Source of the DNA: Candidatus Kapaibacterium sp.
GTDB taxonomy: Bacteria > Bacteroidota > Ignavibacteria > Kapaibacteriales > HRBIN21
DNA: 64,000 nt
Direction: 5' to 3'
NCBI GenBank assembly: GCA_938084565.1
Contig: CALKEU010000001.1
Coordinates: forward strand, 1 to 64,000
The notes beneath the pieces were generated by a model. That model did not search any database, had not been told where the DNA came from, and saw only the letters and a list, made by a program, of their open reading frames with translations. A program made the translations under genes and the position numbers. Within the stretch, counting starts at the first letter, position 1. Each line of letters starts with the position of its first letter. This document shows positions 1 to 64,000 of the stretch, piece after piece.

Positions 1-314
1 GTGGCGTAGGCAAAGGCAAGGCCGAGCTCGCGAGCATAGCCCTTTGCCTGTTCCAGGCCGGCTTCCGGCGCGCTCCCCTCGGGCTCCGCCTCTACCACAG
101 CGATGGGAAAGCCATCGGTATAGCGCAGAAGGTAGTCCACGCGCTTGGGCTTAGCCCGTCGCACCTCGTTGCCGATAAGGATGAGTTTGCCAGGCGCAAA
201 CTGGTAGTTGGGGGTGTAGTAGAACTCCCGGGTCACCTCCCGGTCGGTCCAGCCTGCGGCTTTCAGCTTTGGGTCTACCAACTGGGCCCGGGTATCGGCC
301 TCGTTACGTAGCAT
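1..314 (-). CDS. hsdR: Type I restriction endonuclease HsdR, N-terminal fragment (cut by window edge)
   Basis: This partial gene is absent from the ORF track. It reads leftwards from ATG at 314 and stays open to base 1 (104 codons). The start NEADTRAQLVDPKLKAAGW and the block RVDYLLRYTDGFPIAVVEAE are typical of the N-terminal nuclease domain of EcoEI-type HsdR, the motor and cleavage subunit of type I restriction systems. The nuclease core of the family is D...ExK; here the tripeptide is EAE (residues E-A-E of VVEAE), so the usual lysine is replaced by glutamate. A GGAG sits just before the ATG. The gene begins 35 bp beyond the stop of the GWxTD gene on the same strand. The helicase part and any hsdM/hsdS partners lie outside the window. 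Confidence 0.8.
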   Translation of the reverse strand, partial: MLRNEADTRAQLVDPKLKAAGWTDREVTREFYYTPNYQFAPGKLILIGNEVRRAKPKRVDYLLRYTDGFPIAVVEAEPEGSAPEAGLEQAKGYARELGLAFAYA

Positions 315-348
315 GCTCCAGGCTCCCGTTGACTCACTTCCGGCACGC

Positions 349-1725
349 TCACTGCCCTGAGGGGCCTACGTAGAGGTAGCGGCTCTGCCAATCGGGGGCA
401 TAGGGTTCGCCGGGATGCGTGGAATGCACGAGCACGTAGTCGTTGAAGCCGGTCATATCGACGAAGTAGAAGTATGTGCCGCCACGCACGTCGGCGTAGA
501 ACCAGACCTCGTAGGCACGCTGGGAAGGCGTAGCATTGATCACCTCACGCTGTGTCGGATAGCCATATCGGAGCAGTACACGCCCTCGATCGGAGCGCCA
601 TCCTGTGCGCCAGCGAGGGGAGGCAAAGTAGGTGTTGGCGTACTGGAGGCGTTGGCGGAAGTTTTCGAGAGCTTCGTTGCGAGGGGTTGAGGGATCGGGA
701 TCACGCTGGAGCCAGAAGCGGAAGAGGAAGCGCTGGCGGGCGCGCAGGTCGGTCAGGGAGCGGACGAGCTCCATTTCCTGTGGCGTTGCAATGAGGGTGA
801 GGCGCTCTATCTCTTCGGCAAGCTGGTCGGCCGTATAGGTTGCAAATTCGCTCTGCTCAAAGAGGCTATCCTCCGGGGCACCGGTGAAGGCTTGGGGAGG
901 CATTTCCGGGTTGAGGACATAGAAACGTTTTTCCGCGGTGGTACTGTCTGGGCCCCCGTAGGCGGTAATGCGAATGACGTAGACTCCGCTTGGCACAACA
1001 TTGAGGGGCAGCTCGAGCACATCGGCGAGGGCATCCGACCGTGCCTGATAGGGGCGCTCCATCTCCCAGAGTGGGCGGCGGACGGCGTCGAGGAGCTCGT
1101 AGCGGAGCCGACCACCGGCAGGGGCACGCCGACGGGCGTTGTAGAGCTCAACGTAGCAGCGCAAGACGGGATCGCTGCCCCGATACTCCACCGTTGGATT
1201 CGGCGTGATGCGGTATACGCCTTTCTGGAAGACCGAGGGGGCGAGCTGTTCCGAGACACGTTCGATAGCCGTAGCCAGCTGGATGTCGCTCAGTTGCAGT
1301 CGATCCTCGGCAAAGGGGCGGATGGAGAGCAGAAAGCGCGCCTCGGCCCGGCGTGTGCTCTCGTGTACGTCCTGGACGGCCACACGCACGCTGTACTCAC
1401 CGGGTGGGAGCAGGAAATTCTGCTGCCCAATGAGCTCCTGCGGGGGTTCGGCTGCGAGACTGCGCCGCTCAACCGGCACAACCCACTGGTGGAGCACTAC
1501 GGGGCGGCTGCCGCTATCGATTTGAATCCCAAAGTAGAGCTCGCCCACGTATCCTCCATTGGCCGCCACATAGCGCACGATGGTGTCGGGAAAGGCATAG
1601 TAGAGCTCCCACCGGGGTTGCTCTCTCTCGTGCCAGAACTGCGCCCCATCGAAGGAGACCCGGAGCTGAGCCCACAGACAGGGTGCCGCAAGCATGAACG
1701 CCCACATTCGCCAGGCCATGTGCAA
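349..1725 (-). CDS. GWxTD domain-containing secreted protein
   Basis: The 458-residue protein opens with a signal peptide (about 1-19, MHMAWRMWAFMLAAPCLWAQ, cleavage probably after WA). The middle is beta-rich with two Ig-like stretches. The C-terminal third (about 310-450) is the GWxTD domain: FRFWLQRDPDPSTPRNEA, then GWRSDRGRVLLRYGYP at about 375-390, then the YEVWFY strand. The signature threonine is serine here (GWRSD). GWxTD proteins are widespread in Acidobacteria and FCB phyla; their function is not established, but they are exported and frequently sit beside envelope genes, as here. A second ATG two codons in (1719) is an equal start candidate. The upstream barrel gene ends 55 bp away, so the two may be cotranscribed. 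Confidence 0.82.
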   Translation of the reverse strand: MHMAWRMWAFMLAAPCLWAQLRVSFDGAQFWHEREQPRWELYYAFPDTIVRYVAANGGYVGELYFGIQIDSGSRPVVLHQWVVPVERRSLAAEPPQELIGQQNFLLPPGEYSVRVAVQDVHESTRRAEARFLLSIRPFAEDRLQLSDIQLATAIERVSEQLAPSVFQKGVYRITPNPTVEYRGSDPVLRCYVELYNARRRAPAGGRLRYELLDAVRRPLWEMERPYQARSDALADVLELPLNVVPSGVYVIRITAYGGPDSTTAEKRFYVLNPEMPPQAFTGAPEDSLFEQSEFATYTADQLAEEIERLTLIATPQEMELVRSLTDLRARQRFLFRFWLQRDPDPSTPRNEALENFRQRLQYANTYFASPRWRTGWRSDRGRVLLRYGYPTQREVINATPSQRAYEVWFYADVRGGTYFYFVDMTGFNDYVLVHSTHPGEPYAPDWQSRYLYVGPSGQ

Positions 1726-1780
1726 ACCGCGCGCGGGACAAGGAAACTACTCGAATTTACAGCACCCTGGGCCTTCCGGC

Positions 1781-3475
1781 TCAGAGATTCAGCCCGTAGC
1801 CGAGCAGCAGACGCACCTCGGTGAAGGGAGAGCGTCCAGAACGTTCGACACGATTCAGGAAGGCATTCCAATTCAGCGTGCCCCACTCTCGGAGGGAGTA
1901 GGTCACTCCGAGCCGAACTCCCCACTGTAGGTCGCGAGCCACCGTGTGCATTGTCGAAAGGCTCAGCCCCGCAGAGCCGGTCAGCCGCCCTGGTATGAAG
2001 CCGTACGAGAGGGTCTCCCCGAGCATCCACAGGCGGGACTCCACGTGCGGCGAGCGCGTCACGGTGTAGGAAAGCAGCGTCATGAACCCCAGCGTAGAGG
2101 GTAGTTGGAGTGCATGCGACAGCACAGCAGCATGGCTCTGCTGGCGTGTGTTGGGATTGGTCAGGGGGTTCCGATCGCTGGTCTCGGAGAAGGAGTAATT
2201 CAGCGTGAGCACGTTCGTACCGCCCAGGGCGGAGAAGGTCCAGCGAGGGGCAAGGGAGGCGCTGTGGTAGATGTTGTCCACACGGAGCGTGTCATTGCTG
2301 TGCTGCATGCGCATGCCGTAGTTGGCGTAGTTCACATTCAGCCCGAAGGTTTGGGAGGCTTGCCATCCGAGCCCCACCGAGCCGATGAAGCGCCATGTTG
2401 TGCCTAGCCGTGTGCTGCGCAGGTTATTGCGCTGGAGACCTACGGAGCCATGGAGTGTCACTGTGTTGTTGGCAAAGCTCAGCCGAGGAGCAGCCGTCAG
2501 CTCGGCGATGTCGTTCTGCAGCTGCGGATATCCAAGCGTGCGGAAGCCCGGGCCAAACCAACGCCCTCCCAACGTCAGTGAAAACGCCTGCGAAGGCGTC
2601 AGAGTGGCCGACAGCATCGCTGCCGCATCAACGTTGGTGGAGTATCGCGTACGGAAGAGCCAGTCGGGAATGCCGAAGTCTTTTGTCGGCGAACGAATGC
2701 TGCTCGAGTAGGCGCTGAGCGCCGTCTCTCCCTGGAGCACGAGGATCCCGGCCAGAGGCGCGCGAAACGATAGTGCTACCACAGCGTTGTCCTCCGCCGG
2801 TGTCACAATGGTGTCAGCCTGCAGGATGCTGAGTGTATCGATGCGGAGTGTATCGCGGATAATCCGTGTGAGCCGGATGCTGGCCGTATCATCGATAGAG
2901 CGCACATAGTGCAATTGCACCTGAGTACCGCCCTCCGTCTCAATGCCGATCGTTCCCCCCCACGCCCATCGGCGGTAGACACCGAAGAAGCCCGAGAGCG
3001 TATCGAGCGGGCGCGGATGCTGCGTAACGCCGTAGAAGCTCTTGAGCCGCAGTATCCCTGGGGAGAGCTCCAGGCCACCCCCGAGCACTCGCACATCTCC
3101 AAAACTCAGCTCCGACAAACGGAGCGAGAAGTACCCCCCGTGCAGACGGAGCCACGAGGTCAGCTGTGGGCTCATCCCGAACTGGTTGAAGGGCTGTTGA
3201 AAGGGCAGCGGGGCACCCACCTGCATCCCCGTGTTGGCAGCAAGGGAGAGATCAAAGGGCACCTCGACCTGCCCGAAGAGGCGAACGATAGGGCGAAAGA
3301 ATAGGCGCATTCCATACCGCGGCAGAAAGCGCTGCAGCGGGGACTCCCCGGAGCTCGTATAGGCTTCAGCCGTCACGTTCAGGGTTCCTTGCAGCTGCAC
3401 CGGGGCGGAGCTGTGCTCCTGTGCCATTACTGTGCAGATGAGCAGAGCCCCACATAAACCGACTGTTTTTCCCAT
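1781..3475 (-). CDS. Outer-membrane beta-barrel protein, unknown function
   Basis: This is a 564-residue protein with a cleavable signal peptide (MGKTVGLCGALLICTVMAQ). The rest consists of alternating hydrophobic/polar strands rich in G, T, S and aromatic residues, for example LTLGGRWFGPGFRT and SAGLSLSTMHTVA, and it ends in the strand VRLLLGYGLNL, as expected of an outer-membrane barrel. No plug domain or TonB box is visible. It resembles the large uncharacterised barrel proteins of Bacteroidota/Chlorobiota; I cannot name the family. It is divergent from htrA across 133 bp. The minus strand there carries GATTTTTG at 3527-3520, one mismatch from the TAnnTTTG element seen elsewhere in the window. 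Confidence 0.7.
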   Translation of the reverse strand: MGKTVGLCGALLICTVMAQEHSSAPVQLQGTLNVTAEAYTSSGESPLQRFLPRYGMRLFFRPIVRLFGQVEVPFDLSLAANTGMQVGAPLPFQQPFNQFGMSPQLTSWLRLHGGYFSLRLSELSFGDVRVLGGGLELSPGILRLKSFYGVTQHPRPLDTLSGFFGVYRRWAWGGTIGIETEGGTQVQLHYVRSIDDTASIRLTRIIRDTLRIDTLSILQADTIVTPAEDNAVVALSFRAPLAGILVLQGETALSAYSSSIRSPTKDFGIPDWLFRTRYSTNVDAAAMLSATLTPSQAFSLTLGGRWFGPGFRTLGYPQLQNDIAELTAAPRLSFANNTVTLHGSVGLQRNNLRSTRLGTTWRFIGSVGLGWQASQTFGLNVNYANYGMRMQHSNDTLRVDNIYHSASLAPRWTFSALGGTNVLTLNYSFSETSDRNPLTNPNTRQQSHAAVLSHALQLPSTLGFMTLLSYTVTRSPHVESRLWMLGETLSYGFIPGRLTGSAGLSLSTMHTVARDLQWGVRLGVTYSLREWGTLNWNAFLNRVERSGRSPFTEVRLLLGYGLNL

Positions 3476-3608
3476 CGCCTGTCCTCACCGTGACCGACTC
3501 CCGGACAGCCAGAACTGTGCAAAAATCCAACTTGTTCCCTAAGTCCCGTGCCAGGAAGGCGAGCCACCGTTCGTCAATAGCCCAGAGGTTGGACAATCCT
3601 GCAGCAGC

Positions 3609-4799
3609 ATGCGGTGCTCTCGGTACCGTTGGACGCTCATCGGCGGCCTCCTCATTTTCGGTCTGAACTGTTCTGGCAGCGGCGGGCAGAAGCTCTACGA
3701 GGACAGCAGCGGGCTGCCGGCCGACACGCTCCGCAGCTTGCTCAGCGCCACGCTGTCGGGCACACGAGCCAACGCCATCACCCGTGTGGTCTCCCTCTGT
3801 AGCCCTGCTGTGGTAGGCATCACGGTAACGGATGAGCGCGAGGTGGTCTACCGCGATCCGTTCAGCTCCTGGTTCTTCGATGACCCAATCTTCCGCTTCT
3901 TCTTCGGCGAACCGCGAGAGTACCGCCGGCGGTACACCATTCGCAACCTGGGCTCCGGCTTCCTCATTTCGCCGGAAGGGTATGTGGTCACCAACCAACA
4001 CGTCATCGGGGACAATCCGACGCGGATTACCGTCACTCTCGTTGGGGGCGAGCACTATGAAGCTGAGCTCGTCGGGGCCGATCCGGTCAGCGACATTGCT
4101 CTCTTGAAGCTGCGCGCCAGCAAGGCTCGCCGCTTTCCGTACCTACGGCTTGGGAACTCCGACTCTGTGCTGGTGGGCGAATGGGTTATCGCCTTCGGCA
4201 ACCCATTCGGCTTGTTCGATCTGAATGCCAAGCCGACCGTCACGGTCGGTGTAGTCAGCAATACAGGGGTCAATTTCCGGCAGCAGGGGCGCATCTATCG
4301 GGGCATGATCCAGACCGATGCAGCCATCTCCTCGGGCAACTCTGGCGGACCACTGGTCAACACACTCGGCGAGGTGATCGGAGTCAATGCTGCCATCATT
4401 TCCACGGCGCAGAGCTGGCAGGGCGCTGGCAGTATCGGCATCGGCTTTGCCATCCCCATCAACCGAGTCAAGAGCATCATTGAGCGCCTGCAGAGCGAGG
4501 GGACCATCGAGCGGGCCATCGATATTGGCATACGGCTCGGGGATCTGGAGCAGTACGAACCTGGCCAAAGGCAGTACGGAGCAATCGTTGTCAGTGTCCG
4601 TCGTGGCTCACCGGCTGACCGGGCGGGACTAGAGCCGGGCGATATTATCACAGCAATCGATGGCATACGCATCCGTGATCGCAACGACGCCGAGCTGCTC
4701 CTCTCCGACAGCATGGTCGGGCAGCGCCTGCGTCTTACGATTCGGCGGAACGGCACCGAGCGCACTGTCGAGCTCACCGTTGGCAAACGTAGTCCATGA
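3609..4799 (+). CDS. HtrA/DegP-type periplasmic serine protease with one PDZ domain
   Basis: The 396-residue protein begins with an export signal, ending IFGLNCSG, that could be a relaxed lipobox with C21. The trypsin-like domain (about 55-285) has a complete triad: H131 in TNQHVIGD, D162 in SDIALLKL and S245 in [11 protein letters not shown] single PDZ domain follows (about 300-392; [20 protein letters not shown]). One PDZ makes it DegS-like in architecture rather than DegP-like. The expected role is envelope protein quality control or regulated cleavage in the periplasm. The stop overlaps the lptB start by 4 nt (ATGA), so the two are translationally coupled, linking protease and LPS export. 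No clear TAnnTTTG element is seen upstream. Confidence 0.9.
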
Positions 4800-5536
4800 G
4801 GCTCTGCCTCCGCTGCGAAGGGCTCTGGAAGTTCTACCGGCGCCGTCCGGTGGTGCGGGATGTCTCGCTGGAGGTCTTCCAGGGCGAGGTCGTTGGTCTG
4901 CTGGGACCCAATGGGGCAGGCAAGACAACCACCTTCTACATGCTCGTCGGGATGGTTGCTCCCAGCGCTGGGCGCATCTTCCTTGGAGAGCGGGAACTTA
5001 CGCGCATGCCCATGTACCGCCGCGCCCGGCTCGGGATCAGCTACCTGCCGCAGGAGGCTTCGGTCTTCCGCGGGCTGACTGTGGAGGAGAACATCCAGGC
5101 TATTCTGCAAGCCCGTGGCCTCTCTCGCCAGGAGCAACGGGAGCGCCTTGAGCAGTTGCTCGAAGAGTTCAACATCGCACACATTCGACATCGCAAGGGC
5201 TACATGCTCTCCGGTGGTGAACGCCGCCGTTGTGAAATTGCCCGCGCTCTGGCCACCGATCCGCGCTTTATCCTGCTCGACGAGCCCTTTGCCGGTATCG
5301 ATCCGCTGGCCGTAGAAGACCTCATGCAGCTGGTGTACCGTCTGAAGGCTTGCCACATTGGCGTGCTCATCACCGACCACAATGTGCACGAAACCCTCTC
5401 TTTGACCGACCGGGCCTACATCCTCATCGACGGCAGCATCTTCTATGCAGGGACTGCCGAGGAGATTGCCGCCCATCCCGACGTGCGGCGCCTCTATTTG
5501 GGCGAACGCTTCCAGCTTGAGCGCTACCGCTCATAG
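4796..5536 (+). CDS. lptB: LPS export ABC transporter ATP-binding protein LptB
   Basis: This 246-residue ABC ATPase has Walker [10 protein letters not shown] (37-45), Q-loop near YLPQEASVF, signature LSGGERRR (138-145), Walker [14 protein letters not shown] (catalytic E163) and H-loop H195 (LITDHNV). [11 protein letters not shown] and [11 protein letters not shown] are hallmarks of LptB (YhbG), which powers extraction of lipopolysaccharide from the inner membrane together with LptFG. No lptC/A or lptFG is adjacent; it is instead coupled by ATGA to the HtrA-like protease. It is convergent with purH, with only 3 bp between the two stops. Confidence 0.93.
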
Positions 5537-5539
5537 AGC

Positions 5540-7057
5540 TCAGTGCCGGAAGTGGCGCAGGTGGGTGAAGACCATTGCCACGCCGCAGGCGTCGGCAGCG
5601 GCGATGACCTCACGGTCTCGGATCGAGCCTCCGGGCTGAATGACCGCTGTCGCCCCTGCAGCGATTGCCTCCTGGAGTGCATCCGGGAAGGGGAAGAAGG
5701 CATCGGAAGCCACGGCCGTGCCCGCCAATACTTGTCCACTCTCTGCTGCCTTTCGCACCGCCACCCGCACCGCATCCAGCCGCGAGGGCTGCCCACCTCC
5801 GATGGCCACCGTGCGATCAGCCCTGGCAAAGACAATGGCGTTGGACTTAACGTGCTTGACCACACGCCAGGCAAACTGTAACGCCGCTACCTCCTCCGGG
5901 GTGGGCTCCCGCTGCGAGACAACCTCCCACTGCTGCGGGAGCACGGCCGTGTTCGGCGTCTGCACCAACATGCCCCCCAGCACACTGCGGGCGTCCTCGA
6001 CCCACCACCGCCGGATCGCGGCCGCATCGTAGGTGAGCAGGCGGAGCTGCTTTTTGCGCTGCAGACGCTCGAGCGCCTCCTCCGTGAAGGAGGGTGCCAG
6101 GACGAGCTCGAGGAAGAGAGCCGCAAGAAACTCAGCCAATTCAGCCGTCACAGGCCGATTTACCACCACCACACCCCCGAAGGGCGAGACAGGATCTGTG
6201 GCGAGCGCCTTCTGCCAGGCCTCCACCAGCGAGGAGCCACTGCCAACCCCGCAGGGAGTGGTATGCTTGAGAATGGCCACCGTCGGCGCATCGAAATCCA
6301 CAATGAGCCGAACGGCCGCGTCGGCATCCAGCACGTTGTTGTAGGAGAGCTCCTTGCCGTGGAGCTGCCGGAAGCACTGGCTGAACCCCTCCCCGAAGAG
6401 CCATCCTCGCTGATGAGGATTCTCGCCGTAGCGAAGCTCGTAGAGGAGAGGGGCTTGATACAGCCAAAACGGCGGCCGATCCCCAGCCAGAGTCCGAGCA
6501 ATCAAGGCATCGTAGGCAGCCGTTCGGGCAAATGCTTCCGCTGCACAGCGCCGACGAAACTCCTCAGGAATCTCTCCCCGCTGGCGCAGAAGGTTGAGGA
6601 AGAGCTCGTATTGCGCCGGATCTACCAGCACCGTCACCCAGGGGAAATTCTTGGCTGCTGCCCGCACCAGCGCTGGTCCCCCAATATCGATAAACTCCAG
6701 AAGCTGCGCCAACGCCGTCGACGAGCGCACCCCCTCGTCGAAGGGGTAGAAGGTCACCGCCACCACATCGATAGGCTCAACACCGAGTTGCTCCAGCTGC
6801 TGCCGATCCTCGGGCACATCCCGCCGCGCCAGGATAGCCGCATGCAGGAAGGGGTGGAGCGTCTTGACCCGCCCGCCCAGCAGCGGAGGAAAGCCCGTCA
6901 TTTCGGACACAGCTTGTACCGACAGGCCAGCTTCCCGCAAGACCTGAGCTGTTCCATCGGAGGCAATCACCTCCAGCCCGCACTCCTGGAGCTGGCGTGC
7001 AAACTCGACGGCGCTGCTCTTATCCCAGAGGCTCAGAAAGGCTCTCCGAGGGCGCAT
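5540..7057 (-). CDS. purH: Bifunctional AICAR formyltransferase/IMP cyclohydrolase
   Basis: The 505-residue enzyme catalyses the last two steps of IMP synthesis. The N-terminal IMP cyclohydrolase domain shows SDGTAQVLREAGL and GGRVKTLHPFLHAAIL; the C-terminal AICAR transformylase domain shows KHTTPCGVG (with the Lys-His pair), SNAIVFARADRTVAIGGGQPSR and ASDAFFPFPDA. Two small departures from the usual motifs are visible: the N-terminal SLWDKSSAVEF (commonly SVSDKTGIVEF) and GGGQPSR (commonly GAGQMSR). The start lies 38 nt inside the 3' end of the MFS gene, in another frame, so purH is probably the last gene of that minus-strand run and translated by coupling. Confidence 0.95.
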   Translation of the reverse strand: MRPRRAFLSLWDKSSAVEFARQLQECGLEVIASDGTAQVLREAGLSVQAVSEMTGFPPLLGGRVKTLHPFLHAAILARRDVPEDRQQLEQLGVEPIDVVAVTFYPFDEGVRSSTALAQLLEFIDIGGPALVRAAAKNFPWVTVLVDPAQYELFLNLLRQRGEIPEEFRRRCAAEAFARTAAYDALIARTLAGDRPPFWLYQAPLLYELRYGENPHQRGWLFGEGFSQCFRQLHGKELSYNNVLDADAAVRLIVDFDAPTVAILKHTTPCGVGSGSSLVEAWQKALATDPVSPFGGVVVVNRPVTAELAEFLAALFLELVLAPSFTEEALERLQRKKQLRLLTYDAAAIRRWWVEDARSVLGGMLVQTPNTAVLPQQWEVVSQREPTPEEVAALQFAWRVVKHVKSNAIVFARADRTVAIGGGQPSRLDAVRVAVRKAAESGQVLAGTAVASDAFFPFPDALQEAIAAGATAVIQPGGSIRDREVIAAADACGVAMVFTHLRHFRH

Positions 7058-8231
7058 ACGTCAGATGCCTCGTCTGGTGCACATACCGTACAGCTGCTAC
7101 CCCCATGGCAGCCAGAGCGAGCGCAGCCGATCCGAAGGGCACAAAGAGCCCAAAGGCCATACTCCCATTCCCCCAGATTGGACCGACAATGCGCGCAAGG
7201 CTTTCAAGCGAGCTCGTCACCCCGTAGAGGCTGCCCTGCAGAGCCGGCGGTACCGCCCGGCTCATCATACTCAGCAGCGTTGGCACAGCAATGCCCGAGC
7301 CGATAGCGGCCGGCACCAAGCAGAGAATAAACAGAGGCACAGACGGCACCACTGCCGCACCTCCCAACCCAACAGCAGCGACGAAGACCCCACTCCAGAA
7401 AGCCCGGCCATCGCCCAGCCAACGCGTCAGCAGACCGACCAGGCCGAGCTGCGTCAACACCCCAACCATCCCGACAAAGGCCAGGACATAGCCCACCTGC
7501 TGCTCCCCGATCCCAAAGCGTCGGTACATCAGCAGCACAAATCCTGTCTGGTACACCGCCTGGCAGCTCCAGAAGAGAAGATCGAACACCAACAGCGGCC
7601 GCACTGCTCTGTAGCTCCACACCTGCCGCAGGCTTTCCCATGCCGACAGCCGCATCGAACGCCGACGCGGGGGTTCGGGCAAGCCCACCGCCGCCCAGGC
7701 CGCTGCCAGCAGATTCAATCCCGCTGCCCCCCACGCCGGCACCGACAACCCCCAGCGGGCCAGAAAGGAGCCGAGAATTGGCCCCGCAATAAACCCCAAA
7801 CCAAACGCAGCCCCAATGAGTCCAAACCCCCGCGCCCGCTCCCGATCCTCCAGTATATCGGCCACATAAGCCCGCACCGTAGGAATCATCCCCCCACAGG
7901 CCCCATCGAGCAGACGCGCCACAAACACCCACCCCAGCGATGGAGCAAGCGCCATGATCACATACCCTACCGCCCCCCCGATCAGCCCCAAAAGCAGAAA
8001 GGGCTTCCTCCCCCAGCGGTCCGACAGACTCCCCCACAGCGGAGAAAATACAAGCTGCGCCGCCGAAAAGCTGGCAAAGAGAAGCCCAATTTCCAGCTCC
8101 GAGGCCCCCATCCGCTGCCCATAGAAGGGCAACAGCGGGATGATGATGCCAAACCCAATCAGACTGACCAAGACGGCGCTCAATAGAATCGCCAGCGCCT
8201 GCGTGCGCGCAAAGGGCCTCTCTCGCTCCAT
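7020..8231 (-). CDS. MFS transporter, DHA1/TetA-like drug efflux type
   Basis: The preferred 403-residue product (MERERPFARTQALAIL) has about 12 hydrophobic segments and a clear MFS motif A, GSLSDRWGRKPFLLLG, in the loop between helices 2 and 3. Helix 5 carries GLIGAAFGLGFIAGPILG, the motif C type seen in drug:H+ antiporters such as TetA. The substrate cannot be told from sequence. The ORF track starts at GTG 8279, but a perfect TAnnTTTG element lies at 8263-8256, inside that extension and 24 nt before ATG 8231, so I take 8231. Its 3' end overlaps the purH start by 38 nt. Confidence 0.85.
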   Translation of the reverse strand: MERERPFARTQALAILLSAVLVSLIGFGIIIPLLPFYGQRMGASELEIGLLFASFSAAQLVFSPLWGSLSDRWGRKPFLLLGLIGGAVGYVIMALAPSLGWVFVARLLDGACGGMIPTVRAYVADILEDRERARGFGLIGAAFGLGFIAGPILGSFLARWGLSVPAWGAAGLNLLAAAWAAVGLPEPPRRRSMRLSAWESLRQVWSYRAVRPLLVFDLLFWSCQAVYQTGFVLLMYRRFGIGEQQVGYVLAFVGMVGVLTQLGLVGLLTRWLGDGRAFWSGVFVAAVGLGGAAVVPSVPLFILCLVPAAIGSGIAVPTLLSMMSRAVPPALQGSLYGVTSSLESLARIVGPIWGNGSMAFGLFVPFGSAALALAAMGVAAVRYVHQTRHLTYAPSESLSEPLG

Positions 8232-8255
8232 CAACCCATAACATTCATCGGCACG

Positions 8256-8263
8256 CAAACTTA
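8256..8263 (-). promoter_or_regulatory. Bacteroidota-type -7 promoter element for the MFS gene
   Basis: TAAGTTTG on the minus strand is an exact match to TAnnTTTG, the -7 element recognised by the primary sigma factor of Bacteroidota. It lies 24 nt before ATG 8231. No convincing TTTG -33 partner is visible. It argues for the shorter MFS start. Confidence 0.5.
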
Positions 8264-8288
8264 GGCAAAACCCCTCCACCCCCGCAGC

Positions 8289-9329
8289 TCAGCTCTGGAG
8301 CCAGAAACGGACGGTCGTCCCCACCCCAGGTTCACTCTCGAGCTCATACGGTGCCTGATGCGCCTCCAGAATGTGCTTGACGATAGCCAACCCTAAACCG
8401 CTCCCCTCAACGGCTGATTCCCCATCACGCACCCGGTAGAAGCGCTCGAAGACACGCTCCTGGTGCTCCCGAGGAATCCCAATACCGGTATCGGCAACCT
8501 CTACCAGCACCCGCTTCCCCTGTGGCCGTACCCGTACGCATACTTCCCCACCCGGACGATTGTACTTGAGCGCATTGTCCACTAAGTTGAGCAATACCTG
8601 CTCCACCCGCTCCCGATCAGCAATCACCTCCACTGGCCCGTCTGGAAGCTCTGTACGCAGCCGCAGCTGCCGCTGCGCTGCCTGGTCGGCATAGCTGGCC
8701 ACCACATCACGGACAAGCTCATCCAGAGGGAAAACCCGTAAACGCATGCGAAGAGCCCCACTTTCAATGCGCGAAAGCTCCAGCAGCTGCATCAAGAGCT
8801 TCTCCAACCGCTGGGCGTGCCGTAGAGCCTTCTGCAGGAACTGCTGCAGTGTCTCCCTCTCCTGCGGTGGCTGCTCGACCAATACTTCCAAATACCCCCG
8901 CAGGGCGAAGAGCGGATTACGGAGCTCGTGCGAGACATTGCTCAGAAAGTCGCTCCGGACGCGCTCGAGCCGCCGCACGCGGCCGAGCTCGCTCTCGACC
9001 CGCTCAGCCACTGCATTGAGCTGTTCCAGAAGCCCCTTGAGCTCCTCCGGGAAATCCTGCGGCACAACCCGGATAGAGAACGCCCCATGCTGGAGCCGCT
9101 CCAGAGGCTCGACAAGCTCCGATACCCACAACCGCACCTCCTCTTGGAACTGCTTCTGCCACTGCCACAGCACCATGCCCGAACCGAGCATCCCAGCCAG
9201 TAGAATCGCCACACCTACCTCCCCTACCCCACTGAAGCTGAGGGCTACTGCCACAGCCCCCAGCACTCCCCAACACATACCGAGATACCCTAACCGCCGA
9301 CGCCAGAACCTTCCGAAACCGAACCGCAT
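8289..9329 (-). CDS. Sensor histidine kinase (PhoR-like, short)
   Basis: This is a 346-residue kinase from ATG 9329 (MRFGFGRFW); the ORF-track extension to 9854 is out-of-frame shadow sequence of the BrkB gene. Two transmembrane segments (about 15-33 and 38-56) are separated by only a few residues, so there is no periplasmic sensor domain. A linker follows, then HisKA with H134 in NVSHELRNPL, and a HATPase_c domain with the N box LLNLVDNALKYN, G1 DTGIGI and G2 GSGLGLAIVKHI. It probably senses a membrane or cytoplasmic cue. Its start overlaps the BrkB gene by 40 nt. No response regulator is adjacent. Confidence 0.88.
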   Translation of the reverse strand: MRFGFGRFWRRRLGYLGMCWGVLGAVAVALSFSGVGEVGVAILLAGMLGSGMVLWQWQKQFQEEVRLWVSELVEPLERLQHGAFSIRVVPQDFPEELKGLLEQLNAVAERVESELGRVRRLERVRSDFLSNVSHELRNPLFALRGYLEVLVEQPPQERETLQQFLQKALRHAQRLEKLLMQLLELSRIESGALRMRLRVFPLDELVRDVVASYADQAAQRQLRLRTELPDGPVEVIADRERVEQVLLNLVDNALKYNRPGGEVCVRVRPQGKRVLVEVADTGIGIPREHQERVFERFYRVRDGESAVEGSGLGLAIVKHILEAHQAPYELESEPGVGTTVRFWLQS

Positions 9330-10201
9330 GGCTGCCTGACGATGGACGCAATTACCCCGGATAGGAGCAGGACAAAGGCCACTCCATAGGCCCACACCAC
9401 CAGCGACACCACCGCTGCATAACCCCCATAGAGCCATCCCCACGGAGCCAGGTGCTCCAAGTACCATACAAATCCCCCGCGGAGTACCTCCGTCAGCAGA
9501 ACGGCAATCCCGACGGCTCGCCCAACCATAGACCACGGTATCCACACCAGCGGGACAAAACGGAAGAGAAAGCCGAAGAGAGCAACCTCCAGAGCCACAG
9601 AAGCCACCGTCCCTGCAATGTGCTGCACAACCCCACGCCAGGCGAGCGGAAGTAAGGCCGCTCCCCAGGCCGTCAGTACCCCCCAGCCAATGAGCATGAG
9701 CGAGAGCGGCAATGTTAGCCCAACCAGTACCACCGTCAGGAGCATATCGCGCAGCCGACCCCATAGGAGCAGCCCGCCGGTTGCCGGCTGTGGCAGCTGG
9801 AATGCCGCATGAAGCCCTGTCCGCACTGAGCGCAGGAGCGCCGACGCTGCCCACAGCAATGACACAACCCCAATGACTCCTATCGCCGAGCGCCGCTGTA
9901 CGGTCAGCTCAACTTGCTCCATGACTGCCGTCACGACCCGCCGGAGCTGCTCCGAAGGCAGGAGCGGGAGAATCAGCACCCGCTCAAGCGCCTCCTCGAC
10001 CACCTGCGTCGACACTACCCCCGCAAAGACCCACAACGCCAAAAGTCCGACCGGTATGAAGCAGAGCACCACATTGAAGGCTATGCCAGCCGCCAACAGA
10101 TAGAGATGTCCCCCACGGAGCCGATGCATCACGGCCTCTACAAAGCCATAGCCCTGGCGGAGAAGCTGCCAGAGCCTTCGCCATCCCCTAGCCTTCCTCA
10201 T
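9290..10201 (-). CDS. YihY/BrkB (UPF0761) family membrane protein
   Basis: The 303-residue integral membrane protein starts at ATG 10201 (MRKARGWRRLWQLLRQGYGF). It has about six hydrophobic helices. The family N-terminus, here HLYLLAAGIAFNVVLCFIPVG, is followed by the cytoplasmic-helix region and the C-terminal YGGYAAVVSLVVWAYGVAFVLLLSG, matching YihY/BrkB proteins. The family's biochemical role is unsettled; the RNase BN name given historically is wrong. It overlaps the upstream kinase by 14 nt and the downstream kinase by 40 nt, so it is embedded between two sensor kinases. Confidence 0.85.
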   Translation of the reverse strand: MRKARGWRRLWQLLRQGYGFVEAVMHRLRGGHLYLLAAGIAFNVVLCFIPVGLLALWVFAGVVSTQVVEEALERVLILPLLPSEQLRRVVTAVMEQVELTVQRRSAIGVIGVVSLLWAASALLRSVRTGLHAAFQLPQPATGGLLLWGRLRDMLLTVVLVGLTLPLSLMLIGWGVLTAWGAALLPLAWRGVVQHIAGTVASVALEVALFGFLFRFVPLVWIPWSMVGRAVGIAVLLTEVLRGGFVWYLEHLAPWGWLYGGYAAVVSLVVWAYGVAFVLLLSGVIASIVRQPCGSVSEGSGVGG

Positions 10202-11705
10202 CTCGCAACTCCGGGAAGCACAACCGTACTCGAGTTCCACCCCCGAGCCGACTGTCCAGCTCCACGCGCCCCCCGTGCGCTTCGACAATCCAGCGGACAA
10301 TAGCCAACCCCAGCCCTGCACCATCGGCAGAGGTGCGCGACCGTGACTTCTCCGCCCGATAGAAGCGCTCGAACACGTGTGGCATATCCTCCGGGGCAAT
10401 GCCCACCCCTGTGTCAGCTACCTCGACGACGACCTCCCCCGAGGCCGAATAGAGGGAGAGCGTCACACTGCCTCCCGCAGGAGTATACTTGAGCGCATTG
10501 TCCACTACATTGAGCACAGCTTGCCGCAGGCGTAGGGCATCTCCGAGCACGCGGCCGTCTGAGTCCGCACGTCGGTAAATTGCAATCCCTCGCTCCCGCG
10601 CTAGCGGCTCCACATCCTCGGCTATCTCCTCAATGAGCTGAGCGAGCAAGACGGGCTGCTGATCCAAAGGCAGCTGCCCACGCTCGGCACGAGCTAGCTC
10701 AAAGAGGGTCTCCACAATCCGATGCAGGCGCAATACCTCCTCCAATGCGCTCGAGAGCACCGCTTCGTACTCCTCGGGCCGCTTACGAGAGCGCAGCGCT
10801 AACTCCAGTTCCCCAATCAGGATAGTCAAGGGCGTGCGGAGCTCATGCGAGACATCCGCGCTGAATTGCCGAATCTGCATAAAGGAGGCCTCCAGGCGGG
10901 CTATCATCTGATTGAGTGTCCGAGCCAGGTGCGCAAGCTCATCCTCCGTCGGAGGCTCAGGGATACGCAGGCTGAGATTGTGCGCCGTAATGCTTTCGGC
11001 CGTCCGACGCATCATATCGACCGGACGCAGTGAGGCTCGAGCCAAGACCCAGCCCCCGAATCCAGCAATAGCCAGAACCAGCGGAATAGCCCACAGCAGC
11101 AGCAACCCCAGGCGCTGCAGCACTGCCTCGATTTCCCGAACGTTGTAGCCTACGGCTACCTCTGCCAGCGTACTGCGGTAGACCAGCAGCTGCTGCTCTT
11201 CGCCCCGCAGCCAGACCCGCAACACCCGCCGCTCACCTACCCTGCTCAGACGCAGGACCGGCAGACTATCCTCCAGCAGGTTGGCCGAACGCCAGATGAT
11301 ATGACCCGCCGTATCGGCAATCTGGATGGAGTACGTCCGGGGGTTGAGCAAAATGTACTGGTACACGGCACTCCAGACTGGGCTGCCAGCCGCTGCCAGT
11401 GTATCGCTCGGCAGCGGACCCACGAATCCCCGCAGCGGTGTAGTACTCCAGACGGAGAAGGAGCGCTGCACCACAGAGCGGCTGTGCTGCAACGGACGTA
11501 ACGGCTGCCAGCCCTGTTCGTGAGCCCGCTCTACAATGAACCCCACCGTCTGGGCTACCTGTCCGAGCGACTGCTCCAAGCTGTGGTAGAGCTCCTGCCG
11601 CACGCTCCAGTACCAGAAGAGCCCAAAGCTCACCAGTACAGCAGCAACCATCCCACCGTACCAGAGCGTCAGGCGCGCCCGCAGCGATAGCCGATGTCCA
11701 ATCAT
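10188..11705 (-). CDS. Sensor histidine kinase with periplasmic domain and HAMP
   Basis: The 505-residue protein has a first transmembrane helix at about 16-33, a periplasmic sensor segment (about 35-195), a second helix at about 199-220 (LLLLWAIPLVLAIAGFGGWVL), HAMP (about 225-275), HisKA with H287 in FSADVSHELRTPL, and HATPase_c with VLNVVDNALKYTPAGG, DTGVGI and GAGLGLAIVRWI. It resembles CusS/heavy-metal-type sensor kinases in layout; the ligand is unknown. The start overlaps the DUF3109 stop by 4 nt (ATGA) and the end overlaps BrkB. There is no cognate regulator beside it. Confidence 0.9.
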   Translation of the reverse strand: MIGHRLSLRARLTLWYGGMVAAVLVSFGLFWYWSVRQELYHSLEQSLGQVAQTVGFIVERAHEQGWQPLRPLQHSRSVVQRSFSVWSTTPLRGFVGPLPSDTLAAAGSPVWSAVYQYILLNPRTYSIQIADTAGHIIWRSANLLEDSLPVLRLSRVGERRVLRVWLRGEEQQLLVYRSTLAEVAVGYNVREIEAVLQRLGLLLLWAIPLVLAIAGFGGWVLARASLRPVDMMRRTAESITAHNLSLRIPEPPTEDELAHLARTLNQMIARLEASFMQIRQFSADVSHELRTPLTILIGELELALRSRKRPEEYEAVLSSALEEVLRLHRIVETLFELARAERGQLPLDQQPVLLAQLIEEIAEDVEPLARERGIAIYRRADSDGRVLGDALRLRQAVLNVVDNALKYTPAGGSVTLSLYSASGEVVVEVADTGVGIAPEDMPHVFERFYRAEKSRSRTSADGAGLGLAIVRWIVEAHGGRVELDSRLGGGTRVRLCFPELRDEEG

Positions 11706-12277
11706 GGGAGTCCGAAAGTCCGCCGCAGTTCATCACACCACTGCACACCGAAGGCGCGCTCGAGCGCCTCCGCCACCATCCCGAGTACCGTCTGCCTCCT
11801 GCGACACCCGTGCTCATAGGCAGGCGCACACTCCTCGAACGGCTCGAAGACCACGTAGCGCTGTCCAGCATGCATACGCAGACGCAGCGGGAAGAGGTGG
11901 CACGAGAGTGGCTTGCGAAACGCTATCACCCCCTCCTCGTACGCCTGTTCGAACGCACACCGGGCTATGTTCCCCTCCCACACCACAAACACGCACGGTC
12001 CTTCAGGCAGGCAGCGCGTGTAGAATTTCTCCCCACGTTCGAGCACAGCCCCGTGCTGTTCAATACAGCGCTGGGCTGCCACCGGCAGACGAGGTAGGAT
12101 CACAGGGAGCAGCTCCGCTACTACCGCTACCTCCTCCGGTTGGAGGGGAGCCCCCTCTTCGACCCCCGGCACCGTACAGCAGCCCCCTCGGCAGCGCTCC
12201 ACCGGACAAGCAAACGGAATCTCCGCCAGATCGCCCTGCACCAGAACATCCCCAATCGCTACGAAAGGCAGTCTCAT
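11702..12277 (-). CDS. DUF3109 family cysteine-rich protein
   Basis: This is a 191-residue protein from ATG 12277 (MRLPFVAIGDVLVQGD). Cysteines cluster at C24, C29, C33 and C34 (FACPVERCRGGCC), with further cysteines at about 71, 89, 95, 107 and 126. The RGGCC and LSCHLFPLRL segments match DUF3109, a family common in Bacteroidota and related to the YkgJ zinc/iron-chelating cluster proteins. A metal- or Fe-S-binding role is likely but unproven. The start overlaps the queE stop by 4 nt (ATGA) and the stop overlaps the kinase start likewise, so it is coupled on both sides. Confidence 0.8.
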   Translation of the reverse strand: MRLPFVAIGDVLVQGDLAEIPFACPVERCRGGCCTVPGVEEGAPLQPEEVAVVAELLPVILPRLPVAAQRCIEQHGAVLERGEKFYTRCLPEGPCVFVVWEGNIARCAFEQAYEEGVIAFRKPLSCHLFPLRLRMHAGQRYVVFEPFEECAPAYEHGCRRRQTVLGMVAEALERAFGVQWCDELRRTFGLP

Positions 12278-12978
12278 ACACCACGCCGCTCCGGATCCCA
12301 GATGTACTTGTGCAGCTGCAATTGAAGCCGTACAGGCAGTCGATCGTGCAAAATCCACGCCGCTAACTCCTGTGGCGCCAAGAGCCCAAAAGCCGGCGAG
12401 AAAAGGACTGCTGCTACACGTTCGGCCAAGCGATAACGCTCCACAACCTCACAGGCCCAGACGTAATCCCGCCGGTCTGCAATGACGAACTTGACCTCAT
12501 CGCTACCCCGCAGCAGCTCCAGATTGGGCCAATACATGAGCGCACTCATCCGCGACGAAGGGCACTTGACATCCACGATGCGGATAATACGCGCATCGAG
12601 CAGCTCAATGCTGATGTGGCCACCCGTTTCGACCGCTACCGTATAGCCCATATCACACAGATGCCGCATCAGCTCAAAGCTTGCCCATTGCTCCAGAGGC
12701 TCCCCACCGGTGAACTCCACAAAGCGGCAGCCGTAGGCATAGACCTGCTCGAGAATCTCCCGGCCCCTCATCCACTGACCACCCCGGCGATGGGAGAGCG
12801 CATACCGAGTATCGCACCAGCTACAGCGGAGCTTGCATCCCTGCAGACGTACGAACACACACGGCATCCCAGCTCGCGTCCCCTCGCCCTGGATGGAGTA
12901 GAAGATTTCGCTGACGTGGAACAGCTCCTGGAGCGGGTCGAGAGCGGCCAGTGCCTCGCGCGTGGGCTGCTGCAGCAT
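12274..12978 (-). CDS. queE: 7-carboxy-7-deazaguanine synthase (radical SAM)
   Basis: The 234-residue radical SAM enzyme converts 6-carboxytetrahydropterin to CDG, the ring contraction that commits to queuosine and other 7-deazapurines. The cluster motif is C48-x3-C52-x2-C55 (GCKLRCSWCDT), preceded by the QueE hallmark EIFYSIQGEGTRAGMPCVFVRLQGC; the FTGGEPLEQ SAM-binding strand follows. queC, queD and queF are not in the window. It heads a minus-strand run coupled by ATGA to the DUF3109 gene. The 55 bp upstream contain no clear TAnnTTTG element. Confidence 0.93.
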   Translation of the reverse strand: MLQQPTREALAALDPLQELFHVSEIFYSIQGEGTRAGMPCVFVRLQGCKLRCSWCDTRYALSHRRGGQWMRGREILEQVYAYGCRFVEFTGGEPLEQWASFELMRHLCDMGYTVAVETGGHISIELLDARIIRIVDVKCPSSRMSALMYWPNLELLRGSDEVKFVIADRRDYVWACEVVERYRLAERVAAVLFSPAFGLLAPQELAAWILHDRLPVRLQLQLHKYIWDPERRGV

Positions 12979-13033
12979 CGGGCATGCACTCCATCAACTC
13001 CAGTGTCAAAGACGAACAAGCCCTGGCAGACAC

Positions 13034-14032
13034 TCACCGCTGCGGTCGCCTCTGCTGCCAGAGCCAACATAGCCCCCCGAGCACGAGCATAATGAGCGTA
13101 TTCAATCCATGAGCAACCGTCGCATAGGCGAGCGCTCGCGCTGGTGCAACGGCGAAGAACTCCATGAGCGTCAGCTGGACCGCCACATGGTAAACCCCAG
13201 CTGCCGACGGGGTGGGCGCCAGCGCAATTGCCACCGAGGAAACCACCAGCACTTGAAAAGCCTCCACCGGCCCCAGGGGCAACTCGAAGACCCAGAAGAG
13301 TCCGTAGAGTGGAACCCAGTAGAGTACCCACAACACTGCCGTGAGCAGCACCAGCACCCCAGACCGCCAAGGCTCTCCAAGGACACTCACCCCAGCACGG
13401 AGCTCCTCCAGAATCTGTTGCCCATGGTGTGACCAGCGCGGCCGCCAACGGGCCAGCAGGCGCACTATCCACCCGCCCCACTGCCGTATCCTCGCCAGCA
13501 GCACAACGGTTGCCCCCAATAGTGCAACTCCCACTGCAACCCCAACGGCTGCAGACCCCGCACCCCCGGTCATAGCGGCGAAGAGCTCTTCCGTGAAAGC
13601 CGCCAGTCCGATCACCAGCAACAGCACCACCGTGACGGCATCTAAGAGACGCTCCACAATCACCCCTGAGACTAATGTCGCCAGAGGCATCATCTCCCGC
13701 CGGCTCAAGACGTAGGGGCGGATGAGCTCACCGGCTCGCGGCACAATGGCATTGACGGCATAGCCGATCATCACAGCAGCAAAGGCATTCCCCAGATGGG
13801 GGCGCCGGCCGAGCGCTGCCTCAATCAAAAGCTGCCACCGCCACGCCCGCACAAGATGTGCCGCCACGATAACCGGAACAAACCACCACAGGCGCTCCTG
13901 CGCAGCGTAGCGCAGTGCCCCCAGAAAAGCTTCCCACTCAACCAAGCGGAGAGCCAGGAGGAGCGACAGGAGCAACACTCCGACGCTCACCCCCCATCGG
14001 AGCCACCGCCTCCATTGCTCAGAGAGTAACAT
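13034..14032 (-). CDS. UPF0104/LPG-synthase-like integral membrane protein
   Basis: The roughly 332-residue protein from ATG 14032 (MLLSEQWRRWLRWG) has about 7-8 hydrophobic helices and the arginine-flanked motif AHLVRAWRWQLLIEAAL, followed by VNAIVPRAGELIRPYVLSRREMM. This is the YbhN/UPF0104 family (lysylphosphatidylglycerol synthase transmembrane region) without a catalytic GNAT domain. Family members are thought to move or flip lipids, but the substrate is unknown. ATG 14041 is an equally possible start; the ORF-track start at 14227 lies in uvrA shadow. It overlaps the uvrA stop by 14 nt. Confidence 0.8.
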   Translation of the reverse strand: MLLSEQWRRWLRWGVSVGVLLLSLLLALRLVEWEAFLGALRYAAQERLWWFVPVIVAAHLVRAWRWQLLIEAALGRRPHLGNAFAAVMIGYAVNAIVPRAGELIRPYVLSRREMMPLATLVSGVIVERLLDAVTVVLLLVIGLAAFTEELFAAMTGGAGSAAVGVAVGVALLGATVVLLARIRQWGGWIVRLLARWRPRWSHHGQQILEELRAGVSVLGEPWRSGVLVLLTAVLWVLYWVPLYGLFWVFELPLGPVEAFQVLVVSSVAIALAPTPSAAGVYHVAVQLTLMEFFAVAPARALAYATVAHGLNTLIMLVLGGLCWLWQQRRPQR

Positions 14033-16823
14033 GGCTGCCATCGATAAGGCTTGGCTCATAGGCCAGGAAGCGACGGAGTGCTGCCCCCGTGTGCGAGCGT
14101 CGGCTCCGGGCCACCTGCTCCGGAGTACCCATGGCCACAACATATCCCCCCGCCTCGCCAGCCTCCGGACCAAGGTCGACCACCCAATCTGCGGCAGCAA
14201 TGACGTGCATGTGGTGTTCGATGACAACTACCGTGTGTCCCCGATCGACCAACTGCTGGAGCACCGCTAGCAAGCGGGCAACATCGTGCAGATGCAGCCC
14301 TGTGGTCGGCTCGTCCAAGAGGAAGAGTTTCTGCCCCTCTTCGTGCTCGGCCAGGTGAGCTGCGAGTTTGAGCCGCTGTGCCTCACCACCGGAGAGCATC
14401 GTCGTGGGTTGTCCAAGCCGCAAATAGCCCAACCCAACCTGCTGCAGCGGCAGCAGGCGCTCGACAATCCGGCGCTGCTCAGCGAAGAAGTCCACAGCCT
14501 CATCGACGGTCATCTGCAGCACATCCACGATGCTCCTGCCCCGATAGCGAGCCTGAAGGACCTCACTCTTATACCGCATCCCGCGGCAGGCCTCACACTC
14601 CAGCGGCAGGTCGGAGAGGAATTGCATCTCCACCCAGACGATGCCCTCACCCTGGCAGACTTCACAGCGCCCTCCGGGAATATTGAAGGAGAAGTAGCCG
14701 GCCGTCCATCCCCGCTGCCGAGCGTAGTCTGTGGTAGCAAACAGCTCTCGGATTGGATCGAAGGCCTTCGTGTACGTGGCCGGCGTCGAACGGCTCGAGC
14801 GTCCGGGCGGGGCCTGATCGACCAGGACAACGTGCTCGATGGACTCGGCCCCCTCGATGCCCGCACAAGCACCGAGCTCTTCAACCGGTATGCCCCTCAG
14901 ACGCTGCAGATGGGCATAGAGGACATCGTACAGCAGCGTACTCTTGCCCGAACCCGATACCCCGCTGATGACGCTGAGGCATCCGAGCGGCAGGGCTACG
15001 TCATCGCCCTTGAGATTGTGCGCCGTGGGTTTCCGAATCCATAGCCACCCTTTGGGTTTCCGACGCCGTACAGGAAGCTCCACCCGCCGACGGCCCGAGA
15101 GGTAGCTCCCTGTGAGCGTGTCCGACTGCTGAAGCTCCTCCACGGTCCCCTCGAAGACAACTCTCCCCCCTTGCTCGCCAGCCCCGGGCCCAAGCTCGAG
15201 CACCCAGTCGGCATGGCGGAGGATGTCCAAATCATGCTCAACGACGACAATTGTGTTCCCCAAATCCCGCAGCCGGAAGAGAACCTGCAGGAGCCGTTCG
15301 GTATCCCGCGGATGCAATCCAATGCTCGGTTCATCCAGGACATAGAGTGTGCCGACGAGCGACGAACTGAGCGCCGTAGCCAGCTGGATCCGCTGCGCTT
15401 CCCCGCCCGAGAGGGTGTGCGAAAGGCGATCCAGCGTCAAGTACCCCAGCCCGATGTCAACCAGAATTTGCAACCGACGGCGAATCTCCGAGAGGACCGT
15501 ACCGACGACAGCTTCCTGCCCCGGGGTCAGCTGGAGCTGCTCAAACCATTGCAAGGCTTCCGACAGGCTCATCGTCAGCAGCTCGGGGAAGAATTTCCCC
15601 CCGACGGCAACTCGGCGAGCCGATGTACGTAGACGCGACCCGCCGCAGGCGTGGCAGCGCGTATAGCTTCGGTAACGGCTCAGGAGCACGCGCGCTTGCA
15701 CCTTGTGGGTTTGCTCCTCGAGCTGAGCAAAGAACCGATGCAGCCCGATATACTCGTCGGCCCCTTCCCAGATGAGCCGCCACTGCTCAGGGGTGAGTTG
15801 CTCGACAGGAACATCCGTTGGAATCCCGTAGCGCTTCGCCACAGCCAGAAGGCGCTGCAAATGCAGGGCCCCACTCGGAGTCCGGAACGGATGGATTGCC
15901 CCATCTCGGAGCGAACGCTGCTTGTCTGGAATGACCAGCTCTGGATCAATCCCTATCGTTCGCCCAAATCCCTGGCAGACCGGGCAGGCACCTAAGGGGC
16001 TGTTGAAGGAGAACAAGCGCGGCTCTGGCTCGACATATTCAATCTGGCAATAGGCGCACTCGTAGCGGCTGCTGGCTCGGTACTCTGCCCTACTCTTACG
16101 CTCGTAAGCCACGGCACGCCCTTCGCCTGCCCCGAAGGCCATCTCGAGCGCTTCCACAAGGCGGGATACCGTCTCCTGCTCAGCGCTGAGCAGAAGCCGA
16201 TCGACAACCACAATCCACTCATCTGCCCGTCCGATGCGAGAGGCCGCCTCTGCCAGCCCGACCAGCTCTGCCGTCGGGCGGTGGAGGAGCCGAACGAAGC
16301 CATCGGCCTGCAGCCGAGCCAGACGCTCCGACAGGGCCGGGGGCCTCTCCGGAAAGGGGAACCCTACCACTAGCTGGCTGCCCGAGGGCAGCTGCCGTAG
16401 GAGCTCCTCGGCAAAACTCTGCGCCGATGCACGCCGCACCGGCCGGTTGCATCGTGCACAGTATGTGGTACCAATGCGCCCGTAGAGGAGGCGAAAATGG
16501 TCGTAGAGCTCGGTCATCGTGGCCACAGTCGAACGCGGGTTGCGCTGGAGCGGGCGCTGCTCGAGCGCCAAAGCTGGCGGCAGCCCCTCGATACCATCGA
16601 TCTCCGGCCGAGGCATCCGCTCCAGAAACTGCCGGGCATAGGCGGAGAGGGATTCCACAAAGCGACGTTGCCCCTCAGCGTAGAGCGTGTCGAAGGCAAG
16701 AGAAGACTTTCCCGATCCACTGACCCCCGTAATGACGATGAGTCGCTTGCGCGGTAAAGCTACAGTAATCCCCTTCAGGTTGTGCGTCCGGGCACCGCGG
16801 ATGACAATCCACTGCTGTTCCAT
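14019..16823 (-). CDS. uvrA: Excinuclease ABC subunit A
   Basis: The preferred product is 934 residues from ATG 16823 (MEQQWIVIRGARTHNLKGI), the usual UvrA length; the 34 extra residues in the ORF track precede a promoter-like element and look non-coding. Two ABC modules are complete: Walker A GVSGSGKSS (33-41) and GVSGSGKST in the second half, signatures LSGGEAQR twice, and zinc-binding CxxC pairs such as CARCNRPV, CAYCQIEY/CPVCQG and CEVCQG/CEACRG. UvrA dimers find DNA lesions and load UvrB in nucleotide excision repair. It is divergent from the fabI-like gene across 117 bp and followed by an overlapping membrane-protein gene. Confidence 0.96.
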   Translation of the reverse strand: MEQQWIVIRGARTHNLKGITVALPRKRLIVITGVSGSGKSSLAFDTLYAEGQRRFVESLSAYARQFLERMPRPEIDGIEGLPPALALEQRPLQRNPRSTVATMTELYDHFRLLYGRIGTTYCARCNRPVRRASAQSFAEELLRQLPSGSQLVVGFPFPERPPALSERLARLQADGFVRLLHRPTAELVGLAEAASRIGRADEWIVVVDRLLLSAEQETVSRLVEALEMAFGAGEGRAVAYERKSRAEYRASSRYECAYCQIEYVEPEPRLFSFNSPLGACPVCQGFGRTIGIDPELVIPDKQRSLRDGAIHPFRTPSGALHLQRLLAVAKRYGIPTDVPVEQLTPEQWRLIWEGADEYIGLHRFFAQLEEQTHKVQARVLLSRYRSYTRCHACGGSRLRTSARRVAVGGKFFPELLTMSLSEALQWFEQLQLTPGQEAVVGTVLSEIRRRLQILVDIGLGYLTLDRLSHTLSGGEAQRIQLATALSSSLVGTLYVLDEPSIGLHPRDTERLLQVLFRLRDLGNTIVVVEHDLDILRHADWVLELGPGAGEQGGRVVFEGTVEELQQSDTLTGSYLSGRRRVELPVRRRKPKGWLWIRKPTAHNLKGDDVALPLGCLSVISGVSGSGKSTLLYDVLYAHLQRLRGIPVEELGACAGIEGAESIEHVVLVDQAPPGRSSRSTPATYTKAFDPIRELFATTDYARQRGWTAGYFSFNIPGGRCEVCQGEGIVWVEMQFLSDLPLECEACRGMRYKSEVLQARYRGRSIVDVLQMTVDEAVDFFAEQRRIVERLLPLQQVGLGYLRLGQPTTMLSGGEAQRLKLAAHLAEHEEGQKLFLLDEPTTGLHLHDVARLLAVLQQLVDRGHTVVVIEHHMHVIAAADWVVDLGPEAGEAGGYVVAMGTPEQVARSRRSHTGAALRRFLAYEPSLIDGSHVTL

Positions 16824-16854
16824 TGTGCGTGTGCACTCAAGAGCGCTGAGACCA

Positions 16855-16862
16855 CAAAAATA
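16855..16862 (-). promoter_or_regulatory. Bacteroidota-type -7 promoter element for uvrA
   Basis: TATTTTTG on the minus strand matches TAnnTTTG exactly and ends 31 nt before the uvrA ATG at 16823. It supports that start over the longer ORF. No -33 TTTG at proper spacing is seen. Confidence 0.5.
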
Positions 16863-16897
16863 GCGCAATCCGGTGCCGACCGTTGTCTGCAAGTTCA

Positions 16898-16905
16898 TAA
16901 CTTTG
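16898..16905 (+). promoter_or_regulatory. Bacteroidota-type -7 promoter element for the enoyl-ACP reductase-like gene
   Basis: TAACTTTG on the plus strand matches TAnnTTTG exactly, 35 nt before ATG 16941. Together with the oppositely oriented element at 16855-16862 it makes the uvrA/fabI gap a divergent promoter region. Confidence 0.5.
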
Positions 16906-16940
16906 CGCAGCTTAGAGTTGTGCAACGAACCGCCGAGCTG

Positions 16941-17765
16941 ATGAGTGAAGCACCTCTGTACGCCTTAATCCTGGGGGTTTCGAGCGGCTTCGGACGGGCA
17001 ACGGCTCGAGCACTGGCACGCGAAGGCTACCACATCGTCGGGGTCCATCTAGATCGAGCAGCAACCTTGCCGCAGGTAGAAGCACTCAAAGCAGAGCTCC
17101 AAAGCCACGGCGTGCGTGTCCTCTTCTTCAACCAGAACGCCGCCGATCCTGAGTGCCGCCGCACCGTCATCGAAGCACTCAAAGCAGAGTTTGCCCAGCA
17201 CCCCCATGCGACATTACGCCTTCTGCTCCATTCGCTGGCCTTCGGTACCTTGCTCCCCTTCATCGCTGAGCCGCCCCAGGAGGTGGTCACGCAGAAGCGG
17301 CTGGAGATGACCCTGGATGTCATGGCCAACAGCCTCGTCTACTGGACACAGGACATTGTCCGCGAGCGTCTCATGGGGCCTGGCGGGCGCATCTTAGCCA
17401 TGACAAGCGCGGGGAGTGAACGGGTTATCCCCATGTATGGGGCTGTCTCGGCTGCTAAAGCTGCTCTGGAGTCGTATGTCCGTCAGCTAGCCTTGGAATT
17501 GGCTCCCTACGCCATCACGGCCAATGCTATCCGAGCCGGCGTCACCGATACCCCGGCTCTCCGGCGTATTCCTGGCAATGATATCCTCATCGACAACGCT
17601 ATTGCCCGCAATCCTTATCACCGCCTGACCACGCCGGAGGATGTGGCACGCATCGTCACGCTGCTGGTGCGTCCGGAAGCCGACTGGATTAACGGTGCCA
17701 TCATTGCCGCCGATGGCGGCGAGAACATCGTCGACATTACGTGGTGGAAACCTCCCACGGAGTAA
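16941..17765 (+). CDS. Enoyl-ACP reductase-like short-chain dehydrogenase (FabI/FabL type)
   Basis: This is a 274-residue SDR from ATG 16941 (MSEAPLYALILGVSSGFG); the ORF-track start at 16782 runs through the promoter. The NAD(P)-binding glycine motif is GVSSGFG (12-18). The catalytic pair is Y166 and K173 in YGAVSAAK, a Tyr-x6-Lys spacing that marks FabI/FabL enoyl reductases rather than the Tyr-x3-Lys of classical SDRs. ALELAPYAITANAIRAGVTDTPALRRIPG is FabL-like. It would catalyse the last reduction of fatty-acid elongation. Other fab genes are absent, so an alternative SDR function is not excluded. A barrel protein and a TPR lipoprotein follow on the same strand. Confidence 0.75.
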   Translation: MSEAPLYALILGVSSGFGRATARALAREGYHIVGVHLDRAATLPQVEALKAELQSHGVRVLFFNQNAADPECRRTVIEALKAEFAQHPHATLRLLLHSLAFGTLLPFIAEPPQEVVTQKRLEMTLDVMANSLVYWTQDIVRERLMGPGGRILAMTSAGSERVIPMYGAVSAAKAALESYVRQLALELAPYAITANAIRAGVTDTPALRRIPGNDILIDNAIARNPYHRLTTPEDVARIVTLLVRPEADWINGAIIAADGGENIVDITWWKPPTE

Positions 17766-17792
17766 GTCTCACCGGTAGACCCGCTCAAACCG

Positions 17793-18317
17793 ATGCTCGT
17801 ACTTGTGGCTCTCATGCTCAGCATTGTCAGCCTCTCGGCCCAGCAGATTCCCCAATACCGCCTAGGGGAGGGAGAACAGCAGCGCAGCGCTGCTGTCCAT
17901 CCCTTCGAGCGACACACCTACTTTGGTGCAGGCGCCCAAGTAGGTTGGTTGAGCGGTATAGGGCTCAGCTTTCGGCTCTCCTCACCCACACGGTGGGGTG
18001 GAGAAGTCAACTTTGGCATCCTCAAGCTCACGAGCGCAAGCTTTTGGTGCCTTGGGGGAGAGCTCCACTACCGCTTGGGCATCTCCCAGAGTTACCGCTC
18101 ATATCTTCTGGCCGGGCTGGGTTATTACTCCCACACAACCGATCGGAAGGCCGAATCCATCTGGCCAGTCCGCTTCGGCTTCGGCCTCGGAGCGGAAACC
18201 TTCCTCCTGGAATGGCTAGCCCTAGGAGCTGAGCTAGCCATCACGGCGTACACCAATGGGGAAGCTGTCCAAGTCCTGCCAATGCCGCAATTCGGGCTTG
18301 TGTACTACTTCCGCTGA
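17793..18317 (+). CDS. Small predicted outer-membrane barrel protein
   Basis: The 174-residue protein has a signal peptide (MLVLVALMLSIVSLSAQ) and short amphipathic strands: YFGAGAQVGWLSGIGLSF, YRSYLLAGLGYYSHTT, FGFGLGAETFLLEWLALGAELAITAY, ending in the aromatic strand FGLVYYFR. This is compatible with an 8-stranded barrel. The family is not recognised. It lies 27 bp after the SDR gene and 6 bp before the lipoprotein gene, in a probable operon. Confidence 0.6.
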   Translation: MLVLVALMLSIVSLSAQQIPQYRLGEGEQQRSAAVHPFERHTYFGAGAQVGWLSGIGLSFRLSSPTRWGGEVNFGILKLTSASFWCLGGELHYRLGISQSYRSYLLAGLGYYSHTTDRKAESIWPVRFGFGLGAETFLLEWLALGAELAITAYTNGEAVQVLPMPQFGLVYYFR

Positions 18318-18323
18318 GATACC

Positions 18324-18932
18324 GTGGGCTCATCGAGGGTCGGCATTCCGCTGCTTGGGGTACTTGTGACGCTCGGCTGCGCGACGGTGTCGGTAGCTCC
18401 GGTACGGACGACCCTCTTTCCGGCCTCTCCAGCGCGCCCGCCTACCGTAGGCGCTGCAGACGACCGCTTTGGGGACACGATCGTTATGACCCCTGCTGAG
18501 TTAGCTGCCGGTGGAGTGGAAGCCCTCTACAGCTATGCGCTCGAGCTCTTCCGGCAAGAGCGCTATGGGCGCGCCCGCCCACTCTTCGAACAGATCGGCC
18601 GTACACCGTCAGCTCCAGATTCACTCGCTGCAGAGGCCCTCTTTTTGGCGGCTGAATGTACGGCCGCGCTCGGAGAGCTTTCGGCTGCACGGGAGCTCTA
18701 CAACCGTCTGCTGCAGCGCAACCCCCCATGGGCAGCGCTCCGGGAACGACTCCTCCTACGCCTCGGCCACGTGCTCTGCGCCCAAGGTTTGGAGGAGCAT
18801 GCTGCTGCGTACTTTGCGCGCCTTCGGCAGCAATTCCCGCGCTCGCGCTATCTACCCCTGGCCCACTGCGGTGCCGTTACTCTCCCAAGCTCTAAGGGTC
18901 CTGCCGTGCTGCCTAAGTTTGCGCCCCAGTAA
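18324..18932 (+). CDS. Lipoprotein with TPR-like repeats
   Basis: This 202-residue protein is read from GTG 18324. A lipoprotein signal ends in VTLGCATV (probable lipidated cysteine at about 19). Helical TPR-like pairs follow from about residue 65: LYSYALELFRQERYGRARPLFEQIG, AEALFLAAECTAALGELSAARELYNRLL and LLLRLGHVLCAQGLEEHAAAYFARL. The arrangement resembles periplasmic scaffolds such as YbgF/BamD-like TPR proteins, but I cannot assign a function. Its 3' end contains the TAAGTTTG element that probably drives the next gene. Confidence 0.62.
   Translation: MGSSRVGIPLLGVLVTLGCATVSVAPVRTTLFPASPARPPTVGAADDRFGDTIVMTPAELAAGGVEALYSYALELFRQERYGRARPLFEQIGRTPSAPDSLAAEALFLAAECTAALGELSAARELYNRLLQRNPPWAALRERLLLRLGHVLCAQGLEEHAAAYFARLRQQFPRSRYLPLAHCGAVTLPSSKGPAVLPKFAPQ
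18914..18921 (+). promoter_or_regulatory. Bacteroidota-type -7 promoter element for the fused ABC ATPase gene
   Basis: TAAGTTTG matches TAnnTTTG exactly and ends 29 nt before ATG 18951. It lies within the last codons of the lipoprotein gene, so the ABC ATPase pair probably has its own internal promoter. Confidence 0.45.
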
Positions 18933-18950
18933 GGCAGATCCCCCAGCTCG

Positions 18951-20747
18951 ATGGGAACCGTCCTGGAAGTTCGGCAGCTCACTACGGAGTTTCGGTCAGA
19001 ACAGTACACCATCCGGGCCGTCGATGGAGTCAGCTTCCGCCTCGAACGGGGAAGAACGCTCGGTATTGTCGGCGAATCCGGCTCCGGCAAATCTGTGACA
19101 GCGCTCTCGATCATGCGCCTAGTGCCTACTCCTCCGGGCCGGATTGTAGAAGGGGAAGTCCTCTTCCACCACCGGGATGGGACAGTGGTGGATCTCCTTC
19201 AGCTACCGGAGCGCCAGATGCAGCGCTATCGCGGGAATCGAATTGCTATGATCTTCCAGGAGCCGATGACCTCGCTCAACCCCGTCTTCCGCTGTGGGGA
19301 TCAGGTCATGGAGGCCCTCATGCTTCACCGCAAGCTGGACCGAAAGCAGGCTCGCCAGCGCACGCTCGAGCTCTTCGCCGAAGTAGGCCTACCCGAGCCC
19401 GAACTCATCTTGGAGCGCTACCCGCACCAACTCTCCGGCGGGCAGAAGCAGCGCGTCATGATTGCTATGGCGATCAGCTGTGAACCCGACATCCTGATTG
19501 CCGATGAGCCTACAACAGCGCTGGACGTCACTGTCCAGGCAACGATTCTGGACCTCATGCGCCAGCTCCAACGCTCACACCAGATGGCGCTTATCTTCAT
19601 TTCGCACGATCTCGGCGTCATTGCGGAAATTGCCGACGATGTGGCCGTCATGTACAAAGGGCGCATCGTCGAATACGGCCCCCTTGAGCATATCTTCACC
19701 GATCCCCAGCACCCCTACACGAAGGGGCTGCTGGCATGCCGTCCGCGCCTGGACCGCAAGCTCCGCATCTTGCCAACAGTGCGGGATTTCATGGAAGAGC
19801 TGCCCGATGGTACAATCCGCGAGCGGCTCCACATCAGCGTGCACCACTACATCGATACGCTCACCCTCTCGGAAAGCGACCTCCAACAGCGCCGTGCTGC
19901 ACTCGAACAACAGCCAATCCTGCTCCAGGTTGAAAATCTCCACGTCCACTTCCCTGTCCGCAGAGGGCTCTTCGGCAGAGTGCAGGGCTATGTGCGAGCC
20001 GTCGACGGGGTCAGCTTTACCATCCGCTGCGGCGAAACTCTGGGTCTGGTCGGCGAATCCGGTAGCGGGAAGACCACCACTGGTCGTGCCCTCCTGCGCC
20101 TGATTGAACCGACGGATGGCCGAATTCTCTTCAATGGTCTCGATGTCCGCTCCCTCTCGGGCCCAGAGCTCAAGGCCCTTCGACGGCAGATGCAGATCAT
20201 CTTCCAAGACCCTTATGCCTCGCTCAATCCCCGGCTCTCCATTGGAAGCGCGCTGATGGAGGTGTTGCGCGTCCACAAGCTCTTCTCCTCCGACCGCGAG
20301 CGCCGTGAGTACGTCTTCTGGCTGCTCCATAAAGTCGGCCTCGAACCGCGCCACTTCTGGCACTACCCTCATGAATTCTCGGGCGGGCAGCGGCAACGCA
20401 TCGGCATCGCCCGGGCGCTCGCTGTACAACCGCGCTTTATCGTCTGCGATGAGCCCGTCTCGGCCCTCGACGTCTCCGTCCAAGCGCAAGTGCTCAACCT
20501 CTTGGTAGAACTCCGCCAGGAGTTCGGGCTGACCTACCTTTTCATCACGCACGACTGGAGCGTGGTCAAATTCATCAGCGACCGTATCGCCGTCATGCAC
20601 GCCGGACGCATTGTCGAGATAGGCGATGCGGAGGCACTCTATGCGAATCCACAGCACGAATACACACGCCGCCTCATTGCTGCCATTCCGGCCGCTACCC
20701 TTGAAAAGCTGCAGCAGCGGCGCCTCCACCCCTTGACTCCCCCATGA
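18951..20747 (+). CDS. Fused dual ABC ATPase of the peptide/opine/nickel uptake type (DppD-DppF fusion)
   Basis: The 598-residue protein contains two complete ABC domains. Domain 1 (about 5-270) has Walker A GESGSGKS (41-48), signature LSGGQKQR and Walker [16 protein letters not shown]. Domain 2 (about 325-590) has [27 protein letters not shown] and [15 protein letters not shown]. Both carry the [11 protein letters not shown] / [11 protein letters not shown] tail typical of oligopeptide transporters, so the protein is organised like GsiA or YejF. It should energise uptake of peptides or a similar solute. No permease or binding protein is nearby. Its stop overlaps the MlaF-like gene by 4 nt (ATGA). 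Confidence 0.88.
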
Positions 20748-21571
20748 TCGAGGTCCGTCACCTGACGAAGCGCTTCGGGCTCAAGACCGTGCTGGAGGAT
20801 GTCTCGCTCTCCATCCCCCGCGGGCAGACCACCTGCATCATTGGTCGCTCTGGCTCGGGCAAAACTGTGCTCCTCAAGCACATCGTCGGCCTCCTACGCC
20901 CTGATTCCGGCAGTATCTTCATCGATGGGCAGGAGGTCACACATCTGCGCCGTGCCGATTGGTTTCGCCTCCGCCAGCGCTTCGGTTACGTCTTCCAAGG
21001 TGCGGCGCTCTTCGATTCGCTGACCGTCTTCGACAACGTCGTCATCAGCCTCTACGAACGGGACATGCGCGAGGCAGAGCTACTCCACCGAGAAGCTCGG
21101 CGAGTATTGAGCGCCGTCGGCCTCCTCCCCCCTTTGGAAGAGGCCGGTACAGCTGCCTTCGAGCGCGAGTACGAACTTCTATGCCGCAAATACCCCGCGG
21201 ATCTATCCGGCGGTATGCGTAAGCGCGTCGGCATTGCTCGTGCCCTGGTGGGGAAGCCTGAATACATCTTCTACGACGAGCCCACCAGCGGATTGGACCC
21301 AATCACCTCCGAGCAAATCGATCAGCTCGTCGCCGAATTGGCCTCCCGGCTGCAGGTGACCTCTGTCGTCATTACCCACGACATGTTCACCGTCTTTCGC
21401 ATCGCTCAGCGGGTGATTCTCCTGGAGGGTGGGGTTGTAGCCTTCACTGGCACTCCGGCCGACATGCTGCAGAGCACCGATCCGATTGTCCAGCGCTTTC
21501 TGGAACGCTATCTTTTGCCGCTGCAGGGCTTCGGTGCACCAGCCCCGACTGTACCGAACACCTCCACATAG
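20744..21571 (+). CDS. MlaF-like ABC ATPase (phospholipid transport type)
   Basis: This is a 275-residue ATPase with Walker A GRSGSGKT (34-41), signature [15 protein letters not shown] and Walker [21 protein letters not shown]. The LSGGM signature and the DPITSEQID segment are characteristic of MlaF/Mkl ATPases that work with MlaE permease and MCE proteins in retrograde phospholipid transport. No mlaE or MCE gene is adjacent; it is instead coupled by ATGA to the peptide-type dual ATPase. The C-terminal 20 residues ([16 protein letters not shown]) are probably disordered. It converges on the COX24-like gene, 56 bp away. Confidence 0.82.
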
Positions 21572-21627
21572 CCCTGCTCTCCCAGAGGTTGGTCTGCGGT
21601 GCCTGCTATCGGTCACCGTGGGGGCTT

Positions 21628-21723
21628 TAGCGCTTCTTCTTCTTGTGCCGATTCTTGCGGCGCCGCTTCTTGAGTTTGTGCCGGTTCATCTTGTACCGCT
21701 TCCGCTTGCGTCCGCACGGCATG
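21628..21723 (-). CDS. AURKAIP1/COX24-domain small basic protein (probable ribosome-associated)
   Basis: This 31-codon gene is too short for the ORF track. It reads MPCGRKRKRYKMNRHKLKK followed by RRRKNRHKKKKR, with 22 of 31 residues basic. The pattern GRKRKRYKMNRHKLKKRRRKNRHKKK matches the AURKAIP1/COX24 domain proteins annotated throughout Bacteroidota. Mitochondrial relatives include AURKAIP1 (mS38), a small-subunit ribosomal protein, so binding to rRNA is the likely role. ATG 21723 lies 5 bp after the stop of the TPR gene on the same strand. It is short, but the composition and family match are specific. Confidence 0.85.
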
Positions 21724-21728
21724 CGTTC

Positions 21729-22286
21729 TCATGGAGTTGTGAGACTTCCGCGCAAGGAATCCAGCGCCCGCAGGGCTCTCTGAGCTTGCTGGCTCAGTGG
21801 AAGCGAAGGGTGAAGACGGATGAGCTCCTCAAAAGATTGCCGCGCCTGCTCCAGCTTCCCCTGCTGTGCCAAGAGAACTCCGAGATTGAACAGGGCAATG
21901 GGGTGATCGGGGAAACGCTCCAGGACGCGCCGCAGCTCGGCAATACCGGCCTCCTGTTGCCCACTGGCGAAGAGGGCATAGGCGTAGTCAATCCGCACCT
22001 CTGCCTGTCCTGGATCGGCGCGGAGATACTGCTGGTACAGTGGCACGGCCTCGCTGAAGCGCCCCAGATCGTAGTACATGTTGGCCAGTTCGAGCACAGC
22101 CTGCAGATTACCAGGGTCCCGTGCCAGCCTCTCGCGCAGGGCCTCTAGCCGTGCTTTCTGCTGCGGTGATAGCTGGGCATCCTGTTGTGTAGCCTTCGAT
22201 CGCACACCGAGGACACGTGGGAGCATCCAGGAGCCTGCAGCTAGGACAAGCACGACTGCTGCCAGGACTCCCCACGGACGGAGCAT
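21729..22286 (-). CDS. Membrane-anchored TPR protein
   Basis: The 185-residue protein starts at ATG 22286 (MLRPWGVLAAVVLVLAAGSW); the longer ORF-track start is HU shadow. A single N-terminal transmembrane helix is followed by a charged spacer and three to four TPR units: NLQAVLELANMYYDLGRFSEAVPLYQQYL, AEVRIDYAYALFASGQQEAGIAELRRVL and HPIALFNLGVLLAQQGKLEQARQSFEELI. The layout recalls CcmI/NrfG-type assembly scaffolds, but no cytochrome c genes are nearby. It starts 1 bp after the HU-like gene and ends 5 bp before the COX24-like gene. Confidence 0.75.
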   Translation of the reverse strand: MLRPWGVLAAVVLVLAAGSWMLPRVLGVRSKATQQDAQLSPQQKARLEALRERLARDPGNLQAVLELANMYYDLGRFSEAVPLYQQYLRADPGQAEVRIDYAYALFASGQQEAGIAELRRVLERFPDHPIALFNLGVLLAQQGKLEQARQSFEELIRLHPSLPLSQQAQRALRALDSLRGSLTTP

Positions 22287-22287
22287 C

Positions 22288-22569
22288 TCAGCGCCCTTGC
22301 TGAACTCGCCGGAGGAACTTCGGAGAGGGCTTGAAATCGGGCACATAACGTTCGCCAACCGGCACCGGTTGTCCCGTCCTCGGATTGCGCGCCATGCGCG
22401 GACGCCGCCACCGGAGGAAAAACGACCCAAAGCCCCGGAAATCCACCCGCTCGCCTCGGGCAACGTGCTCCTGGATGAACTCGAGCAACTGCTCCATGAC
22501 GGCGCGAACCTGCGCCGCTTCCATTCCCAGCTTCCGAGCTATAGTCCGCACTGCATCATACCGCCGCAT
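22288..22569 (-). CDS. HU/IHF family DNA-binding protein
   Basis: This is a 93-residue protein from ATG 22569 (MRRYDAVRTIARKLGMEAAQVRAVMEQLL). It has the HU fold order: two helices, then VARGERVDFRGFGSFFLRWRRPRMARNPRTGQPVPV, which includes the beta arm with the conserved RNPRTG motif, and the C-terminal helix PSPKFLRRV. It is likely a nucleoid protein or IHF-like architectural factor. The ORF-track TTG start at 22596 is less likely because a TAACTTG promoter-like element lies at 22605-22599. It is followed by the TPR gene with a 1-bp gap. Confidence 0.85.
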   Translation of the reverse strand: MRRYDAVRTIARKLGMEAAQVRAVMEQLLEFIQEHVARGERVDFRGFGSFFLRWRRPRMARNPRTGQPVPVGERYVPDFKPSPKFLRRVQQGR

Positions 22570-22598
22570 CAGCACCCTCTGCGCAAAAGACAGCAACG

Positions 22599-22605
22599 CA
22601 AGTTA
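22599..22605 (-). promoter_or_regulatory. Possible -7 promoter element for the HU-like gene
   Basis: TAACTTG on the minus strand is a one-base-shorter variant of TAnnTTTG, 29 nt before ATG 22569. It overlaps the last codons of the CNNM gene. Support comes only from position and similarity. Confidence 0.3.
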
Positions 22606-23631
22606 CGGAGCTTCTACCGAATGCCTCCCTCCGGAGAAGGCCGACCGCATGCGAGCAATCCGCTCCTCCCGTAATTGTTTGGCAAGCTCACGCAGATCGG
22701 GAACTCGGTCGGCTTCGTCGACAATCTCCACCCCGAGCAGTGTCTCCATAATGTCCTCGAGCGTCACCACCCCTTCAATGCCGCCGTACTCGTCGACGAC
22801 AACGAAGAGATGCTGTCGTTTCTGCAAGAACGTCTCCAAGGCACGGTCCACTTCCACATGCTCGGGCATAAAGGCAACCTCACGGACAAACTCTCGCACC
22901 GGGAGTTCCCCCTTCCCCTCGAGTGCCGCCCAGAGGAGCTCCTTCGTCAGGACGTAGCCCACAATTGTGTCGGGCTCCCCTTCCCAGACGGGGATGCGCG
23001 AGTAAGTGCGGAGCTCCGGCATCTGGAGTGCATCCCGTACCGGGATATCGACCGGACAGGTTGCCATGACCATCCGCGGCGTCATAATGTCAGACACGCG
23101 AATGTTGCGCAGCCGCATGAGGTTAGTGACCAAGCGGTACTCTTCCGGCTCCAGGACTCCTTCTCGACGAGCGCTCTCCACCACAGCGGAGAGCTCCTGC
23201 CGCGCTAAATCTACCCCATGGGGATCGGGTGGGGCTGGCCACCGCAGGAGAAATCGCCACGGCAGTTCCACTACACAGAGGGCCCGCCAGAAGCGATGGA
23301 GCACCGGGAAGAGCGTCCCAGCGTAGAGCATCCCAACAACTTGCACAATGGGCTTGAGCAGACCGAGCAAAAGCACGGTGAGAGCAACCCCGACCAGCTG
23401 CCATGCCAGCGACAGCGGGCCGCTGTGGAGCAGCAGAAAGACGCTGAAGAGCACAACTCCACCGACGAGGGTATCTACCCAGTTGAGCGCTGCCAGATGC
23501 AGCCGGACCTCCTCTCCACGACGCTCCGACAGCAGCATCCACGGCTCTCCCTCGATCACACCGCGCCACAGGCTCAACACAACTTGGGCTATCACGGAAG
23601 CCCCGAGAAGGAGCCACAAGAGCGCTTCCAT
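22603..23631 (-). CDS. CNNM/CorB-type transmembrane protein with CBS pair
   Basis: The 342-residue protein has an N-terminal region of about four hydrophobic helices (DUF21/CNNM; MEALLWLLLGASVIAQVVLSLW, LVGGVVLFSVFLLL, VGVALTVLLLGLLKPIVQVVGM). A pair of CBS domains follows (about 180-305), introduced by the family hallmark IRVSDIMTPRMVMATCP and including FVVVDEYGGIEGVVTLEDIMETLLGVEIVDE. The C-terminal CorC_HlyC domain of many relatives is missing. CNNM proteins are Mg2+ transporters or related; in Bacteroidota the gliding-associated GldE has the same layout. It ends 34 bp before the HU-like ATG. Confidence 0.82.
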   Translation of the reverse strand: MEALLWLLLGASVIAQVVLSLWRGVIEGEPWMLLSERRGEEVRLHLAALNWVDTLVGGVVLFSVFLLLHSGPLSLAWQLVGVALTVLLLGLLKPIVQVVGMLYAGTLFPVLHRFWRALCVVELPWRFLLRWPAPPDPHGVDLARQELSAVVESARREGVLEPEEYRLVTNLMRLRNIRVSDIMTPRMVMATCPVDIPVRDALQMPELRTYSRIPVWEGEPDTIVGYVLTKELLWAALEGKGELPVREFVREVAFMPEHVEVDRALETFLQKRQHLFVVVDEYGGIEGVVTLEDIMETLLGVEIVDEADRVPDLRELAKQLREERIARMRSAFSGGRHSVEAP

Positions 23632-23636
23632 GGAGC

Positions 23637-24257
23637 TTACGGGCGGAATTCTGTCTCGACGACGGTCACCGGCTGCCGGTAGCGCAGCACGCCGACGGGT
23701 GTCGACAGTGTGGGGTCGATTTCCAATCGCAGACGAGTAAGCTTTCCATCAGCCCCGCCGATGCTCAACGCCAAGCGCAGTAAATCCTCATAGCGCCACT
23801 GCTGGAAGAACTCCACCAAATCGAGCTGGATCTCTACCGGAATGAGCACCGGCTGGCTCATGGCTGGGATCTCAAGCGGCTGGGTAATAACGCCGGTCAC
23901 TGTCGGCCTCTCATCGATCAATAGGCGCCACTCCATCCGTTCGAGCCTGATGGGCAGACGCCGGCGCCCAGCCGTACCATCATTGGGGTTGAGCACAGCA
24001 ACCTGCAGCGTAAAGGTAGCTGGGAGCTTCCCTGCACGATAGGCCGCCAGAAGCCGTGCTGCATCAGCCGCCGTGAAGTCCTCCAGCCCCCGCTTGCCCG
24101 CCAGAGGCACACCTGCGACAGAGAATTCCGAAACCTCCACCAGGCGAAAGCGCAACCGCTCAACCCCTACCAACGCCTCCGTCACGTGGCGAACAGTCCC
24201 ACAGCCGAGCAGGAACAGCGCTACAAGGAGTGCGCCTCCATCCCGAGAGAAGTCCAT
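23637..24257 (-). CDS. LEA14-like exported lipoprotein
   Basis: This is a 206-residue protein with a lipoprotein signal (LLVALFLLGCGTV, lipidated cysteine at about 19). The rest is beta-rich: VERLRFRLVEVSEFSVAGVPL, then FTLQVAVLNPNDGTAGRRRLPIRLERMEWRLLIDE and IPAMSQPVLIPVEIQLDL. The substructure 'LQVAVLNPN...L.LERMEWRLLID' followed by a strand of 'PVLIPVEI' is the LEA type 2/WHy-domain pattern found in many FCB lipoproteins. Function is unknown. Its start overlaps the response regulator 3' end by 37 nt, so it is probably translationally linked to it. Confidence 0.6.
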   Translation of the reverse strand: MDFSRDGGALLVALFLLGCGTVRHVTEALVGVERLRFRLVEVSEFSVAGVPLAGKRGLEDFTAADAARLLAAYRAGKLPATFTLQVAVLNPNDGTAGRRRLPIRLERMEWRLLIDERPTVTGVITQPLEIPAMSQPVLIPVEIQLDLVEFFQQWRYEDLLRLALSIGGADGKLTRLRLEIDPTLSTPVGVLRYRQPVTVVETEFRP

Positions 24258-24715
24258 AGCTCACGCAGCTCCGGAGGAAGCTGCGCCCCCCCGGCGTTCT
24301 GTTCCACATACCGATACAAGGCCTGACACGCCTGCCGTAGGCGACTGAGCGTTGTCAACAGCTTGACTTTAGCCACCAGCAGCCGTTCATCCACGGGTTT
24401 GCCCAGAAAGTCATCGGCCCCCGCTTCAATGGCCCGCACTTGGTTGGGCACATCGTTGAGCGCCGTGACAATGACCACGGGGACAGCCGCCGTTGCTGGC
24501 TGCTGCCGGAGATGGCGGACGGTCGTATAGCCATCCATCTGCGGCATCATGACATCGAGCAGAATTGCATCGGGCAGCCGTTGCGCAACAGCTTCCAAAC
24601 ACTCCGTACCATCGTACGCCTCACCTACTTCGTACCCGTGCTTTTCCAAGTACCGACGCAGGAGCTTGACCGTGATGCGATTATCGTCCACCACCAACAC
24701 GTATGGTGCTCTCAC
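24221..24715 (-). CDS. Single-domain response regulator
   Basis: Read from GTG 24715 (VRAPYVLVVDDNRIT), this is a 164-residue protein; GTG 24721 is an alternative two codons upstream. The receiver domain is complete: acidic pocket DD at 10-11, phosphoacceptor D54 in ILLDVMMPQMDGY, T84 and K106 in FLGKPVDE. A helical tail of about 45 residues follows (LTTLSRLRQACQALYRYVEQ) but no DNA-binding or enzymatic output domain is present. It therefore acts through protein contacts. GAGGG lies about 8 nt before the chosen GTG. The two orphan histidine kinases at 8.3-11.7 kb are possible partners. Confidence 0.85.
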   Translation of the reverse strand: MRAPYVLVVDDNRITVKLLRRYLEKHGYEVGEAYDGTECLEAVAQRLPDAILLDVMMPQMDGYTTVRHLRQQPATAAVPVVIVTALNDVPNQVRAIEAGADDFLGKPVDERLLVAKVKLLTTLSRLRQACQALYRYVEQNAGGAQLPPELRELWTSLGMEAHSL

Positions 24716-24747
24716 GACCACACCCTCACAGCAGTCCGACAGACCCA

Positions 24748-25494
24748 CTATACCATCAGGGCGCCCATCCCATAGATGGCGGCCAACCATAGAGCCCACG
24801 CCGCATAGCTCCACAACAGGCCGCGCCAGAGTGGAAGCGCGGCCGCCTGCCCGAGCAAAAATCCCGTCATCCCGAACTGGACAACCGCTCCAAGATGTAT
24901 CCGGCTGAGGACCGAGAACAGCAGCGGCTGCTGCTCTGGATCGACAAAGATAGCCATACTCGGCTGCAGACGGAGCGACTGCCCGAGCACCTGCAGCGCC
25001 GCTGCGACAACTTCACCGGCCGCTCCCCAGAGCCCCGCATACCCGAGAGCAGTCACCAAAATCCCGAAGCGGAGGATACTCCACCGCACCCCCACGAGCG
25101 GCTGCACCAACCACAAAAGCCCCAGCAGCGAGAGCAAAGCGACAACATTGGCAAATAGCCCCCCGAGGAGACTCCGAGTAAGCGAGAAGTGCACACCCTC
25201 CTGCAGCCGTTGGCGCAACTCCTGTCGCTGCTCAGCTGTCAGCTCTGGATGCTTGGCCATGTAAGCCTCCAGACGCTGCTGCGCTAACTCCTGCAGCTGG
25301 TGGCGTACCGCCGATGAGGTGGTGTAGAGCCAGTTGCTCAACACTGCCGCACCCGTCCAGAGGAGCAATGCCGTCACAAACACCTTGCCCGCCTGCTGTC
25401 CAAGCAGAGGGACTACTTGCCGTGGCGCTGACACAATGGCTGCAAATCCCTGTAACCAGGCTCGCCGTTGTGTTGATTCCTCTTGAGCGGCCAT
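24748..25494 (-). CDS. YIP1-domain-like membrane protein
   Basis: The 248-residue protein has about five hydrophobic helices: VTALLLWTGAAVLSNWLY, then GGLFANVVALLSLLGLLWLVQPLVG, LRFGILVTALGYAGLWGAAGEVVAAAL, LGAVVQFGMTGFLLGQAAAL and WSYAAWALWLAAIYGMGALMV. A soluble helical hairpin (about 65-105, HQLQELAQQRLEAYMAKHPELTAEQRQ) sits after the first helix. The first lines (GFAAIVSAPRQV) and the layout match bacterial YIP1 family proteins found widely in FCB genomes; no molecular role is established. It lies between the PBP and the regulator on the same strand. Confidence 0.65.
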   Translation of the reverse strand: MAAQEESTQRRAWLQGFAAIVSAPRQVVPLLGQQAGKVFVTALLLWTGAAVLSNWLYTTSSAVRHQLQELAQQRLEAYMAKHPELTAEQRQELRQRLQEGVHFSLTRSLLGGLFANVVALLSLLGLLWLVQPLVGVRWSILRFGILVTALGYAGLWGAAGEVVAAALQVLGQSLRLQPSMAIFVDPEQQPLLFSVLSRIHLGAVVQFGMTGFLLGQAAALPLWRGLLWSYAAWALWLAAIYGMGALMV

Positions 25495-25526
25495 CTGTCC
25501 TGCTCTACAGCTGACCCTGCCAAACT

Positions 25527-27224
25527 CTATGACGAACGCTCTCCGGAAGCAGTGCCCGGGGCAATATATGCGCTCAGCACCGGATGGGCTCCCATACGCT
25601 GGAGCACTCGCCGCACAATGGGTGCTGCAACTTCCCCTCCAGTACTGCCACGCTGCGGCCGGACCACCATGACGAGCAGAACCAACCGCGGGCGCTCGGC
25701 CGGTACCATGGCCACAAAGGAGGCCGTGTGGGCCTGCCGGCTGTAGCGCCCTTCGACGAGCTGCTGTGCTGTGCCCGTCTTCCCGGCAATGCTCAATCCG
25801 GCAACCCGAGCGGCTCGCCCAGTTCCCTCCTCAACGACGCTGACGAGCAATTGCCGTACTCGCCGGGCTGTCGCAGCCGAGACCACCCGCCGCCCCGGCT
25901 GCGGTGGCACTACCCGAACCTGCTTCGCCTCATAGACTGCTTCGACCAGCCGCGGCGGCACTAATACCCCATCGTTTGCAAGAGCACCATACGCACACGC
26001 CAGCTGCAGTGGACTGACGGCTATACCGTACCCAAATCCCCAGAAGGCTGCCCTCTCGAGCTCGGAAGCCCTCAGCTGCGGCACGATGCCGGCTGCCTCT
26101 CCAGGCAAACCGCTCCCGGGCGGCATCCCGAACCCGAATCGGTGCAGGTAGTGTGTCAATACTGTCGGCGGGAGCCGCGTTGCAAGCTCAGCAAAGACGA
26201 CATTGCTCGAGAAAGCCAGCGCCTGACGCAGGGTAACCCGTCCCAGCGGCTGTGCATCCACGATACGGTGTTCCCCTATCTGCCACCACCCACCGTGTCC
26301 GTCGAGCGTATCCTCAAGGCCGATAGCCCCGGCTTCTAAGGCAATAGCTGCCACAAGAGGCTTGAGCACCGAGCCCGGCTCGTAGACCTGGCCGACCAGC
26401 GGTGCATGGGCACTCGCTCGGGGTGGCGTTGGTACCACTACGCCGGCCCGCAGGGCACCCGTTGCCGGCTCCAGAGCAATCCCAATCCCGGCGACAGCCT
26501 CCGATTGCCGTACTCCTTCAGCGACCTCGTAGGCAAGGATGTGTTGCAGTGCCCCATCGAGCGTGGTCTGCAGCGTCGGGGCCTCCTCCGGTGGCCTCAA
26601 CGCATACTCAACCGTTGGGAACAGGCGTCCACGGGCATCACGCCGCATGAGCACCGGTGGCAATTCCCGACGCAAGAGGCTATCGTAGGCCAGCTCTAAC
26701 CCAGAGAGCCCCTGTTGATCAATCCCAACACCCCCCAGCACTGGCACGAAGAGGTCCTCGGGAATGTACACCCGTACCCGCTCCCGAATACGCACCAAGC
26801 CAGGCTCATTGAGGGTATCCAATGCCTCGGTCGGCCGTCCCCACACAGCACGCCGTAGCCAGAGGAATCGCCCTCGAGCCGTCGAGAGAAGACGCCGGCA
26901 CTCCTCTTGAGCAATGCCGAGTGCTGCCGCAGCTTGCCGGCAGAGGCAGTCGGGACATCGCACCAGGACCGGATCGACCCCGTACGAAGGGGCTTCTACG
27001 CTCACGGCTAACACCTCCCCGCGACAATCTACAATAGCCCCTCGAGTAGGCAAGAGCTGAAGGCGGACATAACCTTGCTGTTGGGCAGCATACTGCAGCT
27101 CAGGCGCCTGAAGCAGCTGTAGCTGCACCAGACGTATCCAAACGACGATAAATCCCCCGCTCAGCAGAACTCCAACTGCCCCCAGCAGCCACCTCCGCCT
27201 CTCCAGAACCGCCGCCATATGCAC
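25527..27224 (-). CDS. Peptidoglycan transpeptidase, FtsI/PBP2-type penicillin-binding protein
   Basis: The 565-residue class B PBP has an N-terminal membrane anchor (about 11-33), a pedestal domain with RGAIVDCRGEVLAVS (about 61-75), and a transpeptidase domain (about 240-550). The catalytic motifs are S285-V-L-K288 (PGSVLKP), S339-S-N341 and K482-T-G484. There is no PASTA domain. It would cross-link septal or elongation peptidoglycan in the periplasm. Odd points are its position outside any mra/dcw cluster and an unusual cysteine group at C90, C93, C95 (RCPDCLC) plus C109 in the pedestal. ATG at codon 3 is an alternative start. It follows the MbfA-like gene by 22 bp. Confidence 0.88.
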   Translation of the reverse strand: MHMAAVLERRRWLLGAVGVLLSGGFIVVWIRLVQLQLLQAPELQYAAQQQGYVRLQLLPTRGAIVDCRGEVLAVSVEAPSYGVDPVLVRCPDCLCRQAAAALGIAQEECRRLLSTARGRFLWLRRAVWGRPTEALDTLNEPGLVRIRERVRVYIPEDLFVPVLGGVGIDQQGLSGLELAYDSLLRRELPPVLMRRDARGRLFPTVEYALRPPEEAPTLQTTLDGALQHILAYEVAEGVRQSEAVAGIGIALEPATGALRAGVVVPTPPRASAHAPLVGQVYEPGSVLKPLVAAIALEAGAIGLEDTLDGHGGWWQIGEHRIVDAQPLGRVTLRQALAFSSNVVFAELATRLPPTVLTHYLHRFGFGMPPGSGLPGEAAGIVPQLRASELERAAFWGFGYGIAVSPLQLACAYGALANDGVLVPPRLVEAVYEAKQVRVVPPQPGRRVVSAATARRVRQLLVSVVEEGTGRAARVAGLSIAGKTGTAQQLVEGRYSRQAHTASFVAMVPAERPRLVLLVMVVRPQRGSTGGEVAAPIVRRVLQRMGAHPVLSAYIAPGTASGERSS

Positions 27225-27246
27225 CTGCTTTGCTCAGAGCATACGC

Positions 27247-28356
27247 CTAAGGTCCAATCCCGCCCAGCAGCCGCATGAGGACGTCCCCGACCACATAGCC
27301 AACCACAGCAACCCCAAGCCCGACCAGAAACATGTCGATACCGCTCCGGAAGAAGCTCCGCCCGGTGAAGATGCTCCGCGCTGCTCCAACGACGAAGTGC
27401 ATGAGCATACTCACCCCGAAGGAGATGCCTACGATCAGACCGCTATGCCCGAAGAAAAAGGGCACCACAGGCACCAGGGCCCCCAGCGCTGTTGCCACCC
27501 CTGTCAGAACCCCCTCCCGCAGCGGGGAAGTTCGCAACTCTCCAATGCCAAGCTCTTCGCGCACCTTCTCCTGCAATGCCACGGCCGGGTTAGCCATCAC
27601 CTGCTCGGCCGCCTGGCGAGCCGCCTCCGGAGGCATACCCTTGGCCTGATACAGCAGCGCAAGCTCCTCTTGCTCAATCTCCGGCATGAGCTGGAGTTCC
27701 TCGCGCTCCATCTGGATTTCGTGCTCATAGACCTCGCGTTCGCTCTTGGCAGCCAGGTAGCCGCTAGCACCCATAGAGAGCGCATCGGCGACCAGGCCAG
27801 CAATGCCTGACAGCAGAACGATCTGCGGTGCAACCTCTGCTCCAATGACCCCCATGACGAGGCCAAAGTTGGCCGTCAGCCCATCGTTGAAACCGTAAAT
27901 GACGTTGCGCAGGAACCCCCCGCTTTCGGTCCGATGCCAGGGCTCCCCACTGTGGCCAAGTAGCTGACTCAGCTGCGTGATATGTTCTGCCTCATCACGA
28001 GCCACACGGGCAGCCAGACGCGCCATCGAAGCCGGCAGCTGCCCTCGCTGCCGCAGATAGCGCTGAACCTCGCGTGACTCTTCGCTGATACGCGCCTGCA
28101 CGACGAAGCGCCGATTCCCTCGGCGGAGCATCCACAGCAGAAAGCGCGTGCGCCAGCTCAGCGGACGCGGCCGCGGCACTATCCCTTGCTCACGCAGCAG
28201 CTCTTCAAACCAGGCCTGATGCTTCCGCTCTACCTGCGCCAACGCTCGATAGAGCGCCTTCCGCTCCGGATCCGGTTCAACCTCGGCGAGAGCATCGTAG
28301 ATCAAGGCTGACTCGGCTTCATCATGCCAGTGCTCTATCACACGACGCACCTCCAT
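27247..28356 (-). CDS. Membrane-bound ferritin-like/VIT1 fusion protein (MbfA-like)
   Basis: This is a 369-residue fusion. Residues about 1-145 form a rubrerythrin/ferritin-like bundle with ExxH-type metal ligands (VERKHQAWFEELL, RDEAEHITQLSQLL) and acidic partners (HDEAESALIYDAL, SEESREVQRYL). Residues about 155-369 form a CCC1/VIT1 transporter region (NVIYGFNDGLTANFGLVMGVIGA, LVADALSMGASGYLAAKSEREVYEHEI, then hydrophobic helices). This is the architecture of MbfA, an iron/manganese exporter protecting against iron overload and peroxide. It fits the iron and oxidative-stress theme of the suf/sod genes but is not linked to them. The neighbouring OsmC gene, 3 bp upstream, adds peroxide detoxification. 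Confidence 0.88.
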   Translation of the reverse strand: MEVRRVIEHWHDEAESALIYDALAEVEPDPERKALYRALAQVERKHQAWFEELLREQGIVPRPRPLSWRTRFLLWMLRRGNRRFVVQARISEESREVQRYLRQRGQLPASMARLAARVARDEAEHITQLSQLLGHSGEPWHRTESGGFLRNVIYGFNDGLTANFGLVMGVIGAEVAPQIVLLSGIAGLVADALSMGASGYLAAKSEREVYEHEIQMEREELQLMPEIEQEELALLYQAKGMPPEAARQAAEQVMANPAVALQEKVREELGIGELRTSPLREGVLTGVATALGALVPVVPFFFGHSGLIVGISFGVSMLMHFVVGAARSIFTGRSFFRSGIDMFLVGLGVAVVGYVVGDVLMRLLGGIGP

Positions 28357-28359
28357 AGG

Positions 28360-28812
28360 CTACCCCTCGGGTACTCCAACCGCCTGCGACTCCGGACGCA
28401 ACAGCTGTGCTTCCCACGTGAGCGTACATCCCGACCGGCGCACCATAATCGAGGCACTGCAGTAGGTCGACTGCGAAAGCTCAATGGCCCGCTGGAGGTC
28501 CTGCTCCGTCGCATCTGGGCTGACGAGCTCGTAACGCAAATGGATGCGGGTAAATACCCGTGGATGCTCAGCAGCTCGCTCGGCCTCTGCACTCATCCGA
28601 AAGGCCGTCACCGTCCGCCGCTTCTTGCGGAGGATGCTCAGCACATCCATCGCCGTGCATGCCATCATGGCCTGGAGGAAGACCTCCAACGGGCGCGGGG
28701 CGCTATCGCTCCCCCCGACAGCTGGATCGGCATCGAAGAAGCTCATTTGCCCCCGCTCGTTGCGCCCGACAAGGCGCATGCCACTGTCGACTAACTCCAG
28801 CTCTGCCTTCAT
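28360..28812 (-). CDS. OsmC/Ohr family protein
   Basis: The 150-residue protein has the OsmC fold pattern. The two redox cysteines are C52 (MMACTAMDVLSIL) and C118 (QSTYCSASIM), with the expected RPLEVFLQAM and AEERAAEHP/VFTRIHLRYEL segments. OsmC/Ohr proteins reduce organic hydroperoxides with a Cys pair; spacing and the CTAMDV motif place this in the OsmC (YhfA-like) branch more than Ohr. It lies 3 bp before the MbfA-like gene and 4 bp after the methyltransferase gene on the same strand, suggesting a stress operon. Confidence 0.85.
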   Translation of the reverse strand: MKAELELVDSGMRLVGRNERGQMSFFDADPAVGGSDSAPRPLEVFLQAMMACTAMDVLSILRKKRRTVTAFRMSAEAERAAEHPRVFTRIHLRYELVSPDATEQDLQRAIELSQSTYCSASIMVRRSGCTLTWEAQLLRPESQAVGVPEG

Positions 28813-28816
28813 CTGC

Positions 28817-29449
28817 TCAACTCACCTTCTGGAACACAAAGAGCTCCTCGCGACCGCGCCGGGCCGGATGCGAACTCTGCGGCACCAACCGCTGCCGCAG
28901 GACAAATCCGTGCCGTTGCCCGAACGCCAACACTTCCTCACGGCTCACCGGGAAGGGTGGACCCTCCCCCAGCGGCTCAGAACTCAGAGGGAAGAAGAGT
29001 CCAACGAGCCAGCCCTGCGCTCGAAGTACCTGCCGCAGGATAGCAAAATACTCATCACGGCGGCGTGGGTCGAGTGCGCAGTAGCAGGTGTACTCCCACA
29101 CCGCATCGACCGGCTCACTGAGGTGTTGGGGCAGCTCGAAGAGATCCACACACAGGAGCTGGGCCGCAAGCCCCTTCCGGCTGAGCTGTTCGCCGAGCCA
29201 GCCGAGAGGCTCCGGAGCAAAGTCTACGGCCACAACGTCATAGCCTCGCCGTGCTAAGAGCACAACATCGTGCCCATAGCCGCAGCCCGGCACCAGTATG
29301 CGCCCCTTCCTGCCCGCGTCCTGCGCCGGCACTGGGAAGCTCCCCCGCTGGAGAAGCTCCCGCAACACAGGGGTCTCTCCCCCCAGATCCCACCCCGTCT
29401 CCCCGCGGCGGTAGCGCTCCGACCAATATGCTGCAGCGTTCACATCCAT
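28817..29449 (-). CDS. TPMT-like SAM-dependent methyltransferase
   Basis: The preferred start is ATG 29449 (MDVNAAAYWSERYRRGETGWDLG), giving 210 residues; the longer ORF-track start is upstream of the promoter element. The AYWSERYRRGETGWDLG opening and motif I ILVPGCGYGHDVVLLARRGYDVVAVDFAPE (about 55-85) are typical of the thiopurine methyltransferase-like family. DAVWEYTCYCALDPRRRDEYF matches the post-motif helix. Bacterial members methylate thiol, selenium or tellurium compounds, or isothiocyanate-like toxins; the substrate here is unknown. It heads the OsmC/MbfA run. Confidence 0.82.
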   Translation of the reverse strand: MDVNAAAYWSERYRRGETGWDLGGETPVLRELLQRGSFPVPAQDAGRKGRILVPGCGYGHDVVLLARRGYDVVAVDFAPEPLGWLGEQLSRKGLAAQLLCVDLFELPQHLSEPVDAVWEYTCYCALDPRRRDEYFAILRQVLRAQGWLVGLFFPLSSEPLGEGPPFPVSREEVLAFGQRHGFVLRQRLVPQSSHPARRGREELFVFQKVS

Positions 29450-29472
29450 CTCCCGTATAGGCCGCGCAGCTG

Positions 29473-29480
29473 CAAACTTA
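29473..29480 (-). promoter_or_regulatory. Bacteroidota-type -7 promoter element for the methyltransferase gene
   Basis: TAAGTTTG on the minus strand matches TAnnTTTG exactly and ends 23 nt before ATG 29449. It sits in the 176-bp gap shared with recA, whose own promoter I could not identify (TCTCTTTG at 29531-29538 is a weak candidate). Confidence 0.48.
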
Positions 29481-29625
29481 CGGTCCTGACACCCCACTGC
29501 TACCCCCGCATGAAACTCCTGATGCAAACGTCTCTTTGACCGCGGCACCCCATCGAGCAGCTGCCTGAAAGAGGCGTGCACGGGGGAGGCCCACGGGAAG
29601 TCGAACGAGCAGCGAGGCATCTCCA

Positions 29626-30681
29626 ATGGCCGAGCCACGTTCTCCGGAGGCACGACAGAAGGCCCTCCAGTTGGCCATCGAGCAGATTGAAAAGCAGTTC
29701 GGCAAAGGCGCTATCATGCGCCTGAGCGACACCCAAGTGGTCCCGGTAGAAGCCATTTCAACGGGCAGCTTGAGCCTGGACGCAGCCATTGGCGTCGGCG
29801 GAGTTCCCCGAGGACGCATCGTGGAGATCTTTGGCCCAGAATCCTCAGGGAAGACAACCGTCTGTCTGCATATCATTGCCGAAGCCCAAAAGCACGGAGG
29901 TGTAGCCGCCTTCGTAGACGCCGAACATGCTCTCGACATACAGTATGCGCAACGGCTCGGCGTGGATCTGAATACCCTGCTGCTATCGCAGCCAGAGTTC
30001 GGCGAACAAGCCCTGGAAATCGTTGAAACACTCGTTCGCAGCGGTGCCGTCGATGTTATTGTCATCGACTCCGTAGCGGCTCTGACACCCCGGGTTGAAA
30101 TCGAGGGCGAAATGGGGGATGCCCAGGTCGGCCTCCAAGCCCGGCTGATGTCCCAAGCTATGCGTAAGCTCAGTGCCGCTATCGGACGCTCGAATACCGT
30201 GGTCATCTTCACTAACCAGCTCCGGAGCAAAATCGGAGTGCTCTACGGGAACCCGGAAACCACAACAGGGGGCAACGCCCTCAAGTACTACGCCTCCGTC
30301 CGCATCGACCTCCGCCGTAAGGATGTCATCAAAGAGGGAGCCGAAATTGTCGGTAGCCGCATCCGCTTCAAAATCGTCAAAAACAAAGTTGCCCCGCCCT
30401 TCAAAGAGGGCGAATTCGACATCCTCTACAGCGAAGGCATCTCCCGGCTCAACGAGCTCATCGACCTAGGGCTCGAACACGGCCTCATTGTCCGCAGCGG
30501 TTCGTGGCTGACCTATGGGGATGAACGCGTCCAAGGGCGGGAAGCTTTTCGCAAGCTGCTTCAGGAAGATAGCGCGCTACGGCGCCGCCTAGAGCAGGCC
30601 ATTCGCGCAGCTCTCAAACTGCCCTCCCTCGAGGACGGTCAGCAGAATGCCCCTGCTCCCGCTAAGAAGGCCTCCTCGTGA
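29626..30681 (+). CDS. recA: Recombinase A
   Basis: This 351-residue RecA is full length. Walker A is GPESSGKTT (70-78), Walker [13 protein letters not shown], and the L1/L2 regions are present ([59 protein letters not shown]). The acidic C-terminal tail is short and Ala/Pro/Lys-rich. It performs strand exchange in recombinational repair and activates LexA-type repressors. No lexA or recX is adjacent and I see no obvious SOS box upstream. It is convergent with the DUF4149-like gene, 9 bp apart. Confidence 0.98.
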
Positions 30682-30690
30682 AACTCCCCC

Positions 30691-31221
30691 TTAAGGTGCG
30701 GACTCCCCTGCAGGAGATCCCTCCTCGGGGCGCAGCAGACGCACCAGAAGTCCCGTCTGCCAGACAAACAGCGTCACACCCACCAGTCCTATGACCCCAA
30801 CCAGCGCCGAATAGAGCCGATGGTAGCCCTCAAAGCGCGCAATCGCTGCAGCAGTCTCCGGCGCAGGGTTGTCAAAGCTAACCGAACGAGCAATGCTATT
30901 CATGATGGGCTCCAGGAGCCCAACGGCAACCCCGAAGAGCGTGACCATCACCACGAAGAGGAGTACCGGGACGCGCCAGCGCCAGCCACGGATGCGGAGA
31001 TTGAGCATCCATAAGCTCATGCCCAGCAGCACCGCCCCGAGCAGCTCCAGCACGTGAAGTCGTGCCAGAATAAGCCGGTTCACCATCCCTGCGCTATCCC
31101 GAGATAACACCTCAAAGGGCACCGCCGAAACAGCAAAGCCGAAGCTCAGAAGAGCACCGAGCCAGAGGACAATTCCACCGTAGAAGACCATCACCGCAGC
31201 AAACAGGTGCCACCGTCCCAT
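30691..31221 (-). CDS. DUF4149-like four-helix membrane protein
   Basis: This is a 176-residue protein from ATG 31221 (MGRWHLFAAVMVFYGGIVLWLGALLSFGFAVSAVPFEVL), preceded by GGGAGGG at good spacing, one of the few Shine-Dalgarno-like sites in the window. Four hydrophobic helices are visible (about 5-25, 55-75, 80-103, 145-165), with the N-terminal GGIVLWLGALLSFG...PFEVLSRDSAGMVNRLIL segment of DUF4149 (TMEM205-like) proteins. Function is unknown. The ORF-track extension upstream belongs to the VWA gene in another frame. Confidence 0.65.
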   Translation of the reverse strand: MGRWHLFAAVMVFYGGIVLWLGALLSFGFAVSAVPFEVLSRDSAGMVNRLILARLHVLELLGAVLLGMSLWMLNLRIRGWRWRVPVLLFVVMVTLFGVAVGLLEPIMNSIARSVSFDNPAPETAAAIARFEGYHRLYSALVGVIGLVGVTLFVWQTGLLVRLLRPEEGSPAGESAP

Positions 31222-31235
31222 TGCAATCCCTCCCC

Positions 31236-32768
31236 TCATACAACTCGCATGCGCCATCGCCACCACAGGCGACGCAGCCACAGACGGAGACGCCGTAACC
31301 ACGAGCGGATGGACATCCAACGCAGGAGCTGCCGGAGCGAAAACAGCGGAACTCGGGCAATCCCCATCACAAGGCGCCACTCCGCACGGCTGATCCCCTG
31401 TGCATGGCCCAGGTCGTAGATTGCTTCCCGCACGGTCTGGCTCAAGCGCTGCCGAAGCTGCTCGGCAAGCCTGCCGAGCTCAGCTGCCTCAGGACAGCAC
31501 TGCGCAAGAAAGCTTATGTATTCGGCCACAACAGCTGCCCTGCGAAGCTCATCGGCTGTCGGAGATGCAGTGAGGTGTTGCAGGAGCTGCTCAAGCTCCC
31601 ATTGGAGCTGCTGCCGACGCTCGGCCGAAAGCTGAATGAGATGCTCCACGGGTAGATCTTCCACGGCCACATACACCGTACAGAGCTCCTGCAATGCCGT
31701 CGCATAGTGTTGCTGCGCCCGCTGCTCCAGTTGCCGTAAGAGAGCTCCACACTGCTGCTCGACAGCACGGAGACGAGCCTCCAGCAGACGCCGCTGCCGC
31801 TCGCCTGAGACATACGTCAGCTGATGTTCCAAATGGTGCTTTTCGTCCCGCAAGGATCGAAATTGCCGGCTGAGCTCGCTGTCGTCCCGGTACGCAAAGT
31901 CTTCAACTGCTTTAACCTGCAGCTGCAGTGCAGCACTTCCCAAACGGACGGCATGGAGCCGAATGTCCTCCCCCAGGAGCTCCCGCAGACGGGCAACGTG
32001 GATGTACGCAATCCCATCGGTAATGAGCAAAATCTCGCTCTGCACCAGCGACGGCCTCTGGCGAATGTCCTCGATGGCCGTCACAATGGCCTGCTCTAGG
32101 AGGGTCCCCTGCCCGACTGCTTGGAAGCGCAGAACCGTCTGCAGCAAGCGCTCGAAAGAAGGACGATCGAAAGCATGGTAGAGCTGCCCGACGACACGAT
32201 CGAAGCTCCGTAAGAATACCTCGCCCAGCTCCGCTTGATTGCGCCGGAGAAAGAGGTACACGATCGCTTTTGCCAACTGAATCCGATGGGACTGCTGCAT
32301 GGAAGCAGAGGTGTCAAAGAGCACGTACACCTTCTGCTTGCGGATGTCCGGCGCATAGATGTCCCCCTGCGTCTGGTATCCGTAGACCTGCGGCGGTTGA
32401 GCAACTGGCATCCACAGTAAGCGTTCAGCCAGGCGGTGGTAGAAGATTTCATCCGGTAGCAGGAACTGGTGCGGGTAGATGCGCGCCACATCTCGGTAGT
32501 GCCGAATGAGCTCAGCCTCATACTGCTCAGCCACCCACTGCCGCGGGAGACCCAGAGTTGAGCTCTCAGGCTCTCGAGGCTGAGGTGAGCGGAAGGTACT
32601 CAAGAGCGGAGCCAGGCGTTCCGCCAGAGGGTGCTCCGGATCCTGGAGCACCCGAGCAATCTCGTAGATGGCTGAAAACTCCGCTGGCAAGTGGCGCTCG
32701 ACAGCCTCGAAGAGGCCATATTCGTCCATCGCCAGCAGAAACTGTCCTAGCTCACCTCCCGCTACCAT
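31236..32768 (-). CDS. VWA-domain protein with strongly cationic, tryptophan-rich C-terminus
   Basis: The preferred 510-residue product starts at ATG 32768 (MVAGGELGQFLLAMDEYG). Residues about 145-325 form a von Willebrand A domain with a full MIDAS: D152-T-S-A-S (YVLFDTSASM), the threonine near GQGTLLEQAI, and D in LLITDGIAYIHV. A long coiled-coil-rich region follows (about 340-470; LRDEKHHLEHQL, RLLEARLRAVEQQ). The last 30 residues are remarkable: repeated W/R/L such as RSWLRRLRLWLRRLWWRWR. VWA proteins usually partner MoxR-type AAA ATPases; none is nearby. A TAATTTG element at 32804-32798 overlaps the longer ORF-track start (GTG 32798) and supports the internal ATG. Function unknown. Confidence 0.72.
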   Translation of the reverse strand: MVAGGELGQFLLAMDEYGLFEAVERHLPAEFSAIYEIARVLQDPEHPLAERLAPLLSTFRSPQPREPESSTLGLPRQWVAEQYEAELIRHYRDVARIYPHQFLLPDEIFYHRLAERLLWMPVAQPPQVYGYQTQGDIYAPDIRKQKVYVLFDTSASMQQSHRIQLAKAIVYLFLRRNQAELGEVFLRSFDRVVGQLYHAFDRPSFERLLQTVLRFQAVGQGTLLEQAIVTAIEDIRQRPSLVQSEILLITDGIAYIHVARLRELLGEDIRLHAVRLGSAALQLQVKAVEDFAYRDDSELSRQFRSLRDEKHHLEHQLTYVSGERQRRLLEARLRAVEQQCGALLRQLEQRAQQHYATALQELCTVYVAVEDLPVEHLIQLSAERRQQLQWELEQLLQHLTASPTADELRRAAVVAEYISFLAQCCPEAAELGRLAEQLRQRLSQTVREAIYDLGHAQGISRAEWRLVMGIARVPLFSLRQLLRWMSIRSWLRRLRLWLRRLWWRWRMRVV

Positions 32769-32797
32769 GAGCTCTGCGGAGCAGAAGTCCGTGCACA

Positions 32798-32804
32798 CAA
32801 ATTA
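32798..32804 (-). promoter_or_regulatory. Possible -7 promoter element for the VWA gene
   Basis: TAATTTG on the minus strand is a one-base-shorter relative of TAnnTTTG, 29 nt before ATG 32768. With the plus-strand element at 32847-32854 it forms a divergent promoter pair. Confidence 0.3.
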
Positions 32805-32846
32805 GCGCTTTTCCCGCCGCTTGCCCCGCTTCCTGCAGGAGGGCAG

Positions 32847-32854
32847 TAATTTTG
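32847..32854 (+). promoter_or_regulatory. Bacteroidota-type -7 promoter element for the thiolase gene
   Basis: TAATTTTG is an exact TAnnTTTG match ending 29 nt before ATG 32884. A CTTG at 32820-32823, 23 nt upstream, is the only candidate -33 partner. Confidence 0.48.
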
Positions 32855-32883
32855 CCTCTGTCGTTCCTTGCAGAGGTGCTACG

Positions 32884-34068
32884 ATGCCACGCGCCGCCGT
32901 CATCGTATCAGCTGTGCGGACACCCATTGGAGCTTTCCTGGGCTCGCTCTCGGAGTTACCGGCCCCACGCTTGGGGGCTATTGCCATTGGCGAAGCCATT
33001 CGCCGGGCCGGCATTGAGCCCCACATGGTCGATGAAGTTATCATGGGCAACGTGCTAACCGCCGGCGTCGGGCAAGCACCAGCCCGGCAAGCAGCCATCT
33101 TTGCCGGACTTCCTGAGCATGTTCCCTGCATGACAATCAACAAAGTCTGCGGTAGCGGGCTCAAAGCCGTCATGCTCGCTGAGCAAATCATCCGGTGCGG
33201 AGATGCCGACATCGTCGTAGCGGGTGGACAAGAGTCAATGTCGAATGCTCCGTATTTGCTGCCGAAAGCCCGCACAGGATTCCGCATGGGCAACACACAG
33301 CTTATCGACTCCATGATTCACGACGGCCTCTGGGACGTGTACAACCAGTTCCACATGGGAGAGGCAGCAGAACTGTGTGCCCGCAGCTGCAATATCAGTC
33401 GCGACGAACAGGATGAGTATGCGGCCCTCAGCTATCGCCGCGCACTCGATGCACAAGCCCAGGGGTACTTCGCCGAGGAAATCGTACCCGTTACCTATGA
33501 ACGCTCCAACGGGCAAACCGTTACTGTTGCTCACGACGAGGAGCCGGCGAAAGTCCGCTTCGAGAAAATCCCCCAACTCAAGCCCGTCTTCCGGCCCGAT
33601 GGGACGGTTACAGCGGCGAATGCAAGTTCGATCGACGACGGAGCTGCCGCTCTCGTCGTCATGTCTGAGGAACGGGCAGCTGCTCTCGGACTCCGCCCCC
33701 TAGCCCGTATTGTTGCCCATGGCTCCGTTGCGCAGCGCCCTGAATGGTTCACCACAGCCCCCATTGAAGGCATCCGCCACGTTCTGCGCAAAGCTGCCCT
33801 GTCGCTTCAGGACATCGATCTTTTCGAGATCAACGAAGCCTTCGCTGTCGTCGCGCTCGTGGCGCAAAAACAACTGGAAATCCCACTCGACAAACTCAAC
33901 ATCCACGGTGGTGCCGTCGCGCTCGGACATCCCATCGGGGCCTCCGGAGCACGCATCCTGACAACCCTACTCTACGCCCTCCGCCGCTATCGGAAACGCT
34001 ATGGTCTAGCCGCTATCTGCATCGGCGGCGGCGAAGCAAGCGCCCTCATCGTGGAGAGCCTCCAATAG
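32884..34068 (+). CDS. Thiolase (acetyl-CoA C-acetyltransferase type)
   Basis: This is a 394-residue thiolase from ATG 32884 (MPRAAVIVSAVRTPIGAFLG); the 21-residue ORF-track extension spans the promoter. The nucleophile is C89 in NKVCGSGLKAV. The second acid/base set is present in GGAVALGHPIGASGAR (His) and AAICIGGGEASALIVE (Cys). EINEAFAVVAL carries the NEAF motif. It condenses two acetyl-CoA or cleaves acetoacetyl-CoA/3-ketoacyl-CoA. No other beta-oxidation or PHB genes flank it. It lies 86 bp before sufB, with a dyad that could act as operator or terminator between them. Confidence 0.92.
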   Translation: MPRAAVIVSAVRTPIGAFLGSLSELPAPRLGAIAIGEAIRRAGIEPHMVDEVIMGNVLTAGVGQAPARQAAIFAGLPEHVPCMTINKVCGSGLKAVMLAEQIIRCGDADIVVAGGQESMSNAPYLLPKARTGFRMGNTQLIDSMIHDGLWDVYNQFHMGEAAELCARSCNISRDEQDEYAALSYRRALDAQAQGYFAEEIVPVTYERSNGQTVTVAHDEEPAKVRFEKIPQLKPVFRPDGTVTAANASSIDDGAAALVVMSEERAAALGLRPLARIVAHGSVAQRPEWFTTAPIEGIRHVLRKAALSLQDIDLFEINEAFAVVALVAQKQLEIPLDKLNIHGGAVALGHPIGASGARILTTLLYALRRYRKRYGLAAICIGGGEASALIVESLQ

Positions 34069-34078
34069 CCCGATCAGC

Positions 34079-34103
34079 AAATCCGACTGCAATAGTCCGA
34101 TTT
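34079..34103. promoter_or_regulatory. Predicted IscR/Rrf2-type operator before the suf operon
   Basis: The 25-bp dyad AAAT-CCGACTGCAATAGTCCG-ATTT has half-sites CCGACTG and TAGTCCG separated by 3 bp. Against the E. coli IscR type 1 consensus YYGACTR-www-YAGTCRR the two half-sites agree at 13 of 14 positions, and over the full 25-bp consensus about 19 of 25 agree. It lies 52 bp before the sufB ATG. The operon itself encodes an Rrf2 protein with an IscR-like Cys triad. An alternative is a weak rho-independent terminator for the thiolase gene: the same dyad can form a 9-of-10 bp stem with a 5-nt loop, followed by a short TTCTCC run. Confidence 0.5.
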
Positions 34104-34154
34104 TCTCCTCGTCAACACCTCAGATGCCAGGTGTGACAGGTGATGTGAACCCCC

Positions 34155-35600
34155 ATGCCTACGCAGCAGGATGAGCTTCTCGAGCGACTCACGGGCTCTG
34201 AGTACAAGTACGGCTTCGTCGCAGACATTGACGAAGAGCTAGCCCCCATTGGGCTCAATGAAGACATCATTCGCTTCATCTGGGAGCGCAAGGGGGAGCC
34301 AGAGTGGATGCTGGAGTGGCGTCTGCGCGCTTTTCGCCATTGGAGGACGATGGAAGAGCCGCGGTGGGCCAAGGTAGTCTATCCGCCCATCGATTATCAG
34401 GCCATTCGCTACTACGCTGCCCCGAAGAAACGGCATGTGCAGAGCCTCGAGGAAGTAGATCCCGAAATCCGCCGCATCTTCGACAAATTGGGGATTCCGC
34501 TGGAGGAGCAAAAGCTCCTGGCCGGGGTTGCCGTCGACGCCGTCTTGGACAGCGCCTCAGTGGCAACAACCTTCAAGGAAAAGCTTGCCCAGCTCGGCAT
34601 CATCTTCTGCTCCATGAGCGAGGCAATCCAGAAGTATCCAGAGCTTGTGCAGCGCTATCTGGGATCTGTTGTGCCGTACACGGACAACTTCTTTGCGGCG
34701 CTCAACTCTGCTGTCTTCAGCGATGGCTCTTTCGTCTACGTTCCGCCGGGGGTGCGTTGTCCGATGGAGCTGTCGACGTACTTCCGGATCAATGCTGCTC
34801 GGACGGGGCAGTTTGAGCGCACCCTCATTATCGCCGATGAAGGCTCTTACGTGAGCTACTTAGAGGGCTGCACTGCACCGATGCGGGATGAGAATCAACT
34901 CCACGCTGCCGTGGTGGAGTTAATTGCTCTCGATGGGGCAGAGATTCGCTACTCGACCGTGCAAAACTGGTACCCAGGCGATCGCGAAGGGCGCGGCGGC
35001 ATCTATAACTTCGTTACCAAGCGGGGCATCTGTCTGGGCAAGGAAGCCAAGATTTCATGGACACAGGTAGAGACCGGCTCGGCCATCACGTGGAAGTATC
35101 CGAGCGTCATCCTCAAGGGTGACGGCAGCATTGGAGAATTCTACTCCGTGGCTCTCACAAACCACCACCAGCAAGCCGACACAGGCACGAAGATGATCCA
35201 CATCGGTCGGCATACCCGCAGCCGCATCGTCTCGAAGGGCATCGCTGCCGGACGCAGCAACAACACCTACCGCGGGCTGGTCCGCATCCTACGCGGGGCC
35301 GACTATGCGCGCAACTACACCCAGTGTGACTCCCTCTTGATTGGCAACGCCTGCGGAGCACATACCTTCCCCTACATCGAAGTGCTCAACCCAACGGCGG
35401 TGACGGAACACGAAGCGACAACTTCCAAAATCGGTGATGACATGCTCTTCTACTGCCGGCAGCGGGGCATTGCAGAAGAGGATGCCATCGCTCTCATCGT
35501 CAACGGTTACTGTCGCGAGGTGCTGAATCACTTGCCCATGGAGTTCGCCGTTGAGGCACAGAAGCTGCTGGCAATCTCGCTTGAAGGCAGTGTAGGATAA
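34155..35600 (+). CDS. sufB: Fe-S cluster assembly scaffold SufB
   Basis: The 481-residue SufB is the main scaffold subunit of the SufBC2D complex on which Fe-S clusters are built. Hallmarks are [16 protein letters not shown], the conserved core [26 protein letters not shown] and [14 protein letters not shown], followed by [23 protein letters not shown] and [22 protein letters not shown]. Length is as usual. It heads a tight operon: sufC follows 17 bp later. The leader has no Shine-Dalgarno (aacccccATG). An IscR-like dyad lies 52 bp upstream. Confidence 0.97.
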
Positions 35601-35617
35601 TCTCTGCACGACACACC

Positions 35618-36400
35618 ATGGAGCCACTTCTCAGCATACGGAATCTCCGAGTCGCCGTCGACGGACGGGAAATTCTGAAGGGCATCGATCTCGAGGTGTG
35701 CCGCGGTGAGGTGCATGCGATCATGGGCCCCAATGGTTCGGGCAAAAGCACCTTGGCAGCTGTTCTGGCCGGACGTGAGGGGTACGAAGTGCTCGAGGGC
35801 GAGGTGCTCTACAACGGGCAGAACCTGTTCGAGATGGAGCCCGAGGAGCGAGCTCGTGCGGGACTCTTTCTGGCCTTCCAGTACCCTGTGGAAATTGCTG
35901 GCGTCACCATGGCCACTTTTCTGCGGACTGCCCTGAACGAGATCCGCAAAGCCCGTGGGGAAGAAGCGCTCGATCCTCTCGCTTTCCTGACCCTTGCTCG
36001 AGAACGGATGGAATGGCTCGGGATCGATCCGAGCTTCCTCCACCGTGCCGTCAACGAAGGCTTCTCCGGTGGAGAGAAGAAGCGCAGCGAGATCTTCCAG
36101 CTGTTGCTGCTGGAGCCACAGCTAGCCATACTGGACGAAACCGATTCAGGGCTCGATATTGATGCGCTCAAAATCGTTGCCTCCGGCGTCAACCGGATGC
36201 GCGCCCCCGAACGGGCCTTCATTGTCATTACGCACTACCAGCGCTTGCTCAACTACATCGTACCCGACATCGTACACGTGCTCTTTGACGGACGCATCGT
36301 CCGCTCGGGCGGCCGAGAGCTCGCCCTGCAGCTAGAGGAGCACGGCTACGACTGGCTCCGCACCGATGGGGAAACGGTTGTCCTGCCAACTCTCGAGTAA
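35618..36400 (+). CDS. sufC: Fe-S cluster assembly ATPase SufC
   Basis: This 260-residue ABC-type ATPase drives conformational change of the SufB-SufD scaffold. Walker A is GPNGSGKSTL (about 38-47), signature FSGGEKKRSEIFQLL, and Walker B LAILDETDSGLDIDALKIV; the ETDSGLDID segment is specific to SufC. AFQYPVEIAGVTMATFLRTALN also matches the family. It lies between sufB (17 bp) and sufD (2 bp). Confidence 0.97.
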   Translation: MEPLLSIRNLRVAVDGREILKGIDLEVCRGEVHAIMGPNGSGKSTLAAVLAGREGYEVLEGEVLYNGQNLFEMEPEERARAGLFLAFQYPVEIAGVTMATFLRTALNEIRKARGEEALDPLAFLTLARERMEWLGIDPSFLHRAVNEGFSGGEKKRSEIFQLLLLEPQLAILDETDSGLDIDALKIVASGVNRMRAPERAFIVITHYQRLLNYIVPDIVHVLFDGRIVRSGGRELALQLEEHGYDWLRTDGETVVLPTLE

Positions 36401-36402
36401 CC

Positions 36403-37701
36403 ATGGCCATCCCTGACCTTCAGACCCGCCTGCGGGAGACCTTCCAGCGCTGGATGCAGCAGGACAATCATCAGCGCTGGAGTCCACGCCATCCCTTGCG
36501 CCGCCATGCACTCGAGATCTTTGAGCGTCTCGGATTCCCGACCACACGGCACGAAGACTGGAAGTACACCAGCTTAGCCCCTGCGCTACGCCCAGCCTAC
36601 CGCATAGAGATCCCCTCGCTCCCAGATCTTGCTTTGCTGCCCTCGCAGCTTCCAGCTCTGGAAGGCTTACCGTCGCCACAGCTGTGGCTCCTCAACGGGA
36701 TTCCCGTCCCTGTAGCCCTCCCTCCCCATAGCCACTTCCAGAGCTTCCTCCATGCCGAAGATGCCGATCCGCCGCTTGGCGATATTCTCCCAAGCGAGAC
36801 AGAAGCCCTTGTAGCCCTCAACACAGCCTTCGCTCCCGACGTAGCAGCATTGACCATATCGGGACACGGAGACGGAGTCTTGCATCTTGCCCTTGTGACA
36901 ACTGCTGCAGATGAGCCCCAGCTTGCGCATCCACGGCTCTCGCTGACACTCGAGGCCAATGCCCGCCAGCGTCTGCTCCTGAGCTTCCACACACTCGGCA
37001 CATTGCCTGCTTTCACCAATACCGTTGCCGAGATTCGCCTCGGACCCAACACCCAGCTTGAGCTCATCCTGTGGCAGCCCGAATCCTCGACAGCCTTCGC
37101 CATAACCACACTCGGCATCGAGCTAGCCCAGAATGCTCACCTCTCCCTCTGGACGCTTTCGCTCGGTGGGGCTTTGGTGCGGAACAATCTGTATATTCGC
37201 CTCAGCGGGCCGGCTGCGACAGCACAACTGTTCGGAGCCACGATGGTAGAGGGGCAGCATACGGTAGACCACCGCACATACGTTGAGCACCGGGCAGAAC
37301 AGTGCACGAGCAATCAGCTCTACAAATCCATCGCCGATGGACACGGTACGGTGACCTTCACGGGGCGTATCTACGTCCACCCACAAGCCCAGAAGACGAA
37401 TGCTTACCAATCGCACCGAGCAGTGTTGCTCACCGGGACCGCAACTGTCAATGCACGACCACAACTGGAAATTTACGCCGACGACGTGCGCTGTACCCAT
37501 GGTGCGACTGCGGGCTCGCTCGATGAATCAGCCCTCTTTTACCTGCGCTCTCGCGGGGTTTCGCACGCTCAGGCCCGGGCACTCCTGCTCCATGCTTTCC
37601 TTCGCGAGGCGCTGGTACTCCTGCCTGACGAGCGCCTCCGCCAACGCGCCGATGCGCTCCTGGCTGAACGAGTCCACCTCCAAGCCGCCGAGCTGCTATG
37701 A
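36403..37701 (+). CDS. sufD: Fe-S cluster assembly scaffold SufD
   Basis: The 432-residue SufD is the non-catalytic partner of SufB in the SufBC2D complex, needed for iron acquisition during assembly. The N-terminal half is poorly conserved but contains TRHEDWKYTSLAPALR. The C-terminal beta-helix is typical: YVEHRAEQCTSNQLYKSIADGHGTVTFTGRIYVHPQAQKTNAYQSHR and CTHGATAGSLDESALFYLRSRG, with the conserved His. The stop overlaps the sufS start by 4 nt (ATGA). Confidence 0.95.
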   Translation: MAIPDLQTRLRETFQRWMQQDNHQRWSPRHPLRRHALEIFERLGFPTTRHEDWKYTSLAPALRPAYRIEIPSLPDLALLPSQLPALEGLPSPQLWLLNGIPVPVALPPHSHFQSFLHAEDADPPLGDILPSETEALVALNTAFAPDVAALTISGHGDGVLHLALVTTAADEPQLAHPRLSLTLEANARQRLLLSFHTLGTLPAFTNTVAEIRLGPNTQLELILWQPESSTAFAITTLGIELAQNAHLSLWTLSLGGALVRNNLYIRLSGPAATAQLFGATMVEGQHTVDHRTYVEHRAEQCTSNQLYKSIADGHGTVTFTGRIYVHPQAQKTNAYQSHRAVLLTGTATVNARPQLEIYADDVRCTHGATAGSLDESALFYLRSRGVSHAQARALLLHAFLREALVLLPDERLRQRADALLAERVHLQAAELL

Positions 37702-38957
37702 GCTGGCCAATGCCATCGGCCTCAGAAGTTATCTCCGTGGAGACCGTCGCTCAGTGGCGGGCAGACTTCCCGATTCTGCAGCGCACCGTCTACGACAAGC
37801 CCCTGGCCTATTTGGACAATGCCGCAACGACACAGAAACCTCAGGTCGTCCTGGAGGCCGAGGAGCGCTTCTACCGTGAATTCAACAGCAACGTCCACCG
37901 TGGAGTATACTACCTCAGCGAGCGCGCCACCGAACTCTACGAAGCAGCTCGACGGACTGCTCAGCGCTTCCTCAATGCAGCTTCTCCCGAGGAAATCGTG
38001 TTCGTCCGCGGGACCACAGAGGCTATCAACCTGGTAGCCCATTGCATGGCACGGAGCCGTCTGCGCCCGAATGCTGAGATTGTGCTCACCCACATGGAGC
38101 ACCACTCCAACATTGTCCCCTGGCAATTGGCTGCCGAGCAAACCGGGGCTCGCCTGCGCGTCATCCCAATCACCGAGCAGGGTGAGCTGGATCTGAGCCA
38201 CCTGGAGGAGTTCTTCACCGAGCGCACAGCCTTGCTGGCCGTCGTACATGTGTCGAACTCCCTCGGCACGATCAACCCTATTGAGGAGCTCATCCGCAAG
38301 GCCCATGCATACGACATCCCCGTCCTCGTCGATGGGGCTCAGGCAGTTGCCCATCTGCCCATAGATGTGCAGGAGCTGGGCTGCGATTTCTACGCCTTCT
38401 CCGGCCACAAGGTATACGGTCCCACGGGAATCGGGGTCCTCTACGGTCGGCGTCGCTGGCTTGAAGAATTCCCCCCATATCAGGGCGGGGGCGACATGAT
38501 CCGCCAAGTTACCTTCGAGCGCACTCTCTACAACGAGGTCCCCTACAAGTTTGAAGCGGGGACGCCGAACATTGCCGGGGCAATTGGGCTGAAGGCAGCT
38601 TTAGAGTACATTCAACAGCTGGGCCTTGAGCGGATTGCTGCTCACGAGCACTTCCTGCTGACTTACGCTACCGAGCAGCTCCAGCGCATTCCCGGGCTAC
38701 GGATTATCGGCACAGCATGGCGCAAGGCGGCCATTGTCTCCTTCGTCGTCGAAGGCATCCACCCGCACGATCTCGGCACTATCGCCGACCGTGAGGGGAT
38801 TGCCATCCGTGTGGGGCATCACTGCACACAGCCGGTGATGGACTTCTTCGGCGTGCCCGCCACCGCACGCGCCTCCTTTGCTCTCTACAACCTCCCCGAG
38901 GAGGTTGATCGCTTGGTTGCAGCAGTGCAGAAGGCTGTGGAGCTCTTCCGAGCATAG
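37698..38957 (+). CDS. sufS: Cysteine desulfurase SufS
   Basis: The 419-residue PLP enzyme mobilises sulfur from cysteine as a persulfide for cluster assembly. YLDNAATTQKP is the N-terminal hallmark. The PLP lysine is K238 in FSGHKVYGPTG, and the persulfide cysteine is C376 in RVGHHCTQPVMDFFGV, on the short loop of group II desulfurases. HVSNSLGTINPIEEL and DGAQAVAHLPIDV are further matches. It is coupled to sufD (ATGA) and precedes sufU by 3 bp, the order found in Gram-positive-like SUF systems. Confidence 0.97.
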   Translation: MSWPMPSASEVISVETVAQWRADFPILQRTVYDKPLAYLDNAATTQKPQVVLEAEERFYREFNSNVHRGVYYLSERATELYEAARRTAQRFLNAASPEEIVFVRGTTEAINLVAHCMARSRLRPNAEIVLTHMEHHSNIVPWQLAAEQTGARLRVIPITEQGELDLSHLEEFFTERTALLAVVHVSNSLGTINPIEELIRKAHAYDIPVLVDGAQAVAHLPIDVQELGCDFYAFSGHKVYGPTGIGVLYGRRRWLEEFPPYQGGGDMIRQVTFERTLYNEVPYKFEAGTPNIAGAIGLKAALEYIQQLGLERIAAHEHFLLTYATEQLQRIPGLRIIGTAWRKAAIVSFVVEGIHPHDLGTIADREGIAIRVGHHCTQPVMDFFGVPATARASFALYNLPEEVDRLVAAVQKAVELFRA

Positions 38958-38960
38958 AGC

Positions 38961-39404
38961 ATGGACGAGCTACGCGAACTCTACCAGCAGCTCATTCTGG
39001 AGCACTACCGCAACCCCCGCAATTTCGGGGAGCTGCCCGAGGCAACACACCGCGCCGAAGGGCATAATCCTCTCTGCGGTGATCGGCTTGAGGTGGCACT
39101 CCGTATCGATGGGGAGCACATCGTCGAGATACGCTTCCGCGGGAGCGGATGCGCTATCTCTCAGGCCTCCGCCTCTGTGATGACCACACTCGTCAAGGGG
39201 ACCAGTGTGTCCGAGGCGATGGCCCTAGCCGACCGTTTCCACCGTGTCCTCCTCGGTCAGGAAGTGCCCAGCCCGGAGCTAGGCCCCCTGGCAGCCTTTG
39301 CCGGCGTGAGAGAGTTCCCCTCGCGGGTCAAGTGTGCAACACTTGCATGGCATACCCTGCGAGCAGCACTCCAGCAAGTGTCCGAGCCCGTCACAACGGA
39401 GTAG
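38961..39404 (+). CDS. sufU: Zinc-dependent sulfur transferase SufU
   Basis: The 147-residue SufU accepts the persulfide from SufS. The conserved Zn/sulfur ligands are visible as C39 with D41 (NPLCGDRLEV), C64 (GSGCAISQAS) and C125 (RVKCATLAWH). It has the SufU insertion between the second and third cysteine that distinguishes it from IscU. It directly follows sufS, as in Firmicutes-type suf operons. The SufT-fusion gene begins 14 bp later. Confidence 0.95.
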   Translation: MDELRELYQQLILEHYRNPRNFGELPEATHRAEGHNPLCGDRLEVALRIDGEHIVEIRFRGSGCAISQASASVMTTLVKGTSVSEAMALADRFHRVLLGQEVPSPELGPLAAFAGVREFPSRVKCATLAWHTLRAALQQVSEPVTTE

Positions 39405-39418
39405 CGTCCGTAGTGCCA

Positions 39419-40123
39419 ATGAGTCAGCCCTCCAGCGAGCTGCACCGTCTCCCCGTCAGCCAAGTCATCGAGGGGGCAGAGCCCGCCGACGATATCTACG
39501 TCACAGAACGGGCACTTGCCGCCTTACGTGAATTGCGACAGCTCAATCACTTGCCGGACCACTACGTCGTTCGATTGGGCGTCCGCTTCGGGCCGCCGCC
39601 TCGGCGCGTGCCCTATACGCTTGGGTTCGACGCCAGCAGCCGCCCAGAAGACCACCTCTTTCCACTCGGCGAGCTCCGCTTCGTCATCGACGCCCGCAGC
39701 CTCTTCTACCTGATGGGAGTCACGCTCGACTACACCGAGGGTCCCACGGCCCGGGGGTTCTTGTTTCAAGAACCTGCGCACCCTCAGCCCGCCGAAGGAA
39801 TGCCGGCAGGCTCACCTCAGGCTGAGCTGCGCGCACGTATCATCGAAGCTCTCAAGACCTGCTACGACCCAGAAATCCCCGTCAACATTTGGGACCTAGG
39901 GCTCATCTATCGCATCGACATTGACGAACAACACAACGTGCACATCACCATGACGGTCACCGCTCCAGCATGCCCCGTAGCCGATCTACTCCCCCAGCAA
40001 GTCGAAGAAGCTGTCCGCCAGGTACCTGGCGTCGGGACGGTAAAGGTAGAGCTGACCTTCGAGCCTCCGTGGCATATGGGCATGATGTCTGAAGCAGCTC
40101 GTCTACAGCTTGGGCTGTTGTGA
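39419..40123 (+). CDS. Fusion of a cysteine-less A-type carrier domain with a SufT/MIP18 (DUF59) domain
   Basis: This is a 234-residue protein from ATG 39419 (MSQPSSELHRLP); the ORF-track 5' extension is sufU shadow. Residues about 25-118 are clearly homologous to the A-type carrier encoded 0.8 kb downstream: YTLGFDASSRPEDH and FVIDARSLFYLMGVTLDY align with YVLGFDPEPRADD and FIDRRSLFYLMGVTLDF. All three cluster-ligand cysteines are absent: the GGC position is PPP, and the CGC tail is replaced by HPQPAEG. Residues about 135-220 are a MIP18/SufT domain (CYDPEIPVNIWDLGLIYRI, C185 in TAPACPVADLL). SufT matures Fe-S proteins in other bacteria. I infer a docking or regulatory role for the degenerate half. 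Confidence 0.88.
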   Translation: MSQPSSELHRLPVSQVIEGAEPADDIYVTERALAALRELRQLNHLPDHYVVRLGVRFGPPPRRVPYTLGFDASSRPEDHLFPLGELRFVIDARSLFYLMGVTLDYTEGPTARGFLFQEPAHPQPAEGMPAGSPQAELRARIIEALKTCYDPEIPVNIWDLGLIYRIDIDEQHNVHITMTVTAPACPVADLLPQQVEEAVRQVPGVGTVKVELTFEPPWHMGMMSEAARLQLGLL

Positions 40124-40148
40124 TGAATCACCAACGTACAACACCACA

Positions 40149-40484
40149 ATGAGCGACGCACACCACTTGGTACCAGCAGAGCAGCCTCAGGGAACTTCCG
40201 CCCTATCGACCGTGCAAGTGAGCGTGCGCCTCTACGGGGAGGAGCACTCCTTTAGCATGCGACCGGACGAGCACATCCTCTACGCTGCTATCGCTGCAGG
40301 CCTGGATGCACCGCACTCGTGCCTGAGCGGGTACTGCGCTACCTGCCGAGCCAAACTGCTCGAAGGCCGCGTGCGGATGGAAATCAACGATGCCCTCACC
40401 GATGAAGAGGTGGCTGCCAACTACATCTTAACGTGCCAGGCCCTGCCACTGACGGACCGTATTGTAGTGGACTACGACCAGTGA
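40149..40484 (+). CDS. [2Fe-2S] ferredoxin, plant type
   Basis: The 111-residue protein starts at ATG 40149 (MSDAHHLVPAEQPQ). The cluster ligands are C58, C63, C66 and C96 (HSCLSGYCATCRAKL ... ILTCQALP), the CX4CX2CX29C spacing of plant-type ferredoxins and of the ferredoxin module of PaaE-like reductases. A short variable N-terminus precedes the core. It probably donates electrons for cluster assembly or to a Fe-S dependent enzyme. Its TGA overlaps the Rrf2 ATG by one base (TGATG), so regulator synthesis may be coupled to ferredoxin translation. Confidence 0.92.
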   Translation: MSDAHHLVPAEQPQGTSALSTVQVSVRLYGEEHSFSMRPDEHILYAAIAAGLDAPHSCLSGYCATCRAKLLEGRVRMEINDALTDEEVAANYILTCQALPLTDRIVVDYDQ

Positions 40485-40897
40485 TGCTGCGGCTTTCTCG
40501 ACGTGTCGAGTATGCCCTGTTGGCGCTGCAGTATCTGGCGCGGCGGGGCAGTACAGCATCTGTGCGCGAAATCGCCCAGGCCTACTGTCTTTCGCCTGAA
40601 TTTCTGGCTAAAGTCTTGCAACAGCTGGCGCGAGCCGGTATCGTACGAGCTCAGCATGGGCTCTACGGCGGGTATGCTCTCCGACAGCCTCCACACCATC
40701 TGACGTTGGCAACCATCATCAGCGCTGTGGAGAATCTCTGGACAGGCCTCGTCGAATGTCGGACATCTCAAGAACGGTGCGCTCTCTTCCAGTACTGCAC
40801 GATCCGCCATCCCCTGAGCGTCTTAGAAAATCGGGTGCGCGCCATCTTGGAATCGACCACCTTGGCCGAGTTAGTCGAACCAACCCACGTCCAGTAA
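40484..40897 (+). CDS. Rrf2 family regulator with IscR-like cysteine triad
   Basis: This 137-residue winged-helix regulator starts at ATG 40484 (MLRLSRRVEYALLALQYLA); the ORF-track extension is ferredoxin shadow. The N-terminal helix-turn-helix includes REIAQAYCLSPEFLAKVLQQLARAGIV and the GLYGGYALRQPP wing. Cysteines C92, C99 and C105 (VECRTSQERCALFQYC), with a histidine shortly after, closely mirror E. coli IscR C92/C98/C104. It is therefore a likely Fe-S-sensing repressor. The matching dyad in front of sufB (34079-34103) would be its target, giving feedback control. Confidence 0.9.
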   Translation: MLRLSRRVEYALLALQYLARRGSTASVREIAQAYCLSPEFLAKVLQQLARAGIVRAQHGLYGGYALRQPPHHLTLATIISAVENLWTGLVECRTSQERCALFQYCTIRHPLSVLENRVRAILESTTLAELVEPTHVQ

Positions 40898-41287
40898 ATG
40901 GAGAGCCTGATGCAGGATGTACAGCTGACCTTTGCCATTGACGGGGCTGATGCCAACGATGCTATCACGATTACGGCCCGTGCTCTGGAGGAACTCCACC
41001 GCATCCGGCGCGAGCAGAACATCCCCTCCCACTATGGGCTACGGATGGGGATTCGTGGAGGCGGATGTTCCGGATTTTCCTACGTTCTCGGGTTTGATCC
41101 TGAGCCCCGAGCCGACGACCTCGTGCTCGAGGCTAGTGGCATCCCGGTCTTTATCGACCGGCGCAGCCTCTTCTACCTGATGGGTGTCACACTCGACTTT
41201 GCCGATGGCCTTCTCCAGCGCGGCTTTACATTCCGCAACCCGAACGCCGTACGTACCTGCGGCTGTGGACACTCCTTTGCCGTCTGA
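40898..41287 (+). CDS. A-type Fe-S carrier (IscA/SufA/ErpA family)
   Basis: The 129-residue protein has an intact three-cysteine ligand set: C57 in GGGCSGFSY, and C121 and C123 in RTCGCGHSFAV. It would accept clusters from SufBCD and pass them to apoproteins. ATG 40898 follows the Rrf2 stop directly (TAAATGG); ATG 40910 (MQDVQLTF) is a possible internal start. The central FIDRRSLFYLMGVTLDFADG is nearly identical to the degenerate domain of the SufT fusion, showing duplication within the operon. Confidence 0.94.
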   Translation: MESLMQDVQLTFAIDGADANDAITITARALEELHRIRREQNIPSHYGLRMGIRGGGCSGFSYVLGFDPEPRADDLVLEASGIPVFIDRRSLFYLMGVTLDFADGLLQRGFTFRNPNAVRTCGCGHSFAV

Positions 41288-41315
41288 GTTTGTCCCATCA
41301 TGCTGACCTGTTGCC

Positions 41316-41948
41316 ATGCCCTACCAATGGCCCTTCAATCCACGCCCCTACTCTGACGAGGAAGCCCGTGAGCTCCTGCGCGAGGTCATCTCCCCCGAGA
41401 CAGCCGATTGGCACTATAACACCCATCACAGAGGCTACGTAGCTGCGCTCAACCGCATTGAAGAAGAACTTGAGCGGGCAGACCGTTCAGCAGCCAACGG
41501 GAATTGGTCCCACATCGGGGAGCTCAAGCGCCGCTTCACGTGGAATCACGCTGGCGCGCTCCTGCACGACATTTACTGGAAGGTGCTCGGGGGCGACGGA
41601 GACCCGAGCAAGGGGCCCGACGTCGTTGCCGCTATCGAACGGGAGTTCGGAAGCCTAGAGGCCTGGAAAACCGATTTCAAGGCAACGGCCCTCTCGGCTA
41701 AACTCTCAGGGTGGGCTCTCCTGGTCTACGACCAGCTCTACAGCGGGCGTTTGCTCAATGTTGTGGTCGACGAACACCACTATGGCGCCATCTGGGGTGG
41801 CATCCCGCTCATTGCCTGTGACGTCTTCGAGCATGCTTACTATCACAAAGATGGCCCCGCCCGCGCCCGCTATGTGGATAACTTCCTTGCACACCTCCAC
41901 TGGGGCCGTATCAATGAGCTCTATCGAACGTACGTACTCCGCCAGTAA
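41316..41948 (+). CDS. Fe/Mn-type superoxide dismutase
   Basis: The 210-residue SOD has the expected ligand set H33 (DWHYNTHH), H84 (ALLHDIYW), D169 and H173 (CDVFEHAYY). The family signature DVWEHAYY reads DVFEHAYY here, followed by an unusual HKDGPARARY. EHHYGAIWGGIPL resembles the His-type outer sphere of mycobacterial and archaeal SODs rather than the Gln of E. coli enzymes, so the metal (Fe, Mn or cambialistic) is uncertain. It dismutates superoxide, protecting solvent-exposed Fe-S clusters, which fits its place 28 bp after the A-type carrier. TGAGTTTG at 41285-41292 is one mismatch from the local promoter motif. Confidence 0.93.
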   Translation: MPYQWPFNPRPYSDEEARELLREVISPETADWHYNTHHRGYVAALNRIEEELERADRSAANGNWSHIGELKRRFTWNHAGALLHDIYWKVLGGDGDPSKGPDVVAAIEREFGSLEAWKTDFKATALSAKLSGWALLVYDQLYSGRLLNVVVDEHHYGAIWGGIPLIACDVFEHAYYHKDGPARARYVDNFLAHLHWGRINELYRTYVLRQ

Positions 41949-41975
41949 AAGAGGGGAAAGCTCAGCCCGAACACC

Positions 41976-42728
41976 ATGGCAGAGCCACGACGCATCCTCG
42001 TCGTCGATGACGAACAGGATGTGACAGAGCTGCTCGCCTATACCTTCCAGCAGCAAGGCTGGCAGACCGTTGTGGCTCACGATGGACCCACTGCCCTCGA
42101 GCGGGCGCGGCAGTTCCGGCCCGATCTCATCGTGCTCGACATCATGATGCCGGGCATGGACGGCTTTGAAGTCTACCGTCGCCTCCAGAGCTTTCCCGAG
42201 ACGGCCTCTATCCCAGTTCTCTTCTTGACGGCCCGGTCAGAGGAGATCGACCACATCGTCGGCTTAGAGCTCGGTGCAGAGGATTATGTCGTCAAACCGA
42301 TAAGCCCGCGCCTGCTCATTGCACGCATCAATGCTATCTGGCGTCGCCTGCGGGAGCGCGTACGTACGGAGACCATCGTTGCCCCGGAAATCATCCGCGC
42401 CGGCACCATAGAGCTGCGCCGGGCCAGCTACAGCGCGCGGCTCGAGGATGGACGCGAGATCTTCTTTGCCCGCAAGGAGTTCGAACTGATAGCTCTTCTG
42501 GCAGCCAACCCTGGGCGGATCTTCTCTCGGCAAGAACTCTTACGCCTCATCTGGGGCGAGAGTCAGGTCGTCACACCCCGCACGGTAGATGTCCACGTTG
42601 CTAAGATCCGTGCGAAGCTGCGCCACTACGCCCATTACATCGAGACCGTCAAGCATGTTGGCTACCGCTTCCGTCGGAATCCAGAATCTCTCGACAGCCT
42701 GACGGCTAGGAATGCCATGCACCCATAA
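41976..42728 (+). CDS. OmpR/PhoB family response regulator
   Basis: The 250-residue regulator combines a receiver domain (acidic DDE near 11-13, phosphoacceptor D55 in LIVLDIMMPGMDGF, KPISPRLLIARI) with a C-terminal winged helix (about 150-240; FARKEFELIALLAANPGRIFSRQELLRLIWG ... RTVDVHVAKIRAKL ... IETVKHVGYRF). It is a DNA-binding transcription factor. No kinase is adjacent; the two orphan kinases at 8-12 kb or others elsewhere may serve it. It overlaps the next gene by 17 nt. Confidence 0.95.
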   Translation: MAEPRRILVVDDEQDVTELLAYTFQQQGWQTVVAHDGPTALERARQFRPDLIVLDIMMPGMDGFEVYRRLQSFPETASIPVLFLTARSEEIDHIVGLELGAEDYVVKPISPRLLIARINAIWRRLRERVRTETIVAPEIIRAGTIELRRASYSARLEDGREIFFARKEFELIALLAANPGRIFSRQELLRLIWGESQVVTPRTVDVHVAKIRAKLRHYAHYIETVKHVGYRFRRNPESLDSLTARNAMHP

Positions 42729-44346
42729 GGCGCTCCCTGACGCTGCTGCCAGCCCGCAAGAGATTCTCGCTTTCCTGCAGGATCCGGCCTCCTATCCACA
42801 CCATCCGACCCGCGTACAGCTGATCCAGACCCATGCTTCCTATGTGGCGCTCGTGCCGCCGTGGGTGTACAAGGTCAAGAAGCCCGTTGCGCTTGGCTTC
42901 CTAGACTACTCCACGGTGGAGCGCCGGCGCTACTTTATTGAACGTGAGCTCCAGCTCAACCGTCCGCTGGCACCGGGCATATATCGCCGTATTGTGCCCA
43001 TTGTGCGCACATCAGAGGGCAGGCTCCGCTTCGGCGGCAAAGGCACCCCGGTAGAGTATGCTCTCCAGATGCGGTACATCCCGCAGGAGTGGGTGCTTCG
43101 ACACCGTCTCCAGCACGGACGCCACAGCGTTCGGCCGGCCACTATCCGGCGCATCGTCCACCACATTGCTCGACAGCTCTACCTCGGGCGCCATCCGAGC
43201 CCCGAAGTCCTCGCCTGGGGCCGGCTGGAACGGCTCCGCATCAGCACGGACGAGAATTTCGAGCAGACCCGGCCCTTTGTAGGACTGACCCTCTCGCCGA
43301 TTGCTTACGAGTTGATCCAACACTACACCGCTGCCGTCTACGAGCGAGCGCGCCCGCTCTTTGAGCGGCGCATCGCAGAGGAGCGTATTCTGGAATGCCA
43401 CGGCGACTTGCACAGCGAACACATCGCCTATGCAGGGCGCCGCATCCTCGTCTACGATTGCATCGAGTTCAACGAACGCTTCCGCTGCATCGATGTGGTC
43501 AATGACGTAGCCTTTTTGGCTATGGACTTGGACTTCTACGGCTACCCGGCCCTGGGAGCTCTGGCTATCGACACGCTCGTTACCCTACTCCAGGATGCAG
43601 ACGGTGCCGCACTTGCGGACTTCTACAAGTGTTATCGCGCCTACGTGCGCGGGAAAGTGGAGAGCATGCGGGGGACCGCACCGGAAGTCCCCGAAGAGGA
43701 GCGCGCAAGCGCACAGGAACGAGCCCGACGGTACTTTCAGCTTGCTCTGCGCTACGCAACGGTAGGCTCTCGGCCGACCATTCTCGTGATCATGGGGCCG
43801 ATTGGATCTGGCAAGACCACCCTTGCCCATGCTCTCGCCCGGGAGCTGGGCTGGCAGGTTCTCAGTTCAGACAGTGTACGCAAAACCATCGCGGGGCTTC
43901 GCCCCTTAGAGCCAAGCCCCGAGTGGCTCCGTCCATGGCTGTACTCGCCTGAATTGACACGCCGTACCTATCGCTACCTCTGGGAGAGCGCCGTCGGACT
44001 GCTGCAGAGCTACGGTGGGGCCATTGTGGACGCAACCTTCGCCCGCCGCAGTCTACGCGAGCGCTTCCGACACTGGGCCCGGCAGCACGGCGGTATACGG
44101 ATGCTCTTCATCGAGCTCTCTGCCCCAACAGAGGTACTGCGACACCGCGTAGCCGAGCGCCGTGGGAAACCGACTGACTCCGACGCCGGCCTTCGCGAGT
44201 TCGAGCGACTTGCTCCCCGCTACGAGCCGCCGGAGGAGCTCCCAGCCGAAGAGCTCTTACGCTGCCAGGCAACGGCACCAATCCAGACACTCTGCCGAAT
44301 CGTTCTGGCTGAGCTCATGCGCCGCCATGTCGAAGAGTTGCCCTAG
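42712..44346 (+). CDS. Bifunctional APH-like phosphotransferase/AAA-type kinase fusion
   Basis: This is a 544-residue fusion. Residues about 20-320 form an aminoglycoside-phosphotransferase-like fold with the catalytic loop ECHGDLHSEHIAY (D232) and the metal motif VYDCIEFNERFRCIDVVNDVAFLAMDL. Residues about 355-540 form a P-loop kinase of the zeta-toxin/gluconokinase type with Walker A GPIGSGKTT (362-370) and the GGAIVDATFARRSLRERF segment. Proteins of this architecture are widespread and uncharacterised. The start lies 17 nt inside the PhoB-like gene, so expression is coupled. A genuine antibiotic resistance role is unlikely. Confidence 0.88.
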   Translation: MPCTHKALPDAAASPQEILAFLQDPASYPHHPTRVQLIQTHASYVALVPPWVYKVKKPVALGFLDYSTVERRRYFIERELQLNRPLAPGIYRRIVPIVRTSEGRLRFGGKGTPVEYALQMRYIPQEWVLRHRLQHGRHSVRPATIRRIVHHIARQLYLGRHPSPEVLAWGRLERLRISTDENFEQTRPFVGLTLSPIAYELIQHYTAAVYERARPLFERRIAEERILECHGDLHSEHIAYAGRRILVYDCIEFNERFRCIDVVNDVAFLAMDLDFYGYPALGALAIDTLVTLLQDADGAALADFYKCYRAYVRGKVESMRGTAPEVPEEERASAQERARRYFQLALRYATVGSRPTILVIMGPIGSGKTTLAHALARELGWQVLSSDSVRKTIAGLRPLEPSPEWLRPWLYSPELTRRTYRYLWESAVGLLQSYGGAIVDATFARRSLRERFRHWARQHGGIRMLFIELSAPTEVLRHRVAERRGKPTDSDAGLREFERLAPRYEPPEELPAEELLRCQATAPIQTLCRIVLAELMRRHVEELP

Positions 44347-44379
44347 CTCTCGAGCGCCTACCGTTTGGGCCCACTTGTG

Positions 44380-44386
44380 TATTTTG
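44380..44386 (+). promoter_or_regulatory. Possible -7 promoter element for the 1395-residue secreted protein
   Basis: TATTTTG is a one-base-shorter relative of TAnnTTTG, 31 nt before ATG 44418, at the same distance as the exact matches elsewhere. A TTTG at 44364 is only 12 nt upstream. Confidence 0.3.
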
Positions 44387-44417
44387 CCCTACCAAAATCG
44401 CCGAGGTAGCGCAAATC

Positions 44418-47400
44418 ATGCGCCTGCTCTCCATTCTCCTCCTCGTATCGCTTGGCAGCTTCGCCCAGCAATGGCATCAGGTGACGACGATTCCTGCACC
44501 GTATGCAAGCAACTACTGGCTCGACGTATTTTTCCTGCCTTCTGATCCCCGCTACGGCTGGATTTGTGGTTTCAACGGCATGGTCATCCGCACCACCGAT
44601 GGTGGGCGAACGTGGCAAGGCACTCAAATCCCCGGGGCAAACCAGCTCGAGAGCATTCACTTTGTCACACCTCTGATTGGCTACACTTCCGGCCCAGACG
44701 GTATCTGGCGCACTACCGATGGCGGTGCCACCTGGACGAATGTCACCCCTGACAGTGCCTTCACCCTGTGGGGATGCTATTTCCTAAGCCCCTCCACGGG
44801 GGTAGTCATCGGAGGAGGCTGCGGCAGCACGCCACAACGCTTCTTCCGTACCACCGACGGAGGTACCACGTGGACATTCTTTACCGGCAACGAGCCTAAC
44901 AGCGGGCTGACCGATGCCATACTCTTCCCCAATGGAACTGGCTTTGCGGTCAGCAGCGGACGTCTGTGGCGCACCACCGACAGTGGGCAAAGCTGGACCG
45001 TCTTCTCTACCACAGGCTCGGCTGTCTGGCAAGAAGAGCTCACCCACGTAGGGAACTCCTTCCTGCTCCCCTTTGCCGGCATCACCTGTGGGGGGCAGGG
45101 AAATGCCGGGGGCATGCGCTTCAGTACCGATGGAGGCACAACGTGGCGGGAATTTAGCACTGGCCGCCCCATGTTCGGAGCCTTCCTGCTGAACCCAACG
45201 ACGGGATGGGCATGCGGCTACAGCGGCGCTCTCTACTATACCACTGACGGCGGCCAGACCTGGCAGCTACGCAACTGCGGCATCGATACGACACGGCACC
45301 TGGACGACATTTGGTTTGTCAATGACACCCTCGGCTGGGTGGTTGGGCAGGGGGTCTGGCGGTATGGCCCACCGGACTATCGCTTTGACCGCGATTCCCT
45401 CCTCTTCCCCGACGTATGCCTTCCCGGCAGCATCGATCAGACCGTGCGCTTGGCCAATGGCTCCTTTACGCAGACAATGGTCACCCTCTCCATCACGGGA
45501 CCCAATGCTACGGCCTTCCGTCTGGTAAACTTCCCCCCTACAGCACTTCTGCAGCCCTGCTCGTGGAGTTCGATTCCGCTCCGATTCGAACCGCTGCAAG
45601 CGGGGCTCCATCGGGCCGAGCTGATAGCGACGTTTCCTGATGGCACGGTGCGCCGTCTCCTGCTACTCGGCATCGGACGGGAAAAGGATGGTTTCCCCGA
45701 GCGGGATACCCTACTGTTGTCCTCTGTGCCGTGTGGGGTCCCCACCACCGCACAGCTGCGATGGTTCAGCCGCGACAGCGCCGCTATCGTCCGCATCGAC
45801 TGGATCGGGGGGAGCGCCGGAATTACACTCACGACGGCCCCTCCTCTTGCTATCCCCCGCACTGGGACAGCGCTTACCTTTTCTGTGCTCTTGAACGACA
45901 CTGGCTGGGCCGAAGCTCGCTTCCGCGTCCGCTTACAGCCATGTCTCCACGATACCGTGATCGTCGTCCGAGCCTATGGACGTTCGCCAATTCTGACGGC
46001 CCCGAATTCCCGTTCACTCACCTTACGCTGCCAACTCAGCCGCCTGGACTCCATTCCGATCACCAACACAGGCAACGACACTCTCCGTATAACCCGGTTT
46101 TGGATCGATCAAACGCCTGCTGGAACGCTCAGCGTGCTGGGCTGGAAGAGCGGGCAGAGCTTTCCCGCTCAGCTCCCTCCCCATACAGCTGACACCCTCC
46201 TGCTCTCCTTCCAGCCTCCTGCTGAAGGGCCTTTTACGGCAACGCTGTGGCTTGAGAACAATGATTCCACAAAAGTCCGAGGGCCGAAAAATCCCTTTGC
46301 CCTCACCTTCAGCGGCGAAGCGCGACGGAGCGCCCTGTTGAGCGAACAGAGCAGCTATGACTTCGGGCGAGTCTGCATCGGGGAGAGGCAGGAAATCCGC
46401 ATCCGTCTGGCAAACCACGGGACTCTGACGGCATTTCTGTCGCAGCCACGGGTTGCCTCCCCCTTCGCTGCGGAACTGGAAGATCGGCGCAATCCCCCTC
46501 TTCTGCTCGGCGGGGATACCCTGGGCCTGCGCATCCGCTTCAGCCCTGCATGGGAAGGCGTCTTCAGGGATACAGTCGTGCTGACAGCCACGCCGTGCGG
46601 AGAACGCATCGCCATTGCTGTTTCCGGAGAGGGTATCCGAGCAGCCCTACAGGCGATTCCACCACGACTGCAAGAGAATATCCCTGCCGCCGAAGCACGG
46701 ACACTCTCGCTCCAGCTCCTTGCCACCGGCTCTGCACACGTACGGGTAGACCGCTACCGGTGGGATCCCCCCGCCCCGTCGTGGCTCCGTCTGCGGGAAC
46801 CAACGCCCGGCACATGGCTGCAGAGCGGTCAATCTTGGCCCCTTGTGCTCGAACTGACCCCGACGGAGGAACCAGCAACCTACAGTGGAACACTTTGCTT
46901 AGAGAGCGACGCTGAATGCCCCACAGCGCTCTGCATCCCGGTGACACTACAGCGGACGAGACTCCAACTGGCCGTGGAACGTATAGCCGAGCACTGGCAG
47001 AGCCTCTGTACACCTCTCGACACGACAGCCCGTGTACTCTCCCTGTCCAATCCCACCTCCCACCCCGTCGTCATCACTGCCATTGCTGTGGACCCCCCGA
47101 GCGAGACTTTCCAGCTCATCGAGCTGCCCCCGATGCCATTTGCGCTTGAGCCGGCTAGTTCGCTGACTATCCGCCTCCGTATCCGCACAGTTGTGGAGGG
47201 GCAAACGGAGGCAACATTGCGGCTCGTGCTCGAGGATTCCTCCGTGCTCACGTTCCCACTGCGGGCAGAGTTCTACCGTTCTCGCCTCGAGCTCCTCTCG
47301 CCCCCTGTTGTTGAGATAGGAAGCCTTGAGCCGTGCGAGGCAGAGCGCGTGGTGCTCATCCCGGTGCTCAATGATGGCCAGTTGACGGACACCGTTGCCG

Positions 47401-48605
47401 TGGAGCTTCAGTCAGAGTCGTCAGCGTTTCGCCTCCAGGGGCCATCGTCCATCGTACTCCCAGGAGGCAGCACGGATACGGTGCGCGTGGTCCTCTCTCC
47501 AGCTGCCCTACCAGATGGAGAAACAACGGCAATGCTCTACATCCGTACGCTTCTCTGCCCGACGGTCTCCCAGGTCCGACTGGTGGCCATCGGGATCCAT
47601 CCTCGACTGCGCATACAGCCAGCTGTGCTCGATTGGGACACGGTATGGCTCGGGGAGCAACAGTGGCGAACTCTTCGCGTGGAGAATCCATCCCCGGTTC
47701 CGCTCCGCATCGACGCCATCTCCGTAGAGCCTCCGACAGCCGGCTTTACGGTTGAAGCGCCTCCACTTCCCCTGCTACTACCGGCAGGACAAGAACTCCC
47801 GCTGACACTTTCCTTTACTGCCGCCGATTCCGGCCACTTCCACGCCGAACTCCGCATCGTAGCTCATGCAACGTGTCCATTGACAACGACAGCCCTCCTG
47901 CGTGCTAGTGTACCTCCGGAAGTCTACGCCCTGCAGCTCTGGATTGAGCATCACGTAGCCCGGGCTGGGGATACTGTCTACATCCCCCTCTGGCTGCGCG
48001 GCGCAACGCAGCGGGCACAGGTCGAAGAGCTCACCGTCAGTCTACAGTTTGACCCTGCAGTACTACTGCCGCTGGCGCTCCTACGCGAAGGTTTCCCAGT
48101 GGCATTCTCCTACGACGGTGGAGGTATCCTGTACATCTCGACAGCACTAACCCCAGAGGCCAGTGCAGACGCAGTCACTCCGCAACCGGTAGCGGTACTG
48201 GTTGGCCAAGCACTGGCTTCGATACCTTCGGAGACCCCGCTGCACTTCCTCAACGCCACGGTTGTTGCGCGAAGGCAGACTGTGCTAAGCACAACCGATG
48301 GACGGCTCTCGGTGCTCTTTTGCGGTAGCACGATTCGCCGCATTGCTCTACGGGAAGGCGCCTGGGCAATGGCTGTAGCAACCGATGAGGGCATTCGCGT
48401 GCAAGTCTTCAGCCCGGAGCGGCGGCCGTGGACTCTGCGACTCTCCACTACCGACGGCCGTCTCTGTTGGAGCTGGCATGGCGCAATAGAGGGTGGCCAT
48501 GACATACTTATTCCGGGGGCAATGCTCGCACAGGGGAGCTATCTGCTCTGGTTCCATTCGAACGGGCAGCACCATCGGCCCCTGCTTGTGCCATGGATTC
48601 GGTAA
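44418..48605 (+). CDS. Large secreted protein: YCF48-like propeller plus repeated Ig-like (choice-of-anchor D) domains
   Basis: The 1395-residue protein has a signal peptide (MRLLSILLLVSLGSFAQQ). Residues about 20-310 contain at least six TDGG-type repeats (IRTTDGGRTWQG, WRTTDGGATWTN, YYTTDGGQTWQL), forming a YCF48/BNR-like beta-propeller. About 330-1180 consist of tandem Ig-like units of about 110 residues resembling the ASPM-SPD-2-Hydin/choice-of-anchor D type, with recurring phrases such as LRIRFSPAWEGVFRDTVVL. A cohesin-like segment follows at about 1185-1280. The last 80 residues (RPWTLRLSTTDGRLCWSW ... GSYLLWFHSNGQ) look like a type IX sorting domain. It is probably a cell-surface adhesin or structural protein. 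It overlaps the endonuclease V start by 13 nt. Confidence 0.8.
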   Translation: MRLLSILLLVSLGSFAQQWHQVTTIPAPYASNYWLDVFFLPSDPRYGWICGFNGMVIRTTDGGRTWQGTQIPGANQLESIHFVTPLIGYTSGPDGIWRTTDGGATWTNVTPDSAFTLWGCYFLSPSTGVVIGGGCGSTPQRFFRTTDGGTTWTFFTGNEPNSGLTDAILFPNGTGFAVSSGRLWRTTDSGQSWTVFSTTGSAVWQEELTHVGNSFLLPFAGITCGGQGNAGGMRFSTDGGTTWREFSTGRPMFGAFLLNPTTGWACGYSGALYYTTDGGQTWQLRNCGIDTTRHLDDIWFVNDTLGWVVGQGVWRYGPPDYRFDRDSLLFPDVCLPGSIDQTVRLANGSFTQTMVTLSITGPNATAFRLVNFPPTALLQPCSWSSIPLRFEPLQAGLHRAELIATFPDGTVRRLLLLGIGREKDGFPERDTLLLSSVPCGVPTTAQLRWFSRDSAAIVRIDWIGGSAGITLTTAPPLAIPRTGTALTFSVLLNDTGWAEARFRVRLQPCLHDTVIVVRAYGRSPILTAPNSRSLTLRCQLSRLDSIPITNTGNDTLRITRFWIDQTPAGTLSVLGWKSGQSFPAQLPPHTADTLLLSFQPPAEGPFTATLWLENNDSTKVRGPKNPFALTFSGEARRSALLSEQSSYDFGRVCIGERQEIRIRLANHGTLTAFLSQPRVASPFAAELEDRRNPPLLLGGDTLGLRIRFSPAWEGVFRDTVVLTATPCGERIAIAVSGEGIRAALQAIPPRLQENIPAAEARTLSLQLLATGSAHVRVDRYRWDPPAPSWLRLREPTPGTWLQSGQSWPLVLELTPTEEPATYSGTLCLESDAECPTALCIPVTLQRTRLQLAVERIAEHWQSLCTPLDTTARVLSLSNPTSHPVVITAIAVDPPSETFQLIELPPMPFALEPASSLTIRLRIRTVVEGQTEATLRLVLEDSSVLTFPLRAEFYRSRLELLSPPVVEIGSLEPCEAERVVLIPVLNDGQLTDTVAVELQSESSAFRLQGPSSIVLPGGSTDTVRVVLSPAALPDGETTAMLYIRTLLCPTVSQVRLVAIGIHPRLRIQPAVLDWDTVWLGEQQWRTLRVENPSPVPLRIDAISVEPPTAGFTVEAPPLPLLLPAGQELPLTLSFTAADSGHFHAELRIVAHATCPLTTTALLRASVPPEVYALQLWIEHHVARAGDTVYIPLWLRGATQRAQVEELTVSLQFDPAVLLPLALLREGFPVAFSYDGGGILYISTALTPEASADAVTPQPVAVLVGQALASIPSETPLHFLNATVVARRQTVLSTTDGRLSVLFCGSTIRRIALREGAWAMAVATDEGIRVQVFSPERRPWTLRLSTTDGRLCWSWHGAIEGGHDILIPGAMLAQGSYLLWFHSNGQHHRPLLVPWIR

Positions 48606-49300
48606 CGGACAGGCTTCCACCACAGTGGTGGCGGGTTCACGTTGAGGAAGCTTACGAACTCCAACGGCAGTGGGCTCGCTATGTCCGCTGCCAGCTTGAG
48701 CTGGATGGGGATCCCACCTCTGTTGCTGGTCTTGACGCTGCCTACAGAGGCGCCCAGGTGTGGGCAGCTGCTGTTGTCTTACACTTCCCAACGCTCCAGG
48801 TGCTCGACACCGCTGTTGTGGTGCGCCCAGCTGAGTTCCCTTACGTTCCCGGCCTCCTTAGCTTCCGCGAAGCACCGGCTATGCTAGAGGCACTCTGCGC
48901 TCTGCGCGTCCGGCCCGACATCGTTCTCTGCGACGGCCAAGGTATCGCCCATCCACGTCGCCTAGGCATAGCTTCTCACATTGGTATCGCCACCGATTGG
49001 CCTACTATTGGATGTGCCAAATCCCTCTTGTGCGGTTCCGCCGAAGAGCCAGCACACGTATTCGGTGCCACAGCCCCAGTATGGGACGGCGGTGAGCTCA
49101 TTGCCATGGCAGTGCGGACTCGCCCAAATGTCAAGCCAGTGTATGTCTCGATTGGGCATCGGGTCGACCTCCCCTTTGCTGTCTCCGTGGTCCTCCGCTG
49201 CTGCCGAGGATACCGGCTGCCTGAACCACTCCGACTAGCCGACTCCCTCAGCCGACGCGCCGCGCAGGGCCATCTAGTAGGTGGCAGTGGAAGGCTGTGA
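48593..49300 (+). CDS. nfi: Endonuclease V
   Basis: The 235-residue enzyme nicks DNA near deaminated adenine (hypoxanthine). The family signatures are all visible: [21 protein letters not shown], then [20 protein letters not shown] and [24 protein letters not shown]-type catalytic segment (here [17 protein letters not shown]), followed by [11 protein letters not shown]. Length is normal. ATG 48593 lies in the last codons of the large secreted protein gene, suggesting translational coupling, although the two products have unrelated roles. Confidence 0.93.
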   Translation: [235 protein letters not shown]

Positions 49301-49305
49301 GTTCG

Positions 49306-49313
49306 TAATTTTG
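49306..49313 (+). promoter_or_regulatory. Bacteroidota-type -7 promoter element for rpsT/tRNA-Arg
   Basis: TAATTTTG matches TAnnTTTG exactly and ends 32 nt before the rpsT ATG, with no recognisable -33 box. It is the natural promoter for the overlapping rpsT-tRNA unit. Confidence 0.5.
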
Positions 49314-49345
49314 CGTGGCTTCACGGTGTTACGGTAAGCGTCTCC

Positions 49346-49636
49346 ATGCCACACCATCGCTCGGCAAAGAAGCGGGTTCGCCAGTCGGAGAAACGGCGGG
49401 CCTACAACCGTCGCAATAAGCGCCTGCTCAAAGAGGCTATCAAAGCCGTTTACCAGGCTACAACTGTCGAGCAGGCTGAAGAATTGCTCCGTAAGGCGTA
49501 CAGCGTCATCGACAGGGTGGCTGCTCGCGGGGTCATCCACGATAACGCTGCTGCTCACCGAAAATCGCAATTGGCCTTGTTCGTCTCTGCCCTGCGGCAG
49601 CGGAAAGCTGCTGCCCATAGTGGAGCGCACCCGTAG
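49346..49636 (+). CDS. rpsT: 30S ribosomal protein S20
   Basis: The 96-residue S20 (bS20) binds 16S rRNA at the base of the small subunit. MPHHRSAKKRVRQSEKRRAYNRRNKR is the conserved basic N-terminal helix, and IDRVAARGVIHDNAAAHRKSQL the conserved C-terminal helix. Its last four codons (GCG CAC CCG TAG) overlap the tRNA-Arg by 10 nt, including the stop. The leader lacks a Shine-Dalgarno, with TAATTTTG at -40. Confidence 0.97.
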   Translation: MPHHRSAKKRVRQSEKRRAYNRRNKRLLKEAIKAVYQATTVEQAEELLRKAYSVIDRVAARGVIHDNAAAHRKSQLALFVSALRQRKAAAHSGAHP

Positions 49637-49700
49637 CTCAATTGGATAGAGCGTCTGGCTACGGACCAGAAGGTTCGGGGTTCGAGTCCCTGCGGGTGCG
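49627..49700 (+). tRNA. tRNA-Arg (anticodon ACG)
   Basis: The 74-nt cloverleaf has acceptor stem GCACCCG/CGGGTGC with discriminator G, D stem GCTC/GAGC, anticodon stem TCTGG/CCAGA around loop CTACGGA (anticodon ACG, read as ICG after A-to-I editing), variable region AGGTT, and T arm CGGGG-TTCGAGT-CCCTG. CCA is not encoded. It reads CGN arginine codons. Its first 10 nt are the last 10 nt of rpsT. Confidence 0.96.
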
Positions 49701-49719
49701 CAATCTCTCTCTGGTAGCC

Positions 49720-50127
49720 ATGCAGCGGCGGGGTTTACTGCTAGCAGTGGCCGGAGCTGTTCCCGTAATAGGGGCCACCGTTGTCATTGACAGCTTTACG
49801 GCTCGGCCGCAGAGTGGTGCCATTGTTATTGAATGGCGCGTCAGCCGCGAAGAGGGTGTTGCCCGTTATGAACTTGAGCGTTCTTCGGCAACGTCGCAAG
49901 AGTTCCGTACACTGACCTCGCTTTCTCCCAAGGGGGCTCCGGCCACGTATACGTACGAAGACCGTGACGTGCTGCGCCCGAGCGCGACGCAACAGAGCGT
50001 GTACACGTATCGCATTAAAATCGTCGGCAAAGACGGCAGTACGTCCTATAGCCAGACGGTCACCGTTGCTTACAACGTGAGCGGGGTGCGCCGGACGTGG
50101 GGCATGATAAAGGAAATGTTTCGCTGA
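49720..50127 (+). CDS. Small exported protein with a fibronectin type III-like domain
   Basis: The 135-residue protein starts at ATG 49720 (MQRRGLLLAVAGAVPVIGATVVI), 20 nt after the tRNA; the ORF-track start lies in the tRNA. A signal peptide or anchor (about 1-20) precedes one Ig/Fn3-like fold: IDSFTARPQSGAIVIEWRVSREEGVARYELERSSA, then TYEDRDV and SVYTYRIKIVGKDGSTSYSQTVTV. This 'RYELERS...F..L' pattern is common in the extracellular proteins of FCB bacteria. No enzymatic motif is seen. Its TGA overlaps the start of the next gene by one base (TGATG). Confidence 0.7.
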   Translation: MQRRGLLLAVAGAVPVIGATVVIDSFTARPQSGAIVIEWRVSREEGVARYELERSSATSQEFRTLTSLSPKGAPATYTYEDRDVLRPSATQQSVYTYRIKIVGKDGSTSYSQTVTVAYNVSGVRRTWGMIKEMFR

Positions 50128-51245
50128 TGCCACAGCCCCGGGCGCTGCCTGCAGCTTCCGCAGAGCTCCTCTGGCATCGTGCGGAAACGGCTTATGCTGA
50201 GAGCCGTTATGCAGAAGCTGCTCGGCTCTATGCCCGTCTGTGCCGGCTGCTCCCCGTTCGATCGCCCCAGTGGTACACGTGTCGCCTACACCAAGCGCAC
50301 TGCCTTCGGCTTGCTGGCGCCTTCGGTCCAGCACTGCGGCTCTATCGACTCCTGCGGCGGGAAGCTGTCCATCGAAAGGAGGCTCTCGATGCCTCTGTCG
50401 GGGAAGCGCTCGTATTACGGGCTACCGGCCAGCTGCGACGCGCCCTCCAGCTCCTCCAGAGCGCCTTGCAGAGCTACCAACAGCAGCGGGATGCTGAAGG
50501 GGTGCTCTATACACTCTGGGGTCTCGGCACCACACTTCGCTTCGCCGGGGATTTCCGCACGGCCCAGCACTACTTATACCAAGCACTGCAGCTGTGCCAA
50601 CGGCATGATCTGCAACCTTTGACTTACCTGTACTGCGCCCTCGGTGGGCTCTCCCGCATGCGGGGAGCCGTGAAGCGCTCGCTCACCTTCTACAACCGTG
50701 CCCACGCATACGCTCTCCGCAGCAACGATACATTCGCTATCGCTTACTCTGCCTGCGGTATCGCCAACGCCTATCGCATGCTCCAGATGTGGGACGCAGC
50801 TGAACACTACTTCGCCATTGCACGGTTGCACTACGAACAAATCGGCGATCGCGTCAGCTACGCCTATACCCTCTGGGGTGAAGCCATGGCACTGCTCCTC
50901 CAGTCACGGTGGGAGGAGGCCGACACACAGCTCCAGACCGCTAAAACACTCTTCCAGCAGACCGGTGACCGCCGAGGGTGGCTCCACTACGTGCTCGCTT
51001 TTTTGCAACTGGATGCTCTCCGTGGGACCCAGCAGGCAGATTTCGAGAATATGCTCAACCTCGCTCTCCGCTGGGGGCAGCGATACGGCTATCGTTTTGA
51101 GTTCCTCCACCTCCAGCTCTTGGGGCATTTGCTCCGGGGCTCTCACGGAAAGCCACTCCCCGAGCTGTGGCGTGCTTACCGCATGTGCGGCTCCACCTGG
51201 TTTCGGAGAGTCCCGACAGAGAAGCTACCGGTCAATTTCCCGTAG
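50127..51245 (+). CDS. TPR-repeat protein, cytoplasmic
   Basis: The 372-residue protein starts at ATG 50127 (MPQPRALPAASAELLWHRAE) at a TGATG junction. It consists almost entirely of TPR-type helical pairs, for example AETAYAESRYAEAARLYARLCRL, then ALDASVGEALVLRATGQLRRALQLLQSAL, TLWGLGTTLRFAGDFRTAQHYLYQALQL and ALLLQSRWEEADTQLQTAKTLF. There is no signal peptide, membrane helix or catalytic domain. It resembles tetratricopeptide regulators such as the MalT/LuxR sensor part without the HTH. The partner is unknown. Confidence 0.75.
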   Translation: MPQPRALPAASAELLWHRAETAYAESRYAEAARLYARLCRLLPVRSPQWYTCRLHQAHCLRLAGAFGPALRLYRLLRREAVHRKEALDASVGEALVLRATGQLRRALQLLQSALQSYQQQRDAEGVLYTLWGLGTTLRFAGDFRTAQHYLYQALQLCQRHDLQPLTYLYCALGGLSRMRGAVKRSLTFYNRAHAYALRSNDTFAIAYSACGIANAYRMLQMWDAAEHYFAIARLHYEQIGDRVSYAYTLWGEAMALLLQSRWEEADTQLQTAKTLFQQTGDRRGWLHYVLAFLQLDALRGTQQADFENMLNLALRWGQRYGYRFEFLHLQLLGHLLRGSHGKPLPELWRAYRMCGSTWFRRVPTEKLPVNFP

Positions 51246-51273
51246 CACGGCGGATGCTTCTCGCAAAGCGCCG

Positions 51274-51281
51274 TAAGTTTG
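51274..51281 (+). promoter_or_regulatory. Bacteroidota-type -7 promoter element for sucD
   Basis: TAAGTTTG matches TAnnTTTG exactly and ends 33 nt before ATG 51315. It lies in the 69-bp gap after the TPR gene and probably drives the sucD-ndk-rnr run. Confidence 0.5.
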
Positions 51282-51314
51282 TGTGATGTTGTCAGTCCGC
51301 AAGCTCTCGCCCCC

Positions 51315-52271
51315 ATGAGCATTCTGGTCGATCGCTCAACACGCCTCCTCGTTCAGGGCGTCACAGGGACAGAAGGCACTTTCCACACAGCCCAGATGCT
51401 CCAATACGGTACAAACGTCGTCGCCGGAGTCACCCCCGGCAAAGGGGGGATTCTGTACACTGGCAAAGGCGCCGACGTTTTCCCGCGGGCAATTCCAATC
51501 TTCAACACCGTACGGGAAGCCGTTGAGGCCACTGGCGCCAATGCTACCGTCATTTTCGTTCCTGCCCCCTTTGCGGCTGATGCGCTGCTCGAGGCCATAG
51601 AAGCTGAAATTCCCCTGATCGTCTGCATCACCGAAGGCATTCCCGTCCGTGACATGCTCCGCGTGGCCGAAGCGCTCCGTGGGAGTTCCTCACGCTTGAT
51701 CGGGCCCAACTGCCCTGGCATCATTACGCCTGGGGAGTGCAAAATCGGTATCATGCCCGGCTTCATTCACCGTCCGGGAACCATTGGGATCATCTCCCGG
51801 AGCGGGACCTTGACGTACGAGGCCGTCAAGCAAATCACCGATGCAGGGCTGGGGCAATCTACCTGTATTGGCATTGGAGGCGATCCCATCATCGGGTCCG
51901 ATTTCGTGGATTTGCTGCAGCTCTTCAACGACGATCCCGCAACAGAGGCCATTCTCCTCATTGGCGAAATCGGGGGCACCGCCGAAGAGGAGGCCGCCGA
52001 ATTCGTCCGGCAGTACGTTCACAAACCCGTCTTTGGCTTCGTCGCGGGGCGAACTGCTCCTCCGGGGCGCCGCATGGGGCATGCTGGAGCTATTATTAGC
52101 GGCGGTCGCGGGACGGCGGCGGAGAAAATTGCAGCTTTCGAAGCAGCTGGCATCACGGTCATTGAGTCCCCTGCCCACATTGGCTCGACCATTGCTGCGG
52201 CACTGACCCAGCGCAATCAACGTCGTACCCGCTCGCACACGCGCAAGTCAGTCCGATCCAAACGCCCCTGA
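51315..52271 (+). CDS. sucD: Succinyl-CoA ligase alpha subunit
   Basis: The 318-residue protein starts at ATG 51315 ([18 protein letters not shown]), 36 nt inside the ORF-track start. It interconverts succinyl-CoA and succinate with nucleotide triphosphate synthesis in the TCA cycle. The phosphohistidine is H256 in [11 protein letters not shown], with the CoA-binding VQGVTGTEG and [11 protein letters not shown] segments. It is longer than the usual 288-295 residues because of a basic, probably disordered tail ([20 protein letters not shown]). sucC is not in the window. It leads directly to ndk 3 bp later, which could use the GTP or ATP produced. Confidence 0.93.
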
Positions 52272-52274
52272 ACC

Positions 52275-52703
52275 ATGGTCGAGCGCACGCTAGCCATTAT
52301 CAAACCCGATGCTGTCCGACGCAATCTCATTGGCGAGATCATCACAGCCATCACGCACGCCGGTTTTCGCATCGTCGGCATGAAGTTCGTGCACATGACG
52401 AAAGAACAAGCGGAGCACTTCTACGAGATCCACCGTGGGCGCTCCTTCTTCGAAGAGCTCACCCGCTTCATGAGTAGCGGGCCCGTCGTCGTTCTGGCTT
52501 TAGAGAAGGAACGGGCCGTGGAAGACTTCCGTGCCCTCATCGGGGCCACCGATCCGGCCGAAGCCCTACCGGGAACAATCCGCCACCGATTCGGGACATC
52601 GAAGGGGGAGAATGCCATCCACGGCTCTGATTCGCTCGAAAATGCTGCCCGAGAGATCGCCTTCTTCTTCAGCCAAACTGAACTGCTCGATCACAGTCCG
52701 TGA
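52275..52703 (+). CDS. ndk: Nucleoside diphosphate kinase
   Basis: The 142-residue NDK transfers the gamma-phosphate between nucleoside di- and triphosphates. The catalytic histidine is H116 in [41 protein letters not shown] and [16 protein letters not shown] complete the active site. RHRFG replaces the common RGDFG; this is a minor variation. The 3-bp gap after sucD suggests joint expression. Its stop overlaps the next gene's GTG start by 4 nt (GTGA). Confidence 0.96.
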
Positions 52704-53722
52704 AAGCCAGATACGCAATGTTGCTCCAAGCCTTGAGAGGCAGGCCCTGCTCGAGCCGGCTACGAGTGGTGTTCCTGCTCGGCTTACTCTTCGGCTGCGC
52801 CACACCTCCGCTCAATGCCCAGATTGCTGGGGAGCAGCCAGCCGTTCGAGAACCGATCCGCCCGCGCTTGCTCGCTACCATCCCGGTCGGACGCATCCGC
52901 TACTATGAACTCCACGAGCAGAGCCGCATTGATCGCCACTTCCCCGACAGCACAACGCAGACCTTCGAACGGGAAGTCACCTACACGCTGCGCCTCTATG
53001 CTTTTACGTCCCGTGATAATGGAATGACCGAGCTGGCCTGCCGCGTCGATGAGCTGACCTACCGCTTTCGGCAGGACACCGTACAGCTGACCTTCTCGAG
53101 CCGCAACCCTCTGCATCACCGCCGCCTGCCCGATCTCGATTTTGTCAGCACCGTCCTGGGCACAGAGCTCGAAATCCTTCTCTCGCCCTACGGGGATATT
53201 GCCCGCATTGGAGGAGAGCAGCTAGATTGGCTTCGCGACTACCTCCGGGGTCAGCTGGAGACCGACCCCCCGCGCCTGGCAGCGTGGCTTTCGGCCGTCT
53301 CTGATACTCGATGGGCTTCTTTGTTCGACCTTCACAAAGGTGTCATCCCTGGCACACGCGTGCGTGAAGATTCGAGCTGGCAGCGGTTGGTAACTCTCTG
53401 GATCGAGGGTGCCCAATGGCGGGACACAGCGCATGTTCACATTGCACGGACAACGGACACAACACGCGTCCTTGTCGGAGTACTACCGGCGTTGGCACCC
53501 CTGAGCTCAACGGTCTGGCTGCCGGACCTCTTCCCCACGCCTGCCACACTGATCCACGGTAGAGGGCATGCACAGATAACGGTGGAGCTAGCCCCGCGCG
53601 GGCTCATTCTCAACTCAATGCTCCATGCCTATACCGATGCCGAGCTCACAAGGGCCACTGGAGCACCCTTCCGTCAAACCACACAGGTAACTCTGACATG
53701 GCGCTTTCTGCGGGAAGAATGA
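52700..53722 (+). CDS. Exported protein of unknown function, paralog of the next gene (DUF6263-like)
   Basis: Read from GTG 52700, this is a 340-residue protein with an N-terminal signal (about 20-41, [19 protein letters not shown]); a lipid-modified cysteine at about 33 is possible. The body is beta-rich, with [29 protein letters not shown] (about 145-175) that aligns with PDFAHLTALLGAEVRMLVTPDGRIDSVFG of the next gene. The repeating '[13 protein letters not shown]' pattern and later LTWRFLREE strand recall DUF6263-type proteins of Bacteroidota; this is tentative. It begins in a GTGA overlap with ndk and ends in an ATGA overlap with its paralog. Confidence 0.6.
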
Positions 53723-54747
53723 AGTGGAGCCTCCTAACCTGGACATGGCTCATGCTGGCCGCATGCCGTCCCCAGAGCGGACAGAACTACGGCTCTGCAG
53801 CCGTTTTGGCCGACGATTCCCTTCTATCGGTGCCCGTAGAGCATATCTCTATTCCGGACACCCTCCGCTATGCCGTCACGCCCCGAGAGTGGTATAGCTA
53901 CTGGATGCTCCGCACCGATACGGTGCAGACCGATACAACCCAGCAGCTGAGCATCGTACGCCAGTACTACACGAAGACCATCCACCGTATCGCCCCCGAT
54001 GGGCGGATCGAGCTCAGTGTGCGGATTGATACTCTCATTGCCGCCTTCACCCTACCGGGAGATACAGCCGGACACGCTCGGCACTTCTCGTATGATTCCC
54101 GCAAGGCCGACGACCGGAACAACCCAGATTTCGCCCACCTGACTGCACTGCTCGGGGCGGAGGTACGCATGCTGGTCACTCCCGATGGACGTATCGACTC
54201 CGTCTTTGGCCTACGCACCGTCCTTGACCGCCTCCGGCAGTTGAGCCGAGATACCTTGCCCGCAGCTCTCGAACCGATGCTAGAGCAGCAGTTGGCCGAA
54301 CAACTCTACCGCCCCTTGCAACAGGAGTATTTAGCCTTCCCCAACACACCGCTGGACAGCACACGGCGCTGGCAGCACCAGTACCCCGACGTCGTAGCCT
54401 CCCTCTTCCCGACCCAGAATGTTGCAGAATATCGCATCGTCGGAGCACGCAAAAAGGGTGATCGTGTCATACTCGAGGTCGATGCACGGCTGCGCTCCCG
54501 CCCCCGACAACGCCAGTTTCAAGAGGGGGCTCTCCGAGCTGAACTCCGCAACGAAGTCCTCTCCGGCAGCGGACGCATCCTGGTCGATGCTCAGCAGGGG
54601 TATACCGTCAGCAAAGAGGTACACGTCTCTTCTCGCTTCGAGCTGCTCGTGCGCGATACACTCCAGCAGCAGACGGAGCATTTCCGGCACAGAGCCAGCT
54701 CCTATGTCCAGTTCCGGCTTGCCCAACGAGGATGGTTGACGAACTGA
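53719..54747 (+). CDS. Lipoprotein of unknown function, paralog of the previous gene
   Basis: The preferred 342-residue product starts at ATG 53719 ([18 protein letters not shown]), giving an ATGA overlap with the paralog and a clean lipobox (LAAC, lipidated cysteine at about 16). The body has alternating strands rich in D/R/T (RTDTVQTDTTQQLS, DGRIELSVRIDTLI) and a helix-rich middle (DRLRQLSRDTLPAALEPMLEQQL). The C-terminal strands SRFELLVRDTLQQQTEHF end the fold. No known enzyme motif is visible. It overlaps the GAF gene by 16 nt, so all four genes from sucD on appear coupled. Confidence 0.6.
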   Translation: MKWSLLTWTWLMLAACRPQSGQNYGSAAVLADDSLLSVPVEHISIPDTLRYAVTPREWYSYWMLRTDTVQTDTTQQLSIVRQYYTKTIHRIAPDGRIELSVRIDTLIAAFTLPGDTAGHARHFSYDSRKADDRNNPDFAHLTALLGAEVRMLVTPDGRIDSVFGLRTVLDRLRQLSRDTLPAALEPMLEQQLAEQLYRPLQQEYLAFPNTPLDSTRRWQHQYPDVVASLFPTQNVAEYRIVGARKKGDRVILEVDARLRSRPRQRQFQEGALRAELRNEVLSGSGRILVDAQQGYTVSKEVHVSSRFELLVRDTLQQQTEHFRHRASSYVQFRLAQRGWLTN

Positions 54748-56711
54748 AGCGTCTGCTGCGCCTTCTCACACCGGTGGATTGGCTCGCTGCCGGTGTAGTT
54801 GTTCTTGGGCTCCTCATAGCCTTCTTGCTCGAGGAGGCTGCTATCCGGCTGATTGGGATTTCGATTGCCCTCTTAGGTGCTGTGGCTTTCTTCCTGCTTC
54901 TCTCCCAGCGCCTCGGGGAGGAGAGTTCTTACAGCCCTCTGTTACGCTCCCAAGCGGCACGGCTCCGCACAACGGTCCAGCAAGCCGGCGGGAGCACTCG
55001 AGTCATCTTTGACGACTTTGCCCAAACCTTTGCCGAACAGCCCACGGGATCACCGCCCCGGCAGGCAGCAGACATCGTGCAGGGGGAAGAGTTTGGCGAT
55101 GAAATCTCCGGAGTCCGCATTGTCAAACGCCTTCCCCGACGCCCGACTCCACCGGCTCCCTCACGGCCGGCCCCGGCTCCAGCAGCTGTCGAACCCCCAC
55201 CGGCTCGTATCCGCTCGGTGAGCCTCCCAGAGTTCGTCGTCGCCCCACCGGAAGCTGCACCGACCGAACTCCGCCACTCTTTCCGCACGCTTCTTGAACG
55301 CCTGCTGCAGCTGATATGCATCATCACCCCTACGCGCACGGCCGCACTCTTCTGGCTCGATGCCGAACGGCAGCTACTGGTCCTAGAGGCCTGGCGCTCG
55401 GAGACGCCGGAGCTCCTCAGCGAGCAGCGGAAGTTCCCGCTCGGGCGCGACATCGTCAGCCAAATTGCCTCAGGAGGGCGCGCGGAGATTGTCACCGATA
55501 TCCAGCCCACAGCGGAACTGGAGCTCTTGCCCTACTACCGACAGCCTGCAGGCACAAGCTCCGTTGTGGGAGTCCCCATCATCCTACAACAGCAGACCGT
55601 CGGGGTCCTCTGCCTGGACAGCACACAACCCCAAGCCTACACGGCCACGACGGTGAGTCTGCTCGGGCATGTCATTCTGCTTGTCAGTGGGCTGCTTGAG
55701 AGCTACATTCAGCACTACGACCTCCAACAGAAAGCCCGAGCGTGGGAAGTAGCCCGTACGTTCTGGGAGCTTACGACAGGGAGCGAATCCGAGCTAGCTG
55801 AGCACATCCTGGAGCTCTTCGCTACCCTAACACGTGCCCCGACGCTGCTGCTCTGCCTCTACTCCCCCGAGCATCGCCGATGGCACATCGCTGCGCTCCG
55901 AGCCCCAGCTGTGTGGCAGTCCTTACAAGGAGCCTTCTGCAGGCTGGATGATACTCTCGTCGGGAGCGCTATCCAGCACGGCGAACCCCAGCGCTGGCCC
56001 AGCAAGGGCCTTGCTCATCGACTCCATCCGGACGAACCTCCACCTTTAGAGTCCGCTTACGGCTATGCCATCCCTCTCCGCTCCCCCACGCACGCTTATG
56101 GGGCTCTCTACTGTGAGCTGCTCGAACCGCTCTCCCCGCAAGAGCTCGACTTGCTACAGAGTGTGGGCGAGTGGTGTGGCGGAATAGTCGAGCACTGGTA
56201 TTGGCACCAGCAGCTCCGCGGTGGGCTCTGGTTTTACCCCCATCTGGGAGTCTGGAGCGAGGAAGGCTTCCGCTATCGAATAAGCGAAGAAGTCGAACGC
56301 ACGGTTCATCTGCAGCATTCGACAGCTCTCTGCGCAGTCCAACTGGACCGCTACGGTGTGCTGGCCGATATCCCAGCGTCCCGGCTGCGGGAATTCCTTG
56401 CCGAGCACATACTCCCTCTGCTGCAGGGGCGACTGCGTCCCTGCGACCAGATCGGCTACCTCAGCGATGATACGCTCGGCCTTCTCTTGCCGGGCATGGA
56501 TCTCACACACGCTCACCTGTGGGCTGAGACGGTGCGCAAACAAGTTGCCACCACTGTCTTAAGCTTCCAAGCGCACCGTCTGACCGTCACACTCAGTATT
56601 GGCCTCACGGATGTCCGGCGGCATTCCAGGAGTGCCGAGGCTCTCCAGGCCGTGCAGAATGCCCTCTCTCGTGCCCTTCAAAAAGGCAACTGCGTCGTCG
56701 TCTATGGCTAA
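54732..56711 (+). CDS. Membrane protein with two GAF domains and a degenerate GGDEF domain
   Basis: The 659-residue protein has two N-terminal membrane helices (about 14-35 and 38-56), a disordered Pro-rich linker (about 130-165, RPTPPAPSRPAPAPAAVEPPP), a GAF domain (about 185-325; FRTLLERLLQLICIITP, SVVGVPIILQQQTVGVLCLDS), a second GAF (about 345-495) and a GGDEF-like fold (about 510-659). The signature GGDEF is replaced by GYLSDDT, with LGLLLPGMDLTHAHLWAETVRKQV and LTVTLSIGLTDV retained, so c-di-GMP synthesis is improbable. It may bind c-di-GMP or act as a scaffold. It overlaps the rnr start by 8 nt. Confidence 0.78.
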   Translation: MVDELKRLLRLLTPVDWLAAGVVVLGLLIAFLLEEAAIRLIGISIALLGAVAFFLLLSQRLGEESSYSPLLRSQAARLRTTVQQAGGSTRVIFDDFAQTFAEQPTGSPPRQAADIVQGEEFGDEISGVRIVKRLPRRPTPPAPSRPAPAPAAVEPPPARIRSVSLPEFVVAPPEAAPTELRHSFRTLLERLLQLICIITPTRTAALFWLDAERQLLVLEAWRSETPELLSEQRKFPLGRDIVSQIASGGRAEIVTDIQPTAELELLPYYRQPAGTSSVVGVPIILQQQTVGVLCLDSTQPQAYTATTVSLLGHVILLVSGLLESYIQHYDLQQKARAWEVARTFWELTTGSESELAEHILELFATLTRAPTLLLCLYSPEHRRWHIAALRAPAVWQSLQGAFCRLDDTLVGSAIQHGEPQRWPSKGLAHRLHPDEPPPLESAYGYAIPLRSPTHAYGALYCELLEPLSPQELDLLQSVGEWCGGIVEHWYWHQQLRGGLWFYPHLGVWSEEGFRYRISEEVERTVHLQHSTALCAVQLDRYGVLADIPASRLREFLAEHILPLLQGRLRPCDQIGYLSDDTLGLLLPGMDLTHAHLWAETVRKQVATTVLSFQAHRLTVTLSIGLTDVRRHSRSAEALQAVQNALSRALQKGNCVVVYG

Positions 56712-58890
56712 ATCTCCAAAACGGGCAACTTCCTATTATCCCGAACTTGCCGATGCCGTCCTACGGCTGCTCCGAGAGCGCCCCCACCGGGCAGACGAGC
56801 TCGCCCGCCGTCTGGGGATTGCGGGGGACCCCGAACGCAAACAGGAGCTGCTCGGTACCCTTGACTGGCTCCACGCTCAAGGGCTCGTCCGCCGTGGCTC
56901 CCGCCGTCGTTACTCCCTCCACATGCTCGAGGATAGCCCGTCTGTGGAAGGCACCCTCTCGATCGAACACGGCATCGGGATTGTCCGCAGTGGCCATCCG
57001 GATTACCCTGAGATTGTCATCCGGCGCCATCATCTGGGAACAGCTCTTCCGGGTGATCGTGTTTGCGTGCGCCCCTTGCGCGAAACTTCCCGCCGTAAGC
57101 CCCGCGGCGAAGTAATCAGCATCCTCCATCGCTCGCACCACCTCATCAGCGGCACTGTAGAGTACGACGGCACCTTCTTCTTCCTCGTCCCTGACGACGA
57201 GAGCTACTACGTCGACTTCCTCCTACCGCCTGACAAACTCAAGGGAGCACGCCACGGCGATAAGGTTCTGGCCCGCTTCTCTCGATGGACCGATCCGTCC
57301 AAGAGCCCCGAAGCCGAGGTTGTCGAGGTACTCGGGCGAGCCGGGGATCCACGGACAGAGTTTGCCAGCGTCCTCAGGGAATTTGCTCTCCCCTCCCGCT
57401 TTCCACCGGAAGTCGAGGAGGAAGTGCAACGCCTAGCGCATCCACCCACGGTAGATGAACGAGCCCGCCGCCGAGATTTCCGGGATGAGGTGACCTTCAC
57501 GATCGATCCGGAAGACGCAAAAGACTTCGACGATGCCCTCTCCATCCGCCGCCTCCCGAACGGCAATCTCTTGCTCGGGGTCCATATTGCCGATGTCAGC
57601 TTCTACGTTCCTGAAGGCAGCGCAACAGACCTGGAAGCTTTCAAGCGGGGCACGAGCGTGTACTTGGTCGACCGCGTCATCCCGATGTTGCCGGAGGTAC
57701 TCTCGACAGACATCTGCTCCCTGGTGCCCGAGCAGGATCGGCTTACCTTCTCCGTACTCATGGAGTTCACCCCCGAGGGCTCTCTGCAGCGCTATGAGCT
57801 CTGCGAATCTGTGATCCGGAGCCGACGGCGCTTTACGTATCCGGAGGTTCAACACATCATCGAGACGGGGAAGGGGCCGTATGCTGAGCAGATCCTCCTC
57901 CTGCACCACCTTGCACAGACCTTACGTCGGCGCCGTTTCAGCGAAGGCGGCATCGACTTCGAGACAGTCGAGCTGACCTTCCAGCTCGATGAGCAGGGCT
58001 TCCCTATCGCCGTGCTCCCCAAGGGCCGGACCGACGCCACCAGTCTGGTCGAAGAGTGTATGCTAGCGGCCAATCGTACGGTCACCCGTTTCGTCTACGA
58101 TCGCTCACGCCAATGGGGGTTCAGCGAGCCCCTGCCCTTCCTGTACCGCATCCACGATATCCCTGACCCGGCCAAACTGCAGGAGGTCCTGCACATTCTG
58201 CGTGCTCTCGGCTTGCCTATCCGCACCCCACCCCGCACATCGAGCGAATGGGCAGAACTGCTCACACTGTTAGAAGGCCGCCCCGAACGGCTCATCTTGC
58301 ACCAGCTGCTCTTGCGAGCGATGGCCAAAGCAGTCTACTCCCCACATAACATTGGGCACTATGGCCTCGGGTTTGCTGCCTATGCTCACTTCACCTCCCC
58401 AATCCGCCGCTATCCCGACCTCATCATCCATCGCCTCCTGAAGGAGTACGTGCAGCCGCGGAAGCCCTCTGTACGCCGCCTCCGCCGCCTCCAGAGCTAT
58501 TTGGAGCAAGCTGGGGAACACTGCTCGCAGCGCGAGCAGCTTGCCGTCGAAGCCGAGCGCGCTTCTGTCAAAGTGGCCCAAACACTGCTTGCCAGCCGCC
58601 TACTGGGGCGCAGATTCCGGGGAACCGTTACCGGCCTTACCTCCTTCGGCCTCTTCGTCCTCCTGGATGGGTGCTTGGTGGAAGGGCTCCTCCCCCTCCG
58701 AGCAATGCCTGAGGATTTCTATACGTTCGATGAACGCCGCTACCGCTTCGTAGGCAAGCGGACGCGCCAGAGTTTCACGCTCGGCACCCGGGTAAAGGTA
58801 CAGATTGCTCGCGTCGACCTCAAGCGGCGCCACATTGACCTGCGCCTCGTTGCAGTCCCTCACGGGAGCACCGGTGGCGGGACATCATAG
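56704..58890 (+). CDS. rnr: Ribonuclease R family 3'-5' exoribonuclease
   Basis: The 728-residue protein starts at ATG 56704 (MAKSPKRATSYYPELADAVL); the ORF-track 5' extension is shadow. Order of domains: N-terminal winged-helix (about 10-80), two cold-shock-like domains (about 85-240), RNB catalytic domain from about 255 with the metal-binding DPEDAKDFDDALSI and HIADVSFYV, then HNIGHYGLGFAAYAHFTSPIRRYPDLIIHRLL, and C-terminal S1 domain (about 640-715). It degrades structured RNA and takes part in rRNA quality control. It overlaps tail-to-tail with the S2P gene by 31 nt. Confidence 0.95.
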   Translation: MAKSPKRATSYYPELADAVLRLLRERPHRADELARRLGIAGDPERKQELLGTLDWLHAQGLVRRGSRRRYSLHMLEDSPSVEGTLSIEHGIGIVRSGHPDYPEIVIRRHHLGTALPGDRVCVRPLRETSRRKPRGEVISILHRSHHLISGTVEYDGTFFFLVPDDESYYVDFLLPPDKLKGARHGDKVLARFSRWTDPSKSPEAEVVEVLGRAGDPRTEFASVLREFALPSRFPPEVEEEVQRLAHPPTVDERARRRDFRDEVTFTIDPEDAKDFDDALSIRRLPNGNLLLGVHIADVSFYVPEGSATDLEAFKRGTSVYLVDRVIPMLPEVLSTDICSLVPEQDRLTFSVLMEFTPEGSLQRYELCESVIRSRRRFTYPEVQHIIETGKGPYAEQILLLHHLAQTLRRRRFSEGGIDFETVELTFQLDEQGFPIAVLPKGRTDATSLVEECMLAANRTVTRFVYDRSRQWGFSEPLPFLYRIHDIPDPAKLQEVLHILRALGLPIRTPPRTSSEWAELLTLLEGRPERLILHQLLLRAMAKAVYSPHNIGHYGLGFAAYAHFTSPIRRYPDLIIHRLLKEYVQPRKPSVRRLRRLQSYLEQAGEHCSQREQLAVEAERASVKVAQTLLASRLLGRRFRGTVTGLTSFGLFVLLDGCLVEGLLPLRAMPEDFYTFDERRYRFVGKRTRQSFTLGTRVKVQIARVDLKRRHIDLRLVAVPHGSTGGGTS

Positions 58891-59942
58891 ATGCCATTGT
58901 AACTGAAGCAGATCGCAAAGAGCCCCAGTGCAAGCCAGCCCAACACTCTCCGACCCGGCGTCAGCGGTTGCTGATCCGGCAGAGGTGGATGCTCCAAACG
59001 GATGAACCATCGCGTGAGAAGCGCCCACAGTAACCATCCCTCCCATGCCCGAAAGTACCACGGCGCAACACGCTCAACACCCTGCAGAAGCGGCAGCACC
59101 GTGCGCTGGAGCACTTGCACCAACAAGTGGGGAGAATCCACACTTAAAAGCTGCACCAACCACCCCAACAGCGGGCCAAGCCCCAGCAGAACCAGTCCCC
59201 ACCAGACCAGCCGGGCTAATACTACGTGGAAGCTGCCGAAGAGCGCATACGTAATGTGCCCGCCGTCCAACTGCCCGAGCGGTAGCAGATTGAGCATCGT
59301 CACAAAGAGGCCAAACCACCCAACGCAGAGAAAGGGATAGTGATACATCTCATTCATCGGAGGCACGAAACTCCCAGGCCGAGCAAACACAGAAGCCAGC
59401 CAGTGGTACAGTGGGATATCGCCGAAATGTAACCCCCACGAGGGAATCTCCCCCAGGAGGCGGTACTCCGGATGGATGGCCTCGATATACTCCCGCGGAG
59501 GGAGTGTCTGAAACCCAATGATGAGGATGAGCACACTGACGAGCAACCCTGCCAGTGGACCCGCTATTCCAATATCGAAGAGGGCTTGCCGAGACGGAAT
59601 GGGCGACCGAGCACGAATGAGCGCCCCGAGCGTACCGAAGGGGAAGAAGAAGGGGAGGGGAACGGGCAAAAAGTATGGCAAACTGACCTCTACCCGGTGG
59701 AATCGCGCAGCGAAGTAATGCCCGAATTCATGTGCCATGAGAAAGCACATGATGAGCACCGCATAGGTGAGGCCATAGTGGAGATTGGAGAGCTCCAACG
59801 GGTCTTTCCCCATCCACTGCACTCCAGCCAGGAGGACGGAGAAAAAAGTCAGACCAAACAGGAGCCCATGCAACCAGAGGCGTTGCCGAACAACTGGACG
59901 AACCCCAACAGCAGGCAGGCGCGGCAGCGGCGTATAACCCAT
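58860..59942 (-). CDS. Site-2 protease-type intramembrane metalloprotease (M50)
   Basis: The 360-residue polytopic membrane protein carries the zinc motif H71-E-F-G-H75 in FLMAHEFGHYFAARFHRVEV and the third ligand D226 in LGQLDGGHITYALFG. The extended GIAGPLAGLLVSVLILIIG segment is typical of S2P/FtsH-like site-2 proteases without PDZ. Substrates are unknown; S2P usually activates sigma factors or transcription factors by cleaving anchors. It is the last gene of the minus-strand run lysS-S2P (3 bp gap) and its end is buried in rnr by 31 nt of convergent overlap. Confidence 0.88.
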   Translation of the reverse strand: MGYTPLPRLPAVGVRPVVRQRLWLHGLLFGLTFFSVLLAGVQWMGKDPLELSNLHYGLTYAVLIMCFLMAHEFGHYFAARFHRVEVSLPYFLPVPLPFFFPFGTLGALIRARSPIPSRQALFDIGIAGPLAGLLVSVLILIIGFQTLPPREYIEAIHPEYRLLGEIPSWGLHFGDIPLYHWLASVFARPGSFVPPMNEMYHYPFLCVGWFGLFVTMLNLLPLGQLDGGHITYALFGSFHVVLARLVWWGLVLLGLGPLLGWLVQLLSVDSPHLLVQVLQRTVLPLLQGVERVAPWYFRAWEGWLLWALLTRWFIRLEHPPLPDQQPLTPGRRVLGWLALGLFAICFSYNGIYDVPPPVLP

Positions 59943-59945
59943 GGC

Positions 59946-61490
59946 TTACGACTCCCGAGTGTCTGACACATCTGCTCTAAGCACCGGCTCCTCCGGACGC
60001 ATGTGGGGAAAGAGGATAACATCCCGAATTGTAGGCTGCTCGGTCAAGAGCATCACCAAGCGGTCGATACCAATGCCCACACCTGCTGTCGGCGGCATGC
60101 CGATCTCGAGCGCCTGGAGGAAGTCCTCGTCTAAGGGCATTGCCTCTAGATCGCCTTTCGCACGCCAGCGCATCTGTTGCTCGAAGCGGTGGCGCTGCTC
60201 CAGCGGATCGGTAAGCTCAGAGAAGGCATTGGCGATCTCCATGCCGAAGAGGAACAGCTCGAAACGTTCGGCCACATCTGCTTCGTAGCGATGGCGTCTG
60301 GCCAAGGGGGAGAGGCTCAGGGGATAATCCAGCACGAAAGTCGGCTCAAGGAGGTGCGGCTGCACGGTAGCGCTGAAGATTTCATCGAGCAGCTTTGCCT
60401 CTGTTGCTGTCTCTGGCAGCTCAAGGCCAAGTTGACGGCTGATCTGCCAGAGCTCTTGCGCGGAGCGTCCCCGCAGTTCATAGCCGGTGGCCTCCCGCAC
60501 GGCATCATACCAGCGTATCCGCCGGAAAGGGGGTTGGAGCTGAATTTGCTGCTCCCCCCGGCGGAGCCAGAGTGAGCCATTGACCTCCTGCACAAGTGTG
60601 ACAAGCAGCTCTTCAACCAGCTCCATCATCCAATGGTAATCCCGGTAGGCAACGTAGAGCTCGAAGGCGGTGAACTCTGGGTTGTGCAGGCGGTCAATCC
60701 CCTCATTGCGGAAGTTCTTGCCGATTTCGTATACCCCCTCGAATCCCCCCACGATGAGCCGCTTCAGATACAGCTCCGTCGCAATGCGGAGGTAAAATTG
60801 GGCATCCAGCGCATGGAAGTGGGTTTGGAACGGTCGTGCGTTGGCGCCACCATAGATGGGCTGCAGTATCGGGGTTTCCACCTCCAGCCAGCCACGAGCA
60901 TCACAGAAGGCACGGAGGGCACGGAGCAGATGCGCCCGCTTGCGGAAGATCTCCCGCACCTCGGGGTTGACAATCAGGTCAATGTACCGATGCCGGTATC
61001 GCGCCTCCTTGTCTGTGAAGGCATCATGGCGAATGAGTCTCCCCTGCTCGTCACGCTCTTCCTTTGGGACGGGAATGGGTCGGAGCGATTTGGTCAGGAG
61101 GTGGTACGAACGCACGTGCAGGGTTAATTCCCCCGTGCGAGTGTAGAAGAGAAAGCCACGGGCACCGATGATATCGCCAATGTCGAGCAAGCGCAATAGC
61201 TCGTAGGCAGCTCCCAGATCATCAGCACGGAAGTAGAGCTGAAGACGACCGCTTTCGTCTTGGACATCGGCGAAGGTAACCTTCCCCATACGGCGGAAGA
61301 CCATGATGCGGCCGGCCAGAGCAACGTCGGTGAAGGAGTCCGTCCCAGCTGCAGCAACCCCATGGCGGAGCTGGGCAATGGTGTGTGTGCGCTCGTAGCC
61401 GTACGCATAGGGTTCAATACCAGCCTGGCGCAGTAGTTCCAATTCCTGCCGTCGCCGACGTTCGTGTTCACTGAGGCGTTCCATCGCCAT
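59946..61490 (-). CDS. lysS: Lysyl-tRNA synthetase, class II
   Basis: The 514-residue enzyme attaches lysine to tRNA-Lys. An N-terminal OB anticodon-binding domain (about 60-150; VALAGRIMVFRRMGKVTFADVQDESGRLQLY) precedes the class II catalytic domain: RYRHRYIDLIVNPEVREIF (motif 1 region), KNFRNEGIDRLHNPEFTAFELY (motif 2) and GVGIGIDRLVMLLTEQPTIRDVILFP (motif 3). ATG 61490 or 61484 (MERLSEHE) are both possible; the start overlaps the upstream aminotransferase stop by about 17-23 nt. S2P follows after 3 bp. Confidence 0.96.
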   Translation of the reverse strand: MAMERLSEHERRRRQELELLRQAGIEPYAYGYERTHTIAQLRHGVAAAGTDSFTDVALAGRIMVFRRMGKVTFADVQDESGRLQLYFRADDLGAAYELLRLLDIGDIIGARGFLFYTRTGELTLHVRSYHLLTKSLRPIPVPKEERDEQGRLIRHDAFTDKEARYRHRYIDLIVNPEVREIFRKRAHLLRALRAFCDARGWLEVETPILQPIYGGANARPFQTHFHALDAQFYLRIATELYLKRLIVGGFEGVYEIGKNFRNEGIDRLHNPEFTAFELYVAYRDYHWMMELVEELLVTLVQEVNGSLWLRRGEQQIQLQPPFRRIRWYDAVREATGYELRGRSAQELWQISRQLGLELPETATEAKLLDEIFSATVQPHLLEPTFVLDYPLSLSPLARRHRYEADVAERFELFLFGMEIANAFSELTDPLEQRHRFEQQMRWRAKGDLEAMPLDEDFLQALEIGMPPTAGVGIGIDRLVMLLTEQPTIRDVILFPHMRPEEPVLRADVSDTRES

Positions 61491-62691
61491 CTGTCCCTAA
61501 AACTGCCACCAGAGTAGCCATGACCTCTGCTGCTTGTTCGATTTCCTGAGCCGTGTTGTACCAGTGGGGCGAGAAACGTACATACTCCAGCCGTGCAGAG
61601 CAGTAGATCTGCTGCCGAGCCAGCTCAGCAACCAGCCGCTGAGCTATCCGGCGGGTAGGAAGGCGCATCGTGACAATGCCGGCGCGCTGTTCAGGTTCTG
61701 CCGGTGTTACGATAGGCATGGTCGGCACACGTTCGGCAAGTCGCTCTCGCAATAGCCCGGTCAGAGCGCTAAGGCGCTGCTCTGCCCGTTCAGGACCGTA
61801 ATCCATGAGCAGCTCCACTGCAGCCCAGAGGCCTACAACACCGCCCATATTGAGGGAACCCCACTCGAAACGCCGTGCCGACTGCGCTAGAGGCTGATCA
61901 AAGGCGAAGAAGTCCCATGGATCATGCGCTGCTGTCCAGCCCAGCAGTGCCGGTGTCAGCCGCTCCAAGAGTTCCGGGGCCACGTACAGGAACCCCGTAC
62001 CGTGGGGAGCCAGGAGCCATTTTGCCCCGCCACAGGCCAGCGCAGCAATGTGAGCCTCACCAACTCTGAGGCGAACAGCTCCTACCGCCTGCATGCCATC
62101 GACAACGAGCAGAATCCCACGCTCACGGCACACTCGCCCAACGGATTCCAGATCCACCCGGTAGCCTGACAGAAAGTACACGGCACTCAGCGCCACCAGG
62201 CGCACCCGCTCGTCCAGCGCCGCCAGTAGTTGCTCCAACGGAAGCGTACCGTCGGGCATCGGTACAAAACGCAATTGCACTCCAAAACGCTGCAACGCAC
62301 GCCAGGGATAAACGTTGGCTGGGAATTCCTGCGCCCCTATCACCACAACATCACCAGGCCGCCACGGCAGGGAGAGAGCCACCGTCAGCAGTCCTGCCGT
62401 CGTATTCGGCATCAGGGCGATCGTTTCCGGAGATGGCGCCCCGATGAGCCGAGCTAGCTGCTCTTTGACCTGCTGCACGCATTCGAGTTCCCATTCCAGA
62501 CCCGTCTGCCCCATGTGGCGGCGCTCCAGATAGCGCTGTACAGCCTCCACAACTGGGGTCGGCAACGGGCCGGTTGCTGCATGATCCAGGTACACAACGC
62601 CTCGGCGGCAGTGCGGGAAGAGTTCCCGATACAGCTGTGTCTCGGCCTCGTACGGGAGTTCATCCCACTGCAGCATGGGCTCTCTCTTCAT
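61468..62691 (-). CDS. Class V PLP-dependent aminotransferase, non-desulfurase type
   Basis: The preferred 407-residue protein starts at ATG 62691 (MKREPMLQWDELPYEAE), which forms an ATGA overlap with the M1 peptidase stop; ATG 62700 and 62676 are alternatives. VYLDHAATGPLPTPVVEAV is the class V N-terminus. The PLP lysine lies in ACGGAKWLLAPHGTGFLYV. There is no HHCTQP-type catalytic cysteine, so it is unlikely to be a cysteine desulfurase; the C-terminal YVRFSPHWYNTAQEIEQ resembles isopenicillin-N-epimerase/kynureninase-like members. The substrate is unknown. It sits between a peptidase and lysS. Confidence 0.85.
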   Translation of the reverse strand: MKREPMLQWDELPYEAETQLYRELFPHCRRGVVYLDHAATGPLPTPVVEAVQRYLERRHMGQTGLEWELECVQQVKEQLARLIGAPSPETIALMPNTTAGLLTVALSLPWRPGDVVVIGAQEFPANVYPWRALQRFGVQLRFVPMPDGTLPLEQLLAALDERVRLVALSAVYFLSGYRVDLESVGRVCRERGILLVVDGMQAVGAVRLRVGEAHIAALACGGAKWLLAPHGTGFLYVAPELLERLTPALLGWTAAHDPWDFFAFDQPLAQSARRFEWGSLNMGGVVGLWAAVELLMDYGPERAEQRLSALTGLLRERLAERVPTMPIVTPAEPEQRAGIVTMRLPTRRIAQRLVAELARQQIYCSARLEYVRFSPHWYNTAQEIEQAAEVMATLVAVLGTDGDGTPQ

Positions 62692-64000
62692 GGCTGCCAC
62701 TGGAAGAGGTGCAGCGCACTCATCCGACCATCGATCCAGAGGCGCACAGCGTAGATACCGGCAGCATGCTCAGAGGGGCGAAGCGGGAGGGGAAAACGAT
62801 ATGCTCCAGCCGCCAAGAAGCTCTGGTAGACCCGCAGGCGAGCCCCCGTCAGCGTGACAAGCTCAAGTTCGACCATCCCATCCCAGGGCAGCTGAAACAC
62901 CACCACTGCCCCCTCGGAAGCTGGCTGCGGGAGCACGCTCACGCTCGCCCCCCTTACGCCCTCAGAGGCCACCGAAAGCGGGGCTACCGTGTACTCACAT
63001 AGCACCGCCTCGGTGTCGAGCGAAACCGTTGTCGGCAAGAACGGCAATACCGCCTCTACCAGATGCTCTCGCTCTGTACTCACAAAGCGCTGTTCAGCAT
63101 ACTGCCCCTGCGCACCCTGGAAGCGCACAACCCACGGCATAACGAACACCGAAGGGACAGCCGCTCCTGATTGCACCTGACGGACCAGGCACCGTACCCA
63201 GTACTGCCCATCCGGCAGCGGCGATACCATTGGAACAAGCTCAACGATTGGATGCCCCGCACTGTAGATCCACTGCTCGAAGAAGGTCCGCCACGAAACC
63301 GGCGGATGAGGAATATCGGCCTGCAGAGAGGCCAGGAAATCTTCCGTCTCGGCTGCTCCGTAGCGATGGCGCTGCATGTATGCCCGCAGCGCCGGGAAGA
63401 AGAGGCTATCCCCTACGAGGCGGCGCATCATGTGATAGACCCATGCAGCCTTGGCATACGTGGTGGCGTAGAAGAAGATGAGCTGTCGCGGGGGAGCATA
63501 GAGCGGCAGCCGCGTGACGACAGAGCGCTGCTCGAAATAGTCCCGACGCGCCCGCTCCATCCGAGCCCGATAGGCCTCCGGCCCTTGCATCCACTCAAGC
63601 CATAGCGCCTCCGACCAGGTTGCCCCACCTTCGTTGAGCCAGATGTCATTCCAGGTGGCGCAGCTGACTAAGTTGCCTATCCAATGGTGCGCCAGCTCAT
63701 GAGCAATCCCGAGCTCTGCCCAGCCCCGCAACCAGGACCGATTGACCGTCGTGATCGTCTGATGCTCCATCCCTCCGTAGGCAAAGGGCTGAACTGCTGC
63801 CATGCCGTATTTGACAAAGGGATAGCGCCCGAAGAAGTGCTCGTAGGCTCGCATCATCTCCGGAACATTCCGAAAAGCATAGCGGGCATTGTATCGGCGC
63901 CCTGTTGTATCAGCGCTCTCCACATCTGTCGGCCAGACATAGTAGAGCAACGGCACGCGACTACCATCAGGACGCACATACTCGGCGCCGAAGGAGGCAT
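62688..64000 (-). CDS. M1 family metallopeptidase, C-terminal part (cut by window edge)
   Basis: The frame stays open to base 64000, upstream of the ORF-track GTG at 63977, so the gene is 5' truncated by the window; residues 1-429 of the tracked ORF are shown. The zinc site is HELAHHWIGN followed by the glutamate in NEGGATWSEAL, and YGGMEHQTI is the conserved GxMEN-like substrate-binding segment. The C-terminal 90 residues (EGAVVVFQLPWDGMVELELVTLTGARL ... AAGIYAVRLWIDGRM) look like a type IX secretion sorting domain. It is a probable exported aminopeptidase, and the first visible gene of the operon with the aminotransferase, lysS and S2P. Confidence 0.9.
   Translation of the reverse strand, partial: ASFGAEYVRPDGSRVPLLYYVWPTDVESADTTGRRYNARYAFRNVPEMMRAYEHFFGRYPFVKYGMAAVQPFAYGGMEHQTITTVNRSWLRGWAELGIAHELAHHWIGNLVSCATWNDIWLNEGGATWSEALWLEWMQGPEAYRARMERARRDYFEQRSVVTRLPLYAPPRQLIFFYATTYAKAAWVYHMMRRLVGDSLFFPALRAYMQRHRYGAAETEDFLASLQADIPHPPVSWRTFFEQWIYSAGHPIVELVPMVSPLPDGQYWVRCLVRQVQSGAAVPSVFVMPWVVRFQGAQGQYAEQRFVSTEREHLVEAVLPFLPTTVSLDTEAVLCEYTVAPLSVASEGVRGASVSVLPQPASEGAVVVFQLPWDGMVELELVTLTGARLRVYQSFLAAGAYRFPLPLRPSEHAAGIYAVRLWIDGRMSALHLFQWQP

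Follow-up and report, generated by a model that had tools for sequence, protein, structure and literature searches.

The inverted repeat in front of the sufB gene, found within a 64,000-nucleotide stretch of DNA (the window), is almost certainly a genuine and deeply conserved operator of the suf operon, as predicted from its recurrence in related genomes. A RisR-like Rrf2 protein encoded in the same operon would act through it as an autorepressor, and this model, in which the operator core coincides with the IscR type 1 site, is held as a whole with considerable confidence. The elements around the dyad are as follows.

34079 to 34103, no strand assigned: predicted operator dyad, inverted repeat AAATCCGACT-GCAAT-AGTCCGATTT with one arm mismatch; conserved core GAC-N7-GTC at 34085-34097
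34083 to 34089, plus strand: left half-site CCGACTG; GAC at 34085-34087 invariant in the genus (columns G36 A37 C38)
34093 to 34099, minus strand: right half-site TAGTCCG; AATAGTC at 34091-34097 invariant in the genus (columns A42 to C48)
34098 to 34105, plus strand: promoter-like box position, degenerate in the window (CGATTTTC); TATATTT(G) in most relatives
34109 to 34113, plus strand: TCGTC, some 11 bp past the dyad core, invariant in 6 of 6 genus members

The 17-bp motif CCGACTGCAATAGTCCG (34083-34099) lies within the inverted repeat, and its start is followed 72 bp downstream by the ATG of sufB (34155). On the other side, the dyad begins 10 bp past the thiolase stop at 34068. The first-pass annotation had described the motif as an IscR type 1-like dyad with a 3-bp spacer, and the sequence confirms the agreement with the E. 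coli half-sites (YYGACTR-N3-YAGTCRR) at 13 of 14 positions. Such a match on its own is weak evidence and is non-significant in one window: with at most one mismatch, 0.51 occurrences are expected per 64 kb and at least one appears in 36 of 100 shuffles, so that the pattern alone is rejected as evidence. An Rfam search around the dyad gave no RNA family match. The TCGTC at 34109-34113 is conserved amid otherwise poorly conserved DNA and is a candidate promoter or leader element.

The dyad is regarded as more than chance because it is conserved across relatives. The sufB loci were collected from 60 related genomes, and 58 regions ahead of the first operon gene were usable. The GAC-N7-GTC core is present in 40 of these 58 suf promoters of the order, compared with 1.27 on average and at most 6 in dinucleotide shuffles (n=300), which bears out the earlier proposal of a genuine operator before a SUF operon outside Proteobacteria. 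Searched without a prior, the commonest gapped palindrome is GACT-N5-AGTC, found in 23 of the upstream regions. In the alignment of six species of the genus, GAC and AATAGTC are invariant, and the rest of the intergenic stretch is poorly conserved. With a weight matrix whose training set was restricted to other families, the window site scores 26.0 bits, the next best position in the 64 kb reaching 6.2, and a scan of 1.9 million positions with the weight matrix returned only three sites of at least 15 bits outside suf promoters.

The same result was obtained with a 26-position model built without the genus of the window. Across the whole 1.87-Mb genome at E<=10, this model has a single match, at 34079-34104. 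A search of relatives, set beforehand as the check on conservation upstream of suf, yielded a match at E<=0.1 in 52 of 61 genomes of the order, mostly the suf site. In the wider class, matches stand directly upstream of sufB in 14 genomes of families f14 and f15. Two exact GACTR-N3-YAGTC sites elsewhere in the genome (C1:101674 and C7:9575) are treated as chance, since the model misses both even at E<=10. The position of the site tracks the first gene of the operon, whether this is sufB or rrf2, and tandem sites occur at several loci (L042, L043, L044, L076, L081, L085). Within family f3, both half-sites are altered jointly to GATTA...TAATC, as expected of a symmetric protein site. One locus at a contig edge (L035) carries the exact site, and in a few relatives the site is weak or absent (L061, L067).

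Downstream of the dyad, the suf genes form an operon in which family models assign most members, and the predicted repressor is the eighth gene.

34155 to 35600, plus strand: sufB, first gene of the operon; NF008773, 890.6 bits against a cut-off of 717
35618 to 36400, plus strand: sufC; TIGR01978 above cut-off
36403 to 37701, plus strand: sufD; TIGR01981 above cut-off
37698 to 38957, plus strand: sufS cysteine desulfurase; TIGR01979 above cut-off
38961 to 39404, plus strand: sufU; TIGR01994 above cut-off
39440 to 40123, plus strand: degenerate A-type domain fused to SufT (DUF59); TIGR02945 above cut-off with a TIGR00049 stretch, start codon approximate
40110 to 40484, plus strand: ferredoxin-like protein, from the same family-model search as the suf genes
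40478 to 40897, plus strand: rrf2, predicted repressor of 139 amino acids, gene 8; PF02082, with Glu9, Ala42/Lys43 and Cys92/99/105
40898 to 41287, plus strand: sufA-type carrier; TIGR00049 above cut-off
41316 to 41948, plus strand: superoxide dismutase, named from sequence alone

In the fusion protein at 39440-40123, the A-type (IscA/SufA-like) domain is N-terminal and has none of the three A-type cysteines; matches over the full length were found only in the genus of the window, and most other families match the SufT part alone. In most of the order, the superoxide dismutase gene stands 3′ of sufA as the last of the suf cluster, an arrangement that points to shared control of superoxide defence and Fe-S assembly.

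The regulator belongs to the Rrf2 family (PF02082, 103.7 bits against a cut-off of 30), and its gene is the only rrf2 in the whole genome. The AlphaFold model (pLDDT 86) has the standard Rrf2 fold with an uncertain cluster loop, and its best PDB matches are CymR, RsrR, IscR and NsrR, with TM of 0.7-0.8. The cysteines at 92, 99 and 105 (numbered from the ATG at 40478), already pointed out in the first-pass annotation, are indeed there and align with the three of IscR; three cysteines are present in 58 of 58 proteins of the order. Likewise, a glutamate (Glu9 in the window) occupies the position of NsrR Asp8 and RsrR Glu8 in all 58. The cross-subunit cluster ligand of RsrR is numbered Glu8. By these alignments, the cluster would be ligated by Cys92/99/105 together with Glu9 of the other subunit, and the invariant Glu9 is consistent with a [4Fe-4S] cluster and with repression by the holo-form. 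A [4Fe-4S] cluster is somewhat favoured over [2Fe-2S]. The [2Fe-2S] sensing assumed earlier finds no support in these details, as the position of the IscR ligand His107 holds K, R or Q in 58 of 58 proteins of the order.

The absence of this His ligand also bears on the possibility of a true IscR type 1 system, in which a [2Fe-2S] protein would recognise DNA as in E. coli and would move between type 1 and type 2 sites according to its holo or apo state. Such a reading would draw on the agreement with the type 1 half-sites, on the three aligned cysteines and on the E. coli iscR promoter site CCGACTAAATCAGTCAAG, which has the same GAC-N7-GTC and an A-rich centre. Against it, the recognition helix is different: the window protein has Glu39, Ala42 and Lys43 where IscR has Ser40, Glu43 and Gln44, and throughout the 58 proteins the Gln44 position is Lys and the Glu43 position is Ala, Ser or Gly. 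The IscR models score far below their cut-offs (TIGR02010, 51.6 bits against 207.55; PRK10857, 32.4 against 275), and the nearest NCBIfam model is the SUF regulator TIGR02944, with 90.9 bits under a cut-off of 110.65. Conservation in the lineage covers the GAC-N7-GTC core and does not extend to the YY...RR flanks of the E. coli consensus. IscR in the strict sense is thus ruled out by the model scores, the missing His107 and the missing Ser40/Glu43/Gln44, and a true IscR system is considered highly unlikely. The notion of type 1 recognition survives for the core and lacks support for an E. coli-type IscR, given the helix residues, the flanks and the model score.

The dyad is very probably bound by the Rrf2 protein of its own operon, a prediction based on the co-occurrence of site and gene. 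Among 59 named loci compared across many phyla, GAC-N7-GTC is present upstream of 12 of 26 suf clusters containing rrf2, as opposed to 2 of 33 lacking it (Fisher p 0.0005); two loci (L142 and L159) have a similar dyad with no rrf2 detected. The core or near variants of it also precede suf-linked rrf2 in Legionella, Methylococcaceae, Acidobacteriota, Myxococcota and Rhodospirillales (L145, L151, L148, L164, L165, L106), so this type of operator is not confined to Bacteroidota. At other loci (L092, L099, L119, L123, L137, L147, L155), an Rrf2 gene of a second type, with weaker scores, is located 5-6 kb downstream of sufB; these loci have no GAC-N7-GTC upstream of sufB and possibly use a different regulator. 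The Rrf2 tree joins L097, from a named Bacteroidota genome, to family f3 of the order (support 98/95), and the order is accordingly placed in Bacteroidota; the suf-linked Rrf2 of Polyangia (L165) falls outside the rows of the order.

The targets of the operator vary within the order. For the window genome, suf is the only target at the sensitivity of the 26-bp model. In family f2, the operator lies upstream of DUF4856/imelysin iron-uptake operons in seven genomes (L191, L196, L197, L198, L199, L201, L204); it is further found before TonB-dependent receptors in f2, f3 and f4 and before cytochrome bd oxidase in f6 (loci of the receptor and oxidase copies: L214, L217, L219, L220, L221, L213). Weak non-suf matches within coding regions were left uncounted (L209, L218, L223, L224). 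A dyad near a DUF4856-like gene in one further genome (G033, L183) lies inside signal-peptide codons and was dropped as chance, the f2 sites being upstream of the gene. The combination of iron uptake and Fe-S targets would fit an iron or Fe-S sensor.

These iron-uptake targets could also be taken to mean that the operator is genuine and yet is bound by an unlinked regulator, e.g., a Fur-like or other iron-responsive protein, and the binding of Rrf2 to the dyad is itself predicted from sequence. The association of the site with suf-linked rrf2 across phyla, the footprinting of the same core for RisR and the status of the operon protein as the sole Rrf2 member of the genome make an unlinked regulator very improbable.

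The promoter context agrees with a site that acts on DNA. In most relatives, TATATTT(G) follows directly 3′ of the right arm, as seen in position counts, and the consensus of the Bacteroidota -7 box is TAnnTTTG (PMC9723704). The box at 34098-34105 is likely a part of the sufB promoter, an assignment inferred from the relatives and tentative in the window, where the box is degenerate (CGATTTTC). The idea that the dyad serves only as the terminator of the thiolase transcript, through a hairpin acting in RNA and with a fortuitous operator resemblance, can draw on the nearby thiolase stop, a possible hairpin with a U-rich tail and an RNA fold of -10.7 kcal/mol, but it is extremely unlikely because the fold is weak (z-score just -1.5), the dyad is absent from the list of the terminator scan, and the upstream gene is on the opposite strand in 19 of 54 relatives, among which sites are still present (e.g., L048, L050, L058); moreover, the core and the A-rich centre are conserved letter by letter, the site is repeated in tandem at some loci, the dyad adjoins the -7 box and other target promoters bear the same site. 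The features of an intrinsic terminator, a G+C-rich hairpin with a T run behind a co-directional gene, were not found here, the scan being negative and the neighbours divergent in those 19 of 54.

The conservation of the operator, its position, its linkage to rrf2 and the three cysteines can be read directly from the sequence. The dyad is taken as the operator of an autorepressor on the grounds that RisR footprints the same core and that the helix residues here are E43A-like. In the proposed mechanism, a homodimer of the operon-encoded Rrf2 (40478-40897) would bind the dyad when loaded with its cluster. Bound beside the -7 box of the promoter, it would block RNA polymerase and thus repress suf together with its own gene. 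A shortage of iron or clusters, or oxidant damage, would lead to the loss of the cluster and the release of the repressor from the dyad. As a result of the derepression, the SUF proteins, the superoxide dismutase and the regulator would be made, closing a RisR/IscR-type negative feedback loop that turns the operon down once clusters are sufficient. By analogy with these systems, cluster-dependent repression of suf is judged probable. In the genus of the window, the dyad would represent a dedicated local switch, as it is the sole site in the genome; in sister families, the same operator also stands before iron-uptake genes.

The regulatory logic and the operator core are already known. The literature searched, open-access for the most part, yielded neither a characterised regulator or operator of SUF on the Bacteroidota/Chlorobiota side nor a description of this lineage, its regulator and its iron-linked targets. 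Type 1-like cores outside the IscR clade have a precedent, since the same core has been footprinted for RisR (PMC9973013). A broader reading is offered tentatively: the order and further families of the class may use a RisR-like sensor with three cysteines and a glutamate in trans, whose Ala/Lys helix reads the type 1 core, the regulon varying around a fixed suf (suf alone in the genus of the window; suf with TonB receptors, imelysin or cytochrome bd in sister families), and the core may be an ancient Rrf2 operator. If this is true, IscR and non-IscR lineages would have the type 1 core in common from an ancestor and would have exchanged the recognition helix alone. The site, the regulator and the likely regulon have become predictable for each individual genome, and GAC-N7-GTC may be an ancestral operator common to Fe-S Rrf2 regulators whose helices and clusters differ.

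The nearest described case appears to be RisR of Myxococcus, likened here by its published description. RisR belongs to the Rrf2 group IS6, which is reported to include Chlorobi; it likely carries a [4Fe-4S] cluster, and its holo-form footprints GAC-N7-GTC and represses suf and isc (PMC9973013). Both proteins have three cysteines, are associated with this core at the suf promoter and do not conserve Ser40/Glu43/Gln44 of IscR, and the RisR site, with AT-rich flanks and an overlap with the promoter, resembles the context of the dyad. RisR differs in repressing both isc and suf, in its cysteine spacing (92/102/108, C-X9-C-X5-C, versus 92/99/105) and in its phylum. Among the equivalogs, the SUF regulator model TIGR02944 is the best: all 56 aligned members match it and their genes are in suf operons, although the window protein falls under its curated cut-off.

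E. coli IscR shares the core with an A-rich centre upstream of iscR, the three aligned cysteines and the negative feedback on Fe-S assembly. It differs in its [2Fe-2S] cluster with His107 and in the Glu43/Gln44 helix, and its type 1 sites control isc, whereas a type 2 site serves to activate suf in E. coli. In apo-IscR, Glu43 bars type 1 binding, and the E43A variant binds type 1 sites (PMC5411485). The Rrf2 of this lineage may be seen as a natural counterpart of that variant, which has become able to bind type 1 sites even when it carries no cluster. NsrR of Streptomyces coelicolor has a similar helix (Ala44/Lys45) and an acidic residue 8 (Asp8, compared with Glu9 here) that ligates a [4Fe-4S] cluster across the dimer; it senses NO, however, and differs in its operator sequence and its targets (PMC5411485, PMC9338935). 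The Ala/Lys helix does not alone predict the site, because this NsrR with Ala/Lys binds another operator. Finally, in Rhodobacter sphaeroides one palindrome bound by IscR, the Iron-Rhodo-box, links Fe-S assembly with iron uptake (PMC4618611), as the operator may do in the sister families, but that IscR ligates its cluster by a single cysteine and its 19-bp palindrome is different.
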